The position numbers were made by a program, and so were the translations under genes. The notes under the pieces are model-generated. The model was not told the origin of the DNA. It made no database searches and saw only the letters and a list, made by a program, of their open reading frames with translations. From Gammaproteobacteria bacterium (GTDB taxonomy: Bacteria > Pseudomonadota > Gammaproteobacteria > Steroidobacterales > Woeseiaceae): a DNA stretch of 52,608 nt. This document shows positions 1-52,608 of this stretch, piece by piece; within the stretch, counting starts at the first letter, position 1; each line of letters starts with the position of its first letter. Location: positions 1 to 52,608 of the forward strand of contig JAUHZT010000005.1 in NCBI GenBank assembly GCA_030425905.1, written 5' to 3'.

Positions 1-645
1 CGGGTGTTGCCCGCACTCGCCGAAGACTTGTCAGCTTACGCACTGAAGGCGCTAGGCAAGCTTGGGGTTGAGGTGCTACTTGGCAAGGCGGTCACGCATT
101 GCGATGCACAGGGCGTCGTAGTTGCAGGCGAGGCAATTCCCGCCGCAACCGTGCTGTGGGCGGCGGGCGTGGCGGCGTCACCGGCAGGGACCTGGCTTGC
201 TGCGGAAACAGACCGTGCCGGGCGCGTCCTTGTCGCACCCGACCTCTCCGTCAAGGGCCAGCCGAATGTCTTTGTCATTGGCGATACGGCGGCCGTTTTC
301 GATGACGAGGGCAAACCGCTGCCCGGCATTGCACCTGCCGCCAAGCAACAGGGGAAATACGTCGCAAAACTGCTGCGCAAACGAATAGAGAAAAATCAGA
401 CAGTTCCGGCTTTCCGCTACCGACACCCCGGCAGCCTTGCGACAATCGGGCGCAAGTCGGCGGTTATTGAATTTCCCTTTATGCACATGTCCGGCTTTTT
501 CGCCTGGTGGGTTTGGGGTATCGCGCACATCTACTTTTTAATTGGCGTTCGCAGCCCGATAACAGTGGCAGTGAACTGGCTCTGGCAATACCTGACATAC
601 GGGCGCGGCGCGCGACTGATCACCGGATCATCTGACAAGGACTGA
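1..645 (+). CDS. ndh: Type II NADH dehydrogenase (NDH-2), 3' part
   Basis: The gene is cut by the window edge: the frame is open from base 1, and 214 C-terminal residues are present. NDH-2 enzymes are single-subunit, FAD-containing proteins on the inner face of the membrane that pass electrons from NADH to quinone without pumping protons. Seen here: the end of the NAD-binding domain (VLWAAGVAASP), the second FAD-contact motif VFVIGDTA followed by PGIAPAAKQQGKYVA, and a C-terminal hydrophobic, Trp-rich segment (FFAWWVWGIAHIYFLIG) typical of the membrane-anchoring tail. It ends 47 bp before the next gene on the same strand. Another NAD(P)/FAD oxidoreductase of the same fold is possible, but the tail favours NDH-2. 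Confidence 0.83.
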   Translation, partial: RVLPALAEDLSAYALKALGKLGVEVLLGKAVTHCDAQGVVVAGEAIPAATVLWAAGVAASPAGTWLAAETDRAGRVLVAPDLSVKGQPNVFVIGDTAAVFDDEGKPLPGIAPAAKQQGKYVAKLLRKRIEKNQTVPAFRYRHPGSLATIGRKSAVIEFPFMHMSGFFAWWVWGIAHIYFLIGVRSPITVAVNWLWQYLTYGRGARLITGSSDKD

Positions 646-692
646 GCAAGAAACCCAAGCCCGCTGCACTTGCCTGTTGCAAATGACAAACT

Positions 693-2018
693 ATGAGCGG
701 CTGGGATAGCATCATCGCACCAGGGGCCAGCAAAGACATCGCCGTGCAAACACAACCACATACCGGCTCTTACTACGCTGCCACGCAGAACGACATCATC
801 AACTTTGCACCCTTGCAGGGCGAACAGCGCGCCGATGTCTGTGTCATAGGCGCCGGCTTCACTGGCATTTCGACAGCGCTGCATCTTGCCGAGCGCGGTT
901 ACAACGTACACGTGGTTGAAGCCAACAGGGTTGGCTGGGGCGCGTCGGGCCGCAATGGCGGTCAGATGATCGGCGGTATTTCCGGCGAGCAAGCCATTGC
1001 GAAAGCACACGGCAGGGACGTAGAAGAACTTTTTGGGGAGTTACGCTGGGCAGGCCACGCGATTATTCGTGAACGCGTGCAAACCTACGGCATTCGCTGC
1101 GACCTCAAGGCCGGCTACGTTGACGTTGCTATCAGGCCGCGCCACTTGCGCGCCATTGAAGCCGACTACGAACGCCTGCAACGCCAGGGATTCCCGCATG
1201 AAGTGCGCATCCTTTCTCAACAGGAAACACAAGACACGCTGGGCACCCGCGAGTACATTGGTGCGCTGCTAAATATGGGTAATGGGCACTTACACCCGTT
1301 GAACCTGTGCGTCGGGGAAGCGCGGGCCGCGCAGTCACTGGGAAGCACCATCTACGAACAGTCACCCGTGATTAATATCGAGCGCGGCGCACGGGCGCGT
1401 GTGGTTACGGCGCAAGGTGCCGTCACAGCTGACGCGGTAATACTCGCAGGAAACGCGTATCACGCACTCGAAAAGAAGTTGCGCGGCATCCTGTTTCCGG
1501 TGAACAGCTTTATCATCGCAACCGAGCCACTCTCCGAGCAGACTGTTGCTTCGATCAATCCGCGGGACCTTGCGGTGTGCGACCCAAACTTCGTCATCGA
1601 ATATTTTCGTCTCAGCGCGGACAAGCGCTTGCTGTTCGGTGGTCGCTGCAATTACTTCGGTAACGACCCAGAGCAAATTAAGCTACAGCTGCGACCAAAG
1701 ATGACGCGTGTTTACCCGCAGCTCGCAAACACACGAATAGATTATGCCTGGGGCGGAACGATCGGGGTTCCGGTTAACCGGGTACCGCAGTTTGGTCGTT
1801 TGGCAAACAACATTTTCTATTGCCAGGGGTATTCGGGGCACGGCGTCAATGTGACGCACCTTGCCGGCAGAATTATGGCGGATGCCGTAGCCGGCACTGT
1901 CGAGCAGTTCGACCTGTTTGCGAACGTGAAACCCATTGTCGTGCCGGGCGCCCACCGGTTCAGTAAACCGATGGTCGCCCTGGCAATAATGTACTACCGA
2001 ATCAAGGATCGCCTCTAG
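693..2018 (+). CDS. PuuB/OrdL-like FAD-dependent amine oxidoreductase (copy 1)
   Basis: This is a 441-residue DAO-fold flavoenzyme. The N-terminal SYYAAT stretch, the dinucleotide-binding GAGFTG at residues 53-58, and the EANRVGWGASGRNGGQ motif are those of the gamma-glutamylputrescine oxidase (PuuB/OrdL) family. Members oxidise the amine of gamma-glutamylputrescine or related amino compounds, releasing ammonia and H2O2. The C-terminal FAD contact YCQGYSGHGVN is present. No signal peptide, so cytoplasmic. The ATG at 693 has no clear ribosome site, but no better in-frame start precedes the conserved SYYAAT. The substrate cannot be read from the sequence: no puuA, puuC or puuD lies beside it. 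A close paralogue sits 11 kb downstream (13092-14381). Confidence 0.85.
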   Translation: MSGWDSIIAPGASKDIAVQTQPHTGSYYAATQNDIINFAPLQGEQRADVCVIGAGFTGISTALHLAERGYNVHVVEANRVGWGASGRNGGQMIGGISGEQAIAKAHGRDVEELFGELRWAGHAIIRERVQTYGIRCDLKAGYVDVAIRPRHLRAIEADYERLQRQGFPHEVRILSQQETQDTLGTREYIGALLNMGNGHLHPLNLCVGEARAAQSLGSTIYEQSPVINIERGARARVVTAQGAVTADAVILAGNAYHALEKKLRGILFPVNSFIIATEPLSEQTVASINPRDLAVCDPNFVIEYFRLSADKRLLFGGRCNYFGNDPEQIKLQLRPKMTRVYPQLANTRIDYAWGGTIGVPVNRVPQFGRLANNIFYCQGYSGHGVNVTHLAGRIMADAVAGTVEQFDLFANVKPIVVPGAHRFSKPMVALAIMYYRIKDRL

Positions 2019-2030
2019 GCGTTAACTCGA

Positions 2031-3569
2031 CTAGTCGGGGTTGCGACAGGCCTCAATGTCATCTTCAGTCAGGCCGAGGTCCTTCGCCGCCGATGCCAGA
2101 TCGTCTGCCGTCGCATTCACGTCATAAACATCGCGTGTGGCGCGGGCAATGTCGTGATTACCCAACCGGCCTGCTGTCCGTGCTACGGCACTCATCAGCT
2201 TGCCGAAGCCCCGTTTTTTCTTCTGTGATTCCTGGGCAGCCGCTATTTTTTCCTGCAAGCAGGCTTGCTGCTCGGCTTCGCGGTTAACCGTGGCCGGAGC
2301 TGGCGCAGCGGCTGCTGCCGCAGGCGCAGCATCGCCGGCACCACCACTTGAGCTGTTTGCGGTCGTATCAGCGCTGGCGGCAAACGTGGGTGCGGCGCCA
2401 GGGCTGGCACCCTGTGCGGAAAACCCGGTGCAGGCATTCATTCCATTGCCAGGCATCATCACTGCGTAGTCTTCAACGTTTGGCAAACCCGTATTGCAAC
2501 GCATTGCCGTCACGTTCGTTTCAAACTCGATAGCCTCGCCTGCAGCCAGCTTATCCAGCATTTCCATTTGCGGACCGAGTTGGCGCATGATCATGGCCTT
2601 CTGCGACTCCGGCAATGATGCCAGTTGCGCCCTGGCCTGTTCGAGCTGGACCTTTGCATCGGCCATCTCCTGTTGCTGCTCGGGCGTCATGATGCCGGCG
2701 ATCGACATGACGCTATGGAACGGTTCATACATCGAACCACAGCCTTCTGCATTCTGGTAAGAATCTACTCGCTCAATCAGCAGGTCGCGCGATTCATTGC
2801 CTTCACGGGCCACGCCCTCCATGCTCATTTTTAACGGCACGTACTTTTCGGCATCGACCCACAGATGCATCGTTTGCAGGATAAACTCCTGCCCATCAGC
2901 CACCTGTCGATTGTTAACATCTTCGGTGATAAGGCGAATCGCATCCCGGCCACCAAAAGTCTCGTGGCCGACGACCCGGGTTTTCTGCGCCATCGTTGCC
3001 ATCAGGTCAGCCTGCGCTTCGGCACGCGCCTCCGCATCCATGGCCGCATTCTGCCGCTTACCCTCGGCCGCCGCATCCAGCATTGTCGCGTACGAGTTCA
3101 TCATGTCGTTGGGGTTTGCGGACAACCACGGCTTATCGGGAGGCGGTGTCATCATCATCTGCCCGATACCACCGGGCAGTCCGCTCTCCTGCATTTGTTC
3201 TCGAACAGCGCCCTCCATTTGCGGGCCCTGCGCACGCAATTCCGTGGCAATGCGCTCAAGATCAGCGGGGGATGCATTTGCCAGCGGGTTGTCCGGAGAG
3301 TTGCGTTCAGTTATCTCACCGAGCGGCACCAGTCGCATGTATTCAATAGTACCTCGACCATCGACCGACTCTGTGGTTGCCTTCTCGAAGTACTCGACGG
3401 TGCACAGACCCATGACGGACTTCTGTTGGGTGTAGTTGTCGATTCCCGCATAGCTCGCTCGCTTGCGCTCATCCATCTTGGCGAAGATCTCCGCCGGCGT
3501 TTCGGCAAGCGCATGGCCCGCCACGAAAATCAGCATGCCGCACAGTGCGGCCTTGTAGCTCGATTGCAT
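2031..3569 (-). CDS. Exported protein of unknown function with Ala-rich linker
   Basis: The 512-residue product has a signal peptide (about residues 1-22, ending HALA/ETP), so it is periplasmic or outer-membrane associated. I do not recognise the family. The middle (roughly residues 190-280) carries strand-rich text ending HLWVDAEKYVPLKMSMEG, which resembles the way LolA/RseB-like beta-sheet domains read; that is a weak analogy. A Gln/Glu-rich helical segment follows, then an Ala/Pro/Ser linker (about 400-435), then a charged helical C-terminal domain with two cysteines. A purine-rich GGGGACC precedes the ATG by about 10 bases. It converges on the PuuB-like gene with a 12-bp gap and is transcribed away from rlmJ, so it is probably a single-gene unit. 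Confidence 0.7.
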   Translation of the reverse strand: MQSSYKAALCGMLIFVAGHALAETPAEIFAKMDERKRASYAGIDNYTQQKSVMGLCTVEYFEKATTESVDGRGTIEYMRLVPLGEITERNSPDNPLANASPADLERIATELRAQGPQMEGAVREQMQESGLPGGIGQMMMTPPPDKPWLSANPNDMMNSYATMLDAAAEGKRQNAAMDAEARAEAQADLMATMAQKTRVVGHETFGGRDAIRLITEDVNNRQVADGQEFILQTMHLWVDAEKYVPLKMSMEGVAREGNESRDLLIERVDSYQNAEGCGSMYEPFHSVMSIAGIMTPEQQQEMADAKVQLEQARAQLASLPESQKAMIMRQLGPQMEMLDKLAAGEAIEFETNVTAMRCNTGLPNVEDYAVMMPGNGMNACTGFSAQGASPGAAPTFAASADTTANSSSGGAGDAAPAAAAAAPAPATVNREAEQQACLQEKIAAAQESQKKKRGFGKLMSAVARTAGRLGNHDIARATRDVYDVNATADDLASAAKDLGLTEDDIEACRNPD

Positions 3570-3830
3570 TTTGCTTGGTCCCCTGATCGTTTTCGATACT
3601 TGTTATTATGTATAGCGTATTCTCGCCATATTTCCCCGCACTGATGCCAAAATCTCGCGTGCGACATGTCAAATAGTCAGTCGAATCAGCATCCGAGTGA
3701 GCGCATAATCTTGTCCCGCCAGACAGGTATATGCAAGTTGACACTGCAATTTACCCTTAAGCTCCCGGTTCTTGCTGGCGCAGGCACCATACTGGCGGGT
3801 CGCCCAGGCACATAGAGAATCAGCGTTTCC

Positions 3831-4673
3831 ATGCTCAGTTATCGCCACTCATACCATGCGGGAAATTTTGCCGACGTGTTTAAGCACGTTGTGCTGACCA
3901 GCGCGCTCACCTATCTGGTTCAAAAAGACCGCAAGCTTTGCTACATCGACACGCATGCCGGAGCCGGAACTTACGACCTTCGCTCACCCGAGGCCCTAAA
4001 AACTGCGGAAAACGCTCTCGGGATAGCGCAGCTTCGGGACGTCGTTGATGCTCCGCAGCCGGTAGCCACCTACCTTGAGCTTGTACGTGAATTTAATGCG
4101 GGTAATACGCTGGCAGGTTACCCGGGCTCGCCGTGGCTGGCCGCCAGTATACTCCGGCCAGCCGATCGCCTGATCCTTTGTGAGGCGCACCCGAGCGACT
4201 TGCCCAAGCTGCAACAGCAGTTTGCCCGTGACCGCCGCGTCTACTGTCACGCCGAAGACAGTTATCGTTTTGCGCCGGGACTGGTGCCCCCTATCGAACG
4301 GCGTGGGCTCATTTTTATGGACCCGTCATTTGAGCTGGAAGACGAGTACGACACCGCTGTTAACACGATAAAGACGATGCATCGGCGTTTCGCAACCGGC
4401 AGCTACGCATTGTGGTACCCAATAATCAACGAGCGCATCTCGGTAACTTTAGAGCAACAGCTTGAGGCCTCAGGGATCCGGGATATTCTGCATCTTGCAT
4501 TGCGCGTCGCCGATGCCTGCTCGTATTCCGGCATGTACGGCTGCGGCATGATCCTGATAAATCCGCCGTGGACACTTCGCGGCGAAATGGAACTGGCCTT
4601 GCCTTATCTTTGCGAGAAACTGGCGCAGGACAAGAGTGCGTCTTTCGCAATAGAACAATGGGCTGAAGAATAA
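3831..4673 (+). CDS. rlmJ: 23S rRNA (adenine(2030)-N6)-methyltransferase RlmJ
   Basis: RlmJ uses S-adenosylmethionine to methylate N6 of A2030 in 23S rRNA before 50S assembly. The 280-residue product matches the family length and begins with the hallmark MLSYRHSYHAGNFADVFKH, followed by the SAM-binding YIDTHAGAGTYDL (residues 38-50). The catalytic motif IV, normally DPPY or DPPF in N6-adenine methyltransferases, reads DPSF at residues 164-167. Start: this ATG gives the exact conserved N-terminus. It stands alone between a divergent exported protein and a downstream DMT transporter. Identity is secure; only the Pro-to-Ser change in the motif is worth noting. Confidence 0.96.
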   Translation: MLSYRHSYHAGNFADVFKHVVLTSALTYLVQKDRKLCYIDTHAGAGTYDLRSPEALKTAENALGIAQLRDVVDAPQPVATYLELVREFNAGNTLAGYPGSPWLAASILRPADRLILCEAHPSDLPKLQQQFARDRRVYCHAEDSYRFAPGLVPPIERRGLIFMDPSFELEDEYDTAVNTIKTMHRRFATGSYALWYPIINERISVTLEQQLEASGIRDILHLALRVADACSYSGMYGCGMILINPPWTLRGEMELALPYLCEKLAQDKSASFAIEQWAEE

Positions 4674-4793
4674 TTTTTCCGTCAGATTAAGGGTAGCCGC
4701 GGCATGCAGGTTCGCGTCGGCAATGTGACTTGCAAACCCTGTTGAATACATTGCGTTTTGTGCGCGAGCCACAGACGTGTACATTGGCCCGGA

Positions 4794-5714
4794 ATGCCTG
4801 CCGAGAACCCAGTAGAAAAACACAAAGAGCATGTCGTACTCGGTATGTCCGCGGCGATGGGCGCGTTCCTGATGTTTACGATCATGAATGTGCTGGCCAA
4901 ACTTCTGAGTGAGCGGCATTCGGTCATTGAGATTGCGTTCTACCGCAATGCGGTAGCGCTCATTCCCTTTCTCATCATGATATTCGCCATGGGCAGGCGC
5001 GATGTTCTCGTGATACGTCACAAGCCAGGCTGGGTAATTTTTCGTGCTGTGTTTGGCACGGTTTCCCTTTCAACAACCTTTGCTGCCTACGCACTGATGC
5101 CAATGGCAAATACAACCGCCCTGTTGTTCACAACGTCACTGTTTATTCCTGTTCTTGGCATCATCTTCCTCAAAGAACACGTTGGCGCTTACCGCTGGAC
5201 CGCCATCCTCGTAGGCTTTGTCGGCGTTATCGTGATGGTGAGGCCCTCCGGGCACCTGTATGCACTGGGCATCTCGCTGGCACTGGGTGCCGCGTTTCTG
5301 CAGGCTATCCTGCAAGTCGCGCTCCGCTATACGGGTCGTTTTGAACGACCGGAGACCGTGACTTTCTACTTCTTCCTCATTGGCGCAATTATTACGGCAA
5401 TCCCGTTGCCGTTTATTTTCGTCAAGCCGACGCTTGGCGAGCTGCCGTTACTACTTGGGGTAGGCCTGTCCGGCGCCGCTGCCCAGTGGTTATTTTCTAC
5501 GGCTTTTCGCAATGCGCCGGCAGCCATAGTTACGATTTTCAACTACAGCGGAATTGTCTGGGCAACGCTGTTCGGCTGGCTGATATGGAATGAATGGCCG
5601 CTGCCAATGGTGCTGGGCGGCGCTGCGGTTGTGATCGTCTCGAACGTGCTGATCATCTGGCGCGAGAGTCGTGTCCGTGAAATTACCGGCGACCGGATTC
5701 GCGCAAAACTCTAG
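4794..5714 (+). CDS. EamA/DMT-family transporter
   Basis: This is a 306-residue inner-membrane protein with about ten hydrophobic helices arranged as two EamA repeats, the usual size for the drug/metabolite transporter superfamily, which exports small metabolites or amino acids. The first repeat starts near LGMSAAMGAFLMFTIMNVLAK and the second near GISLALGAAFLQAILQVALR. The family signature of a short helix with Pro/Gly near each repeat end is present (VGVIVMVRPSG). I chose ATG 4794 (MPAENPVEKHKE) over an upstream TTG at 4758 because the extra residues are unlike a membrane protein N-terminus. It ends 6 bp before the convergent tpm stop. The substrate cannot be predicted. Confidence 0.88.
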   Translation: MPAENPVEKHKEHVVLGMSAAMGAFLMFTIMNVLAKLLSERHSVIEIAFYRNAVALIPFLIMIFAMGRRDVLVIRHKPGWVIFRAVFGTVSLSTTFAAYALMPMANTTALLFTTSLFIPVLGIIFLKEHVGAYRWTAILVGFVGVIVMVRPSGHLYALGISLALGAAFLQAILQVALRYTGRFERPETVTFYFFLIGAIITAIPLPFIFVKPTLGELPLLLGVGLSGAAAQWLFSTAFRNAPAAIVTIFNYSGIVWATLFGWLIWNEWPLPMVLGGAAVVIVSNVLIIWRESRVREITGDRIRAKL

Positions 5715-5720
5715 CGCACA

Positions 5721-6347
5721 CTACTCGGGGCTGCGCCAGACAACCTCCTGCATCGCCGTTAATCCGGCTTCCTGGAATTTCGGCGGCGCATTGGGAATGT
5801 CGTCGTACGCCGCAACGCGGTCGAGCAACGGCCAGTAGCTGAGCACTTCATCCGCCGACACCGCATAAGGTGGTCCCTGGCACACAGACTGATCGTATTC
5901 GACGGTGATGAGCAATTGCTGTGCTGACTTTGCCAATAGTGCTGACGTATGTTCGGCATACCGTGGCCGCAGGTCCGGCGGCAAGGCGATAAGCGCGCCA
6001 CGATCGTAGTGCGCGTCGAAGCCTTTCGCTGAAAAGCGAAAGTAGTCGCCGCAGTACAATGTAATCCGCTTGTCGGTTGCACGGTAGCGCAGCAACTCGC
6101 CGTCACTGCGTTCGAACGCCAGGTCGTTCTCGTCGAAGAAGGCCTGCACGGCAAGTTCCGACAGCTCGATACCGACAACCTCGTTGTCCAGTGCTTCGAG
6201 CCAGATCAGGTCCTGGCTCTTGCCGCACAGCGGCACCAGTACGCGTTTACCGCTGCCCCGCCACCAGCGCTTGAGGTTCTGGTTGCCGCTGGCTTCGTGC
6301 CAGCCTGTGTGCCCTTTTTGCCAACGATCGAGCCAGGCGTTTTCCAT
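5721..6347 (-). CDS. tpm: Thiopurine S-methyltransferase (TPMT family)
   Basis: The 208-residue SAM-dependent methyltransferase is of the TPMT family, which in bacteria methylates thiopurines and detoxifies selenium or tellurium oxyanions by methylation. Family landmarks: WLDRWQKGHTGWHE at the N-terminus, the SAM-binding VLVPLCGKSQDLIWL, the acidic GIELSELAV, and the YDRGALIALPP signature. The ATG at 6347 (MENAWLDRW) matches the family start; an upstream in-frame start at 6383 would add 12 unrelated residues and reach into the neighbouring gene. It lies 32 bp downstream of the small exported-protein gene on the same strand, so cotranscription is possible, without an obvious functional link. 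Confidence 0.93.
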   Translation of the reverse strand: MENAWLDRWQKGHTGWHEASGNQNLKRWWRGSGKRVLVPLCGKSQDLIWLEALDNEVVGIELSELAVQAFFDENDLAFERSDGELLRYRATDKRITLYCGDYFRFSAKGFDAHYDRGALIALPPDLRPRYAEHTSALLAKSAQQLLITVEYDQSVCQGPPYAVSADEVLSYWPLLDRVAAYDDIPNAPPKFQEAGLTAMQEVVWRSPE

Positions 6348-6379
6348 TCCGGGTACTCCGCGGGCAGCCCCGTGCCCAC

Positions 6380-6784
6380 TCAATTCTGTTTACAGATCGA
6401 CGAGTCGTTTATTTGCTCCTTGAGCGTGCAGTCGGGTGGGTTGGAATTTATCGAGGCCGGTGTCTTGGTATTCGAATTATCCATACCCTGTTGCTGCGCT
6501 GCGGGCGCCGCCGGTGCTGCTTTCATTGTACGTGTCCCCGCGGTTGGCTTTTCCGGTTTCGGCGGGGCTTTTGCAGGCTTGGCTACTTGCGCCGGTTTCG
6601 GCGCCGGTGCCTGCGCGGGTTTGCTTTCGCCGTCAATGTCCGGAATCTTGATATAGACATCGGCGGCCGCCGCCGGTTTTGTTGCTGCGCTGGGCGCACG
6701 TTTCGAGTCTTCTGCCGACGCGCCCATGCTTAAGAACAAACAGGCGACTACAGCCGGCGGGCAAATGACGTGGCGTTTATTCAT
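6380..6784 (-). CDS. Small exported Pro/Ala/Lys-rich protein
   Basis: The 134-residue product has a signal peptide (MNKRHVICPPAVVACLFLSMGASA) followed by a low-complexity region dominated by Pro, Ala and Lys, with imperfect PAQ, KPA and PKP repeats, and a short C-terminal part with two cysteines (C-T-L ... S-I-C) that could form a disulphide. A strong GGAGGAGA ribosome site precedes the ATG at 6784, which rules out the longer open frame. Pro/Ala/Lys-rich stretches of this kind often span the periplasm or bind the cell wall, but no family is recognised. It is followed by tpm after 32 bp. A long inverted repeat (6890-6938) lies upstream. Confidence 0.72.
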   Translation of the reverse strand: MNKRHVICPPAVVACLFLSMGASAEDSKRAPSAATKPAAAADVYIKIPDIDGESKPAQAPAPKPAQVAKPAKAPPKPEKPTAGTRTMKAAPAAPAAQQQGMDNSNTKTPASINSNPPDCTLKEQINDSSICKQN

Positions 6785-6889
6785 CGTGAATCTCCTCCGG
6801 TAATGCACCGATACTAGGGCTTTCGGCCAACAAGCAAGCGAACCTGCCTCACGTTTTGCACAGCAACCGGCGCTAAGGCAGCGAAACAG

Positions 6890-6938
6890 ATTGCACCCGC
6901 ACACAGAACAGTAAGCTACTGGGCCGGCCGGGTGCAAT
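6890..6938. repeat. 10-bp inverted repeat with nested hairpin
   Basis: ATTGCACCCG (6890-6899) and CGGGTGCAAT (6929-6938) are perfect inverted repeats separated by 29 bases. Inside the loop, read on the minus strand, CAGTA-GCT-TACTG forms a second short stem. The element lies directly after the stop of the exported-protein gene 6951-7667 and upstream of the small gene starting at 6784, both on the minus strand. It could end or attenuate the upstream transcript, protect its 3' end, or bind a protein. There is no T-tract, so it is not a standard intrinsic terminator. Confidence 0.5.
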
Positions 6939-6950
6939 TATTCGTGGCGC

Positions 6951-7667
6951 TTACTCCTCCCGCATCACGCGCCCCGGCAGCGACAGGTCTCCAGACGCCA
7001 CATCGTGAACGCCTGTCACACACAGTAACGGCACTTCGGTCTTTTCATTGACTTGCAACTCAGCCGTCACCGCATCGAAAGAGACATTCTCACTATCGCT
7101 GACCGGCACCGTAATACGCGCCGTTCGTCCGTTCAGAATCGGGCTCATACCTGGACTGTCGAGAGCAATGGGCAAATACGGCGCAGTTGCAGGCAAGAGA
7201 TCAACGCCGGGCGATACGTCTCTTACCTTAAGACCGGCAGCGCAGGCTTCGTCCTTAACGAGAACAACCCAGTGCGAGTGCCAGTCCGCGCCGTCATTGG
7301 CCGGGTCGCCATCCTGATCTTCGTCGTACAAGGGAGTGTCGTCGAAATCCGGGTGTGCTGTGATCGCCAGTGACAGAATCCCTGATGCTTCATCAAAACC
7401 GACGACGGAGGGGTCAAGGCTTGTCGGCCAGACGTAGGACTCAACCTTGGCACCGGCCAGACTACCAGTGGCTGCGGGCTTCACGCTGCCAGCAACACCA
7501 ACCAGCTCCATCGCGAAGGTTGTCAGGCGTCCGTCTGTGCTTGCACCGGCACGCGTAATATCAAAGGCCGCCGGTTTCGATGCATCGACGGGACTGGTTA
7601 TTTCATGGGCAACCGCACTGCACATTGCCAGGGTCGCTGCAAGCAGTGCTGAAAGTATGCGTTGCAT
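6951..7667 (-). CDS. Exported protein of unknown function with acidic Ca-binding-like loop
   Basis: The 238-residue product has a clear signal peptide (MQRILSALLAATLAMCSAVA) and an AAGGAGC ribosome site in front of ATG 7667. The mature part looks beta-rich. Near its centre is an acidic stretch, DEDQDGDPANDG, that reads like an EF-hand or dockerin calcium loop (DxDxDG), followed by DWHSHWVVLV, whose histidines could bind metal. Two cysteines are present in the mature chain. I do not recognise the family. It is transcribed divergently from a MarR regulator across a shared 96-bp region with two operator-like palindromes, so its expression is probably controlled by that regulator. Confidence 0.72.
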   Translation of the reverse strand: MQRILSALLAATLAMCSAVAHEITSPVDASKPAAFDITRAGASTDGRLTTFAMELVGVAGSVKPAATGSLAGAKVESYVWPTSLDPSVVGFDEASGILSLAITAHPDFDDTPLYDEDQDGDPANDGADWHSHWVVLVKDEACAAGLKVRDVSPGVDLLPATAPYLPIALDSPGMSPILNGRTARITVPVSDSENVSFDAVTAELQVNEKTEVPLLCVTGVHDVASGDLSLPGRVMREE

Positions 7668-7684
7668 AGCTAAGCTCCTTTTTA

Positions 7685-7699
7685 GTATCGACTCGATAC
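7685..7699. promoter_or_regulatory. Candidate MarR operator 1 (perfect palindrome)
   Basis: GTATCGA-C-TCGATAC is a perfect 15-bp inverted repeat 17 bp ahead of the start of the divergent exported-protein gene. It lies just downstream of that gene's predicted -10 box, where a bound MarR dimer would block RNA polymerase. A degenerate second copy is at 7740-7754. Binding by the adjacent regulator is inferred. Confidence 0.6.
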
Positions 7700-7705
7700 T
7701 TGTTG

Positions 7706-7734
7706 AGCTTAGCCAGTTAACACATCGATTGCAA
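7706..7734 (-). promoter_or_regulatory. Predicted sigma70 promoter for the exported protein
   Basis: Read on the minus strand, TTGCAA (7734-7729), a 17-base spacer and TAAGCT (7711-7706) fit a sigma70 promoter. The expected transcription start falls near 7699, at the edge of operator 1. TTGCAA is its own reverse complement and may also serve marR. Confidence 0.4.
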
Positions 7735-7757
7735 GATATGTTTTGAGTCGATACCAT
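7729..7757 (+). promoter_or_regulatory. Predicted marR promoter giving a leaderless mRNA
   Basis: The same TTGCAA (7729-7734), a 17-base spacer and TACCAT (7752-7757) form a plausible plus-strand promoter. Transcription would then begin at or within a few bases of the marR ATG (7764), which has no ribosome-binding sequence. Operator 2 covers the spacer and -10 box, consistent with autorepression. The -10 match is modest. Confidence 0.35.
7740..7754. promoter_or_regulatory. Candidate MarR operator 2 (imperfect)
   Basis: GTTTTGAGTCGATAC matches operator 1 (GTATCGACTCGATAC) at 12 of 15 positions, with an intact right half-site and a degenerate left one. It starts 55 bp from the start of operator 1 and overlaps the predicted marR promoter. 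Confidence 0.5.
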
Positions 7758-7763
7758 TTACCG

Positions 7764-8324
7764 ATGCCCGATAAACGCGACTACACGGCCGCCCTGCTGG
7801 AACGCACAGGGCGCCTGCTTACGACCGAGGCTCATGCCGAAGGCCTGCTACCTGTGCAATGGGAGGTGCTTCGTTACCTTGATCGTGCGAATCGCTTTTC
7901 CCTCAGCGCCGCAGCACTGACGGCATACCTCGGCCTGACCAAAGGTACGGTGTCGCAAACCCTGAATACGCTTGAGACCAAAGGACTGATTCGCAAGCGC
8001 GTTGACAACCACGACCGTCGCAGCAAACGCCTTTCCCTGACCGCGCGGGGACGCCGGCTGATCCAAAAGGATCCGCTCAACGCGACCAGGGACGCGCTCG
8101 CCCGGATGGCGAGCCAAACCCGGGATGAACTTAACGACAGCCTTGAAGAATTTCTGACAGCACGGCTGATACTGCAAGGTCGCAAAGCCTTCGGCCAATG
8201 CCGCGATTGCCGCTACTTTGCTCCGCAGCACGAGCAAGGCACACCGCACTTTTGCAGGCTGCTTGACGAACCATTGACGGCCAATGACTCAGAAGCGATC
8301 TGTTTCGAACAGGAACCCGCCTAG
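7764..8324 (+). CDS. MarR-family regulator with C-terminal Cys cluster
   Basis: The 186-residue regulator has a MarR winged helix-turn-helix: the recognition region LTKGTVSQTLNTLETKGLIRK (about 58-78) is followed by the wing DNHDRRSKRLSLTARGRRL (81-99). After the dimerisation helices comes a C-terminal extension with C146-x2-C149, C164 and C180, plus nearby histidines, a spacing suited to zinc or an iron-sulphur cluster. Ordinary MarR proteins are about 140-150 residues and lack this. It probably senses metal, redox state or an electrophile through these cysteines and represses itself and the divergent exported-protein gene. The ATG at 7764 has no ribosome site; a TTG at 7743 is no better supported. 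Confidence 0.88.
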   Translation: MPDKRDYTAALLERTGRLLTTEAHAEGLLPVQWEVLRYLDRANRFSLSAAALTAYLGLTKGTVSQTLNTLETKGLIRKRVDNHDRRSKRLSLTARGRRLIQKDPLNATRDALARMASQTRDELNDSLEEFLTARLILQGRKAFGQCRDCRYFAPQHEQGTPHFCRLLDEPLTANDSEAICFEQEPA

Positions 8325-8334
8325 CGACAGGCAG

Positions 8335-8353
8335 AAGCACCTTTCAAGTGCTT
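8335..8353. repeat. Short hairpin between convergent genes
   Basis: AAGCAC and GTGCTT form a 6-bp stem with a 7-base loop between the marR stop and the convergent gene's stop, overlapping the latter by two bases. It may help end transcription in either direction, but it lacks a T-run. Confidence 0.25.
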
Positions 8354-9539
8354 ACCGGGCACGGCAATGAACATTCAGAATCGCAAAGTCCTGGGTATAG
8401 GCCGGCGCAACGGTCGCATCACGGCCGACCAGGGCATCAGCTGTTCCCGTGCTCGTCGATGACTGCTGCATCCACTCGCCATAGCGGCGGCGGCCATTGC
8501 TCGTATAGGACGGTCGTACCGACCAGCGATATTCGCCGCAGGGCGCCAGCGCCGTGCTGAGCGCGTGTGTTGTACCGTGAATGCCTGCCTGTGCATACAC
8601 AAGACGATGTGCGTCGAAAACCTCAAGATCAAACTGCATGCCTGCCTCACTGGGCTCAATACCCCAGGCCAATGTCGGCATTGTCGACTTGCTGCTGCCG
8701 CTCCACGGGTTGTTGCGCGCAAGTTTGAGTGAATCACTTGCAAGCGGCTGCAACACGGCTTTATGGCTTCCACCTGTCATGCTTTCCGCTGCAAGCTCAC
8801 GACCCAGGTAGTACAGCGCAAAGTTCGCGAAATCATCGAACAGCTGCCGATCATTCGACGTCCACGCCTTGAGCGGCGCGCGATCCTGGTAGTGAATACT
8901 GCGTTCATACAGCTTCGTACCGTCGCTCAGGCGCTCCAGCGTCAGGTTGGCGGAAGTGGTAAGCACGCCCATGTCGCCGTCTACGTCGATGCCGATATTC
9001 GCGATTCGCACGTACAGGACGGCGTCGGTATCTTCAGGGATGCTCGTCGCCGTTGCGTACAACGAGGCGTCCAGTTGCGGCTCTGAACGTAGATTCTGAA
9101 ACACATGGCGAGCCAGTTTCTCGTTGGTCAGCGGCCGGTGCACGGCGTCAGCCAGTTCGTCGGTCAGCGCATCATGGAACGCCTGGCGCTCGCGCTTCGC
9201 CGCACCCGAAAGTCCGCCGACGATCATACCCGGCAGCGTCAGTACCGGAATCGGCGTACTGACCGTAACCCCACCCAGTTCGATGGACGGCGACCCGAGC
9301 GCACCGCCTTGCGCCATACCACCGTACAGGCCGGGTGTCGCCTCTTCATAGGTGCCGCTTACCTCTTTCTCGGCTGGACTCTGGCCCGGCACTACAATGA
9401 CTTTGGCGATGCCTGACCGCAGGGTCTCGGACATCTGTGTGGCCGGGGCCGGCGCTTCCTCCGCGGCTCTGGCGAGGCCTGCCAAGGCAACCAGGAGCGC
9501 ACCAAACAGCAACTGGCGGGTGTTGTGCAGAACGTTCAT
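8352..9539 (-). CDS. Exported protein of unknown function
   Basis: The 395-residue product has a signal peptide (MNVLHNTRQLLFGALLVALAGLARA) and no other membrane segment except a glycine-rich hydrophobic patch (PIPVLTLPGMIVGGLSGAA, about 95-115) that could insert in or lie on a membrane. The second half reads like beta-sheet domains. Text such as DAVLYVRIANIGIDVDG and LTLERLSDGTKLYERSIHY resembles envelope proteins that describe a stress or surface-protein assembly role, but I do not recognise the family. ATG 9539 is favoured because it opens directly on the signal peptide; a GGGGAGG lies 13 bases upstream, rather far. Divergent from the SIMPL gene with 144 bp between the starts. Confidence 0.7.
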   Translation of the reverse strand: MNVLHNTRQLLFGALLVALAGLARAAEEAPAPATQMSETLRSGIAKVIVVPGQSPAEKEVSGTYEEATPGLYGGMAQGGALGSPSIELGGVTVSTPIPVLTLPGMIVGGLSGAAKRERQAFHDALTDELADAVHRPLTNEKLARHVFQNLRSEPQLDASLYATATSIPEDTDAVLYVRIANIGIDVDGDMGVLTTSANLTLERLSDGTKLYERSIHYQDRAPLKAWTSNDRQLFDDFANFALYYLGRELAAESMTGGSHKAVLQPLASDSLKLARNNPWSGSSKSTMPTLAWGIEPSEAGMQFDLEVFDAHRLVYAQAGIHGTTHALSTALAPCGEYRWSVRPSYTSNGRRRYGEWMQQSSTSTGTADALVGRDATVAPAYTQDFAILNVHCRAR

Positions 9540-9683
9540 GAGCCGATTTAAAACCTCCCCGGGCAAAGACCGTGAACCGGATGGCGCTGGCCGCACGTAA
9601 ATAGTAGCAGACCGGTTGCCGCCCAATGCCGGCTCAGATAAGTTACTGACACACACAGGCGAAAGCCACGGAGAACCCCAAGT

Positions 9684-10406
9684 ATGTCCTATAAAACATT
9701 GTCCGCCATCGCCCTGTTAGGTGCACTGGTCACTGGTCTTGCGGCCCCGGCGAGCGCCGGTGACGACATCAGCGAGCGTCGCAGCATCTCGGTATCCGGC
9801 CAGGGGCAGGCCTATGGCACACCGGACCAGGCAACGATCAATGCCGGCGTACAAACGCGGGCAAAAACACTGGGTGCGGCCACTGCCGAGAATCAGGCGG
9901 CCATCGCTCGCCTGATGGGGGCGCTTGAATCGGAGGGTGTAAAAGCGCAGAACATCCAGACGTCCGACTACAGCGTCTGGCCCGAGCAACGTCACGACCC
10001 GCGTGGCGAAGAGAGTCCCACCGTTACCGGTTACGGCGTTCGCAATACGGTTTCGGTCAAAGTACGGGAACTCGACCGGCTCGGCGAAATACTCGCAAAA
10101 CTCACGGATGCCGGTGCCAATTCAATTAATGGCATCAATTTTGGCGTTGCCGACAGCTCGGCCCTGGAAGCGCAGGCACGCGCAGCGGCGATGGACGACG
10201 CTCGCAACAAGGCGGCTGCACTTGCGAGCCTTGCCGGCGTGAGACTTGGCGAAGTGTTGGTGATTTCCATGTCGTCGAGTGGCGGCTACCCGGTGCCCGT
10301 GTCGAATGCGCGTTTCCAGATGGCCGAGGCCGCCATGGCGCCTGCTATCTCTGCGGGCCAGTTGAGCGTTTCAATACAGGTGCAGGTCACCTACGCCATC
10401 GAATAA
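9684..10406 (+). CDS. SIMPL (DUF541) domain periplasmic protein
   Basis: The 240-residue product has a signal peptide (ending PASAG) and a SIMPL/DUF541 domain: ISVSGQGQAYGTPDQATINAGVQTRA near the mature N-terminus, the central VTGYGVRNTVSVKVRELDRLGEILAK, and the NSINGINFGVAD and ARAAAMDDARNKAAALA stretches are typical. E. coli YggE, the best-known relative, lowers oxidative stress by an unknown mechanism; other members bind signalling partners. The length agrees with YggE. It stands alone, with the minus-strand yaiI end following 79 bp later. Confidence 0.92.
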   Translation: MSYKTLSAIALLGALVTGLAAPASAGDDISERRSISVSGQGQAYGTPDQATINAGVQTRAKTLGAATAENQAAIARLMGALESEGVKAQNIQTSDYSVWPEQRHDPRGEESPTVTGYGVRNTVSVKVRELDRLGEILAKLTDAGANSINGINFGVADSSALEAQARAAAMDDARNKAAALASLAGVRLGEVLVISMSSSGGYPVPVSNARFQMAEAAMAPAISAGQLSVSIQVQVTYAIE

Positions 10407-10485
10407 GAAACCACAGGGAAACATAATGACCGCTTGCCGGTGGTGAGTGGACTCACTCTCTCCAGGACGATTGCTCAGTGGCAAG

Positions 10486-10941
10486 TTAGGATTCGGCGCG
10501 GTAGCGCGTCAGGATACGGTCCAGCGCGTTGGCAAATTCCTGCCGGTCGCGCTGACTCATTGCACTCGGGCCACCCGTGTCAACACCGCTGGCCCGCATC
10601 GTGTCCAGAAAGTCCCGCATGTTCAGCCGTGCTCGAATATTCTCGCTGGTGTGCAGCTCGCCGCGCGGACTGAGCGCCCTGGCACCTTTCTCAATGGCCT
10701 CGGCCGCCAGCGGGATATCGCCCGTGATCACCAGGTCGCCCGCAGACAGACGCCGCACAATCTCATCGTCGGCCACGTCAAATCCCTGCGGTACCTGCAG
10801 GGTAGAGATGTAGTCCGAAGACGGAACGTAGAGCGGCTGATTCGCAACCAGCACAACCGGTACCGCGGTACGCTCCGCGGCACGAAACAGAATCTCCTTG
10901 ACCACTACGGGGCACGCGTCTGCGTCGACCCATATCTTCAT
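10486..10941 (-). CDS. yaiI: YaiI/YqxD family protein (DUF188)
   Basis: The 151-residue product is nearly identical in length to E. coli YaiI. It begins [22 protein letters not shown], the family hallmark with an Asp-rich PIN-like metal site, and continues with [24 protein letters not shown] and the [20 protein letters not shown] motif. The biochemical function of the family is not established; the PIN-like fold suggests a nuclease. ATG 10941 is set by the conserved N-terminus. It lies 28 bp after the M20 amidohydrolase gene on the same strand, so the two may share a transcript. Confidence 0.94.
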
Positions 10942-10969
10942 CGTGCTCAGGACGTGCCGACGGCACGCC

Positions 10970-12268
10970 TCATTTGCCGCGTGCCGACTTGTAGTCCATC
11001 GCAAACCCGACGAGCGCACGAACACCCGTTATCAGGGCATCTTCGTTGGGGCTGAACATCGGTGAATGATTGGACGGGGATGCGCCTGCTGGTACGCCCG
11101 GGTCATTGACCCCCAGCATCAGGAACAGGCCCGGAATACGCTCCTCATAGTATGCGAAGTCTTCGGCGCCCGTTATCAGCGGATGTTCAACAACCTTGTC
11201 TGCGCCCGCCGCCCAGTTGAGAGTAGGCATCATCTGTCGCAGCAATTCGGGGTCGTTGCCGGTAATCGGTGTTGATCCCTCGATGCTCACGGTCGCTTTG
11301 ATGCCTGCCGTTTTTGCCAGGCCTTCAACCGTTGAGCGCAGCTTTGCGAGCAGCACTTCCCGTTCGCCCGCGTCGAAAGTGCGTATGGTGCCCATCATTT
11401 CAACCCGGTCAGGAATGATGTTGCCCCTGACGCCACCATGAATACTGCCAATCGTGATGACAGCAGGTCCTTTGGTGATGTCGAGAAACCGACTCGGGAT
11501 CCCTTGCAAAGCGACCATTATTTGCCCGGCCACATAAATAGGGTCGGCGCCACGCCACGGAGAAGAACCGTGCGTCTGCTCGCCCTCAAGCGTGATGTAC
11601 AAGCTATCGGCTGACGCCATGAAGCTGCCTGCCCTGTAGTTGAGCGTACCATTGGCGACCGGCCATACGTGCAACCCGAGAATTGCTTCCGGGGCATCGG
11701 GGCCATCCAGAACGCCTTCGGCAACCATCATCGATGCGCCGCCTTCCTCACCGAGAGGTGCTCCCTCCTCCGCTGGCTGGAAAATAAACTTCACGGTGCC
11801 AGGCAGCTCGTCCCGGTGCTTCGCCAGCACCTCAGCCGCACCCATCAGCATGGCAACGTGCGTGTCATGACCGCAGGCGTGCATCACGGAAACTTCTTCG
11901 CCGTTGTATTCACCGCGGGCTTTAGACGCGAACGGCAAGCCGGTCTTTTCTTCAACCGGCAGGCCATCCATGTCGGCACGCAGGGCAATAACCGGGCCAG
12001 GTTTGCCACCCACCAGCGTCCCGACAACGCCTGTATGGGCGACTCCCGTTTTTACGTTATCGAACCCGAGCTGGCGCAGATGCTCAGCAACCAGTTTGGA
12101 GGTTCGAAACTCGCGGTTCGATAATTCCGGATGTTCATGCAGATCCCGTCGCCACGCGATCACATTCTTTTCCACGGCTTCTAGCGACGCGTCGAGCGCA
12201 GACTTGGGATCGGCGACAGCGGCCGTGCTTGCGACAGTCAGTGCGACCAGGCAGATCATTTTTTTCAT
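10970..12268 (-). CDS. Exported M20 family amidohydrolase
   Basis: The 432-residue metallopeptidase-family hydrolase is of the M20D type (hippurate hydrolase, IAA-amino acid hydrolase, N-acyl amino acid deacylase). Metal and catalytic motifs are seen: [12 protein letters not shown] near the N-terminus, the HACGHDTH metal site, FIFQPAEEG with the catalytic Glu, and [10 protein letters not shown] with a late metal ligand. A signal peptide ([19 protein letters not shown]) places it in the periplasm, where it would remove acyl groups from amino acids or peptides. A GAGG sequence precedes ATG 12268. The substrate is not predictable; exported M20D members are less common than cytoplasmic ones. Confidence 0.9.
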
Positions 12269-12405
12269 ATTGCAGACCTCGTTTGGATAGCCGCATCCTA
12301 GCAGCTTGGCCGGCAATTTCGGAGCATCAATTCAGGCTTGCTCAACCATCGGCCACGGGATCTTCGAGTGTATTCCGCTAACCGCCCGGTGTGCTGCTTT
12401 CGCCT

Positions 12406-12996
12406 TCAGAGGTGCTTTAGCATTAGCACCCAGTTGTTGCCTTCGTTCTCCCAGCCATCCTTGACCATCGGTCGGGATGCAACTTCGCGGAACCCGGTTT
12501 TCTCATACAGCCTGCGTGCGCCATGGTTGGCGTCGGAGACGATCAGGCTTAGCTTATCTCGCTCAGTCGCAAGCGCCTTTTGTGCGGCAACCGCCAGCAA
12601 CTCGGCGCCAAACCCCTTGCCGCGTTGTTCGGGGTAGGTTGCCAGTACGTTGACGTACCAGCTTGCGGACGCCATATCTTCAAGCTGCTGCAACGGCACG
12701 AACATTGCCGGCAACTCATCGTAATCTGTCGTTTCCGATGCTATGGCGAGCGGATAACCGACGAGCGCCGCGGCAACGCGATCATCGACCAGACGCACCA
12801 CGGTATTACGATAAGAAAAAGCGCCATGTTCACGCAGAGCCCGTTGGCGTCCATGCTCCCACGGCGATACGCCGGGCGCACAGGACTGCGACCACAGGTA
12901 ATAAGGCATGCCTTCGCCAGCCATGTTTACGAGTTCAGCCATTGCCGCCGCGTCATCGACACTTGCGGGCCGGCAATTACTGTCAGCAGAAACCAT
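12406..12996 (-). CDS. GNAT family N-acetyltransferase
   Basis: The 196-residue product has a GNAT fold: the acetyl-CoA-binding motif A reads WYVNVLATYPEQRGKGFGAELLAVAAQKA (x-x-Q-R-G-K-G, about 115-140), followed by NHGARRLYEKTGFREVASRPM, the classical motif B. It would transfer an acetyl group from acetyl-CoA to an amine on a small molecule or protein, in the cytoplasm. The N-terminal part (AMAELVNMAGEGMPYYLW) is characteristic of a subgroup with no assigned substrate. It is divergent from the second PuuB-like gene with 95 bp between starts. Confidence 0.88.
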   Translation of the reverse strand: MVSADSNCRPASVDDAAAMAELVNMAGEGMPYYLWSQSCAPGVSPWEHGRQRALREHGAFSYRNTVVRLVDDRVAAALVGYPLAIASETTDYDELPAMFVPLQQLEDMASASWYVNVLATYPEQRGKGFGAELLAVAAQKALATERDKLSLIVSDANHGARRLYEKTGFREVASRPMVKDGWENEGNNWVLMLKHL

Positions 12997-13091
12997 GGAA
13001 TCATTGTAGTTTGCCCGCCTAACTTTGCAAAGCCACTGGCGTGATGCACACTCGCGGGCGACAGCAAGACATTGATGCCGGGCAAATAGTA

Positions 13092-14381
13092 ATGAAAATG
13101 CAGGACCAGCAGCAGGAACACACGCGCTCGTACTACGCGGCGACGATCAACGAGCCTGTCGATTATGCTGCCCTTGAAGAACACATTGACACCGACATTT
13201 GCGTCGTTGGTGGTGGCTTTACCGGTGTCGCCACGGCCCTCACCCTCGCGGAACGCGGCTACAACGTCGTCCTGCTTGAAGCTAACCGTATTGGCTGGGG
13301 CGCATCAGGACGCAATGGTGGCCAGCTCATCTACGGTTTCAGCAGCCAGTCGAAGCTGGAAAAGAATCTCGACGGCAACAACAGTGACCTGCTCTGGGAC
13401 CTGCAATGGCGGGGCAACGACATCATTCGTGAGCGAGTTGCCCGGTACTCCATCCCCTGTGACCTGAAGAATGGTTACGTGCAGGTCGCAACGAAGCCGC
13501 GTCAGCTCGCCATCATCGAAGCAGAAGCCGAAGAGCGCGCCCGCCATCGCTCGGACTTCGCGTATGAAACCTGGGACCGGGCCACAACCCGCGACATGCT
13601 GGGTACAGATGCGTTTGCCGGCGCCTCGGCCTGCTTTCGCGACGGTCATGTTCACCCGCTGAATCTCTGCATCGGTGAAGCGCGAGCGGCCGAGCAGCAA
13701 GGTGCAAAGATTTTCGAACAGTCTCCGGTCGTAGACATCGTCCATGGGAAGCGTGCTACGGCAAGAACGGAGACTGGCAGCGTAACGGCCGATGCCATCG
13801 TTCTTGCGGGCAATGCTTACAGTCGACTGGAACCGAAGTACCTTTCCAATCTCGTTTTCCCCGCCGGCAGCTATATCATTGCGACCGAGCCATTGCCCCG
13901 GGAAATCACCAATGAAATAAACCCCCGAGACGTCGCTGTTTGCGACCTGAACAATGTCGTCGACTACTACCGTTTATCATCTGACAAGCGATTGCTGTTT
14001 GGCGGCGCCTGCAATTATTCAGGGCGTGACCCGAAGAGCATCGAAGCATTCATCCGGCCACGCATGGAAAGAGTCTACCCGCAGCTAAAGGGTGTGAGAA
14101 TTGACTACCAGTGGGGCGGCAAGATCGGCATCGTGCTGAACCGGGCGCTGGCAGTCGGGCGCATCCAGAACAATGTGTATTACTGCCAGGGTTACTCAGG
14201 ACACGGTGTTTGTCCGACGCACCTGATGGGCGAGATTATGGCGGATGCTGTAACTGGCTCTCTTGAGCGCTTCGACTTGTTTGCCAGCATTAAGCATTTT
14301 CGGATTCCCGGCAGCCAGTGGGTAGGCAATCAGCTCATTGCCCTTGGCATGCTGTACTACAAGTTGAAAGACCGCCTATAG
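13092..14381 (+). CDS. PuuB/OrdL-like FAD-dependent amine oxidoreductase (copy 2)
   Basis: The 429-residue flavoenzyme is closely similar to the product of 693-2018 along its whole length. Shared blocks include SYYAAT, the FAD-binding GGGFTG (residues 40-45), EANRIGWGASGRNGGQ, HPLNLCIGEARAAEQQG, and the C-terminal YCQGYSGHGV followed by THLMGEIMADAV. The reaction is expected to be oxidation of an amine such as gamma-glutamylputrescine. The start is uncertain: ATG 13092 or 13098 both precede the conserved SYYAAT by a short tail, and neither has a good ribosome site; a further ATG at 13041 is possible. It is followed on the same strand by a class V aminotransferase-like gene after 40 bp. Confidence 0.85.
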   Translation: MKMQDQQQEHTRSYYAATINEPVDYAALEEHIDTDICVVGGGFTGVATALTLAERGYNVVLLEANRIGWGASGRNGGQLIYGFSSQSKLEKNLDGNNSDLLWDLQWRGNDIIRERVARYSIPCDLKNGYVQVATKPRQLAIIEAEAEERARHRSDFAYETWDRATTRDMLGTDAFAGASACFRDGHVHPLNLCIGEARAAEQQGAKIFEQSPVVDIVHGKRATARTETGSVTADAIVLAGNAYSRLEPKYLSNLVFPAGSYIIATEPLPREITNEINPRDVAVCDLNNVVDYYRLSSDKRLLFGGACNYSGRDPKSIEAFIRPRMERVYPQLKGVRIDYQWGGKIGIVLNRALAVGRIQNNVYYCQGYSGHGVCPTHLMGEIMADAVTGSLERFDLFASIKHFRIPGSQWVGNQLIALGMLYYKLKDRL

Positions 14382-14421
14382 TGACGCTGACTACAACACC
14401 TGGAAGCAAAAAGGGTTCCCA

Positions 14422-15663
14422 ATGAGTATTGCGCGACGCGATTTCCTCAAATTAGTGGGCAGCACATCGCTCGCCGCGGGACTGGCTAGCCGGCCCGCAT
14501 CGGCAACAGTCTCGAACACCAGGATTCCTGCGTTCGCCTTTGACGACGACAGCGTACCGATGAATGCGGCCAACCTATGTCCCATGCCTGTTGCAGTTAG
14601 CGAAGCGCAGGCGGCCTACGCAGCGCAGCTACAGCGGTCCCTGAGTACATCCAGCCGCCAATCGGTCGAAAGCAAAAAGGAACTGGCGCGTGCACGGATT
14701 GCGAAACTGCTGGGCGTTTTAGCGGACGAACTCGCTATTGTTCGAAATACTTCGGAAGCCAATACCACCGTTGTACAGGGCCTGACGCTCGCGGATGAGG
14801 ACGAGATTGTTGCGTGGGATCAGAATCACCCCTCCAACCTGCTCGCGTGGGAAATACAGGCGGCCCGCAGCGGCGGACAGGTGCGGCGGCTTTCGGTACC
14901 CGTCACCGCCGGCTCAGTTGACGAAGTAGTCGCGAATTTCGTTGCGGCGATCAATAAACGGACGCGTGTTGTCACTTTCACTCACATCTCCAATATCAGC
15001 GGCTTTCGTCTGCCTGCCGCTGAAATTTGTGCGGCAATCCGCGAGCGCAAGCCGGACATTCACATCCATATTGATGGTGCCCAAACCTGGGGCGCCGTTG
15101 ATTTCAGGCTGGATAAGGTCGATTGCGATTCATTCAGTGCCAGCGCACACAAGTGGTTCATGGGGCCAAGGGAAGTTGGCATTCTGTTCCTGCGCAAGCA
15201 GCACATCGCCAAGCTCTGGCCCAATGTCGTGAGCGTGCCGTGGTTTGGCAGCATTGAACAACCGCCCGCAGGAGCCCGGAAGTTCGACGCCCTTGGCCAG
15301 CGCGACGATGCAGCCATTGCGGCACTCGTTGAAGCCGTCGCTGTGCACGAGGCATTGACACCTGCCGGCATTGAGCAACGCTCGGCGGCACTCGCGTTGC
15401 GGTTGCGCAGTGCACTCGAAGATCTTGCGATTAAACTCGTATCCAATGGCAATCCGCCGTTCGCCAGCAGTGTGCTTATCCTGTCGGTACCCAGGGCGAA
15501 TGCAATGCAACTCGTGAACCAGGTGTTCCGGGACTCGGGTGTGCAGGCGGCGCCAACCGGCGGCATGCGCATATCGCCACATATCTACAACACCGACGAA
15601 CACGTTGATCGAATCGTCGCAGGTATCGCCCGCAATCGCGGTTTACTCACGCAACCAGGCTAG
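14422..15663 (+). CDS. Tat-exported class V aminotransferase-like PLP protein
   Basis: The 413-residue fold-type I PLP protein belongs to the NifS/isopenicillin N epimerase group. The PLP lysine is K244 in SASAHKWFMGPREVG; D218 and Q221 in HIDGAQTWG fit the ring-nitrogen and O3' contacts. Unusually, the N-terminus is a twin-arginine signal (MSIARRDFLKLVGSTSLAAG...ASA), predicting export of the folded, cofactor-loaded enzyme. Such Tat-exported class V proteins are known in other genomes, but their reactions are mostly unknown; epimerase, desulfurase or lyase activity are options. It sits between the amine oxidase (40 bp upstream) and cysK (23 bp downstream), suggesting a three-gene unit touching amino acid or sulphur metabolism. 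Confidence 0.86.
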   Translation: MSIARRDFLKLVGSTSLAAGLASRPASATVSNTRIPAFAFDDDSVPMNAANLCPMPVAVSEAQAAYAAQLQRSLSTSSRQSVESKKELARARIAKLLGVLADELAIVRNTSEANTTVVQGLTLADEDEIVAWDQNHPSNLLAWEIQAARSGGQVRRLSVPVTAGSVDEVVANFVAAINKRTRVVTFTHISNISGFRLPAAEICAAIRERKPDIHIHIDGAQTWGAVDFRLDKVDCDSFSASAHKWFMGPREVGILFLRKQHIAKLWPNVVSVPWFGSIEQPPAGARKFDALGQRDDAAIAALVEAVAVHEALTPAGIEQRSAALALRLRSALEDLAIKLVSNGNPPFASSVLILSVPRANAMQLVNQVFRDSGVQAAPTGGMRISPHIYNTDEHVDRIVAGIARNRGLLTQPG

Positions 15664-15686
15664 ATAAGAGATCTAAGTGAAATAGT

Positions 15687-16697
15687 ATGGATAAAGCGCA
15701 AAACCTGCTGGACTGTATTGGCAACACGCCGCTGCTGCGGCTGAATAAACTGTCGGAGCAAACGGGTTGCGAAATACTCGGCAAAGCGGAATTCATGAAT
15801 CCCGGCGGTTCAGTCAAGGATCGCGCCGCGCTGGGTATGGTCCGGGCCGCCGTCGCCAGTAAGCAACTCAAGCCCGGCGGCACCCTTGTTGAGGGCACCG
15901 CAGGCAATACCGGTATCGGCCTCGCGCTGGTCGGTGCCGCGATGGGCTTTAAGTCTGTCATTGTCATGCCGGAAAACCAGAGCCGCGGCAAGATAGACAC
16001 GCTGCGAGCGCACGGTGCCGAAGTGCGGCTGATCCCGCCGGTGCCTTACAAGAACCCGGCACATTTCGTACATACGTCGGGGCGCATCGCCGCGGCGATG
16101 AACGAGGAATCTCCCAATAGTGCGTTCTGGCCGAACCAGTTCGAGAACCTCGACAACCGGCGTTTTCATGAGACTACGACAGGCCCTGAAATCTGGGCGC
16201 AGACTGACGGCAAGGTCGACGGCTTTGTCTGCGCTGTTGGCACAGGAGGCACGCTCGGCGGCGTCGCTCGTGCCCTGAAAGCGCGTAAACCCGAGGTTGT
16301 GATTGCGCTCGCTGACCCGGGCGGATCAGCACTGCACAACTACTTTGCTAACGGCGAACTCAAACTCGAAGGCTCGTCGATCAGCGAAGGCATCGGCAAT
16401 AGCCGTATTACAGCGAACCTCGCCGATACGCCGATCGACCTGAGCTGGCAGATTCCTGACAGCGATGCAATTCCGATGATTTACAGACTGATTCGCGAGG
16501 AAGGCCTCGTCCTTGGCGGCTCCAGTGGCATCAACGTCGTCGGCGCCGTACGGCTCGCCGAGCAACTCGGTCCCGGCCACACGATCGTGACGATTCTGTG
16601 TGATTCAGCAACGCGCTACATGGAGCGCCTGTTTAACGCCGAGTTCCTCGCATCGAAAGGTCTTGAGCTCCCTGAATGGTTTGCACCAAGACGCTGA
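15687..16697 (+). CDS. cysK: Cysteine synthase A-like enzyme
   Basis: The 336-residue fold-type II PLP enzyme makes cysteine from O-acetylserine and sulphide. The PLP lysine is K44 in NPGGSVKDRAALGM; the phosphate- and substrate-binding loop reads TAGNTGIG (71-78), where E. coli CysK has TSGNTG, and the PLP phosphate cup GTGGTLGG is present. The TAGNT variant and the PPVPYKNPAHFVHTSGRIA insertion place it in a CysK subgroup common in Proteobacteria; a beta-replacement or desulphydrase with another substrate cannot be excluded. It lies 23 bp after the Tat-exported PLP gene. No cysE or sulphate genes are nearby. Confidence 0.9.
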   Translation: MDKAQNLLDCIGNTPLLRLNKLSEQTGCEILGKAEFMNPGGSVKDRAALGMVRAAVASKQLKPGGTLVEGTAGNTGIGLALVGAAMGFKSVIVMPENQSRGKIDTLRAHGAEVRLIPPVPYKNPAHFVHTSGRIAAAMNEESPNSAFWPNQFENLDNRRFHETTTGPEIWAQTDGKVDGFVCAVGTGGTLGGVARALKARKPEVVIALADPGGSALHNYFANGELKLEGSSISEGIGNSRITANLADTPIDLSWQIPDSDAIPMIYRLIREEGLVLGGSSGINVVGAVRLAEQLGPGHTIVTILCDSATRYMERLFNAEFLASKGLELPEWFAPRR

Positions 16698-16906
16698 CGG
16701 CCGCAAGCAACTGAATACCGAATGTGCGTGTAATCGCTCGTTTCAACAGTGCTTGTCCGCATCGGTGACCAATATTCTGAGCTAATGACTGCAACACATG
16801 CCTCCAGACAATACCAGTCGTGCGCAAGGCACAACAGCATTTGCGCGGGTAACTCCCGGTCACTAGTATGCACGTTGCTTCCAGCCAGTTACCCACCACG
16901 CTCTTC

Positions 16907-18727
16907 ATGAATCAGGACAAATCTCCATCCGCTCACGATTGCCTGCGCGATATCTTTGGCTATCATGCGTTCCGAGGACGCCAGGCGGAAGTTATCGAAG
17001 CCGTCATGGCGGGCAAGGATGCACTGGTCATTATGCCGACCGGCGGCGGCAAGTCGCTTTGCTACCAGATCCCGGCACTCCTTCGCCCGGGTGTCGCCGT
17101 GGTGGTATCGCCGCTGATTGCCCTGATGCAGGACCAGGTTAGCGCGCTGCATGAAGTTGGCGTTGCGGCGGCTTATCTGAATTCGAGCCAGTCGGCGGAG
17201 GAGCAGCGCGCGGTAACGTCGCAACTGCGCAACAATGAACTCGACCTGCTCTACATCGCACCAGAACGGCTCGCTATCGCACATACGCGAGACTTGCTCT
17301 GCTCTCTGCCTTTATCGCTGATCGCGATCGATGAGGCACACTGCGTTTCCCAGTGGGGCCACGACTTCCGCGAAGAGTACCTTCGTCTCGACGAACTTGC
17401 CGAGTTGTTCCCGGGCGTGCCGCGACTGGCGCTGACGGCAACGGCGACGGCGAAAACGCGCACGGAAATTGTTAATCGCCTTGCATTGCATGAGCCCGAG
17501 GTTTTTGTCGCCGAGTTTGATCGACCCAATATTCGTTACCTGGTGCAAGCGAAGACTGATGGGAAGCGGCAACTACTGCAGTTTTTGCAAGCGCACCGGA
17601 ACAACGCAGGCATTGTTTACTGCCTGTCGCGCAAGAAGACCGAAAGTACCGCCGACTGGCTGTGCGCGAACGGGTTCCGCGCGCTCCCGTATCACGCCGG
17701 ACTCAGCTCCGAAACGCGGCATGAGCACCAGCGACGTTTTCTCGCCGAAGACGGCCTTATTATTGTTGCGACAATCGCGTTTGGCATGGGCATCGACAAA
17801 CCCGATGTGCGCTTCGTTGCGCATCTGGACCTGCCAAAAAGCGTGGAAGCCTACTACCAGGAAACCGGGCGCGCGGGCCGCGACGGCTTACCCGCCGACG
17901 CCTGGATGGTGTACGGATTGCAGGACGTAGTGCGCTTGCGGCAGATGCTCGACGAGTCCAGCGCCGGCGAAGATTACAAGCGCCACGAGCGAGCCAAGCT
18001 CGACGCTTTGCTTGGCTGGTGTGAGGTTACCGGTTGCCGGCGCCGACCGCTGCTTGAGTATTTTGGCGACCAGCCCGAACAGGACTGTGGCAATTGCGAC
18101 GGCTGTTTGACGCCAGTCGAAACCTGGGACGGTTCTATCGCAGCACAGAAGTTGCTGTCGGCGGTTTATCGCACCGGCCAGCGTTTCGGCACCGCACATG
18201 TTATTGATGTTTTGCTGGGCAAGCGCACAGCCAAAGTTACGCAGCATGGCCATGCTGAACTCAGCGTATTCGGCATTGGCGCCGACTTCGATGCGCAAGC
18301 CTGGCGCTCGGTTGCACGTCAGCTTATTGTTCAGGGTTTCCTGCATTCGGATGCCGAGCGCTATGGCGCCCTGGTATTAACCCCCAGGAGTCGCGAACTG
18401 CTGCGGGGCGAACTCGCCGTGCAGTTTCGCAAAGATCCGAAGCGACCGGCCACCGGCAGCAAGAAGCCGGGGCACGTCAGCATTACCATTGCCGATGAAG
18501 ACCGCGACCTCTGGGAAGCGCTGCGCGCCTGTCGGCAGATGCTTGCCAACGAACACAGCGTGCCACCGTACGTCATATTTCACGACTCGACGCTGCGCCA
18601 GATGATCGAGCATCGCCCAGACAGCGAAGCGGGCCTGCTGGAGCTCAGCGGCGTCGGCCAGACCAAGCTCGATCGCTACGGCGAACACTTTCTAGAGGCA
18701 CTGAGACAGCATTCAATGGCTGGATAG
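16907..18727 (+). CDS. recQ: ATP-dependent DNA helicase RecQ
   Basis: The 606-residue product has the full RecQ architecture: a helicase core with Walker A MPTGGGKSLCYQ (about 43-54) and DEAH box AIDEAHCVSQWGHDFR, motif VI YQETGRAGRDG, the zinc-binding domain (YFGDQPEQDCGNCDGC), a winged-helix RQC domain, and a C-terminal HRDC domain ending LSGVGQTKLDRYG. It unwinds DNA 3'-5' in RecF-pathway recombination and replication-fork repair. I chose ATG 16907 (MNQDKSPSAHDCLRDIFGY) because RecQ proteins start close to the LRDIFGY block; ATG 16868 would add 13 residues and cannot be excluded, as neither has a clear ribosome site. It is flanked by about 200 bp on each side. Confidence 0.96.
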   Translation: MNQDKSPSAHDCLRDIFGYHAFRGRQAEVIEAVMAGKDALVIMPTGGGKSLCYQIPALLRPGVAVVVSPLIALMQDQVSALHEVGVAAAYLNSSQSAEEQRAVTSQLRNNELDLLYIAPERLAIAHTRDLLCSLPLSLIAIDEAHCVSQWGHDFREEYLRLDELAELFPGVPRLALTATATAKTRTEIVNRLALHEPEVFVAEFDRPNIRYLVQAKTDGKRQLLQFLQAHRNNAGIVYCLSRKKTESTADWLCANGFRALPYHAGLSSETRHEHQRRFLAEDGLIIVATIAFGMGIDKPDVRFVAHLDLPKSVEAYYQETGRAGRDGLPADAWMVYGLQDVVRLRQMLDESSAGEDYKRHERAKLDALLGWCEVTGCRRRPLLEYFGDQPEQDCGNCDGCLTPVETWDGSIAAQKLLSAVYRTGQRFGTAHVIDVLLGKRTAKVTQHGHAELSVFGIGADFDAQAWRSVARQLIVQGFLHSDAERYGALVLTPRSRELLRGELAVQFRKDPKRPATGSKKPGHVSITIADEDRDLWEALRACRQMLANEHSVPPYVIFHDSTLRQMIEHRPDSEAGLLELSGVGQTKLDRYGEHFLEALRQHSMAG

Positions 18728-18901
18728 CGCACGGCCGCGCGCAAAGAAATCCGTGCGAAAATCATGGTTTGGCGAGCCGGAAGGCTGGATTAAGTGACCC
18801 GGTCGCTACCTCGCCGCGCGGCGCTGGGTTATGCTGCGCGGCTAACAATAACGAAATACCAAAGCGCGTGGCAGCAACGCGATTCCGAGGTTTCTTGCAG
18901 A

Positions 18902-20686
18902 ATGGCTGATGTATTTGTTTCCTACGCGCGCCTCGACCGGGCGCGCGTCGCGCCGCTGGTCGATATCATCACCGCCCAGGGATGGACTGTGTGGTGGGAC
19001 CCCGAAATTACGCCGGGTCAGGAGTTCGACGACCAGATAGATGCCGAGATCGATGCGGCGAAAGCGGTCATGGTCGTCTGGACACCCACCTCGGTAACAT
19101 CGCGCTGGGTCCGTGGCGAGGCGCGTGAAGCGGCCGATCGCGGCATACTGGTGCCTGTGCGCTTCGACACTGCTCGTCTGCCTATGGATGTGCGTGCAAT
19201 CCATACAACGGACCTCGACGACTGGGGCGGGGATCCTGCGAGTCCGCCCGTGCAGGAGTTTCTGCATGCACTCGGTGCAATGATCGCTCGTGCTCCGACT
19301 CAGGCAGTTAATCCTGATCAGCATGCAGAACTGTCACCTGAGAAACCGGCGCCGCAATTTACTGTCTGCGTGCTGCCATTCACCAACATGAGCGGCGACC
19401 CGGAGCAGGAATACTTCAGTGATGGCATTACCGAAGATGTAATCACCGATCTCAGCAAAGTCTCGGCGCTCGGCATCATCTCCCGCAACAGTGCCTTCAT
19501 GTACAAGGGCACGCACGTTGATATCCCCAAGCTCGCGCGCGAGTTAAAGGTCAGCCATGTACTGGAAGGCAGCGTGCGCAAAGCCGGTGGACGGGTTCGC
19601 ATCAGCGCTCAACTCGTCGACGCAAAGACCAACAACCATATATGGGCCGAAAGGTACGATCGTGACTCCAGCGATATCTTTGCCCTGCAGGACGAAATTT
19701 CCGAGGCTATCGTCAAAGCGCTGCGTCTGAAATTACTGCCAAAGGAAAAGAAGGCCATCGAAAGCCGCGGTACAGATAGTGCCGAGGCGCACAACCTGTA
19801 CCTGATGGCACGGCAGACGCATGTCACAGGCCAGGAGTCCGACGCACGATCAGCCGAGGCCATTGTCCGCCTGTGCACCCGTATTGTTGAGATCGATCCG
19901 AACTATGCTCAGGCCTGGGCCCTGATGGCGATCGGCTACATGAAGCTGCGCGAGGCGCGCACAGGTTTTGCGGACAAAGGAATGGCGGCCGTTGAACGCG
20001 CCCTTGTCCTGGACCCCGATCTTGCCGAGGCACATGCGGTGAAAGCACAGTTGCTGCTGTCCGACGGTAAGGCGGAGGCTGCCGCTGCGGAAGTTGAGAC
20101 TGCACTCGGCCTGAACCCTGAATCTTACGAAGTTAACCGTTCAGCCGGCCGTCTTAACTACCAGCTACATAACTACGAGGCTGCAATAAGTCACTACGAA
20201 AAATCCGCACACCTGATGGAGGCCGACCTCAACTCAGCATCCGTACTGATTAGCGCCTATACCGCATTGAACGATGTTGCCGGGGTACGCCGCGCCGCCG
20301 AAATGGCACTCAAGCGTGCCGAACTGGTTCTGGCGCATGACCAGAACAATTCCATGGTGGCCGGTTACAGTGCCTACGCACTCGCTGCTCTGGGCGAGGG
20401 CGAGCGCGCAAAATCACGCATGGATCGCGCCTTGTTAATTGACCCGGAAAATTACAACATGCGTTACAACTTTGGTTGTGCGCTATGCACGTATCTCAAG
20501 GACAAGGAAGCGTCACTGAATATGCTGGGCCCCGTATTCGAAACCGCAACCGACAGTTTCCTGCCGTATATCAAAGCAGACCCTGACCTCGACATGTTGC
20601 GTGATGATCCGCGCTTTATTGAGATGCTCGCCGCTGCCGAAGCACGGCTCGAGCAGGTCAACGAGCAGCTATCGAGTGACTCGTGA
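18902..20686 (+). CDS. TIR domain / TolB-like / TPR protein
   Basis: The 594-residue soluble protein has three parts. Residues 1-130 form a TIR (or closely related SEFIR-like) domain: MADVFVSYAR, GWTVWWDPEITPGQ, AVMVVWTPTSVTSRWV. E73 in RWVRGEA aligns with the catalytic glutamate of NAD-cleaving TIR domains such as SARM1. Residues about 150-300 form the TolB-like N-terminal-type domain seen in cyclase-associated proteins (VCVLPFTNMSGD, YFSDGITEDVITDLSK, VSHVLEGSVRKAGGRVRI). The rest is TPR repeats (DPNYAQAWALMAIGYMKL, DPDLAEAHAVKAQLLL). ATG 18902 is chosen because TIR proteins begin exactly at this point, although the frame is open upstream. Role unknown: signalling scaffold or NADase-type effector. 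Confidence 0.88.
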   Translation: MADVFVSYARLDRARVAPLVDIITAQGWTVWWDPEITPGQEFDDQIDAEIDAAKAVMVVWTPTSVTSRWVRGEAREAADRGILVPVRFDTARLPMDVRAIHTTDLDDWGGDPASPPVQEFLHALGAMIARAPTQAVNPDQHAELSPEKPAPQFTVCVLPFTNMSGDPEQEYFSDGITEDVITDLSKVSALGIISRNSAFMYKGTHVDIPKLARELKVSHVLEGSVRKAGGRVRISAQLVDAKTNNHIWAERYDRDSSDIFALQDEISEAIVKALRLKLLPKEKKAIESRGTDSAEAHNLYLMARQTHVTGQESDARSAEAIVRLCTRIVEIDPNYAQAWALMAIGYMKLREARTGFADKGMAAVERALVLDPDLAEAHAVKAQLLLSDGKAEAAAAEVETALGLNPESYEVNRSAGRLNYQLHNYEAAISHYEKSAHLMEADLNSASVLISAYTALNDVAGVRRAAEMALKRAELVLAHDQNNSMVAGYSAYALAALGEGERAKSRMDRALLIDPENYNMRYNFGCALCTYLKDKEASLNMLGPVFETATDSFLPYIKADPDLDMLRDDPRFIEMLAAAEARLEQVNEQLSSDS

Positions 20687-20694
20687 ATAACAAC

Positions 20695-21522
20695 TTAATC
20701 GGCTGACCGTCGCTGCTTGAATGCGTCGCTGTGACGCCGAATACTCCAGGTACCCAGTCCTTCGCCGTTTTCAAACTCGGCGCCGCGAGCAGTGACTTCG
20801 AACATAGCCTCACCGATTTGCGTTGCACGTACCGCTGCACCTACGGGGGCAAAAAACCAGTAGAGCAACCGTTGGCCCACGTGCGCTTCCTCGTCTGTCG
20901 GCCCAATATAATCCGGCCGGTAGGCGATCACCCGCAACTTCGTACCCTGTGCAGCCTTGAACAAGGCTTTTTCCGCACGCAACTTCTCGCGCGCCCACAT
21001 CATGTTGGAATCCTCGGATATATCACTGGAGCTGATGTAGTGAAAAGAAATGTCATCCGTTGCGCTCGTCGCGAGCCACTCTTGGACAAAACGCAACGGG
21101 AAGTCGACATGAATACGGCCATACGTTTCCTCGTCCACGCCGACGGCACTCGTGCCGATTGCCCAGTAGACCGCATCCGTATCGACCAGCTTTTCACGGA
21201 CCGATGCGTAGTCGAGATAATCCATGTGCAGGTGCATTTGCACTTTACCCGTGGCCACGCCCTCCTCGATGCGTGGGGTAGCACGGCGCGTCACAACGTG
21301 AATTGTCTCTATGTCAGGATTCCGCATTGCCGCCTTGAGAATGCCGTCACCCGCGGTCCCGCTGGCGCCGAATATCGCGACATTCGAATAGTCCGCCGGG
21401 GTTCCCGCAAGTGCGGCAATGGGTTCGCTCTTGAACAGTAGAAGGACAGCGATACCAAGGTAAAACACGGCAAACAGCACAAGCGGTGCCAGCAGAATCG
21501 TGCGCAGTCGGGGTATCTTCAT
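20695..21522 (-). CDS. Membrane-anchored NAD(P)-binding short-chain/epimerase-like protein
   Basis: The 275-residue product has one N-terminal transmembrane helix (about residues 8-31) followed by a Rossmann fold: VAIFGASGTAGDGIL carries the nucleotide-binding Gly motif. Text such as VYWAIGTSAVGVDEETYGRIHVDFPLRFVQEW and FHYISSSDISEDS matches the HTATIP2/NmrA-like atypical SDR group, where a Ser takes part at the active-site position. ATG 21522 with GAAGGG upstream is preferred to a longer frame. The gene is convergent with the TIR-TPR gene (8-bp gap) and divergent from the membrane TPR gene. It may bind NAD(P)H as a redox or quinone-related sensor; no substrate is suggested. Confidence 0.8.
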   Translation of the reverse strand: MKIPRLRTILLAPLVLFAVFYLGIAVLLLFKSEPIAALAGTPADYSNVAIFGASGTAGDGILKAAMRNPDIETIHVVTRRATPRIEEGVATGKVQMHLHMDYLDYASVREKLVDTDAVYWAIGTSAVGVDEETYGRIHVDFPLRFVQEWLATSATDDISFHYISSSDISEDSNMMWAREKLRAEKALFKAAQGTKLRVIAYRPDYIGPTDEEAHVGQRLLYWFFAPVGAAVRATQIGEAMFEVTARGAEFENGEGLGTWSIRRHSDAFKQRRSAD

Positions 21523-21670
21523 TGGCAAAGGATACCCTTCACCCCCAGGCGAAGAAACCGGGCCGTGGAGGTCGTACCCCATCCAGCGAAAATAGTGCCG
21601 CACAACATCTGTACAGCAAGCACAGCAATTGCTTAAATCGACGCCGTCGTCCCTTCGTTGGGGTCAGGCC

Positions 21671-23500
21671 ATGTCGCTCATCAGCGAGTTCAGCAAAAGG
21701 AATGTTTTCCGGGTTGGGGCAGCCTATCTGGTAGGCGCGTGGCTGCTCATCCAGGTTGCCGAGACACTGTTTCCCTTGTTTGGCTATGGCGATACTCCGG
21801 CCCGGATCGTTGTCATTGTGCTCGCCATCGGCTTTTTGCCCGCGCTGGTCCTGGCCTGGGCGTTTCGCCTGACACCTGAAGGTTTGCGCAAGGAATCCGA
21901 TGTCGAGGTAGCCTTGTCAGCGTCGGCTACCAAGCGACTGGATCGCGGCATTATGGCGGTGCTGGCGCTCGCGCTGTGCGTGTTTGGAGTCGACCGATTC
22001 GTGCTTACACCGCAACGCGATGCAAAGCGCCAGGCAGAATTGGCAAGCCAGATCGAAGATGCGCGGCAACAAGGGCGCACCGAATCCCTGCTCGGCTCGT
22101 ACGGCGGCAAATCGATAGCCGTGCTGCCCTTCGTGAACATGAGCGACGATGCCGCCAACGAGTTTTTCTCGGACGGTATCTCGGAAGAACTGCTGAATCT
22201 GCTGGCGAAAATTCCTGAACTGCGCGTCATCTCGCGATCATCGTCTTTTTTCTACAAAGGCAAGGACCTGCTCGTTGGGCAAATTGCCAGTGAGCTCAAG
22301 GTCGCGCATATCCTCGAAGGCTCGGTCCGCAAGAGCGGAGACCGGGTACGAATCACCGCACAACTCATCGACGCGCGCTCGGACACACACCTGTGGTCCG
22401 AGGCGTTCGACCGCCAGCTTGGCGACATTTTTACGATTCAGGAGGAAATTGCGTCGGCCGTTAGCGAGCGCCTCAAGCTAAGCTTGCTGGGTGAAGCGCC
22501 GCGGCCAAGAACCACGGACCCGCGGGCATATGCGCAGTATCTGCAAGCACGCTTCCTGAGCGTGCAGGGTAGAGCCGACGGTTATGCACAGGCGATTGAG
22601 CTGTTGCAGGACGTGCTCAAGATTGACCACGGTTACACCAACGCCTGGGACGCACTGGCAAGCAACTATCTTAACCAGAGCAGTAAAGGCCTGCGGCCCT
22701 GGGACGAAGGGTTCAGCCTGGCGCGGGAGGCCGCAGAGCAAGCACTTGCGATTGATCCGCTGTTTGCGCCCGCCTACTCCCGGCTGGCATGGATAGCTTT
22801 ACTTAAGGACAACAATCTGGCGCTGGCGGCCCGTCACTATCAACGCGGCCTCGAACTTGGCCCCACTAACGTTCGAACGATAGGCGATGCCGCGTCGTTG
22901 CTAAAGAGTCTTGGGCGCGTGGAGGAATGCATCGCACTGGATGAGTATGTCGTTGCACGCGACCCGGTCAATGCCACCGGCCATTTCAACCTTGCAGGAA
23001 GTTACCTGTTTGCACGACGCTTCACCGATGCCATCGCAAGTTACGAAACCGCTCTTAAGTTAAGCCCCAATCGCATTGGCGCACATTATCAACTCGGCCT
23101 TGCGCGATTGCTTGCCGGTCAACCTGCGGAGGCGCTGGAATCGATGCAGCGCGAATCGCTTGATGTTCTGCAACTACTGGGTAAAGTCCTCGCTCATCAC
23201 GCACTTGGCAATTCAGTCCTGGCCGACCAGCTACAGGCCGACCTTATCGCGTCGCACGCCGAGGATGCCGCCTACAACATCGCCTACGTGCAGGCGTTTC
23301 GCGGTGATGCAGATGCCGCCTTCAACTTCCTGGAACAGGCCGTGAAGTATGGCGACCCGGGGCTCGCGGACATCGCGGTAGAGCCTTTGTTCAGCAACCT
23401 GCACAGCGACCCACGATGGACGTCGCTGCTGCGCTCTCTTGGCAAGACACCCGAGCAACTACATGCCATTATATTTGAGGTGCAGTTGCCGGATACGTGA
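21671..23500 (+). CDS. Membrane TolB-like / TPR protein
   Basis: The 609-residue protein has three N-terminal transmembrane helices (about 14-36, 46-65, 92-111), with the family motif FRLTPEGLRKESDVE between helices two and three. A TolB-like domain follows (SIAVLPFVNMSDD, FFSDGISEELLNLLAK, VAHILEGSVRKSGDRVRI), then TPR repeats to the C-terminus. It shares the last two modules with the TIR protein at 18902-20686, replacing TIR by a membrane anchor. Proteins of this architecture occur in many copies in some proteobacteria and resemble the regulatory part of class III adenylate cyclases, but there is no cyclase domain here. ATG 21671 has GGGTCAGG in front. Probable role: envelope-attached signalling or assembly scaffold. 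Confidence 0.87.
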   Translation: MSLISEFSKRNVFRVGAAYLVGAWLLIQVAETLFPLFGYGDTPARIVVIVLAIGFLPALVLAWAFRLTPEGLRKESDVEVALSASATKRLDRGIMAVLALALCVFGVDRFVLTPQRDAKRQAELASQIEDARQQGRTESLLGSYGGKSIAVLPFVNMSDDAANEFFSDGISEELLNLLAKIPELRVISRSSSFFYKGKDLLVGQIASELKVAHILEGSVRKSGDRVRITAQLIDARSDTHLWSEAFDRQLGDIFTIQEEIASAVSERLKLSLLGEAPRPRTTDPRAYAQYLQARFLSVQGRADGYAQAIELLQDVLKIDHGYTNAWDALASNYLNQSSKGLRPWDEGFSLAREAAEQALAIDPLFAPAYSRLAWIALLKDNNLALAARHYQRGLELGPTNVRTIGDAASLLKSLGRVEECIALDEYVVARDPVNATGHFNLAGSYLFARRFTDAIASYETALKLSPNRIGAHYQLGLARLLAGQPAEALESMQRESLDVLQLLGKVLAHHALGNSVLADQLQADLIASHAEDAAYNIAYVQAFRGDADAAFNFLEQAVKYGDPGLADIAVEPLFSNLHSDPRWTSLLRSLGKTPEQLHAIIFEVQLPDT

Positions 23501-23754
23501 GCGCATTACTCCGGCTGACCGCTGGTCTTGAGTGACAACGTTTTACCGTCCAGACCGTCGGAGAAAAACTCTGGTGCGAGAACAAAATGAAAAACACACG
23601 AGCGAAGGAATGTAGCGATACCTGCAACAATACGCTGTGAACGAGCCGGGTACCTGCTTGCCAATTGCCGGCGGACAAAGCTCGAATGCCTGTATTAGCC
23701 GGCCGTCTGTCAACAGAGTAAACTTCTGAGACCTGACACCGGACGGAGGTCCGC

Positions 23755-25455
23755 ATGACGCACGCGCCTGTGCAAGGCACTAATTCAGAGGATGCCGTCG
23801 AGTTTTTGCCCGCGCACCTGTTGCTTGCTCGCTGGGCGGCGCAAATGCCAGACAGGGAGTTTCTCCTGCAGCCTGTCAATGGCACCCTGCATAGCATCAG
23901 CTTTAAGGAGGCCCTTGCGCAGTCAAGCCGTATGGCGGCGGCCCTGCTGGACCTGGGTCTTGCTCCCGGTGACAAGGTTGCGATTCTCGGCAAGAACTGC
24001 GCCGAATGGGTTCTTGCTGATCTGGCCATCGCAATGGCCGGCATGATCTCCATACCGATCTATCCAACCGCCAGCGCCGACACGATCGCTTATATTATCG
24101 GTCATAGTGACACCAGGGCCGTGTTTGCCGGCAAGCTGGATGACGCGGATTCGATCAGTCGCGCCATACCGCAAGCCTTGCCGAGCATCGCCTTTCCGTA
24201 CCCGACTATAGAGTGCGGCTATCGCTGGGAGGACCTGGTAGCGAGCACTGAACCCCTCGTGGCGCTGCCAGAGCCAGCAGCCGAAGATACGATGACCATA
24301 CTGTACACATCGGGCAGTACGGGACGGCCAAAAGGTGTAGTCATCAGTTACCGCGCTTATGTTTATGGCTGCCAGGCCGCTCTCGAGCGCGTTGGGCTTG
24401 GCACAGAAGATCGAATACTCTCGTATTTGCCGCTCGCACACGTCACCGAACGAATGGCGGGCACCGGGCTGTCGATGTACGCAGGCGCGAAAATATATTT
24501 TGTGGAAACGCTTGAGACATTCGTTGCTGATCTTAAAACCGCCAACCCGACAGCTTTCGGTTCCGTACCGCGCCTGTGGGTCAAGTTTCAAAGTGGCGTG
24601 CACGCGAAAATAGCACCTGCGAAACTCAAATTGCTCTTGTCAGTTCCGCTCCTAAACCGTCTCATTGCCCGCAAGATTCGCGAGTCGCTGGGCTTCAAAA
24701 ACTGCAAGCTGTTTGCCTCGGGCAGCGCCCCGATTTCACCCACGACTTTACGCTGGTACCGAAAGCTCGGAATCGACATCAGTGAAGGCTGGGGCATGAC
24801 TGAAACCAGTGGCCTGTCGTGTATCAACCTGCCTTTCTCGGCAAAACGTATTGGTACAATTGGGTTACCCGTCAACGGCACCGAAATGAAAATCTCGGAT
24901 CAAGGCGAGCTACTCATCCGTTGCCCGGGGCTATTCAGCGAGTACTTCAAGCAACCCGAGCTCACCCGGCAGGCATTCTCGGACGATGGTTTTTTTCATA
25001 CCGGTGACAAGGCCGAGTGGGATGAGACACTGCAGGGCTTCCGTATCACCGGTCGCGTGAAGGACATTTTCAAGTCGGCGAAAGGCAAGTACGTGGTACC
25101 CGTGCCTATCGAAGCACGTCTGTCAGCTAATCCACTGCTGGAACAGGTCTGCGTCATTGGTAGTGGCCTGCCCGCGCCGGTTGCCGTTGTTGTACTTTCC
25201 GATGCGGCGAATCCCTTGCCAAAGGAAACCATCGAGCGCAGCCTGGAAGCTACCTTGCTCAACACCAACCAGCAGCTTGAGTCTCACGAACGGCTGGCCG
25301 GTGTGTTCATTGCCCGTGATGAGTGGACTACCGAGAATGGCCTGCTGACGCCGACCCTCAAAGTTCGTCGCGAACAACTTGACGCGCGTTACCTGCCGCT
25401 GGTTGATAAACCGTTCAGCGGTGCTCTCATCTGGGAAGACAGGCACAAAGCCTAG
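23755..25455 (+). CDS. Long-chain acyl-CoA synthetase (AMP-binding)
   Basis: The 566-residue ANL-superfamily enzyme activates a fatty acid with ATP to an acyl-adenylate and then to acyl-CoA. The P-loop motif reads TMTILYTSGSTGRPKGVV (about 180-197), the A5 motif GWGMTETSG, the A7 FHTGDKAEWDE and A8 ITGRVKDIFKSAKGKYVVP; these are typical of the FadD15/bubblegum group for long or very long chains. A GGACGGAGG ribosome site precedes ATG 23755. It lies 138 bp upstream of the RND pump gene on the same strand, which may be a coincidence or hint at lipid-related substrates. An intergenic stretch of 254 bp before it holds nothing I recognise. Confidence 0.9.
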   Translation: MTHAPVQGTNSEDAVEFLPAHLLLARWAAQMPDREFLLQPVNGTLHSISFKEALAQSSRMAAALLDLGLAPGDKVAILGKNCAEWVLADLAIAMAGMISIPIYPTASADTIAYIIGHSDTRAVFAGKLDDADSISRAIPQALPSIAFPYPTIECGYRWEDLVASTEPLVALPEPAAEDTMTILYTSGSTGRPKGVVISYRAYVYGCQAALERVGLGTEDRILSYLPLAHVTERMAGTGLSMYAGAKIYFVETLETFVADLKTANPTAFGSVPRLWVKFQSGVHAKIAPAKLKLLLSVPLLNRLIARKIRESLGFKNCKLFASGSAPISPTTLRWYRKLGIDISEGWGMTETSGLSCINLPFSAKRIGTIGLPVNGTEMKISDQGELLIRCPGLFSEYFKQPELTRQAFSDDGFFHTGDKAEWDETLQGFRITGRVKDIFKSAKGKYVVPVPIEARLSANPLLEQVCVIGSGLPAPVAVVVLSDAANPLPKETIERSLEATLLNTNQQLESHERLAGVFIARDEWTTENGLLTPTLKVRREQLDARYLPLVDKPFSGALIWEDRHKA

Positions 25456-25593
25456 AGAGCGAGAACCGCGGTCGACTTGCACACCGCTGGTCGCGCGATC
25501 CAGCCGTCTCGTCGCAACGCAACGACATTTACCCAACGAAAACGGTCCAAGCTGCATCAAATAGTTAACGCCGATGCTGTGAGGAAAAGCTCT

Positions 25594-28500
25594 ATGTCCC
25601 TGATTCGGGTAAGCGCCGATAACCCGGCGGCGTTATTCGCGGCCTCAGTATTGCTGTTTGTACTGGGTGTTGCGGGTATCGTTTCGCTGCCTATCCAGAT
25701 GCTCCCAGATCTCGAGTACCCGGAGATCAACATCAATACCTCGTGGCGCAACGCCGCGCCGCAGGAGATAGAAGCGAGCATCGTTGAGCCACAGGAGACG
25801 GTCCTTGCACAGGTACCCGGTGTGGTTGAAATGTCGAGCAATGTGCGCGCCGGCCGTGGCAATGTGCATCTTTCTTTTGATGTCGGCACCGACCTGCAGC
25901 AGGCTATGCTCGACGTACTCAATGCCTTGAACCGCGCTGAACAGGCTCCGCCGGGGGCCGACGAGCCCAGCATTCAGGTGGGCGGCTGGGACTTCCCGGT
26001 AGCAACCCTGCTTGTGCATCCGAAAATCGCTACGCCAGGTACGGATGTCACGCAATTTCAGCGCATCATTGAGGCCGAGGTGGAACCGGCACTGTTGAAA
26101 ATTGATGGCGTGCAACGCGTCAACCTCAATAGCCAGCGCGACGACCTCGTATTAATCAGTTTTGACGCCTACCGGGCGGCCGCGCTTGGCGTCCAGGTCA
26201 CAGACATTGCGAACACGGTAACCCGTGCCGTGAACGCCACCGGAGGGCTTGCGAGTGTCGGGCGCCGTCAGTACACGGTGCGTTTTCTTGGCGGTTTCAA
26301 TCTCGACGAACTTGGCGACCTGATTGTCGCTCGCCCTAACAACCAGCCGGTACGTCTGCGCGAGGTTGCGGAGATTACAACGGAGCTGTATCCGCGCAGC
26401 GGATTCATGTATCGCACCGGGTTTCCGGCTTACTACCTATCGGTGCAAAGCAAATACGGCGCGAATACAGTCGCCATTCTGGATGACGTTAACGACGTCA
26501 TCGACCGCCTGAATGCCGGACCGCTGGCCGATGAAGGCCTGCAGATTGCGCTGAGCTTCGATGCATCGGTGCACATTCGACGTGCGATTGCGCTGGTTAA
26601 CAGCAACCTCGTGATTGGCGTAATGCTGGCGCTCGGCGTTCTCTGGTGGTTCCTTCGTGGCTGGCGCGCAACGCTGATGATCGCAACAACGATACCGTTT
26701 TCCTTGCTGTCGTCATTGCTGGTCCTAAGCCTCCTCGGGCGCAGTCTTAACGTGGTTTCACTGGCTGGCCTTGCGTTTGCCGTGGGCTTGGTCCTCGACG
26801 CAGCCATCATTGTGCAGGAAAACATTGTTCGTCTGCGCCAGCAGGGTATGAATTCTGATGCGGCTGCACGCGAAGGGCCATCGCAGGTGGTCGGTGCCTT
26901 GTTCGCGTCGACGATCACAAGTATCGCGATTTTCCTGCCCATTCTGTTCATGCAGGGTATCGAAGGTCAGTTGTTTGCTGATCTTGCCCTCACGCTGTCC
27001 GTCGCTGTGACAATGTCTTTGCTTGCGGCTATTACGATACTGCCGGTCGCGAGTAACTATTTTCGCAACGACCAGCTTGCCGTCGATCGACTTAGCGGCT
27101 TCTGGGACCGGCTGACGCGCTGGGTCGTCAACGCCACCAATACGCCGCGGCAGCGAATAAAGTGGATCGCCACCCTGTTAGTGGTGCCCGCCGTTGCTAC
27201 CTGGGCATTGGCTCCAAAACTCGACTTCCTGCCGCAGGCTGATGCGGACGGCATTGAGGTGTTCTTCAGCATGCCCGAGGGTATACCGCTCAGTACGATC
27301 GAAGATGATCTGATTCTCGAGCTTGTTGATCGACTGCAGCCGTATGTCGATGGCACAGCGGCACCGGGCATTCGCGGCTACAATCTCTATTCCTGGGGCT
27401 CCAATGCAACAGGTATCTACATTTACCCTGAGGACCCGCGGCAAGCACCGGCGCTCATCGAGACATTGCGCGATGAGATCCTGACCGGCCTCCCGGGCGC
27501 GCGTCCGTTTGTTTCACGGGCATCGCTGCTGAATATCGGCGTCTCCGGCGGGCGCAACATCGATATCGATCTGCAGGGCCCGGAACTGACGAAGCTGATG
27601 GGCGCTGCAAAGATCGGCCTCGACCGCATCAGTGAGCAACTACCCGACTGGTCAGTACGGGCACTACCGGGAGTCACGCTATCGAAACCCGAGCTGCAGC
27701 TGGTACCCGACGATCTGCGTATTACCCAGTCCGGGCTCGACCGCGGCGCTGTCGCTGATGCCATTCGCGCGTTCACTGGCGGGCTGAATGCGGGCCGGTA
27801 TTTTGACGGCAACCAGAGCATGGATGTGCTCGTCTGGAGCGGCGCATGGAATACGCCCGAAGAGCTTGCCGGCGTTCCGGTGTATACGCCGCAATCCGGC
27901 ATCCAGGTGCTGGGCGAGTTGGCCCGGATAGAACGAACGGTGGGGCCAACTGAATTGCGGCGCGTGAACGGGCAGCGCACGGTCACGCTGCAAGTGTTGC
28001 CACCACCCGACATGGCCATTGAAGACGCTATGGCGATCATTCGCAGCGACATTGGGCCGCTGATCCAAGACGCGTTGCCGGCGGATGCGGAGATTTTTTA
28101 CCGCGGCACCGCCGACCAGCTGGACAATGCCGTTGTCGATATGAGCAAGAATTTTGTGCTCGCCATTTTGATTCTTGCCTTGATCATGTCGGCAATATTT
28201 CGTTCCGTGAAGGACGCGTTGATCGTCTTGCTGGTGATGCCACTTGCTATCGTCGGCGGTGTCATCGGTTTACGCACTCTCAACCTGTTCACCTATCAGT
28301 CGCTGGAGCTACTGACAATGATCGGATTTATTATTCTGCTTGGGCTTGTTGTGAATAACGCCATACTGCTGGTGCACCAGACGCGCGGCGCAGAGCGGCA
28401 AGGCATGGACCGAGCCGATGCCGTTGCCCAGGCTATTCGAATTCGTGCTCGGCCGATATTCATGAGTACGCTGACTTCAATTTGCGGCATGCTGCCATTA

Positions 28501-28683
28501 ATGCTGGTACCGGGTGCCGGAAGCGGCATTTACCGTGGCCTCGCCACCGTGATCGTCGGCGGCATGAGCGTCAGCGCCGTATTCACGCTGTTACTCCTGC
28601 CCAGCATCCTGCGCATAGGGGAATCCCGCCAGATTGCGCGATCAAGCAGGGCTTCGTTCACACACCCGGTGGTGACATCATGA
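25594..28683 (+). CDS. RND-family efflux transporter (inner-membrane pump)
   Basis: The 1029-residue resistance-nodulation-division pump has twelve transmembrane helices: one near the N-terminus (LFAASVLLFVLGVAGIVSL), a central cluster (FLRGWRATLMIATTIPFSLL, VSLAGLAFAVGLVLDAAIIVQENI with the proton-relay Asp) and a C-terminal cluster (GFIILLGLVVNNAILLV). Two large periplasmic loops with porter sequences (LPIQMLPDLEYPEI, VPGVVEMSS) lie between. It belongs to the AcrB/MdtB-like hydrophobe exporter group. ATG 25594 is preceded by GAGGAAAAGC; an open upstream frame adds unrelated sequence. The stop overlaps the adaptor start in ATGA, so the two are translationally coupled. No outer-membrane channel gene is nearby. 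The substrate is unknown. Confidence 0.92.
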   Translation: MSLIRVSADNPAALFAASVLLFVLGVAGIVSLPIQMLPDLEYPEININTSWRNAAPQEIEASIVEPQETVLAQVPGVVEMSSNVRAGRGNVHLSFDVGTDLQQAMLDVLNALNRAEQAPPGADEPSIQVGGWDFPVATLLVHPKIATPGTDVTQFQRIIEAEVEPALLKIDGVQRVNLNSQRDDLVLISFDAYRAAALGVQVTDIANTVTRAVNATGGLASVGRRQYTVRFLGGFNLDELGDLIVARPNNQPVRLREVAEITTELYPRSGFMYRTGFPAYYLSVQSKYGANTVAILDDVNDVIDRLNAGPLADEGLQIALSFDASVHIRRAIALVNSNLVIGVMLALGVLWWFLRGWRATLMIATTIPFSLLSSLLVLSLLGRSLNVVSLAGLAFAVGLVLDAAIIVQENIVRLRQQGMNSDAAAREGPSQVVGALFASTITSIAIFLPILFMQGIEGQLFADLALTLSVAVTMSLLAAITILPVASNYFRNDQLAVDRLSGFWDRLTRWVVNATNTPRQRIKWIATLLVVPAVATWALAPKLDFLPQADADGIEVFFSMPEGIPLSTIEDDLILELVDRLQPYVDGTAAPGIRGYNLYSWGSNATGIYIYPEDPRQAPALIETLRDEILTGLPGARPFVSRASLLNIGVSGGRNIDIDLQGPELTKLMGAAKIGLDRISEQLPDWSVRALPGVTLSKPELQLVPDDLRITQSGLDRGAVADAIRAFTGGLNAGRYFDGNQSMDVLVWSGAWNTPEELAGVPVYTPQSGIQVLGELARIERTVGPTELRRVNGQRTVTLQVLPPPDMAIEDAMAIIRSDIGPLIQDALPADAEIFYRGTADQLDNAVVDMSKNFVLAILILALIMSAIFRSVKDALIVLLVMPLAIVGGVIGLRTLNLFTYQSLELLTMIGFIILLGLVVNNAILLVHQTRGAERQGMDRADAVAQAIRIRARPIFMSTLTSICGMLPLMLVPGAGSGIYRGLATVIVGGMSVSAVFTLLLLPSILRIGESRQIARSSRASFTHPVVTS

Positions 28684-29756
28684 CTGCGCGCAACATTGGC
28701 GCATGCGTAAGTGCCCGTTTGCTGTCCGCAGCTTTGTTGTGTGTCGGTACTGCGAACGTGCTTGCCGCAGACGTGGCTGACCCTACTCCGATCACCGTTT
28801 CGGAGGTGGTTTCAACGAGCATGGCACCCACGATTCCCGCCGCGGGCACCGTCTTCAGCCGCAACGAAGCGCAGATAACCGCAGGCATGGCGGGGCGGCT
28901 CCGGCACGTCGCGGAGCCCGGCGACTACGTTGAGGCCGGTGCCCCGGTCGCCGCGTTCGACTGCGAAATGCTCAAGCTGCAACGCGAACGCCTTGTTGCA
29001 GAGTCAGAGCGAGCAAAGATCAACTATGACACGCTGGTTAACGAGGTTCGGCGGCTGGAATCGGTTAGAGAAAGCAATGTAATTGCGGCGATCCAGCTCG
29101 ACCGAACTTCAGCGGACCGCGACCTTGCAAGCGGCGATCTGCGAATCGCACAAATTGCCATTCGCGAAACCGATAATCAGCTTTCCCGCTGCTCGGTGCG
29201 AGCGCCATTCTCCGGGGTGGTAACACAGCGTTTGCGCAATGCTGGCGAAGATGTGGAACGCAGCACCGTGCTCGCAGCAATGACCGACACAGAGCATCTC
29301 GAAGTCCGTGCCGCCGTCCCTATTCGGTATTTGCCACGCATGCGGGCGAACACGCAGGCCGAGGTCTGGCTCAACGATATCCATATTGAAGCGCGCGTTC
29401 GCAAGATCGTGCCTGCCGCCAACTCACAGTCGCAAACCTTCGAAGTGCGGCTGGACTTGCCTGCAGAAGCGCCGCGCCTGGTTGCCGCCGGTCAGCTCGT
29501 CAGTGTCAATTTGCCACTCTCAGGCAATGTAGCCCTGACGGTGCCGCGCGATTCGGTGATTTTGCGCGAGGAAGGTGCGTTCGTGATGCGCATTAATGGC
29601 GAAGCGAAAGCCGAGCGTGTTGCAGTACAGGTACGGGAGGCCAGCGGTGACCAGATCGCCGTACTGGGCGAACTGCAATCTGGCGACCGAGTTGCTGTGC
29701 GCGGTGCAGAGTCCCTGCAAGAAGGTGAGCTTATCGCGGTGCAGGCAGGGACCTGA
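28680..29756 (+). CDS. RND efflux periplasmic adaptor (MFP/HlyD family)
   Basis: The 358-residue membrane-fusion protein has a signal peptide (about residues 1-30), a split lipoyl domain (GRLRHVAEPGDYVEAGAPVAAFDCEM and CSVRAPFSGVVTQRLRNAGEDVERS), an alpha-helical hairpin between them (residues about 100-160) and a beta-barrel with membrane-proximal domain. It would bridge the preceding RND pump to an outer-membrane channel. The start codon shares bases with the pump's stop (ATGA at 28680). The order pump-then-adaptor is the reverse of acrAB-type operons. A weak hairpin (29791-29808) follows the stop. The next gene is 268 bp away. Confidence 0.9.
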   Translation: MTARNIGACVSARLLSAALLCVGTANVLAADVADPTPITVSEVVSTSMAPTIPAAGTVFSRNEAQITAGMAGRLRHVAEPGDYVEAGAPVAAFDCEMLKLQRERLVAESERAKINYDTLVNEVRRLESVRESNVIAAIQLDRTSADRDLASGDLRIAQIAIRETDNQLSRCSVRAPFSGVVTQRLRNAGEDVERSTVLAAMTDTEHLEVRAAVPIRYLPRMRANTQAEVWLNDIHIEARVRKIVPAANSQSQTFEVRLDLPAEAPRLVAAGQLVSVNLPLSGNVALTVPRDSVILREEGAFVMRINGEAKAERVAVQVREASGDQIAVLGELQSGDRVAVRGAESLQEGELIAVQAGT

Positions 29757-29790
29757 GCGAGCGTCCCTGTCTGTATATAGATAGTCCGGC

Positions 29791-29808
29791 GCGAGATACT
29801 TTTCTCGC
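29791..29808. repeat. Hairpin downstream of RND operon
   Basis: GCGAGA and TCTCGC form a perfect 6-bp stem with a 6-base loop 34 bp after the adaptor stop. There is no following T-run in either direction, so a terminator role is doubtful. The remaining part of the 268-bp gap holds one palindrome (29973-29986) and nothing else that I recognise. Confidence 0.25.
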
Positions 29809-29960
29809 AGGCGTCCCGCTCCGCGCCGGGCGCCGGCATCGACAACCCTGCGCCGTTAGTCAGAATTCGTCCTGATTTCTGCGATACCGTCGCATGACCA
29901 CGTCAAGCGCACGGTATAACATCGTGAGCAGTAAACGTTCCGATTCCTTTGTTGCCATGC

Positions 29961-29988
29961 TTGCGGGCCTTCATTAACATGTTAATAA
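29961..29988 (+). promoter_or_regulatory. Predicted promoter with 14-bp palindrome, upstream of flavin reductase
   Basis: TTGCGG (29961-29966) and TAATAA (29983-29988) are spaced by 16 bases as in a sigma70 promoter. ATTAACATGTTAAT (29973-29986) is a perfect 14-bp palindrome that covers the spacer and the first bases of the -10 box, a good position for a repressor. The regulator is unknown. Confidence 0.4.
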
Positions 29989-30024
29989 TCTGTCAGTTGA
30001 CCTTAACTCCGGGCCGTCGAGCTC

Positions 30025-30498
30025 ATGAATGATACGAGAGCATTTCGTGAATGCTTCGGGCGGTTTGCAACCGGCGTAACCGTCGTCACCTGCGTCGACG
30101 CGCAACAAAGGCCTTGCGGTATCACGGCAAACAGCTTTAGCTCAGTGTCGCTCGCACCGCCGCTGGTTCTCTGGAGTATCGGCAAGGAGTCGAACTCCTT
30201 GCAGGCATACCTGAATGCACAGTACTTCGCGATCAATGTCCTGGCCAGCCATCAACACGCACTGTCCGCACATTTTGCGCAGTCTGACCATACGCTGTTC
30301 GACAGCGTCGAGTACACAATGTCCGGCAATGGCGTCCCGCTGTTACCCAATTCGCTTGCTACGTTTGAATGTCGCACACATCAAACCTACGACTGCGGTG
30401 ACCATCATATTATCGTTGGTGAAGTCCTGAACCTGGCTTCGGACGCGGGCGACCCCCTTCTTTTCTATCGCGGTGAATACCGTGAGCTCCGCGAATGA
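30025..30498 (+). CDS. Flavin reductase family protein
   Basis: The 157-residue FMN-binding split-barrel protein is of the HpaC/flavin-reductase-like type. The hallmarks FRECFGRFATGVTVVTC, CGITANSFSSVSLAPPLVLWSI and HHIIVGEVLNL are present. Such proteins reduce FMN or FAD with NAD(P)H and hand the free reduced flavin to a partner monooxygenase, or act alone on flavins. No monooxygenase partner is in the window. ATG 30025 matches the family start, although its ribosome site is weak. It ends 68 bp before the Nramp-like gene on the same strand. An operator-like palindrome overlaps its predicted promoter. Confidence 0.9.
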   Translation: MNDTRAFRECFGRFATGVTVVTCVDAQQRPCGITANSFSSVSLAPPLVLWSIGKESNSLQAYLNAQYFAINVLASHQHALSAHFAQSDHTLFDSVEYTMSGNGVPLLPNSLATFECRTHQTYDCGDHHIIVGEVLNLASDAGDPLLFYRGEYRELRE

Positions 30499-30566
30499 TA
30501 CAGTCCGCCTGCTGATGCGTACGCTCAGACGGTAAACAGATCTCGACTTGAGGGGGTTGCAGAAGA

Positions 30567-31838
30567 ATGGGGGGTAACAACATAGACGATCGCGGATCGT
30601 TCTGGCAGGCATTCGGCCCGGGCGTGTTGTTCGCAGGAGCGGCGATCGGCACTTCGCATCTCGTGCAGTCAACGCGCGCTGGCGCCGTTTTCGGGCTCGG
30701 CCTGCTCGGCATCATCGTGCTCGCCAATTTCATAAAGTACCCGGCTTTTCGTTTTGGACCGCAGTACGCAGCCGCTACCGGCAAATCACTGATCCATGGC
30801 TACCTCGAACTGGGCCGCTGGGTAGTGGCGTTCTATCTGTTGAGTGAAGTTGCCGTCATGGCAATCATCATTGCTGCCACGGCAACAGTAACTGCCGCGA
30901 TCCTGATGGCCAATATCGGGGTCAGTATCGACATTCGCTACATGAGCATTGCGTTGATTGTTAGCGGCGTCCTGATTCTCGGCATCGGCGGCTATACGCT
31001 TCTCGACCGGCTGTCGAAAGTATTTGTGGCGATTCTCACTGTGGCAACAATCACTGCCGCGCTGCTCTCATTACCAAGCGTGGAATGGGACTTCACACAA
31101 ATTCTGTTCCCTTTATCCGACTTGCAGACGCTCGGCTTTGTCATAGCGTTGATGGGCTTCATGCCGTCGGCACTTGATCTCGCGGTTTTGCAGTCCCTCT
31201 GGGCTGTTGCTAAACAAAAAAGTACCGGCACACGGCCACCGTTGCGGTTTGCCATTATGGATTTCAATATCGGCTACCTGGCATCCGCCGGACTTGCGAT
31301 CTGCTTCCTCATAATGGGCGCGGGCGTGATGCACTCAACAGGCGAGCCACCCGCCACGGGCGCTGCAGACTTCGCAGAACAGGTTATCAGGCTCTACACG
31401 ACAAACCTTGGTCAGTGGGCCGGCACCCTGGTCGGCATCTCGGCAATGTGCGTAATGTTTACGACTCTTATCGCCGTGCTCGATGGTTTCCCAAGACTGC
31501 TTTCGGCAGGGGTCGCCTTGTTCAAGCCCGAAGTACTGGGTGCCGATGAACGCATTGACAAGTCGTGGCTGCAGCGCAGCAGCACCTTGTTCCTGGTCGT
31601 CGCCGCATCCTCAGTATTGTTATTCCTGATGAATTCATTCCAGACCTTCATCGACTTTGTAACGATAACAGCATTTGTCGTCAGCCCGATCACGGCCATC
31701 CTGAATCACCTGGTGATGTTCTCTCCACGAGTAGCCGTGAGTGCCCAACCGTCCCCGCTGCTCAGAAACTGGAGTCTGCTCGGCATTGTGGTGCTCTCCG
31801 GCCTGTCGCTGATGTTTATCTACGTGCGCTTCTTCTAG
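30567..31838 (+). CDS. Divergent Nramp-like transporter
   Basis: The 423-residue membrane protein with about eleven helices has the Nramp/LeuT fold. Helix 1 reads FGPGVLFAGAAIGTSHLVQSTRAGA, clearly homologous to Nramp helix 1, but the metal-binding DPGN is replaced by GTSH (28-31). In helix 6 the usual MPH appears as MPS (199-201), although a Met-Pro pair remains. Canonical manganese/iron Nramp transporters need these residues, so this belongs to a side branch with another substrate, possibly a different cation or an organic solute. This subgroup is widespread in proteobacteria and Bacteroidetes and poorly characterised. It is convergent with dbpA, 10 bp apart. Confidence 0.85.
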   Translation: MGGNNIDDRGSFWQAFGPGVLFAGAAIGTSHLVQSTRAGAVFGLGLLGIIVLANFIKYPAFRFGPQYAAATGKSLIHGYLELGRWVVAFYLLSEVAVMAIIIAATATVTAAILMANIGVSIDIRYMSIALIVSGVLILGIGGYTLLDRLSKVFVAILTVATITAALLSLPSVEWDFTQILFPLSDLQTLGFVIALMGFMPSALDLAVLQSLWAVAKQKSTGTRPPLRFAIMDFNIGYLASAGLAICFLIMGAGVMHSTGEPPATGAADFAEQVIRLYTTNLGQWAGTLVGISAMCVMFTTLIAVLDGFPRLLSAGVALFKPEVLGADERIDKSWLQRSSTLFLVVAASSVLLFLMNSFQTFIDFVTITAFVVSPITAILNHLVMFSPRVAVSAQPSPLLRNWSLLGIVVLSGLSLMFIYVRFF

Positions 31839-31848
31839 CCGGGCAGCC

Positions 31849-33234
31849 CTACTTCCGCATCCGCACGCGGTACTGCCGGCCCTTAATCGGCCGGCTCGCC
31901 AGTTGTTGCAGCGCCTTTTTGGCCTCGGCGTTGCGCACGGCAACAAAGCTGTAAGTATCAAACAGGTCGATCGAACCGACGGCATCACCAGGCACACCAC
32001 CGGCCGCCGTCAGTGCACCGAGCAAGTCACCCGGGCGCAGCTTGTTCTTGCGTCCACCACTCACCTGCAATGTGGTCATCGCGGGCGCAAGCAGCGGGGA
32101 TGAACGCTCCGGGTCCGGTATCTGGCGTTCCTGCAACGATGCGCCAGGAATATCTTCCGCAATGCCCTGCAAGCGCCACTCTTCGCGATCCTCCACGAGG
32201 CTCACGGCAATACCCGTTTTGCCAGCGCGACCGGTGCGTCCGATACGGTGCACATACACCGACGACTGCTTGGGCAATTCGTAATTTATAACGGTATCGA
32301 CATCGTCAACATCCAACCCCCGTGCCGCTACGTCGGTCGCAACCAGCACAGACGCACTGCGATTCGCAAATCGCGCCAGCACCAGCGTTCGTTCAGGCTG
32401 CTCCAGGTCACCGTGCAACGCAACAGCGACGATCCCCTGTGACTGCAGATACGTGGCCACTTCAGCGCAATCGACCTTCGTATTACAGAAAACAAGGTTC
32501 AGGGCGCCGCCCCAGGTCTGCAATGCCGCCGCCAGTTCCGCGAGCCGGTTTGCTCGCGTTACCGGGCACCAGTACTGCGCGATTTGCGCGGGCGCTTCAT
32601 CGTCAGTCACGTCGACAATGGCGGGGTTGCGCTGCACACGCGCACTTATGTCACTGATTGCTTCTGGATAGGTTGCACTGAACAGTAGTGTCTGCCGACG
32701 AGCGGGTACATAAGCGAGTATCTCATCAAGTTGCTCGGCAAAACCCATGTCCAGCATGCGGTCTGCTTCATCCAGAACGAAGCTTCGCAGCGTGCCCAGG
32801 TTCACCGAGCCACTCTTGAGATGCTTGAGCACGCGCCCGGGAGTACCCACAATCACGTGCGGGCTGTGTTGCAGGGAGGCGACCTGCGGTCCGAGCGGTA
32901 CGCCACCGCACAAGCTTAGTACCTTGATATTCGGCAAAGCGCGCGCCAGTCGTCGCACTTCGTTGGTAACCTGGTCGGCCAACTCGCGCGTTGGACAGAG
33001 CACCAGCGCCTGAACACGATAAGACGTTGCGTCCAGCCTATTGAGCAAGGCCAGACCAAAGGCGGCGGTCTTGCCGCTGCCGGTCCGGGCACGCGCCAGA
33101 ACATCTTCGCCAGCCAGCAGCTTCGGCAGCGTCCGGGCTTGCACCAGGGTCATTTGCTCATAGCCTATCGCCGCGAGATTTGACAGCAGCTCGGGCTTGA
33201 GGCCGAGATCATTAAATGCAGGAGAGTTGGGCAT
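31849..33234 (-). CDS. dbpA: ATP-dependent RNA helicase DbpA
   Basis: The 461-residue DEAD-box helicase has the Q-motif (FNDLGLKPELLSNLAAIGYEQMT), Walker A ARTGSGKT, DEAD box VLDEADRMLDMGF, SAT in LFSATYPE, and motif VI YVHRIGRTGRAG. The last 75 residues (KLRPGDLLGALTAAGGVPGDAVGSIDLFDTYSFVAV) are the DbpA RNA-binding domain, which targets hairpin 92 of 23S rRNA. It acts in late 50S ribosome assembly. Length agrees with E. coli DbpA (457). No strong ribosome site precedes ATG 33234, but the family N-terminus starts here. Confidence 0.96.
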   Translation of the reverse strand: MPNSPAFNDLGLKPELLSNLAAIGYEQMTLVQARTLPKLLAGEDVLARARTGSGKTAAFGLALLNRLDATSYRVQALVLCPTRELADQVTNEVRRLARALPNIKVLSLCGGVPLGPQVASLQHSPHVIVGTPGRVLKHLKSGSVNLGTLRSFVLDEADRMLDMGFAEQLDEILAYVPARRQTLLFSATYPEAISDISARVQRNPAIVDVTDDEAPAQIAQYWCPVTRANRLAELAAALQTWGGALNLVFCNTKVDCAEVATYLQSQGIVAVALHGDLEQPERTLVLARFANRSASVLVATDVAARGLDVDDVDTVINYELPKQSSVYVHRIGRTGRAGKTGIAVSLVEDREEWRLQGIAEDIPGASLQERQIPDPERSSPLLAPAMTTLQVSGGRKNKLRPGDLLGALTAAGGVPGDAVGSIDLFDTYSFVAVRNAEAKKALQQLASRPIKGRQYRVRMRK

Positions 33235-33418
33235 GGGGCAGGAGTATACGCGGGAAAGTTGCGCAGTCTTGCAGAACCACTGGCAACGATAGGTATGAGG
33301 CTAGTACAGTGGACCTCCCCACCCGCGTCGGTATTTTCAGCGACAACCGCCCAAACGCGCTGCGCAGAAGTGCCGGGATACATGTGCTGCACGACCGTTT
33401 TCCGTCTTAGGAGCTGAT

Positions 33419-34306
33419 ATGAGCGAGCAGAGTAGAGCGACAACCTACGTGGCAATAACCATCGCTGTCCTGATCGGTGCATTGATGGCAATGGCCGGTA
33501 GCGACGGTGGCAAACAGTTCCACGGCCTTCCAATTTTCGCACTGTGTGGAGCAATTGCCTTCGCGATCAACTGGCTGGCTTTTATTCCGGCAGCCCTCTA
33601 CAAGACCGAGCACTTCTATGATCTTGTTGGCGGCATTACTTACGTCACAACAATGGCTGTGGCTGTGCTTCTTTCCACGGATCTCGATCTGCGCGCAACG
33701 TTGGCTGCCGCGATGGTCATGTTCTGGGCGATTCGGCTCGCATCCTTTCTTTTCCTGCGCATTCGCAAGAGTGGCAGCGACAGTCGTTTCAACGAGATCA
33801 AGCAACGACCGGCACGGTTCTTAATGGCATGGACGCTGCAAGGGCTGTGGGTCTTGATCACAGCGGCGGCTGCGCTGGCTATTGTCACAAGCAGCAAGTC
33901 TGTGCCGCTCGAAGTAACAGGGATTGCCGGCATTGTAATCTGGTCGATCGGCATGCTCATCGAGGTAATTGCGGACCGTCAGAAATCGGCATTCAAGGCA
34001 GACGATGCCAACCAGGGCAAGTTCATCAATGTTGGTCTTTGGGCCTGGTCACGGCATCCAAATTACTTTGGTGAAATCGTTCTGTGGACCGGTATGGCTG
34101 TTGCTGCACTGCCGGTTCTACAAGGCTGGCAGTGGGCTACGCTACTGTCACCGGTATTCGTCGCGATTCTGCTAACCAGAATCAGTGGTATTCCGATGCT
34201 GGAAGCGAAAGCCGACAAACGCTGGGGTGGTCAGAGCGATTATGAGGACTATAAGCGCCGCACTCCAAGGCTGATCCCGATTCCGCCAGCACTGCAAAGT
34301 CGCTAA
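33419..34306 (+). CDS. DUF1295 (steroid 5-alpha-reductase-like) membrane protein
   Basis: The 295-residue integral membrane protein has about seven helices. Its C-terminal half carries the DUF1295 signature: KSAFKADDANQGKFINVGLWAWSRHPNYFGEIVLW, with the SRHPNYFGE motif shared with isoprenylcysteine methyltransferases and sterol reductases. The family is related to NADPH-dependent 3-oxo-5-alpha-steroid dehydrogenases; bacterial members are mostly uncharacterised and may reduce lipids or isoprenoids. An AGGAG sequence precedes ATG 33419. It is divergent from dbpA (184-bp gap) and convergent with the dipeptidase. Confidence 0.88.
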   Translation: MSEQSRATTYVAITIAVLIGALMAMAGSDGGKQFHGLPIFALCGAIAFAINWLAFIPAALYKTEHFYDLVGGITYVTTMAVAVLLSTDLDLRATLAAAMVMFWAIRLASFLFLRIRKSGSDSRFNEIKQRPARFLMAWTLQGLWVLITAAAALAIVTSSKSVPLEVTGIAGIVIWSIGMLIEVIADRQKSAFKADDANQGKFINVGLWAWSRHPNYFGEIVLWTGMAVAALPVLQGWQWATLLSPVFVAILLTRISGIPMLEAKADKRWGGQSDYEDYKRRTPRLIPIPPALQSR

Positions 34307-34361
34307 TACTGTCGTTGCTTACTCAGGCGGCGGGTCAGCGACATGTTGAATACCGCAACAA

Positions 34362-34387
34362 GATAATGCTGGCCTGCAGGCATTATC
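34362..34387. repeat. 8-bp inverted repeat across a stop codon between convergent genes
   Basis: GATAATGC (34362-34369) and GCATTATC (34380-34387) are perfect inverted repeats with a 10-base loop that itself contains part of the palindrome CCTGCAGG. The stop codon of the dipeptidase lies within the right arm. It could form a bidirectional 3'-end hairpin, but no T-run follows. Confidence 0.4.
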
Positions 34388-35540
34388 CAGGAAGCTGTGC
34401 AAGCAAGAAGCGTTTTGCGTTCTCGCCCATCACCTTCTGAATTTCCTCTTCGGAAAAGCCAGCCTCCAGCATCGTCTGTGTAAGCACGGCCAGCTCGCTG
34501 GTATCAAACGGCACAGCAACAGTGCCGTCGTAATCTGAGCCCAGCGCGACATGATCCACACCGAGCAGATCAATGGCATAACGAATTGCCTGCACAATGC
34601 CTTGCGGGCTTGGCTTACAGACCGCCGCATCCCAGTAGCCGATGCCTATCAGTCCACCTTCAGCCGCAAAGCGCTGCATGAGTTCGTCCGGCAGATTACG
34701 TTCCGTATTACAGTTGCCTTGAGTCCCACCGTGCGACAGGATCAATGGTGTCGTAGATAAGTTGAGAACATCCTCAACCATAGCGGGTGAGGCATGAGCT
34801 ACATCGATAATGAGACCAAGCTCGTTTGCACGCCGCACGACCTTGCGGCCGAACTCGCTGAGCCCGTCCCCGCTTGTACCGTGCAGCGAACCGCCAAGCT
34901 CATTGTCAAAAAAGTGCGTCAGCCCGGCGATTCTCAAGCCCTTGTCGAACAGGCGATCAAGATTCTCAATATTGCCTTCAAGCGGGTGCGCACCTTCGAT
35001 CAGATACAAAGCACCGACCAGTTTCTCGCCATTAGCACGTGCCGCCACGAGCCGCCGCAGGTCCTGCTTATTCTCAATTAACACGAGATCACTTGCGTCA
35101 GCGAAGCGATGCAATTTTTCGTTCTGATAAGCCGCCCGTTCGAAAAGACTGAACCAGGTACGCGGCGGCCAGAACGATGCAACTGCCAATAGCGTGATGT
35201 CGTCCGAGCTATCCGTATTGCTCGAGTAGTTGAGGTCGGCAGGGCTTTTCGTGGTTGCACTGAAAACCTGCAACGCGACGTTGCCGGCTTTGAGGCGCGG
35301 TATGTCCACATGCCCGATAGCCGACTCTTTTGTAAGGTCGCGCTTCCAGAGCAGCGAATCACTATGCAGGTCCACAACAAACAGAGAGTCGTGTAAGCGC
35401 TGCGCCTGTTCCCCTATTTTGTAGTCCGGGTGCTCGAGCACCGTATTCATCGAAGCTTCGACCCGTCCTGGCAACACCCAGTGCACGAACGCTATGCCCA
35501 GTGCTACAAGCACCCCGAGTACGACAAGTATACGTTTCAT
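34383..35540 (-). CDS. Membrane dipeptidase (peptidase M19, renal dipeptidase type)
   Basis: The 385-residue zinc dipeptidase is of family M19. An N-terminal signal anchor (MKRILVVLGVLVALGIAFVHWVLPG) places it in the periplasm, attached to the inner membrane or released. Zinc-site motifs in order: VVDLHSDSL (HxD), LIEGAHPLEGN with the bridging Glu, LIIDVAHASP, ILSHGGTQGNCNTERNLPDE and HVALGSDYDGT. These enzymes cleave dipeptides, sometimes with D-residues at the C-terminal side. AGAGAG precedes ATG 35540. The start of the GST gene's 3' end lies 40 bp upstream, same strand, so they may be cotranscribed. Confidence 0.92.
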   Translation of the reverse strand: MKRILVVLGVLVALGIAFVHWVLPGRVEASMNTVLEHPDYKIGEQAQRLHDSLFVVDLHSDSLLWKRDLTKESAIGHVDIPRLKAGNVALQVFSATTKSPADLNYSSNTDSSDDITLLAVASFWPPRTWFSLFERAAYQNEKLHRFADASDLVLIENKQDLRRLVAARANGEKLVGALYLIEGAHPLEGNIENLDRLFDKGLRIAGLTHFFDNELGGSLHGTSGDGLSEFGRKVVRRANELGLIIDVAHASPAMVEDVLNLSTTPLILSHGGTQGNCNTERNLPDELMQRFAAEGGLIGIGYWDAAVCKPSPQGIVQAIRYAIDLLGVDHVALGSDYDGTVAVPFDTSELAVLTQTMLEAGFSEEEIQKVMGENAKRFLLAQLPG

Positions 35541-35580
35541 ACTTTGCTCTCTTTTCTGCAACAGGCGTTCATGCCGCTAT

Positions 35581-36201
35581 TCAGGCACCTGCAGGCAGCA
35601 ACGCATCGTCCAGCTCGTTGGCACGGCGGTAGCCATCGCGATCACTGACTCGCCCCCAGTAGGCCTCGAATGCTGCGCGTTTATCGATTGTGCCGAACTG
35701 CAATCCCCAGCCCACCTGTGCACCTATATAGACATCCGCAATCGTAAAGTGATCGCCAGCCACGTAGTCGCTGGCCTGTAATGCATATTCGAGCGCGTCC
35801 ATCGTGTCACTGAAAGTGCCATAGCCGGCCATACGCTCACGGCCCGGCGGAACCTCAAAACCCAGCGCCTTATTGACAATCGCCTGTTCGAGCGGACCTG
35901 AGGCAAAAAACAGCCAGCGATAGTAGGCAGCACGCTGATCAAGTTTGGGTGCAAGGTTCGCCGCAGGAAAAGTATCTGCAAGGTATGCACAGATAGCCGC
36001 GCATTCGGTCACCACCTTATCGCCATGCTTGATTGCGGGCACCTTACCCATCGGATTGATAGCCAGGTATTCCGGCGACTTCATCGTCGTCTCGTATTCG
36101 AGCACTTCGGTCTGGTACGGCTCAGCTATCTCCTCAAGCGCCCACCGGACGATGCGCCCGCGCGACATGGGATTGGTATAGAAAGTCAGATCTTCTGACA
36201 T
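35581..36201 (-). CDS. Glutathione S-transferase family protein
   Basis: The 206-residue cytoplasmic protein has an N-terminal thioredoxin-like domain (LTFYTNPMSRGRIVRWALEE; S13 takes the usual catalytic Ser position, and MGKVPAIKHGDKVVTECAAICAYLAD holds the cis-Pro and the ES-type glutathione contact, here EC) and a helical C-terminal domain (ADVYIGAQVGWGLQFGTI). It belongs to the beta/theta-like bacterial GSTs that conjugate glutathione to electrophiles. GGAGAG precedes ATG 36201; the five-residue longer frame lacks this. The same strand continues with the M19 dipeptidase 40 bp downstream. Confidence 0.92.
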   Translation of the reverse strand: MSEDLTFYTNPMSRGRIVRWALEEIAEPYQTEVLEYETTMKSPEYLAINPMGKVPAIKHGDKVVTECAAICAYLADTFPAANLAPKLDQRAAYYRWLFFASGPLEQAIVNKALGFEVPPGRERMAGYGTFSDTMDALEYALQASDYVAGDHFTIADVYIGAQVGWGLQFGTIDKRAAFEAYWGRVSDRDGYRRANELDDALLPAGA

Positions 36202-36315
36202 GCAATCTCTCCGCAAAGTGAATCAATATATTCCGGCTTCTAAGCCTGGTCTGTGCCGCCCGCAAATGCCGGAGTGAATTTTCAGTCGCGCCGCAAGCTG
36301 TTTCTACGCAGCAAG

Positions 36316-37419
36316 TCAGCCCTGCGCCGCGTGCCACTCCGCCAGCAATTCCGCTTCTTTCGCGGCACTGAATCCGCCCTGGCGATCAGCGTCAACCGCT
36401 ACCTCGTCAAGCCTTGCAATCATATCGTTGGCCGTGTCGCCGATGGGTCGGAATGTGAGTCCGCTCGCGAGCGCCCGGTCGTTGTTTACCTGCATAAACG
36501 GCGTCGCGCCTTCCCTGTACCACGGCGCATAACTCGGTATCTCCCGGGTTTGCTTTTTGACCCACTCCCAGTCGACCCAGGTCAGCGTTGAGCGGGACCC
36601 TGTTGCTTTGACGAGACCTTCGAGGAAGGGTCGCGCCCGGTACGGCTCTTGCGCCCCGACCGCGTTATAGGGTCCGCTCGCGTCGCCATCTTCAAGCAGG
36701 CGTATCATCCAGCCGCACAAATCCGCCGCATCGATATACTGCACAGGCAGATTCTGCTCACCCGGCACCAGAATCTCATTGCCCGCCACCATTCGTCGCA
36801 GCCAGTGCCGGAGTCGCTCCGTCGGATCGCCGACACCGGTGATAATGCCAGGGCGAATATTGATCGCCTGATCGCCATACACCCTGCTTATTTCCTGCTC
36901 GCACAATGCTTTGCGCGCGCCGTAGGTGGGGCCATAAATGTGCTCCGACTCGTCGACCGGACCGCCCATGCTGGCATAGGCGGCGGTAAATTCATCATCC
37001 TCGACTCGCAGACTGTTGCTGTAAGCCGAAATACTGGAAACGAACATGTACTGACCGACGTGCCCGTGCAGTAACTCGGCCGAGAGCCGCGCATGACGTG
37101 GAAAAAACCCGGAGTTGTCGATAACTGCGTCCCAGTCTCGCCCTTTGAGCGCGTCCAGTTCACCATTTCGATCTCCTATCAGCGCTTCAACGTTGGGAAA
37201 CATCCCGGGTGCCGTTTTGCCGCGGTTGAACATCGTGACCTGGTGCCCCCGGGCAAGAGCATAGTTGATCTCGTGCGGACCAATGAAGCCGGTGCCACCG
37301 AGAACCAGCAAGCGAAGTTGCCTGGCCGCTGGCTTGATCGTGTTTGCGCATACCGGCAAGGCCGCAAGAGCACCCAAAGCGGTGGCTGACTGGATGAATA
37401 ATCGACGCGAAGTTTTCAT
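36316..37419 (-). CDS. Tat-exported NAD-dependent epimerase/dehydratase-like protein
   Basis: The 367-residue extended-SDR protein carries a twin-arginine type signal (MKTSRRLFIQSATALGALAAL...CANT) before the Rossmann fold. LRLLVLGGTGFIGPHEINYALARGH has the GxxGxxG nucleotide motif (GGTGFIG), and a Y-x3-K-type site is seen in YGARKALCEQ (atypical: YGPTYGARK). C-terminal ligand-binding text is similar to isoflavone-reductase-like or mRNA-binding SDRs that start LVLGGTGFIG. Export of a NAD-binding SDR is unusual and agrees with Tat use, since the cofactor would be loaded before export. The substrate is unknown. Divergent from the aminotransferase with 121 bp between starts. Confidence 0.85.
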   Translation of the reverse strand: MKTSRRLFIQSATALGALAALPVCANTIKPAARQLRLLVLGGTGFIGPHEINYALARGHQVTMFNRGKTAPGMFPNVEALIGDRNGELDALKGRDWDAVIDNSGFFPRHARLSAELLHGHVGQYMFVSSISAYSNSLRVEDDEFTAAYASMGGPVDESEHIYGPTYGARKALCEQEISRVYGDQAINIRPGIITGVGDPTERLRHWLRRMVAGNEILVPGEQNLPVQYIDAADLCGWMIRLLEDGDASGPYNAVGAQEPYRARPFLEGLVKATGSRSTLTWVDWEWVKKQTREIPSYAPWYREGATPFMQVNNDRALASGLTFRPIGDTANDMIARLDEVAVDADRQGGFSAAKEAELLAEWHAAQG

Positions 37420-37540
37420 GGCAGGCCCTCGAAACGGTTGTTGAGTAACAAGGAGAATGGATCAGTCGATAATACTGCCAGTAGTTCGCAATGTCGCTCC
37501 TGTGTCAAACTGTCGCCAGTTGCTTATCTGGAGCTTGCAC

Positions 37541-38950
37541 ATGACCGAAGAGAGCTTTCCGGGCCCGAAAACACGCGCGGCGCTCGAACGAGGCATCCCG
37601 CTGTTCAAGAACGGCCTGCGTTTCAATGCCGAAATGGAGCGTGCCGGACAACGCGGCTTCCGCCCCGTACGCCAGATTGTCATCGACAAAGCCAAAGGTG
37701 ACTACGTCTGGGACCTCGACGGCAAGCGCTACATCGACTTCCAGAACGGCTGGGCGACGAATCCGCTCGGCAACTGTCACCCCGAAATCATAGCAGCGGT
37801 GGAGGCGGCGAACCGGCGCTTCGGTTTTCATTACGACCACCCCTTGCGCTACGACCTCGCCGAAATGCTTGCCGATGTTATGCCTGCGAAAGCACTGCCC
37901 AGAACCAATTACGAGGTATCCGGCACAGAGGCGGCCGAAGCGGCGGTGCACCTGGCGCTCACCCATACCAAGCGACGCTATATCATCACGTTCGCCTCGT
38001 CGTATCACGGCATGGGGCTGGGTACGAAGGTACTGAGCGGTCTCGACGGCAGCTACGGAACCTATCTTGAAGGCTGGGGCGGCGGCGTTATCAAGGCGCC
38101 ATACCCCTATAGCGACAAGATCCCGGCCGGTATGAGCGAAGAGCAATACACCGAGTATTGCCTCTGGTATCTCGACAACCACATCCCGTCGAGCATCGCT
38201 GCCCGCGACAATATTGCCGGCATCCTGGTTGAACCCGGGCTCGCCGAAGGTGGCAACTGGATTCCATCCACCCGCTTCCTGAAAGGAATCAGGGAGATCT
38301 GCGACAAGAACGACTGGCTCATGATTTCCGATGAAGTCCTCACAGGCCTTGGCCGAACCGGCCGGATGTGGGGCATCGAGCACTATGACGTTACGCCCGA
38401 CATACTCGTTTACGGGAAAAACCTTTCCGGTGGCATTGCGCCGCTGTGCGGCATCTCTGCCCGTGATGACATCATGGGCGACAACACCCGTTTCATGTCC
38501 GGCTCGACCTTCGCAGGCACGCCTGCCGGCTGTGCGGCAGCGATCCGTACCCTTGAGATTTTCGAGCGCGACCAGGTCGTGGCACATGCGAAACGGCTCG
38601 GCGATATAGCAACAGAAGTCATGAGCAAATGGGAATCGCACAGCATTGTGCGCCAGGCGCGCGGCAATGGTTTGCTGCTCGGCGTCAGTTTCTGTAAACC
38701 CGGGTCAGCCGCAGCAGAAGAAAAGGACTGGTGGACCGCGCGTGCGGTGCGCGGCAGGATGCTGGAAAACGGCGTGTGGGCAATCTCAGACCAGGAGAAC
38801 ACAATCCGGCTGTATCCGGCACTCAATATGCAGGAGTCAACCTTCCGGGAAGGGCTGCAGATCATGGAGGATGCGATCGAATACGTTGAGCAACACGGGC
38901 ATATCGAAGGCGATGCTGTCGCATTTCCAAGTGGTGTCTCAGGATTCTAA
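37541..38950 (+). CDS. Class III aminotransferase (PLP)
   Basis: The 469-residue fold-type I PLP enzyme belongs to aminotransferase class III. The PLP lysine is K293 in DILVYGKNLSGG, D264 sits in ISDEVLTGLGRTG, and the N-terminal region DYVWDLDGKRYIDFQNGWATNPLGNCHPEI is typical. It would move an amino group from an omega-amine (4-aminobutyrate, putrescine, taurine, beta-alanine) or act as a glutamate-1-semialdehyde aminomutase-like enzyme; the sequence does not settle which. ATG 37541 has CTGGAG in front; an upstream ATG at 37457 adds 28 unconvincing residues. A partner role with the two PuuB-like oxidases in polyamine breakdown is possible, though they lie more than 20 kb away. Confidence 0.87.
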   Translation: MTEESFPGPKTRAALERGIPLFKNGLRFNAEMERAGQRGFRPVRQIVIDKAKGDYVWDLDGKRYIDFQNGWATNPLGNCHPEIIAAVEAANRRFGFHYDHPLRYDLAEMLADVMPAKALPRTNYEVSGTEAAEAAVHLALTHTKRRYIITFASSYHGMGLGTKVLSGLDGSYGTYLEGWGGGVIKAPYPYSDKIPAGMSEEQYTEYCLWYLDNHIPSSIAARDNIAGILVEPGLAEGGNWIPSTRFLKGIREICDKNDWLMISDEVLTGLGRTGRMWGIEHYDVTPDILVYGKNLSGGIAPLCGISARDDIMGDNTRFMSGSTFAGTPAGCAAAIRTLEIFERDQVVAHAKRLGDIATEVMSKWESHSIVRQARGNGLLLGVSFCKPGSAAAEEKDWWTARAVRGRMLENGVWAISDQENTIRLYPALNMQESTFREGLQIMEDAIEYVEQHGHIEGDAVAFPSGVSGF

Positions 38951-39091
38951 GTGTGAATTGAGCACCTGGCGGATTCAGCAGACGCCGCGCCGGCGGCCTT
39001 GATCGAGTTTTCAAGCGGGCATGCTATGCCGGTACACTTGGCGCGCGCCGTGGCGACGGCCAATACCATTACATGCAAACAGGAACTTTTT

Positions 39092-39685
39092 ATGCCGGTT
39101 ATCGAACCTCTCGACGAAGATCAATTGGACGCTGAGCTGCGTGACTACGTGCAGTTCTTCAAAGGCCCACTCGGAGTAGTACCCAACAGTGTGCGCACGA
39201 TGGCGCGTCGCCCGAAGATTGCGAAAGCATTTACTGATCTGAACATCGCTGTGATGGAATGCAATGGCAAGGTCACTCCGGAGTTCAAACGTCTGATCGG
39301 CTTCGTAACCAGCATGGTATCCGGTTGCCGCTACTGTCAGGCACACACCATCCTCGGCTCAGAGCGGTTCGGTACATCAGAGGAACGTCTGAACAGTGTT
39401 TTGAACTACAGCGACAGTCCGCACTTTAGTGACGCAGAGAAGGCAGCACTCGATTTCGCGTTTGCCGCCGCGGAAGTACCCAATGGAGTGACTGAGGAGC
39501 ACGCAGAGAAACTTCGCGCCCACTGGTCAGAGGATGACATCGTCGAGATCATGGCTGTCATTGCGCTGTTCGGCTACCTGAATCGCTGGAACGACTCGAT
39601 GGGCTCTGCACTGGAAGACTTGCCGGTTCAGGCCGGTGAGAAATACCTCAACAAGCACGGCTGGACGGTTGGCAAGCACGCCTAG
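39092..39685 (+). CDS. AhpD-like carboxymuconolactone decarboxylase family peroxidase
   Basis: The 197-residue helical protein has the AhpD-type redox site C79-x2-C82-x2-H85 in VSGCRYCQAHT. Such proteins reduce peroxides or peroxiredoxins via a thiol pair or act as uncharacterised peroxidase-related enzymes. The C-terminal stretch IMAVIALFGYLNRWNDSMG is typical of the peroxidase-related (YciW/PA-type) subgroup. ATG 39092 follows AGGAA at close spacing; an upstream ATG at 38999 is less convincing. It lies upstream of the heme lipoprotein and ECF module on the same strand with 115 bp between, and the ECF-type promoter falls in this gap, so it probably is not part of that transcript. Confidence 0.88.
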   Translation: MPVIEPLDEDQLDAELRDYVQFFKGPLGVVPNSVRTMARRPKIAKAFTDLNIAVMECNGKVTPEFKRLIGFVTSMVSGCRYCQAHTILGSERFGTSEERLNSVLNYSDSPHFSDAEKAALDFAFAAAEVPNGVTEEHAEKLRAHWSEDDIVEIMAVIALFGYLNRWNDSMGSALEDLPVQAGEKYLNKHGWTVGKHA

Positions 39686-39741
39686 AGCGTGACGACGGCT
39701 ATTGGAGTTTGCATTAGCGTGCTGAAAATTTCGCGCGCGTA

Positions 39742-39768
39742 GGAACCTTTCCCGCACTGAATCATCTT
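39742..39768 (+). promoter_or_regulatory. Predicted ECF-sigma promoter, copy B
   Basis: GGAACC (39742-39747) and CATCTT (39763-39768) are separated by 15 bases, in front of the heme lipoprotein gene (ATG 39801). Around the boxes, GGAACCTTT and CATCTTG are identical, with identical spacing, to a second copy at 40340-40366. GGAAC is the usual -35 core of ECF sigma promoters, so control by the ECF factor encoded at 41489-42175 is the natural inference. Confidence 0.6.
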
Positions 39769-39800
39769 GCTGCGTAGTCAACACTGATTGCGAGAAGCTG

Positions 39801-40322
39801 ATGAAAACGACGACGAAGCCCCTGACGCTGCTACTGTGCAGTGTATTCCTTGCTGCGGCCTGTTCCGATAACGATTCGCTGCAGGTAATTGCCCCGGAAC
39901 CTGAGCCAGAGCCCGACCTGGTAACACCAAAATTGCCGGCATTGCTTGAATACCAGCACAGTCTCGATGCGCCGCGTCCGCCCGACGACAGTTACGACAT
40001 GGAAGCGGCTGAGCGCGGCAAGCGTCTGTTTGACGGAGCGGCTGGCTGTTCAGGCTGTCACTCCGGACCGCAATTTACTGACGCAGGCACTGCATTGCAC
40101 GAAGCACACGAGGTCGGAGCAGATCCTCTGTATGCAACCCGAACCATCACCCGCAAATACCGCACCACGCCGCTGCGAGCGCTCTGGCAGCACCCGCCTT
40201 ACTACCATAATGGCGAGTTCAATACGCTGGCTGAAGTAGTGGATCACTACGACCTCGTACACAACCTCGGGCTACAGAACAGCGACAAGAACGATCTCGT
40301 GGAGTACCTCAAGTCCTTGTAG
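39801..40322 (+). CDS. Single-heme lipoprotein of the MauG/cytochrome c peroxidase type
   Basis: The 173-residue product has a lipoprotein signal peptide (lipobox LAAAC, lipidated Cys21), a short linker rich in Pro and Glu, and one c-type heme site C83-S-G-C86-H87. The following region (TTPLRALWQHPPYYHNGEFNTLAEVVDHYD) is the C-terminal signature of bacterial di-heme cytochrome c peroxidases and MauG-like proteins. At 173 residues it holds only one of the two heme domains, so it may be an electron carrier or peroxidase partner and not a full peroxidase. An ECF-type promoter shared with the downstream operon lies directly upstream. Confidence 0.86.
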   Translation: MKTTTKPLTLLLCSVFLAAACSDNDSLQVIAPEPEPEPDLVTPKLPALLEYQHSLDAPRPPDDSYDMEAAERGKRLFDGAAGCSGCHSGPQFTDAGTALHEAHEVGADPLYATRTITRKYRTTPLRALWQHPPYYHNGEFNTLAEVVDHYDLVHNLGLQNSDKNDLVEYLKSL

Positions 40323-40339
40323 GAAATTGCCCCTCGCCG

Positions 40340-40366
40340 GGAACCTTTTTGGAACTCGTACATCTT
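40340..40366 (+). promoter_or_regulatory. Predicted ECF-sigma promoter, copy A
   Basis: GGAACC (40340-40345), 15-base spacer, CATCTT (40361-40366), in front of the ferritin-like/cytochrome c/sigma operon (ATG 40432). Box-to-box spacing and the extended GGAACCTTT and CATCTTG are identical to copy B, while spacer sequences differ. Because the operon encodes an ECF sigma factor, this is consistent with positive autoregulation. A second GGAACT lies inside the spacer. Confidence 0.62.
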
Positions 40367-40431
40367 GGGGGTTAAGCAGACCTTATATAACGAATGCCGC
40401 TGCGCCGGCCCCTACGTAAAAGGAAACAGAA

Positions 40432-41034
40432 ATGTCCACGAAAGATAACAACCCCGCACCAGCTCTACTCCTGGAAACCGCGCAACAAAGCCGTAGGCGA
40501 TTCATAGCTCGCGCAGGCGCCCTGACTTTTTCCGGTGTAGCCGTGGCGATGCTGGGCGGAAGATCGACAGCCCTGGCCGCCGGTACCGCCGACAAAGCAA
40601 TTGAACAGGATATTCGCATTCTCAATACAGCCATTGCCGCCGAACATGAAGCCGTCGCCGCCTACCAACTCGGTGCCGAAAGCGGTCTCCTGCAACCTGA
40701 GGTTCTTAAAGTTGCCGTCGCATTTCAGGGCCACCACAAGGAGCACGTTGACGCCCTGGTCAAAGCTGTTAGAAGCCTCGGCGGCAAGGACGCACAAGCG
40801 CGCGACGACTACCACTTCCCGGTTGATAAACTGAAGAAGCAGGCGGATGTACTGCAATTCGCCGCCGGCCTGGAGCGCGGTGCCGTCAGTGCCTATGCAG
40901 GTGCGATACCGGTGTTTGGCAATCGCGATCTCTCGGCTGCGGCGGCCAGCATCCTGGCTGACGAAGCCATGCACTGGGCTGTGCTGCGCCATGCGCTTGG
41001 CCTCGACCCTGTTCCCGGCGCCTTCTTTTCCTGA
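40432..41034 (+). CDS. Tat-exported ferritin-like domain protein
   Basis: The 200-residue product has a twin-arginine type signal (QSRRRFIARAGALTFSG...ALAA, about 20-50) and a four-helix ferritin-like domain. Likely diiron ligands are E71 in AEHEAVAAY, E104 or H105 in HHKEHVD, E148 in LERGAVSAY, and E178-x2-H181 in ADEAMHWAVLR. It would bind iron or another metal in the periplasm; ferritin-like proteins with Tat signals are often uncharacterised and may handle peroxide or store metal. The stop overlaps the cytochrome start as TGATG, so translation is coupled. It is the first gene of the predicted ECF-controlled operon. Confidence 0.87.
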   Translation: MSTKDNNPAPALLLETAQQSRRRFIARAGALTFSGVAVAMLGGRSTALAAGTADKAIEQDIRILNTAIAAEHEAVAAYQLGAESGLLQPEVLKVAVAFQGHHKEHVDALVKAVRSLGGKDAQARDDYHFPVDKLKKQADVLQFAAGLERGAVSAYAGAIPVFGNRDLSAAAASILADEAMHWAVLRHALGLDPVPGAFFS

Positions 41035-41489
41035 TGTACTGCAACCGTCCCTCGCTCTCCTGGCGTAGCCCCGCGGCCGCAGCGCTACTGGCAGCGACAG
41101 CAAGCATATTGTTGTCGCTGCCAGTCGCTGCTCAAGCGCCTGCCGATCTGGCCGCCGGAGAGCAGGCTTATGCCAAGTGCATGGGCTGCCACTCGCCGGA
41201 ACATAATCGAACCGGCCCCCTGCACTGCGGTTTGCTCGGCCGGGAATCCGGCAGCGTTAAGGACTATGATTACTCTCAGGCTATGCGCAAGGCGCGCATC
41301 ATCTGGAACGCCGAAACGCTGGATCAGTTTCTGGCCGCGCCGCTAAGCAATGTACCGGGCACCAGCATGGGATTCGCTGGCATTCCCGACTCGCAGGAGC
41401 GGCGCAACCTGATCGCATGGCTCGCGACACTTAACGCTTCGTCGGACCGGTGCCGCAGTATCCTGTCGAAACCAAGGGAGAACTCCTGA
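41034..41489 (+). CDS. Exported class I cytochrome c
   Basis: The 151-residue product has a signal peptide (about residues 1-34, ending VAAQA) and a class I cytochrome c fold: heme site C49-M-G-C52-H53, and a probable axial methionine M112 in PGTSMGFAGI. The text LLGRESGSVKDYDYS is typical of mitochondrial-type cytochromes c. It would carry electrons in the periplasm, possibly to the neighbouring heme lipoprotein or ferritin-like protein. Starts on the TGATG overlap with the previous gene and ends on another TGATG with the sigma gene. Confidence 0.9.
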   Translation: MYCNRPSLSWRSPAAAALLAATASILLSLPVAAQAPADLAAGEQAYAKCMGCHSPEHNRTGPLHCGLLGRESGSVKDYDYSQAMRKARIIWNAETLDQFLAAPLSNVPGTSMGFAGIPDSQERRNLIAWLATLNASSDRCRSILSKPRENS

Positions 41490-42175
41490 TGGCCAGCACA
41501 GCATCCGTCGTCCCCGCATCGTATGCACACCTGGACGACCTGAGCATTCTGAAGCGTATCGAGAAGGGTGAACTCGATGCCTACGAAGGAATCATGCGTC
41601 ATCATAATCAGCGCCTGTACCGAATCGCCCGCAGCATCGTTACCGACGATGCCGAGGCTATGGACGTGGTACAGGAAACGTTCATCGCCGCCTTCGAACG
41701 CCTGAATGAACTCCGGGAACCCGCGGCATTGCCCGCGTGGCTCGCAAGGATAACGCGCAATTCCGCGCTGATGCGCCTGCGAAAAAGCCAAAGGCTTAAA
41801 TTTATGGACGAGCCCGACTTCGACAACGTACTGAACTTGTCTTCCGCGCGGCGACCGGAACAACCCGACGCCAAACTTGCCAACAAACAGTTGAGCCGGT
41901 TGCTTGAGAAATTTATAGATGAACTGCCCGACGCCTTTCGCACAGTGTTCATGATGCGCGCGATTGAGCAATGCTCCGTAGCCACAACCGCCGAATTGCT
42001 CGACATCGCACCGAACACCGTCAAGACGCGCTACCATCGCGCCCGTCTGTTACTGCAGAAACAAATGATGGATTACAGTGACTCCGTTGGCGTCGCCGTG
42101 CACGAGTTTGCCGGACACCGCTGTGATGCAATTGTCTGCAACGTGCTGGCAACCTTACACGCGTCACGTCGATGA
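41489..42175 (+). CDS. ECF-subfamily RNA polymerase sigma factor
   Basis: The 228-residue sigma factor has region 2 (DAYEGIMRHHNQRLYRIARSIVTDDAEAMDVVQETFIAAFERL, residues 30-72 as separate blocks of the usual ECF consensus) and region 4 (ELPDAFRTVFMMRAIEQCSVATTAELLDIAPNTVKTRYHRAR, about 145-186). A C-terminal extension contains H206, H210, C212 and C217 (VHEFAGHRCDAIVC), a set that could bind metal. No anti-sigma gene is recognisable next to it. The start at ATG 41489 follows GGGAG and overlaps the cytochrome stop (TGATG). The gene appears autoregulated through promoter A. Confidence 0.9.
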   Translation: MASTASVVPASYAHLDDLSILKRIEKGELDAYEGIMRHHNQRLYRIARSIVTDDAEAMDVVQETFIAAFERLNELREPAALPAWLARITRNSALMRLRKSQRLKFMDEPDFDNVLNLSSARRPEQPDAKLANKQLSRLLEKFIDELPDAFRTVFMMRAIEQCSVATTAELLDIAPNTVKTRYHRARLLLQKQMMDYSDSVGVAVHEFAGHRCDAIVCNVLATLHASRR

Positions 42176-42340
42176 TCTTGGCCGCGTAGGCAACCCCGCC
42201 CGATACTCACATCAGCGCTGTGCACATCGCCTGCTGAATGCGTTAATCTCTGTATCTCAATTCGGTGGCAATACAGTGATTGCTCGTTCGGTAGCGGGCA
42301 TGCGCCCGTCATTCATCATCTAACCATCAGGAAACAGGCA

Positions 42341-43612
42341 ATGAAGCAGGAAACGCTGGCTATACACGCAGGCTACGAGACAGACCCCACCACGAAATCG
42401 GTGGCCGTGCCTATTTACCAAACCGTTGCATATGAATTCGATAACGCGCAGCACGGAGCGGACCTGTTTGACCTGGCGGTGCCCGGCAATATTTATACGC
42501 GGATCATGAACCCCACGAACGACGTGCTGGAGAAGCGCGTCGCCGCGCTGGAAGGCGGCCTCGCAGCGCTTGCCGTCAGCTCCGGTATGGCGGCGATCAA
42601 CTACGCGATTCTTACGATTGCCAAAGCAGGTGACAACATTGTCACGACGCCGCAATTGTACGGTGGCACCTACACACTGTTCGCCCATATGTTTCCCTCG
42701 CAGGGCATTGAGGTGCGATTTGCGGAAGATGATTCGGCCGCCGCCATCGAGAAGCTGATAGATGACAAAACCAAAGCGGTTTTCTGTGAATCCATCGGAA
42801 ATCCGGCTGGCAATATTGTCGATCTGGAGCCCATCGCAGCAGCCGCACACAAGCATGGCGTCGCAGTGATCGTCGACAACACGGTTGCCACCCCCGCGCT
42901 GTGTCAGCCCATCGAATTCGGCGCCGACATCGTTGTACACGCACTCACGAAGTACATCGGTGGCCACGGCAATTCGATCGGCGGCATCATCGTCGATTCC
43001 GGCAAGTTCCCGTGGGCAGAGCACAAGGCGCGCTATCCGGAACTGAACGAACCGGAGGCGGCCTACCATGGTGTCGTGTATGCAGAAGCCCTGGGCGAAG
43101 CCGCTTACATTGGCCGCGCGCGGACCGTGCCTTTGCGCAATACCGGGTCTGCACTGGCGCCAATGAACGCGTTCCTTATCCTGCAAGGTCTTGAAACGCT
43201 AAACCTGCGCATGGAACGGCATTGCGAAAACGCGCATGCCGTCGCTAACTACCTGAAGAACCACAAGAGCGTGGAATGGGTTAGCTTTGCCGGTCTCGAA
43301 GACCATCCGCACCATGCACTGGCGCAGAAATACTGCAAGGGCAGCCCCGCGTCCCTGCTTACCTTTGGCATCAAAGGCGGCCTGGAAGCCGGCATTCGAT
43401 TCTATGACGAGCTGAAACTCGTAAAACGGCTGGTGAATATCGGCGATGCAAAAACGCTCGCCTGTCACCCTGCCTCGACGACCCATCGCCAGCTGACCGA
43501 AGCCGAACAGCTGAGTGCCGGTGTCGCACCGGAGGCTATCCGGATCTGCGTTGGCATCGAGCATATCGACGACATCATTGCTGATTTCGAGCAGGCATTC
43601 AGCGCCGTTTAA
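42341..43612 (+). CDS. metY: O-acetylhomoserine sulfhydrylase / aminocarboxypropyltransferase (MetY)
   Basis: The 423-residue Cys/Met-metabolism PLP enzyme makes homocysteine from O-acetylhomoserine and sulphide. The family length and start (MKQETLAIHAGYETDPTTKSVAVPIYQTVAYEF), the YTRIMNPTNDVLEKRVAALEGG block, the PLP-binding HALTKYIGGHG lysine, and the late THRQLTEAEQLSAGV are typical of MetY/OAHS and longer than MetB/MetC. AGGAAACAGGC precedes the ATG. I looked for a SAM riboswitch in the 165-bp leader and recognised none. It lies downstream of the sigma gene on the same strand, but the gap suggests a separate transcript. Confidence 0.95.
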   Translation: MKQETLAIHAGYETDPTTKSVAVPIYQTVAYEFDNAQHGADLFDLAVPGNIYTRIMNPTNDVLEKRVAALEGGLAALAVSSGMAAINYAILTIAKAGDNIVTTPQLYGGTYTLFAHMFPSQGIEVRFAEDDSAAAIEKLIDDKTKAVFCESIGNPAGNIVDLEPIAAAAHKHGVAVIVDNTVATPALCQPIEFGADIVVHALTKYIGGHGNSIGGIIVDSGKFPWAEHKARYPELNEPEAAYHGVVYAEALGEAAYIGRARTVPLRNTGSALAPMNAFLILQGLETLNLRMERHCENAHAVANYLKNHKSVEWVSFAGLEDHPHHALAQKYCKGSPASLLTFGIKGGLEAGIRFYDELKLVKRLVNIGDAKTLACHPASTTHRQLTEAEQLSAGVAPEAIRICVGIEHIDDIIADFEQAFSAV

Positions 43613-43734
43613 AAAGCGTAGTTTTGGTTAGTACCACCTGCTGATCGGCCACGGATTTCGCCGTCGGCCCTCGCAAAGCGCGAAGGATTTTCTATCGCGC
43701 ACCGTCTTACCTGCGACGGGAGCTCCGACACATC

Positions 43735-45432
43735 GTGACCCCGTCAGGGCCGGCAGCCTCACCACAGAGGCTGCCGGGACTTTGCGGTATCGCGCCGGAC
43801 ACGCAGCGGGTAAGCATCATCAAGATCAAGTCTTTCGTCAGGCCAGTTTCGGCAACCCGGCTTCTTCTACTGAGCAGTTTATTTCTGGTGGCCAGCGCCA
43901 ACGGTACTTTCTTCTCGAAGGTTGCCGAAGTCTATCCGTTGCAGGCGGCCAACCTCGGATTCCTCACATCACTTGCGGTCTTCACCACGGCGCTACTGGT
44001 TCTCGTGATGGCCCTGTTCAGCCTCCTCCTGCCGGTCCGACTGGTTGTAAGCCTGTTCATCGCGTTGTCTGCTCCGATCGCCTATGTCGCGGCGAGCTTC
44101 GGCGCGATTATCGACGACGCAATGATCCAGAATATCCTGGAGACCGATACGGCCGAAGCCTTTGATCTTCTGAGCCTTCGTTTCTTGTTGCGCATATTGC
44201 TGATCGGTATCTTGCCAGTCGCGCTGGTGTGGTTCTGGCCCTTGAAACCAGCACCGGTCCTGCAGCGCCTACGACACCGGTCGATGCTTGCGGCCGGAGC
44301 ATTCGCGACACTCCTGGTCTGTGTTGTTAGTTTTGGTACTGGCTACGCCGACTTTTTTCGTGAGCACAAACCGTTGCGTTTCTATGCGAACCCGGTCTAT
44401 GCCGTGTACTCGATCGGTAGCTACTTCACCGAACAAGTCTTCGCCGGGAAGGTTCAAACGTTCGCAAGCGTTTTGCCCGAGGCCAAGCTACACCTGGAAA
44501 TCGGTCATCGGGAGCTGATCATCATGGTTGTCGGTGAAACCGCTCGTGCCGATCGATTCTCGCTAAACGGTTACGAGCGCAACACGAACCCCCGACTCGC
44601 AAACGAGTCCGGTTTAATCAGCTATACCAACGTCAGCGCTTGCGGAACATCGACCGCCGTGTCCGTGCCCTGCATGTTCGTGCCGGAAGGGCGCGCTGAG
44701 TTCACGCGAAACTCGGTTTACGCAAACGAAAACCTGCTTGACGTGTTACAGCGCGCAGGCGTGAACGTTCTTTGGCGCGACAATAACTCCGGCTCAAAGG
44801 GAGTTGCGGAGCGCGTTCCGTTTGAAGCTTTCAGCTCACCGGATGTGAACCCGGTCTGCGACGAGGAATGTCGCGACGTCGGCCTGCTCAGTGGCTTGCA
44901 GGAGTACATCGACTCGGTAGATGGCGACATTCTGATAGTGCTACATCAGATGGGTAGCCACGGCCCAGCCTATTTTCGACGGTACCCTGCCGAGTTCGAG
45001 CAATACACACCCGCGTGCCACTCCGCAGACCTGAACGATTGTGATCAGGTTGAGATTCAGAATGCCTACGACAATACGATCCTGTATACCGACTACTTTC
45101 TGTCGGAAGTTATTGCTCTTCTGAAACGGAATACCCCCGCCTTCGAAACCGCCATGCTATACGTCAGCGATCATGGCGAATCGCTGGGTGAGAGAGGTAT
45201 TTACCTGCACGGCCTTCCTTATATGTTCGCGCCGCACGAACAAACGAAAGTACCGCTGATACTATGGGCGGGCAGCACATCGGATATTGACATCAATAGT
45301 GCGATCAGAAAAAAGGACCTGCCGCATTCACACGACTCGATATTCAATTCAATGCTGGCAACATTCGAAATCGAGGAAACACTGCCAGGAATGCCATATT
45401 CCCTCTACGACGTCGTCGGCAACAATGGTTAA
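43735..45432 (+). CDS. eptA: Lipid A phosphoethanolamine transferase (EptA/MCR-like)
   Basis: The 565-residue enzyme has an N-terminal five-helix membrane domain and a C-terminal periplasmic alkaline-phosphatase-like domain. It moves phosphoethanolamine from phosphatidylethanolamine onto lipid A, lowering surface charge. Catalytic residues: E268 in VVGETARAD, the nucleophile T305 in CGTSTAVSVPC, and the zinc site SDHGESLGE, with disulphide cysteines flanking the Thr as in MCR-1. The start is GTG 43735 with GGGAG upstream; the N-terminal 25 residues are not conserved-looking, so a later start is possible, but none has a ribosome site. A PAP2 phosphatase follows after 3 bp, as beside mcr-1. Confidence 0.93.
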   Translation: MTPSGPAASPQRLPGLCGIAPDTQRVSIIKIKSFVRPVSATRLLLLSSLFLVASANGTFFSKVAEVYPLQAANLGFLTSLAVFTTALLVLVMALFSLLLPVRLVVSLFIALSAPIAYVAASFGAIIDDAMIQNILETDTAEAFDLLSLRFLLRILLIGILPVALVWFWPLKPAPVLQRLRHRSMLAAGAFATLLVCVVSFGTGYADFFREHKPLRFYANPVYAVYSIGSYFTEQVFAGKVQTFASVLPEAKLHLEIGHRELIIMVVGETARADRFSLNGYERNTNPRLANESGLISYTNVSACGTSTAVSVPCMFVPEGRAEFTRNSVYANENLLDVLQRAGVNVLWRDNNSGSKGVAERVPFEAFSSPDVNPVCDEECRDVGLLSGLQEYIDSVDGDILIVLHQMGSHGPAYFRRYPAEFEQYTPACHSADLNDCDQVEIQNAYDNTILYTDYFLSEVIALLKRNTPAFETAMLYVSDHGESLGERGIYLHGLPYMFAPHEQTKVPLILWAGSTSDIDINSAIRKKDLPHSHDSIFNSMLATFEIEETLPGMPYSLYDVVGNNG

Positions 45433-45435
45433 GGG

Positions 45436-46140
45436 ATGATCCTTAGCTCCCGGCAGGTGCTCTGGTCGCTTGCAGCCCTGTTCGTTTGTCTGGTCGCGTT
45501 CGAGCTCTTTGGCATTGATCTGCTGGTGCAGCGTTTGCTGTTTGACTCACAAACAGGCACCTGGCTCCTGGGTAGCGCGGAACCGCTTATGCGCTTCCTG
45601 CTTTACGACGGCTTTAAGCGTCTGTTGATACTGTTCGCACTCCTGGTGGGCGCCGTACTTGTGCTTGCTACTTTCTCGTCCCGTTGCACAAAGTATCGCC
45701 GTGGCCTGCGGATTGTTTTCTTCTCACTCCTGCTAGTGCCTGCGATGGTTGGCCTGGGCAAGGCCACAACGAATATTCCCTGTCCCCGCGACATTGCGGA
45801 GTTCGGTGGCACTGCGATGCACACAGGTGTCTTGGAGTCTGTTTTTTCCCCATCACGCACAGATCGTCGCTATCGCTGCTTCCCGGCGGGACATGCCAGC
45901 GGCGGTTTCGCGCTGCTTTCCTTGTATTTCCTGGGCCAAAACCGGCGCCAGCGAGCGGCGGCAATCACCCTGGGACTATCGCTCGGCTGGGCAACCGGCA
46001 TTTACAAGATGGCAATCGGCGACCACTTCCTGAGCCATACGGTAGTAACAATGATTTTCGCATGGCTCATAATCAATCTGCTCGCTATGCTGGAAAGAAG
46101 TTACTCCAGGTCAACACTTGCTGCGCGGAAAGTTCAGTGA
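45436..46140 (+). CDS. PAP2-family membrane phosphatase
   Basis: The 234-residue integral membrane protein has about six helices and the PAP2 phosphatase motifs: KATTNIPCPRD (variant of KxxxxxxRP), FPAGHASGG (PSGH-type) and a final GDHFLSHTVVT (SRxxxxxHxxxD-type). It would dephosphorylate a lipid phosphate or undecaprenyl diphosphate at the periplasmic face, or be an LpxT-like phosphotransferase. It begins 3 bp after eptA, so the two form an operon. This arrangement recalls mcr-1 with pap2. Its 3' end overlaps the convergent glycerate kinase gene by 30 bp. Confidence 0.88.
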   Translation: MILSSRQVLWSLAALFVCLVAFELFGIDLLVQRLLFDSQTGTWLLGSAEPLMRFLLYDGFKRLLILFALLVGAVLVLATFSSRCTKYRRGLRIVFFSLLLVPAMVGLGKATTNIPCPRDIAEFGGTAMHTGVLESVFSPSRTDRRYRCFPAGHASGGFALLSLYFLGQNRRQRAAAITLGLSLGWATGIYKMAIGDHFLSHTVVTMIFAWLIINLLAMLERSYSRSTLAARKVQ

Positions 46141-47004
46141 AACTGGCTGGTGATCATCATTCAGCCTGATCACAGCGTTGGCGAGTGTCGGCAGTACGTC
46201 GATGTTGTTTCGGGTTATTCGTTCGTAATAACGAATGAAGCTGGCCACTTCGGCGTCACTCATGATTGCATTCGCATTTACATCACTTCGTTGCCGTAGC
46301 TTGTGTTCCTGTTCTATTCGCCAGCGGCGCACAGCGCCAAAGTCGGGCACCTGCAAAAACAGGAGCGCGTCCAGGCACGCGAACAAGCGCTTATAGTCTG
46401 TCGCGAGCCTGTCGTTGACGTAAGATCGCCAACGGCCGTCCTTGTCTTGCGCTGATTCCAATTCGTTTACAGGTTTTTTCAGCTCGGCTTCCGGAACTGC
46501 CTGTGAGGCAACACACCAACCCTCAAAAATGATCAGGTCCACCGGGCCGGAGATCGTCGACCATTCCGCTGGCGGATACCGGTCGTCCCGTGACTTGTCA
46601 AAGCGCGGTACTTGCACGCTGTCTCCCGCCTTCAACGTCTTTAGCTGTTCGATGATCGATAGCCCAAGCGCAACATCGTGAGTACCGGGCACGCCGCGAG
46701 TGCGCAGCAGGGGGTGCACATCACGGCCAAGCGCCTCTCGCTCAGCAAGCGTCAGGTACAGATCATCGATGGAAAGGATGACGACCCGGCGGCCATGTTC
46801 TTGCTCGAGGTACTCTCTTAGCAATGCCGCCAGTGTTGACTTGCCGGTACCTTGCGCACCGTTGATTCCGAGAACGAATCCTGAACCTTTGTGCCTGGCT
46901 AACTGTGCTTCAAGCCATTCGGCAAACGGCAGGTAACATTGGTCTGCAGACTCTGCAAACACACTGGGCAATCCATGCTGCCGAATAAAGCTGTCCAGGT
47001 TCAC
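46111..47004 (-). CDS. P-loop kinase, probable D-glycerate kinase
   Basis: The 297-residue cytoplasmic kinase has Walker A GINGAQGTGKST and the nucleoside/uridine-kinase-like segments ILSIDDLYLTLAEREAL and LIIFEGWCVASQAVPE. It belongs to the PRK/uridine-kinase-like family containing plant-type glycerate 3-kinase and YggC. In this operon it would phosphorylate D-glycerate released from glucosylglycerate, returning it to central metabolism as phosphoglycerate. The start is GTG 47004 within GTGA shared with the stop of the phosphorylase gene, so translation is coupled. The 3' end overlaps pap2 on the other strand by 30 bp. Confidence 0.85.
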   Translation of the reverse strand: MNLDSFIRQHGLPSVFAESADQCYLPFAEWLEAQLARHKGSGFVLGINGAQGTGKSTLAALLREYLEQEHGRRVVILSIDDLYLTLAEREALGRDVHPLLRTRGVPGTHDVALGLSIIEQLKTLKAGDSVQVPRFDKSRDDRYPPAEWSTISGPVDLIIFEGWCVASQAVPEAELKKPVNELESAQDKDGRWRSYVNDRLATDYKRLFACLDALLFLQVPDFGAVRRWRIEQEHKLRQRSDVNANAIMSDAEVASFIRYYERITRNNIDVLPTLANAVIRLNDDHQPVSLNFPRSKC

Positions 47005-48746
47005 TTATTGGTCAACCACACGGTCTGGTACGGTTCAAGCTCAAGCGCAGTTTGCCCTTCCAAAATGCGCTCACCGCTGATCAGGTCCCACCAGCTGTCG
47101 CTGCTAACAAGGTTGATATTGGCAAGCTCCAGTGACTGATGTTCTCGGCTGACATTGCTGATACTGAAGACGTCCTGTCGGCGATCGCTTGACTGCCGCC
47201 AGATACCAAAGGTTTGCAAACCAAGTTGCAGCGTGAATTGCACGGCATTCGGGTGAAAAGCCTGTTGCTCACGCCGCAGCCTTATCAAATGGCTCAGTCG
47301 CGCAAGTATCACCGACTGCACGCTGCCCGGATCCTCCAGGAGACTGTCGAGTTGTTCCTTTTCCCAGACATGCCGGTTGATAGAGCGGTACTGGCCTGTT
47401 CTGGCAAGTCCTTCGTAGTCATTTGCAGTGCCGAGCAGGCTGTGAATATAAAGCCCGGGTATGCCCTCCAGCGCCAGCATGATCGCGTGTGCACACACGA
47501 ATCGGTCGATCTGAAAATCGTCAGGGCCGTCTACCGTGCCAGCCAGCGCGTCAATCAGGCTGATATTCACTTCGTAAGGATGTGCGGCCCCATCGGGCCC
47601 TGTTCGCAGTGAAATCTTGCCACCAAACCCGCCCAGCGTTTCCAGCAAACGGGCACGCTCTGCCTCCGACAAAAGACCGTCGACAGGCCGCATCCCTATG
47701 CCGTCATGCGAGGCGATGAAATTAAAGTACGTTGTGCCACCCCTGGCTGGCGGCATACTCATCATCCAGGTCTTGAGATGCCGACAGTCGCCTGTTAACA
47801 GCGTATGGATCAATAGCGGTGGCAGCGAGAAGTTGTAGATCGCATGCGCTTCGTTCGAGTTACCAAAATAAGTAAGGTTGTCACGATTCGGAACATTCGT
47901 CTCGGTGATCAGCATGACTGAAGGATCGTAGAAGTCGATCAGCGTCCTGAACAGTTTGATTATTTCGTGTGTGCGCTGATCATGTAGCGAGGTCGTTCCA
48001 GGCTCCTTCCAGAGAAACGCAACCGCGTCCAGTCGCAATACCCTGACGCCGTTCTCCAGGTAAAAGCGGACAATTTCGATGAACTCAAGCAAGACCTGCG
48101 GGTTTGAAAAATCCAGATCAACCTGGTCGGGGCCAAACGTACACCAGACCCAGCGCTTGCCGTCCGCCGTCTCGACTTCAGTGCGCAGTGGTGTTGATCG
48201 CGGCCGCACAACCAGACTCAGGTCATCTTCAGGCGCAGCTTCCTTAAAGTAGTCTTTGCCCGGGTCTTTGCGGGAAATATAGTTCTGGAACCACCTTGAA
48301 TGACTCGACACGTGGTTGATAACGAGGTCTGCCATTAGCCGATAGCGGCTGGCAATGGCCCGGATGTCGTCCCAGCTACCCGCGGCTTCGTCCACGGTGC
48401 GGTAGTCGATAACCGCAAAACCGTCGTCGGAACTAAACGGGTAGAACGGCAGAATGTGCAGGCCATTGATAGTATCGGCCAGGTAACGGTCGCAAAAGCG
48501 CTGCAGTGTTCTTAGCCCGGGCTCACCTTCGTTATGCACGGAGGTTGCGTAGGTGATCATCCAGCAATCGGACTCGTCCCAGTAATTCTGATACGGAACA
48601 GGCTCCTTGATATTCGCCGCATAACGCATGGCGTCGATGACCGGCGCCACCAGCTCGCCGGCCTTCTCACCGTAGATGACTTCAAGATGCGACTGAACCC
48701 GGGATGCGAGCCGCTGTGCGCCCGCCCCTTGTTGCGCCCCACTCAA
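47001..48746 (-). CDS. GH13 glucosylglycerate phosphorylase-like enzyme
   Basis: The 581-residue GH13_18-type sugar phosphorylase is related to sucrose phosphorylase. Catalytic pieces: GVRVLRLDAVAFLWKEPGTT (nucleophile Asp), MLITETNVPNRDN (acid/base Glu) and FIASHDGIGMRPVDG (transition-state Asp). LWKEPGTT and the gpgS neighbourhood point to glucosylglycerate phosphorylase, which makes glucose-1-phosphate and glycerate. The start is TTG 48746: it overlaps the gpgS stop as TTGA and has GGAGGAG eight bases upstream. Longer frames (to 48830) lie inside gpgS in another frame. Its substrate could also be sucrose or glucosylglycerol, but context favours glucosylglycerate. Confidence 0.88.
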   Translation of the reverse strand: MSGAQQGAGAQRLASRVQSHLEVIYGEKAGELVAPVIDAMRYAANIKEPVPYQNYWDESDCWMITYATSVHNEGEPGLRTLQRFCDRYLADTINGLHILPFYPFSSDDGFAVIDYRTVDEAAGSWDDIRAIASRYRLMADLVINHVSSHSRWFQNYISRKDPGKDYFKEAAPEDDLSLVVRPRSTPLRTEVETADGKRWVWCTFGPDQVDLDFSNPQVLLEFIEIVRFYLENGVRVLRLDAVAFLWKEPGTTSLHDQRTHEIIKLFRTLIDFYDPSVMLITETNVPNRDNLTYFGNSNEAHAIYNFSLPPLLIHTLLTGDCRHLKTWMMSMPPARGGTTYFNFIASHDGIGMRPVDGLLSEAERARLLETLGGFGGKISLRTGPDGAAHPYEVNISLIDALAGTVDGPDDFQIDRFVCAHAIMLALEGIPGLYIHSLLGTANDYEGLARTGQYRSINRHVWEKEQLDSLLEDPGSVQSVILARLSHLIRLRREQQAFHPNAVQFTLQLGLQTFGIWRQSSDRRQDVFSISNVSREHQSLELANINLVSSDSWWDLISGERILEGQTALELEPYQTVWLTNK

Positions 48747-49966
48747 CTCGAGAACTCCTCCATGTCCAGTTCGACGGCATCGCGTAGCTCTTCGAGGACC
48801 GTTGGCACAGCACTGATAACGCTGTTCCACGGTGGTATGAATGGCGTGTCCATCGGGTTTTCACGAAACAGGTCGCCCGCCTTCACTACGTTTGCCGCAA
48901 ACAGGGCAACAGCCTCTTCTTCTTTGTGACGGTCAAACGTCAAACCGTTGATGGCCGCATCCGCTTCAAACAGCTCGATAAGGTCCAGCGCGATACGGAA
49001 GTAGGTTGCCTTGATTGTTCGCACCTTGTCCGTCGAAAACGTCTCCCCCTGAATAGCGAGTTTGCGGTACATGGCTTTGGCAATATCGATGCTCATCCGG
49101 GAAAGACCGCGGGTCTGGTCTTCCACACTCAGGTCCTGGTGCTTGTGATCGTAGGTGTCCGCGATATCGACCTGACAAAGCCGGTTGGTTGAATGATTCC
49201 GGTACATCTCGCTGAGCACGCCAATTTCCAGTCCCCAGTCTGTGGGTATGCGCAGATCGTCGATAACGTTGCGGCGCAGCGCGAACTCGCCAGCGAGCGG
49301 ATATCGAAAACTGTGCAGGAAATCGAGGTAGTCACTGCGGCCGCATACTACCCGCAGCGCCAGTATCAATGGCGTTACCAGCAAGCGGGTGACCCGCCCG
49401 CCCAGCGTCGAACCGTTTGAGCGCGCGTAAAAGCCCTTGCTGAAATGGAAACTGAACCCTGGGTTGGCCACCGGGTAGATTAATCGTGCCAGCAGATCGC
49501 GCTTATACGTCTTGATATCGGCATCGTGCAGTGCGACGGTCGACGCACGCCCGGTCGCCACGGAGTAGCCGTAGCAGAACCAGACGTTTCGACCTTTGCC
49601 CGGCTCGGTGGGCGCAAGACCTTTCTCCTGAAGTTTTGCATCGATGGCGCGCAGGCGCGGGCCATCATTCCACAAAACGCGGTGATGTTGCGGCAGGCGA
49701 CCGAAGAATTCGAGAGCGTGTCGGTATTCCGCTTCGTCGGCGCGATCAAGCCCGATGACTATCTCGTTGAGGTACGGAACCCGGGCAAGTTCATGCACAA
49801 TATTTTCGAGCGCCGGTGTCGCCAGCTCTGAATAAAAAGACGGTATGACCAGGCCCATCGGACGGTGCCGCGAGAAATCAATAAGATCTCGTTCCAGATC
49901 CTCTATCGGCCGATTGGTCAGGTTGTGCAGGGTTGCGATATTGCCGTTCTGGTGAAAATCGCCCAA
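48743..49966 (-). CDS. gpgS: Glucosyl-3-phosphoglycerate synthase (GpgS, GT81)
   Basis: The 407-residue GT-A fold glycosyltransferase has the metal-binding ALHDADI motif, the N-terminal VIPSFYSELATPALENIV and IVIGLDRADEAEY, and DYLDFLHSFRYPLAGEFAL. It joins NDP-glucose to 3-phosphoglycerate, giving glucosyl-3-phosphoglycerate, the precursor of the compatible solute glucosylglycerate. The start is TTG 49966 with GGAGAG six bases upstream; no in-frame ATG fits the N-terminus. The stop overlaps the phosphorylase start. Cytoplasmic. The phosphatase gene just upstream supplies the second step. Confidence 0.93.
   Translation of the reverse strand: MGDFHQNGNIATLHNLTNRPIEDLERDLIDFSRHRPMGLVIPSFYSELATPALENIVHELARVPYLNEIVIGLDRADEAEYRHALEFFGRLPQHHRVLWNDGPRLRAIDAKLQEKGLAPTEPGKGRNVWFCYGYSVATGRASTVALHDADIKTYKRDLLARLIYPVANPGFSFHFSKGFYARSNGSTLGGRVTRLLVTPLILALRVVCGRSDYLDFLHSFRYPLAGEFALRRNVIDDLRIPTDWGLEIGVLSEMYRNHSTNRLCQVDIADTYDHKHQDLSVEDQTRGLSRMSIDIAKAMYRKLAIQGETFSTDKVRTIKATYFRIALDLIELFEADAAINGLTFDRHKEEEAVALFAANVVKAGDLFRENPMDTPFIPPWNSVISAVPTVLEELRDAVELDMEEFSS
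48755..48761 (-). promoter_or_regulatory. Ribosome-binding site deciding the TTG start of the phosphorylase
   Basis: GGAGGAG (minus strand) lies eight bases before TTG 48746 and inside the 3' end of gpgS. It is the only strong ribosome site near the phosphorylase start and supports the TTG choice. Confidence 0.7.
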
Positions 49967-49972
49967 GGTTTA

Positions 49973-49978
49973 CTCTCC
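49973..49978 (-). promoter_or_regulatory. Ribosome-binding site deciding the TTG start of gpgS
   Basis: GGAGAG (minus strand) lies six bases before TTG 49966, directly after the phosphatase stop. It supports the TTG start. Confidence 0.6.
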
Positions 49979-49979
49979 G

Positions 49980-50789
49980 TTACTGTGGTGTTTTGTGAAG
50001 CTCATCAAGCGGCTCTGCAAGTAGTGACATCATTGCCTCATTCCAGCCGGTGGGGCCTGGCGATGACGGTGTAAGGACTCGATTGTTTGAGTTGAGGATC
50101 ATACGATGCTCGTGTTTGCCCGGGATAAGCACCGCAATATCAGTACTTGCCAACATGCCCAGGTCGTTTGGACCGTCGCCAAGCGATACAGAGATCAACT
50201 TTTTGCCTGGCCATTTGTGCGCGTACTGCGCCATTAACTGGCGCACCGCGTCGTCTTTGCCGGTCTTGCCCATCAGGTGCAGAAAGCGACCGCCCCGTAC
50301 GCAATGCAAACCCCGCGCTTCCATGTCCCGGACGAAACTGTCAGCCCGGCTAGCGTCATCGAGCCATAGTATAGGTTCGGAACCCGCGCGGGTGTTTGCA
50401 CGTCGTGCCTGGTCGAGATCAAGACCCGTCGCCCGCGCAATGCCTGGCTCACCGAGTTCGTAAAACGCTTCGCAGTGGTAAGCATTCGCGGCTTTCGCTT
50501 CCCTGTAAGCCGATTGCAAGCGCTCGCGGGATACAGGCGTCGTCAGCAACGATGTCATGCCCGGGAAATAATCAGTCGGCACAGACAAGACGGCACCGTT
50601 CTCAGCCACGACAGGATGGGCGAGATCCAACTGTCGTGCGTAGTCTTCGAGTTCAGCCAGGGTCTTGCTGCTCACAAGCACCAGCGGAATATCCCTGTCT
50701 CTGAGTAACCCCAGCGCAGGCCGGGCCGCTGTCCAGTCATAAGTGTCATGGTCGAGCAGCGAGCCATCAAGATCGGTAAATACGATCAG
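49980..50789 (-). CDS. HAD phosphatase, YedP/mannosyl-3-phosphoglycerate phosphatase type (probable GpgP)
   Basis: The protein is of HAD subclass IIB. It begins with the catalytic FTDLDGSLLDHDTYDW, followed by LVSSKTLAELEDYARQL, PVVAENGAVL and ISVSLGDGPNDLGML. It resembles E. coli YedP and would remove phosphate from glucosyl-3-phosphoglycerate. The frame containing the DxD nucleophile has no ATG, GTG or TTG between the upstream stop (about 50820) and the motif. I give CTG 50789 as start (269 residues); ATT 50813 (277 residues) is equally possible. A GTG at 50681 would delete the catalytic Asp. A -1 frameshift from ATG 50818 or a sequence error would also explain this. Confidence 0.78.
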   Translation of the reverse strand: MIVFTDLDGSLLDHDTYDWTAARPALGLLRDRDIPLVLVSSKTLAELEDYARQLDLAHPVVAENGAVLSVPTDYFPGMTSLLTTPVSRERLQSAYREAKAANAYHCEAFYELGEPGIARATGLDLDQARRANTRAGSEPILWLDDASRADSFVRDMEARGLHCVRGGRFLHLMGKTGKDDAVRQLMAQYAHKWPGKKLISVSLGDGPNDLGMLASTDIAVLIPGKHEHRMILNSNNRVLTPSSPGPTGWNEAMMSLLAEPLDELHKTPQ

Positions 50790-50813
50790 CTTGTGTTCAG
50801 GGTGTGAAGAAAT

Positions 50814-51207
50814 GTCATTGGCTCATGGAAATTCCAAGAGTCATCATGCCGCATCGATTCTTCGTATTCAAAGCGCTGGCTGAAAGGCTTTGATTGTAAA
50901 GCCGTGCCGCTTTTTTGGCGGCGCAGAGTGCGCATTGGCGTGACCTGTTTTGGTGCAATCGCATGGTGGCCGCGCCACGCCAGCCACGTCGTTGTGCCGC
51001 AGTGCCTGGGAAATCTGGTCGAGAAAACGGTCGCTACGCGTCAGGACATTCAGGCTGCGGCGGGGATCTCGATCAGCTACAGGGGGTATTACTGACCATA
51101 AACCGTCATCTGTTGTCAGAAGACTGCCGGCAGCGTACCGCCTCCTCGGACAACGAATTATACGGACTCATGTTACAGGCCCGTGTAATTGGCAGCGCAA
51201 TCCATGC
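50814..51207. other. Intergenic region without recognised gene
   Basis: About 390 bp between the glucosylglycerate operon and the katG terminator. Short open frames exist, but none has a ribosome site or protein-like composition. It must carry the operon promoter on the minus strand; I see no strong sigma70 match. Two small inverted repeats at 50886-50922 are the only structure. Confidence 0.5.
50886..50922. repeat. Two adjacent inverted repeats upstream of the glucosylglycerate operon
   Basis: GGCTTT-GATTGT-AAAGCC (50886-50903) is a perfect 6-bp inverted repeat, and GCCGC-TTTTTTG-GCGGC (50906-50922) is a 5-bp one. They lie about 70-135 bp upstream of the phosphatase start and might be an operator or a leader structure for this operon. 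Confidence 0.35.
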
Positions 51208-51236
51208 AAAAAATAGGCGGCGCTATGTGCGCCGCC
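51208..51236 (-). terminator. Intrinsic terminator of katG
   Basis: GGCGGCGC (51216-51223), a 5-base loop and GCGCCGCC (51229-51236) form a perfect 8-bp GC stem, followed on the minus strand by a T-rich run (TATTTTTTG; 51215-51208). It lies 40 bp after the katG stop and is a textbook rho-independent terminator. Confidence 0.88.
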
Positions 51237-51276
51237 ATGCAATGCCCATGAAGTGCGTGTTGGAGTTGTTTTGCTT

Positions 51277-52608
51277 TCAGATCCTGCTCAAGTCAAACCG
51301 GTCGAGCCGCATGACTTTTACCCAGGCATCAACAAAGTCGCTGACGAATTTTTCCTGCCCGCCATTCTCTGCGTAAACCTCGGCAATGGCGCGCAATTCA
51401 GCGTGTGAGCCAAACAGGAGATCAACCGGCGTCGCCTGCCACTTCAAATCACCGCTTGCCCTGTCATAGCCTTCATACACGCCGTCTTGTGCGGATGACT
51501 TCTGCCATCGTGTAGACATGCTCAACAGGTTGACAAAGAAATCGTTGCTCAATACGCCCGGCTCGTCGGTAAAGACACCGTGCGTCACTCCGCCAGCGTT
51601 CGCGTTCAGCACCCGCAACCCACCAACCAGGGCGGTCATTTCCGGTGCTGTCAGCGTTAGCAGATCTGCCTTGTCGACCAGCATCGCGGCAGGTGTTCGC
51701 CTGTTCGTGTCGGCGAAGTAATTCCGGAATCCGTCAGCCTTCGGCTCAAGTACGGCAAAGGCTTCTATATCCGTCTGTGCCTGGCTCGCATCCGTCCGTC
51801 CCGGCGCGAACGGCACCTTGATGTCCATGCCACCCGCCTTGGCAGCCCGCTCAATGGCGGCGGCGCCGCCAAGCACTATCAGGTCAGCGAGCGAGACTTG
51901 CTTGCCACCTTTCTGCGCACGGTTGAATTTATTCCGAATACCTTCAAGACCTCGCAGAACCTTGTCGAGCGACGGCGGGTCATTGACGGCCCAGTTACTT
52001 TGTGGCTCAAGACGCACGCGCGCACCGTTTGCGCCACCGCGCATATCCGTGCCGCGGAATGAAGACGCCGAGGCCCAGGCCGTTCGGACCAGTTCGTCGT
52101 TGGTGAGCCTGGTCGCCAGAATTTCCTTTTTCAACGCTGCGATATCAGTAGCGTCGATCAGTGGATGGTCTGCGTCGGGAACCGGGTCCTGCCAGGTAAG
52201 CACCTCGGCAGGTGCATCGGGCCCCAGGTAACGAGCTCTCGGACCCATGTCGCGATGCGTCAGCTTGAACCAGGCTCTCGCAAACGCATCTTCAAACTCT
52301 TCAGGGTTTTTCAGCCAGCGTTCGGTGATTCGTCGATACTCGGGATCGAACTTGAGCGACAAGTCAGTTGTAAACATGATCGGCGCATGCCGCTTCGAAG
52401 GATCATGTGCATCGGGCACCAATGTTGATGCCGCACCGTTGGCCGGTATCCACTGGACAGCACCGGCGGGGCTCTTTGTCTGCACCCAGTCGTAGGTGTA
52501 CAGGTTCACCAGGTAACTGTGGGTCCACGCAACCGGATTGACACTCCACGCACCTTCGAGACCACTTGAGATCGTGTCGCCCGCGTTGCCCGTTCCGCAC
52601 GTGTTTGT
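51277..52608 (-). CDS. katG: Catalase-peroxidase KatG, C-terminal part
   Basis: The gene is cut by the right window edge, and the frame stays open to base 52608, giving 443 C-terminal residues. KatG is a heme enzyme that breaks down H2O2 by catalase and peroxidase activity. Seen: [62 protein letters not shown] and the C-terminal domain with [46 protein letters not shown] and [18 protein letters not shown]. The N-terminal heme domain (active-site Arg-Trp-His) lies outside the window. A strong terminator follows. It is transcribed toward the glucosylglycerate operon. Confidence 0.95.

Follow-up and report, generated by a model that had tools for sequence, protein, structure and literature searches.

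Paired promoter-like elements point to a small, conserved ECF sigma factor regulon of redox genes, predicted to be self-amplifying, in Woeseiales

Two copies of a promoter-like element lie 598 bases apart on the + strand of the window (the whole stretch of 52,608 nucleotides analysed here), one before the gene of a haem lipoprotein and the other before an operon that contains the gene of an ECF sigma factor. Which regulator reads these elements, and does the sigma factor drive both units, including itself, as a preliminary description of the locus had proposed? The copies, at 39742-39768 and 40340-40366, each consist of GGAACCTTT (putative -35 elements at 39742-39750 and 40340-40348) followed by CATCTTG (putative -10 elements at 39763-39769 and 40361-40367). 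A GGAAC core and this -35/-10 distance are features of ECF promoters. In both copies 15 bases separate GGAACC from CATCTT and the spacer bases differ, exactly as had been described, and in 100 shuffles of the window, with N13 to N17 allowed, the mean number of matches was 0.01 and no shuffle held two. CATC ends 35 bases before the start of the lipoprotein gene and 68 bases before the start of the operon. Only 17 bases lie between the lipoprotein stop codon and the second element, so that transcripts from the first promoter may run on into the operon. Sigma-70-like promoters and terminators inside the locus were no more frequent than in shuffled sequence, and both were rejected as candidates.

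The gene behind the first element (39801-40322, + strand) encodes a c-type haem lipoprotein of 173 amino acids, whose lipobox was read from the sequence. A haem lipoprotein had been described here, and the gene does stand behind the element, but the product contains only one CxxCH, against two in each of four relatives of 387-391 amino acids. It represents an in-frame internal deletion of the two-haem relative, in which the first haem site has been lost, and it lacks the two CxxCH motifs of the di-haem cytochrome c peroxidase / MauG proteins. The database entry for the 173-amino-acid form has two member sequences and 10 contigs, including that of the window, which argues against a single assembly slip, although all may come from one population. 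An intact two-haem paralogue is encoded on contig C30 of the same genome. The two-haem lipoprotein appears to be a distant relative of bacterial cytochrome c peroxidases; the relative in genome G039 has a weak PDB match to 3o5c (E 5.8e-4). Directly upstream of the locus, at 38999-39685, is a carboxymuconolactone decarboxylase family gene (PF02627) without the element, which scores just below the cut-off of a 'peroxidase-related enzyme'.

The second unit has the composition given in the preliminary description: ferritin-like protein, cytochrome c and ECF sigma factor. Its first gene (40432-41034, + strand) encodes a protein of 200 amino acids with a twin-arginine type leader, read from the sequence, that scores 115 bits against the Ferritin_2 family (PF13668; gathering cut-off 24.7 bits). 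Among solved structures its best-scoring relative is RvY_06210, a metabolite phosphatase with a ferritin fold, as stated in the part of the source used here (PMC11616004), and 'iron store' is therefore an unsafe name that we rejected. The next gene (41034-41489, + strand) encodes a c-type cytochrome of 151 amino acids, and its start overlaps the ferritin stop codon; the last (41489-42175, + strand) encodes an ECF sigma factor of 228 amino acids from the ATG at 41489 (NCBIfam PRK11922), and its start overlaps the cytochrome stop codon. Both junctions are TGATG stop/start overlaps, so the operon reads as one transcript and the sigma gene most likely relies on the promoter upstream of the ferritin-like gene.

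We propose that the two elements are the -35 and -10 boxes of ECF promoters in a small conserved redox regulon whose sigma factor amplifies itself, and we hold this explanation as a whole to be highly probable. The elements, the gene order, their conservation and their co-occurrence with the sigma factor are, at the level of sequence, read directly. From these we infer that RNA polymerase with the sigma factor encoded at 41489-42175, or with its paralogue, would begin transcription a few bases past CATCTT. The second promoter would then yield the ferritin-like protein, the cytochrome c and the sigma factor from one translationally coupled operon, and since the sigma gene lies in the operon of its own promoter, the sigma factor would amplify itself. 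The conserved regulon would comprise the ferritin-like protein, the cytochrome c, the two-haem lipoprotein and the sigma factor, extended by rubredoxin and FolE2 in the C30 cluster and G039 and by a DUF2231 operon in Woeseia oceani. Its likely role would be defence at the periplasm, against an oxidant or against metal/redox stress, a role suggested by the content of ferritin-like, haem and rubredoxin proteins and FolE2.

A search of the source genome (3.38 Mb, 240 contigs) indicates that the element marks more than one locus. The exact pattern GGAACC-N15-CATCTT, put forward as the signature of the regulon, marks both copies in the window and has one further match genome-wide (none in the reversed control), but it misses a second cluster of the same genome, and we rejected it as too narrow. 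Conversely, GGAACC-N14..17-CATC without the TTT was rejected as too loose, with 27 matches in the genome and eight in the reversed control; when a G was added before CATC, still without TTT, 20 of 20 genomes had a match among the matches listed. The relaxed element GGAACCTTT-N11..14-CATC has five matches in the genome and none in the reversed control, and all five precede genes of two related clusters, two in the window and three on contig C30. The TTT after GGAACC belongs to the element. The C30 cluster (C30:1-5504) encodes a paralogous sigma factor, 54-58% identical to that of the window, and its elements precede rubredoxin-folE2, the intact two-haem lipoprotein gene and ferritin-cytochrome-sigma. 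G039 carries the same three-promoter cluster; in both genomes folE2 sits behind the element and the rubredoxin gene, and it is absent from the window's own cluster. The third exact match (4843-4869 of locus L032, on contig C222) has no TTT and lies across the earliest potential start codon, a TTG, of an M16 peptidase frame; the proposed regulon does not account for it. In G037 a protease gene, M16-like by eye, is convergent to dihaem-sigma (L030, 1069-3924).

The association of the element with the sigma factor extends to other genomes. We compared 119 genomes, the source genome included, of which six have a sigma factor at least 57% identical and 113 do not. The strict element was present in all six genomes with a close sigma factor and in 15 of the 113 others (Fisher 1.6e-5), and a relative of the ferritin-like protein (E <= 1e-20) in five of the six and none of the 113 (Fisher 3.3e-8); both p-values are overstated by kinship, because the genomes are related and not independent. 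Sixteen of the 18 matches in the six genomes precede regulon genes, one of them (contig C79 of G054) judged by eye with the N-terminus at the contig end, and the other two fall in unrelated coding sequence. None of the 16 matches in the 113 genomes without a close sigma factor precedes a recognisable regulon gene, as judged from first residues. The reversed strict pattern had 15 matches in all 119 genomes and none in the six. We also took a set of 15 genomes picked for having relatives of the sigma factor, the most distant at about 42% identity; here regulon gene families, some of them unlinked, follow 20 of the 23 matches (the C79 match by eye is included, and for part of the loci the families were judged from first residues, not by search). 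Four of these 15 genomes have no strict match, and the sole match in G046 is in coding sequence. The check set in the preliminary description, enrichment of the motif near relatives of these genes, gave a strongly positive outcome in the source genome and its relatives. Chance, or a recent and functionless duplication of one promoter, would suit two copies in one locus only 598 bases apart, but the spacers differ, the motif is found at orthologous loci, and in other genera and families the same genes again follow such elements, with variable sequence around them; we regard this explanation as extremely improbable. A degenerate copy of the sigma gene with stop codons lies beside a two-haem gene in G054 (L026, contig C159), and in G248 a GTP cyclohydrolase I gene (PF01227; L093, 4445-5068) near ferritin-cytochrome-sigma is a second link to GTP cyclohydrolases.

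Rearranged loci separate regulation from mere linkage. The element precedes the sigma operon in W. oceani (G496) and in other families, and where intervening genes are gone it stays with the sigma gene: in G054 it stands immediately before sigma, and in G066, whose cluster has no ferritin gene, it stands before cytochrome-sigma. The ferritin gene of G066 is found on a different contig, behind an element that differs slightly, GGAACCTAT...TGCATC. The two-haem gene of G014 is on a separate contig and retains the element, and in W. oceani the element also precedes the two-haem gene. A third match in W. oceani, about 0.9 Mb away, lies before an operon that encodes a small hydrophobic protein together with a DUF2231 protein, and homologues of these two (67% and 44% identical) adjoin the sigma and two-haem genes in G046. 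Genes that are found by the element in one genome and linked to the sigma gene in another are good evidence for a regulon.

These genomes also bear on which of two sigma factors uses the promoters of the window. Because the paralogue has nearly the same promoters, sole responsibility of the window sigma factor is not established, and the promoters might be used mainly by the C30 paralogue, or by both factors in a two-sigma network, if the window sigma factor has drifted or cross-talks. In favour of this, the C30 cluster contains three elements that are nearly identical, and its two-haem gene is intact; the window lipoprotein is internally deleted, and the window sites are of the N15 type with no G in front of CATC, where the C30 sites have N16 and GCATC. 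Set against this, W. oceani, G014 and G066 keep the element before an operon with one window-type sigma factor and no second at E <= 1e-40, which indicates that the window type alone goes with the element, and the reading frame of the window sigma factor is intact with its conserved residues present. We consider control mainly through the paralogue, or through both factors, possible but less likely than not.

In a search for dyads (5-mer/4-mer) in 21 upstream regions, GGAAC-N16/17-CATC and its shifts came out on top, in 20 of 21 regions, and at most five regions shared a dyad in 100 shuffled sets, which keep base composition only. The regions came from loci found through the sigma factor, except the G014 two-haem gene, which was found through the element; unit starts were chosen after the element had been seen, some of them set by hand. 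The region missed is presumably that of folE2 in G039, where the element lies 273 bases upstream and the search covered 260. Alignment of 25 sites gave the consensus CGGGAACCTTT-N11/12-TGCATCTT. The sites were selected by GGAACC and CATC, so these columns are conserved by construction, and the information lies in the CG at the flank, in the TG that precedes CATC and partly in the TTT. The distance from GGAACC to CATC is 15 bases in 11 of the sites and 16 in 14, and a G precedes CATC in 23 of 25, the only two exceptions being the window copies. The -10 box proposed earlier, CATCTTG, is present in both window copies, but the core conserved across the aligned sites is (T)GCATC, and relatives of the lipoprotein promoter mostly have TGCATC. 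CATC mostly ends 24-72 bases before the start codon (outliers 7, 11 and 136).

A site upstream of several operons would fit any regulator, and the paired boxes could in principle be bound by an activator or repressor of the classical kind. We judge this very improbable: the boxes form neither an inverted nor a direct repeat, the -35/-10 distance and the GGAAC core are as in ECF promoters, most CATC ends lie within the 24-72 bases just given, the element is associated with genomes in which the sigma factor is present, and by eye no other regulator gene recurs beside the listed clusters. The ECF promoter reading of a real, conserved and small regulon is largely supported by these sequence comparisons, and the preliminary description appears right in essence.

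The sigma factor itself has regions sigma2 and sigma4 only, as is characteristic of ECF (group IV) factors, in an intact frame with conserved residues kept. It scores 241.9 bits against PRK11922 (cut-off 204) and the C30 paralogue 240.6. The name of this model tells nothing of a regulon, a signal or a promoter, and it did not occur in the literature searched. The element is conserved before the factor's own operon, and the factor is predicted to recognise its GGAAC-type -35. No anti-sigma domain was found in the eight window proteins scanned (37457-45432) and no anti-sigma gene was recognised by eye in the ORF lists of relatives; an unlinked anti-sigma factor elsewhere in the genome is possible. 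About 28 residues follow region 4, with the motif GxRCD. One of the three cysteines of the protein, Cys212, lies in this extension and is found in 128 of 130 sigma sequences, and Cys162 is found in 118 of 130. In the predicted structure (pLDDT 82.3, pTM 0.55) a confident C-terminal helix spans residues 209-227, and none of the 50 matches listed aligns past residue 205. The sigma factor might itself be a redox sensor that needs no anti-sigma factor, in which the Cys212 helix, together with Cys162 beside region 4 in the close clade, gates promoter binding and the factor autoregulates a stress regulon of periplasmic haem/ferritin-like proteins and cytoplasmic rubredoxin-FolE2. The two factors may then be insulated by the one-base difference in spacing and by the base before CATC. 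Cys162 is replaced by Leu or Met in all 10 divergent sigma factors added by hand, which weakens the general idea of a disulfide, and we regard self-sensing as a speculative and rather unlikely refinement of the proposed regulon.

The promoter sequence of the Rhodobacter RpoE-ChrR system differs from the element here. That singlet-oxygen ECF regulon comprises 15 genes, including folE2 and the cytochrome c gene cycA, in the section of the report on which we rely (PMC7074977). The likeness lies in folE2 among the targets (here in the C30 cluster and G039) and in a cytochrome c gene in the regulon; unlike it, the eight window proteins scanned include no ChrR-type partner, and ferritin-like, two-haem lipoprotein and rubredoxin genes are not in its target table as excerpted. 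EcfQ and EcfF of Bradyrhizobium japonicum are ROS-inducible ECF factors, according to an extract of their description (PMC3420878). EcfF is autoregulated and works with the anti-sigma factor OsrA, and EcfQ (class 33), like the sigma factor here, has no predicted anti-sigma gene nearby. EcfQ (ECF33) was rejected as the same system, since this extract describes an EcfQ promoter that suggests control by a different, unknown regulator, and no motif common to the EcfQ targets. CorE-type ECF238 factors of Myxococcus are controlled by a C-terminal extension with cysteines and no separate anti-sigma factor, in the passages cited here (PMC8999054), whereas the extension of about 28 residues described here has one nearly invariant Cys and no cysteine-rich domain. 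Our literature searches found no published description of the regulon, and there was no mention of GGAACC or ferritin in one part of the ECF literature examined, nor of ferritin or cytochrome in another; an ECF group number and motif for the sigma factor may already be in print. The principle is ordinary; the gene content, the lack of an evident anti-sigma factor and the paired sigma factors in one genome are of interest. For an ECF group with no described regulon in those searches, the analysis supplies a short list of genes and a promoter code that lends itself to testing, and it raises the question of what switches an ECF factor that has no evident anti-sigma partner. The combination of ferritin-like, haem, rubredoxin and FolE2 functions echoes the Rhodobacter singlet-oxygen response. 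The predicted regulon is present in Woeseiales, among them the named species W. oceani; the clade is distributed globally in marine sediments according to the part of the source used (PMC7451513).

More divergent forms of the element accompany more divergent sigma factors. At 12 further loci, with sigma factors about 36-46% identical, a looser pattern recovered related elements at nine: GGAACCTC...GCGTC or similar in G037, G046 and G519, GGAACCTCC...GCATC in G654, GGAACCTT...GCATTTA in G426 and G197, GGAACCTT...CGTC in G094, and GGAACG...CATCCAA before DUF4142 genes upstream of sigma in G624 and G546. The looser pattern found no element at the other three, G576, where a CATCCAA box alone is visible, and G583 and G608, where the operon start is uncertain. 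Distant relatives of the sigma factor stand behind DUF4142 genes at loci L125, L127 and L128, with cupredoxin genes too at the first two, which suggests a wider theme of a small helical protein, a small redox protein and an ECF sigma factor.
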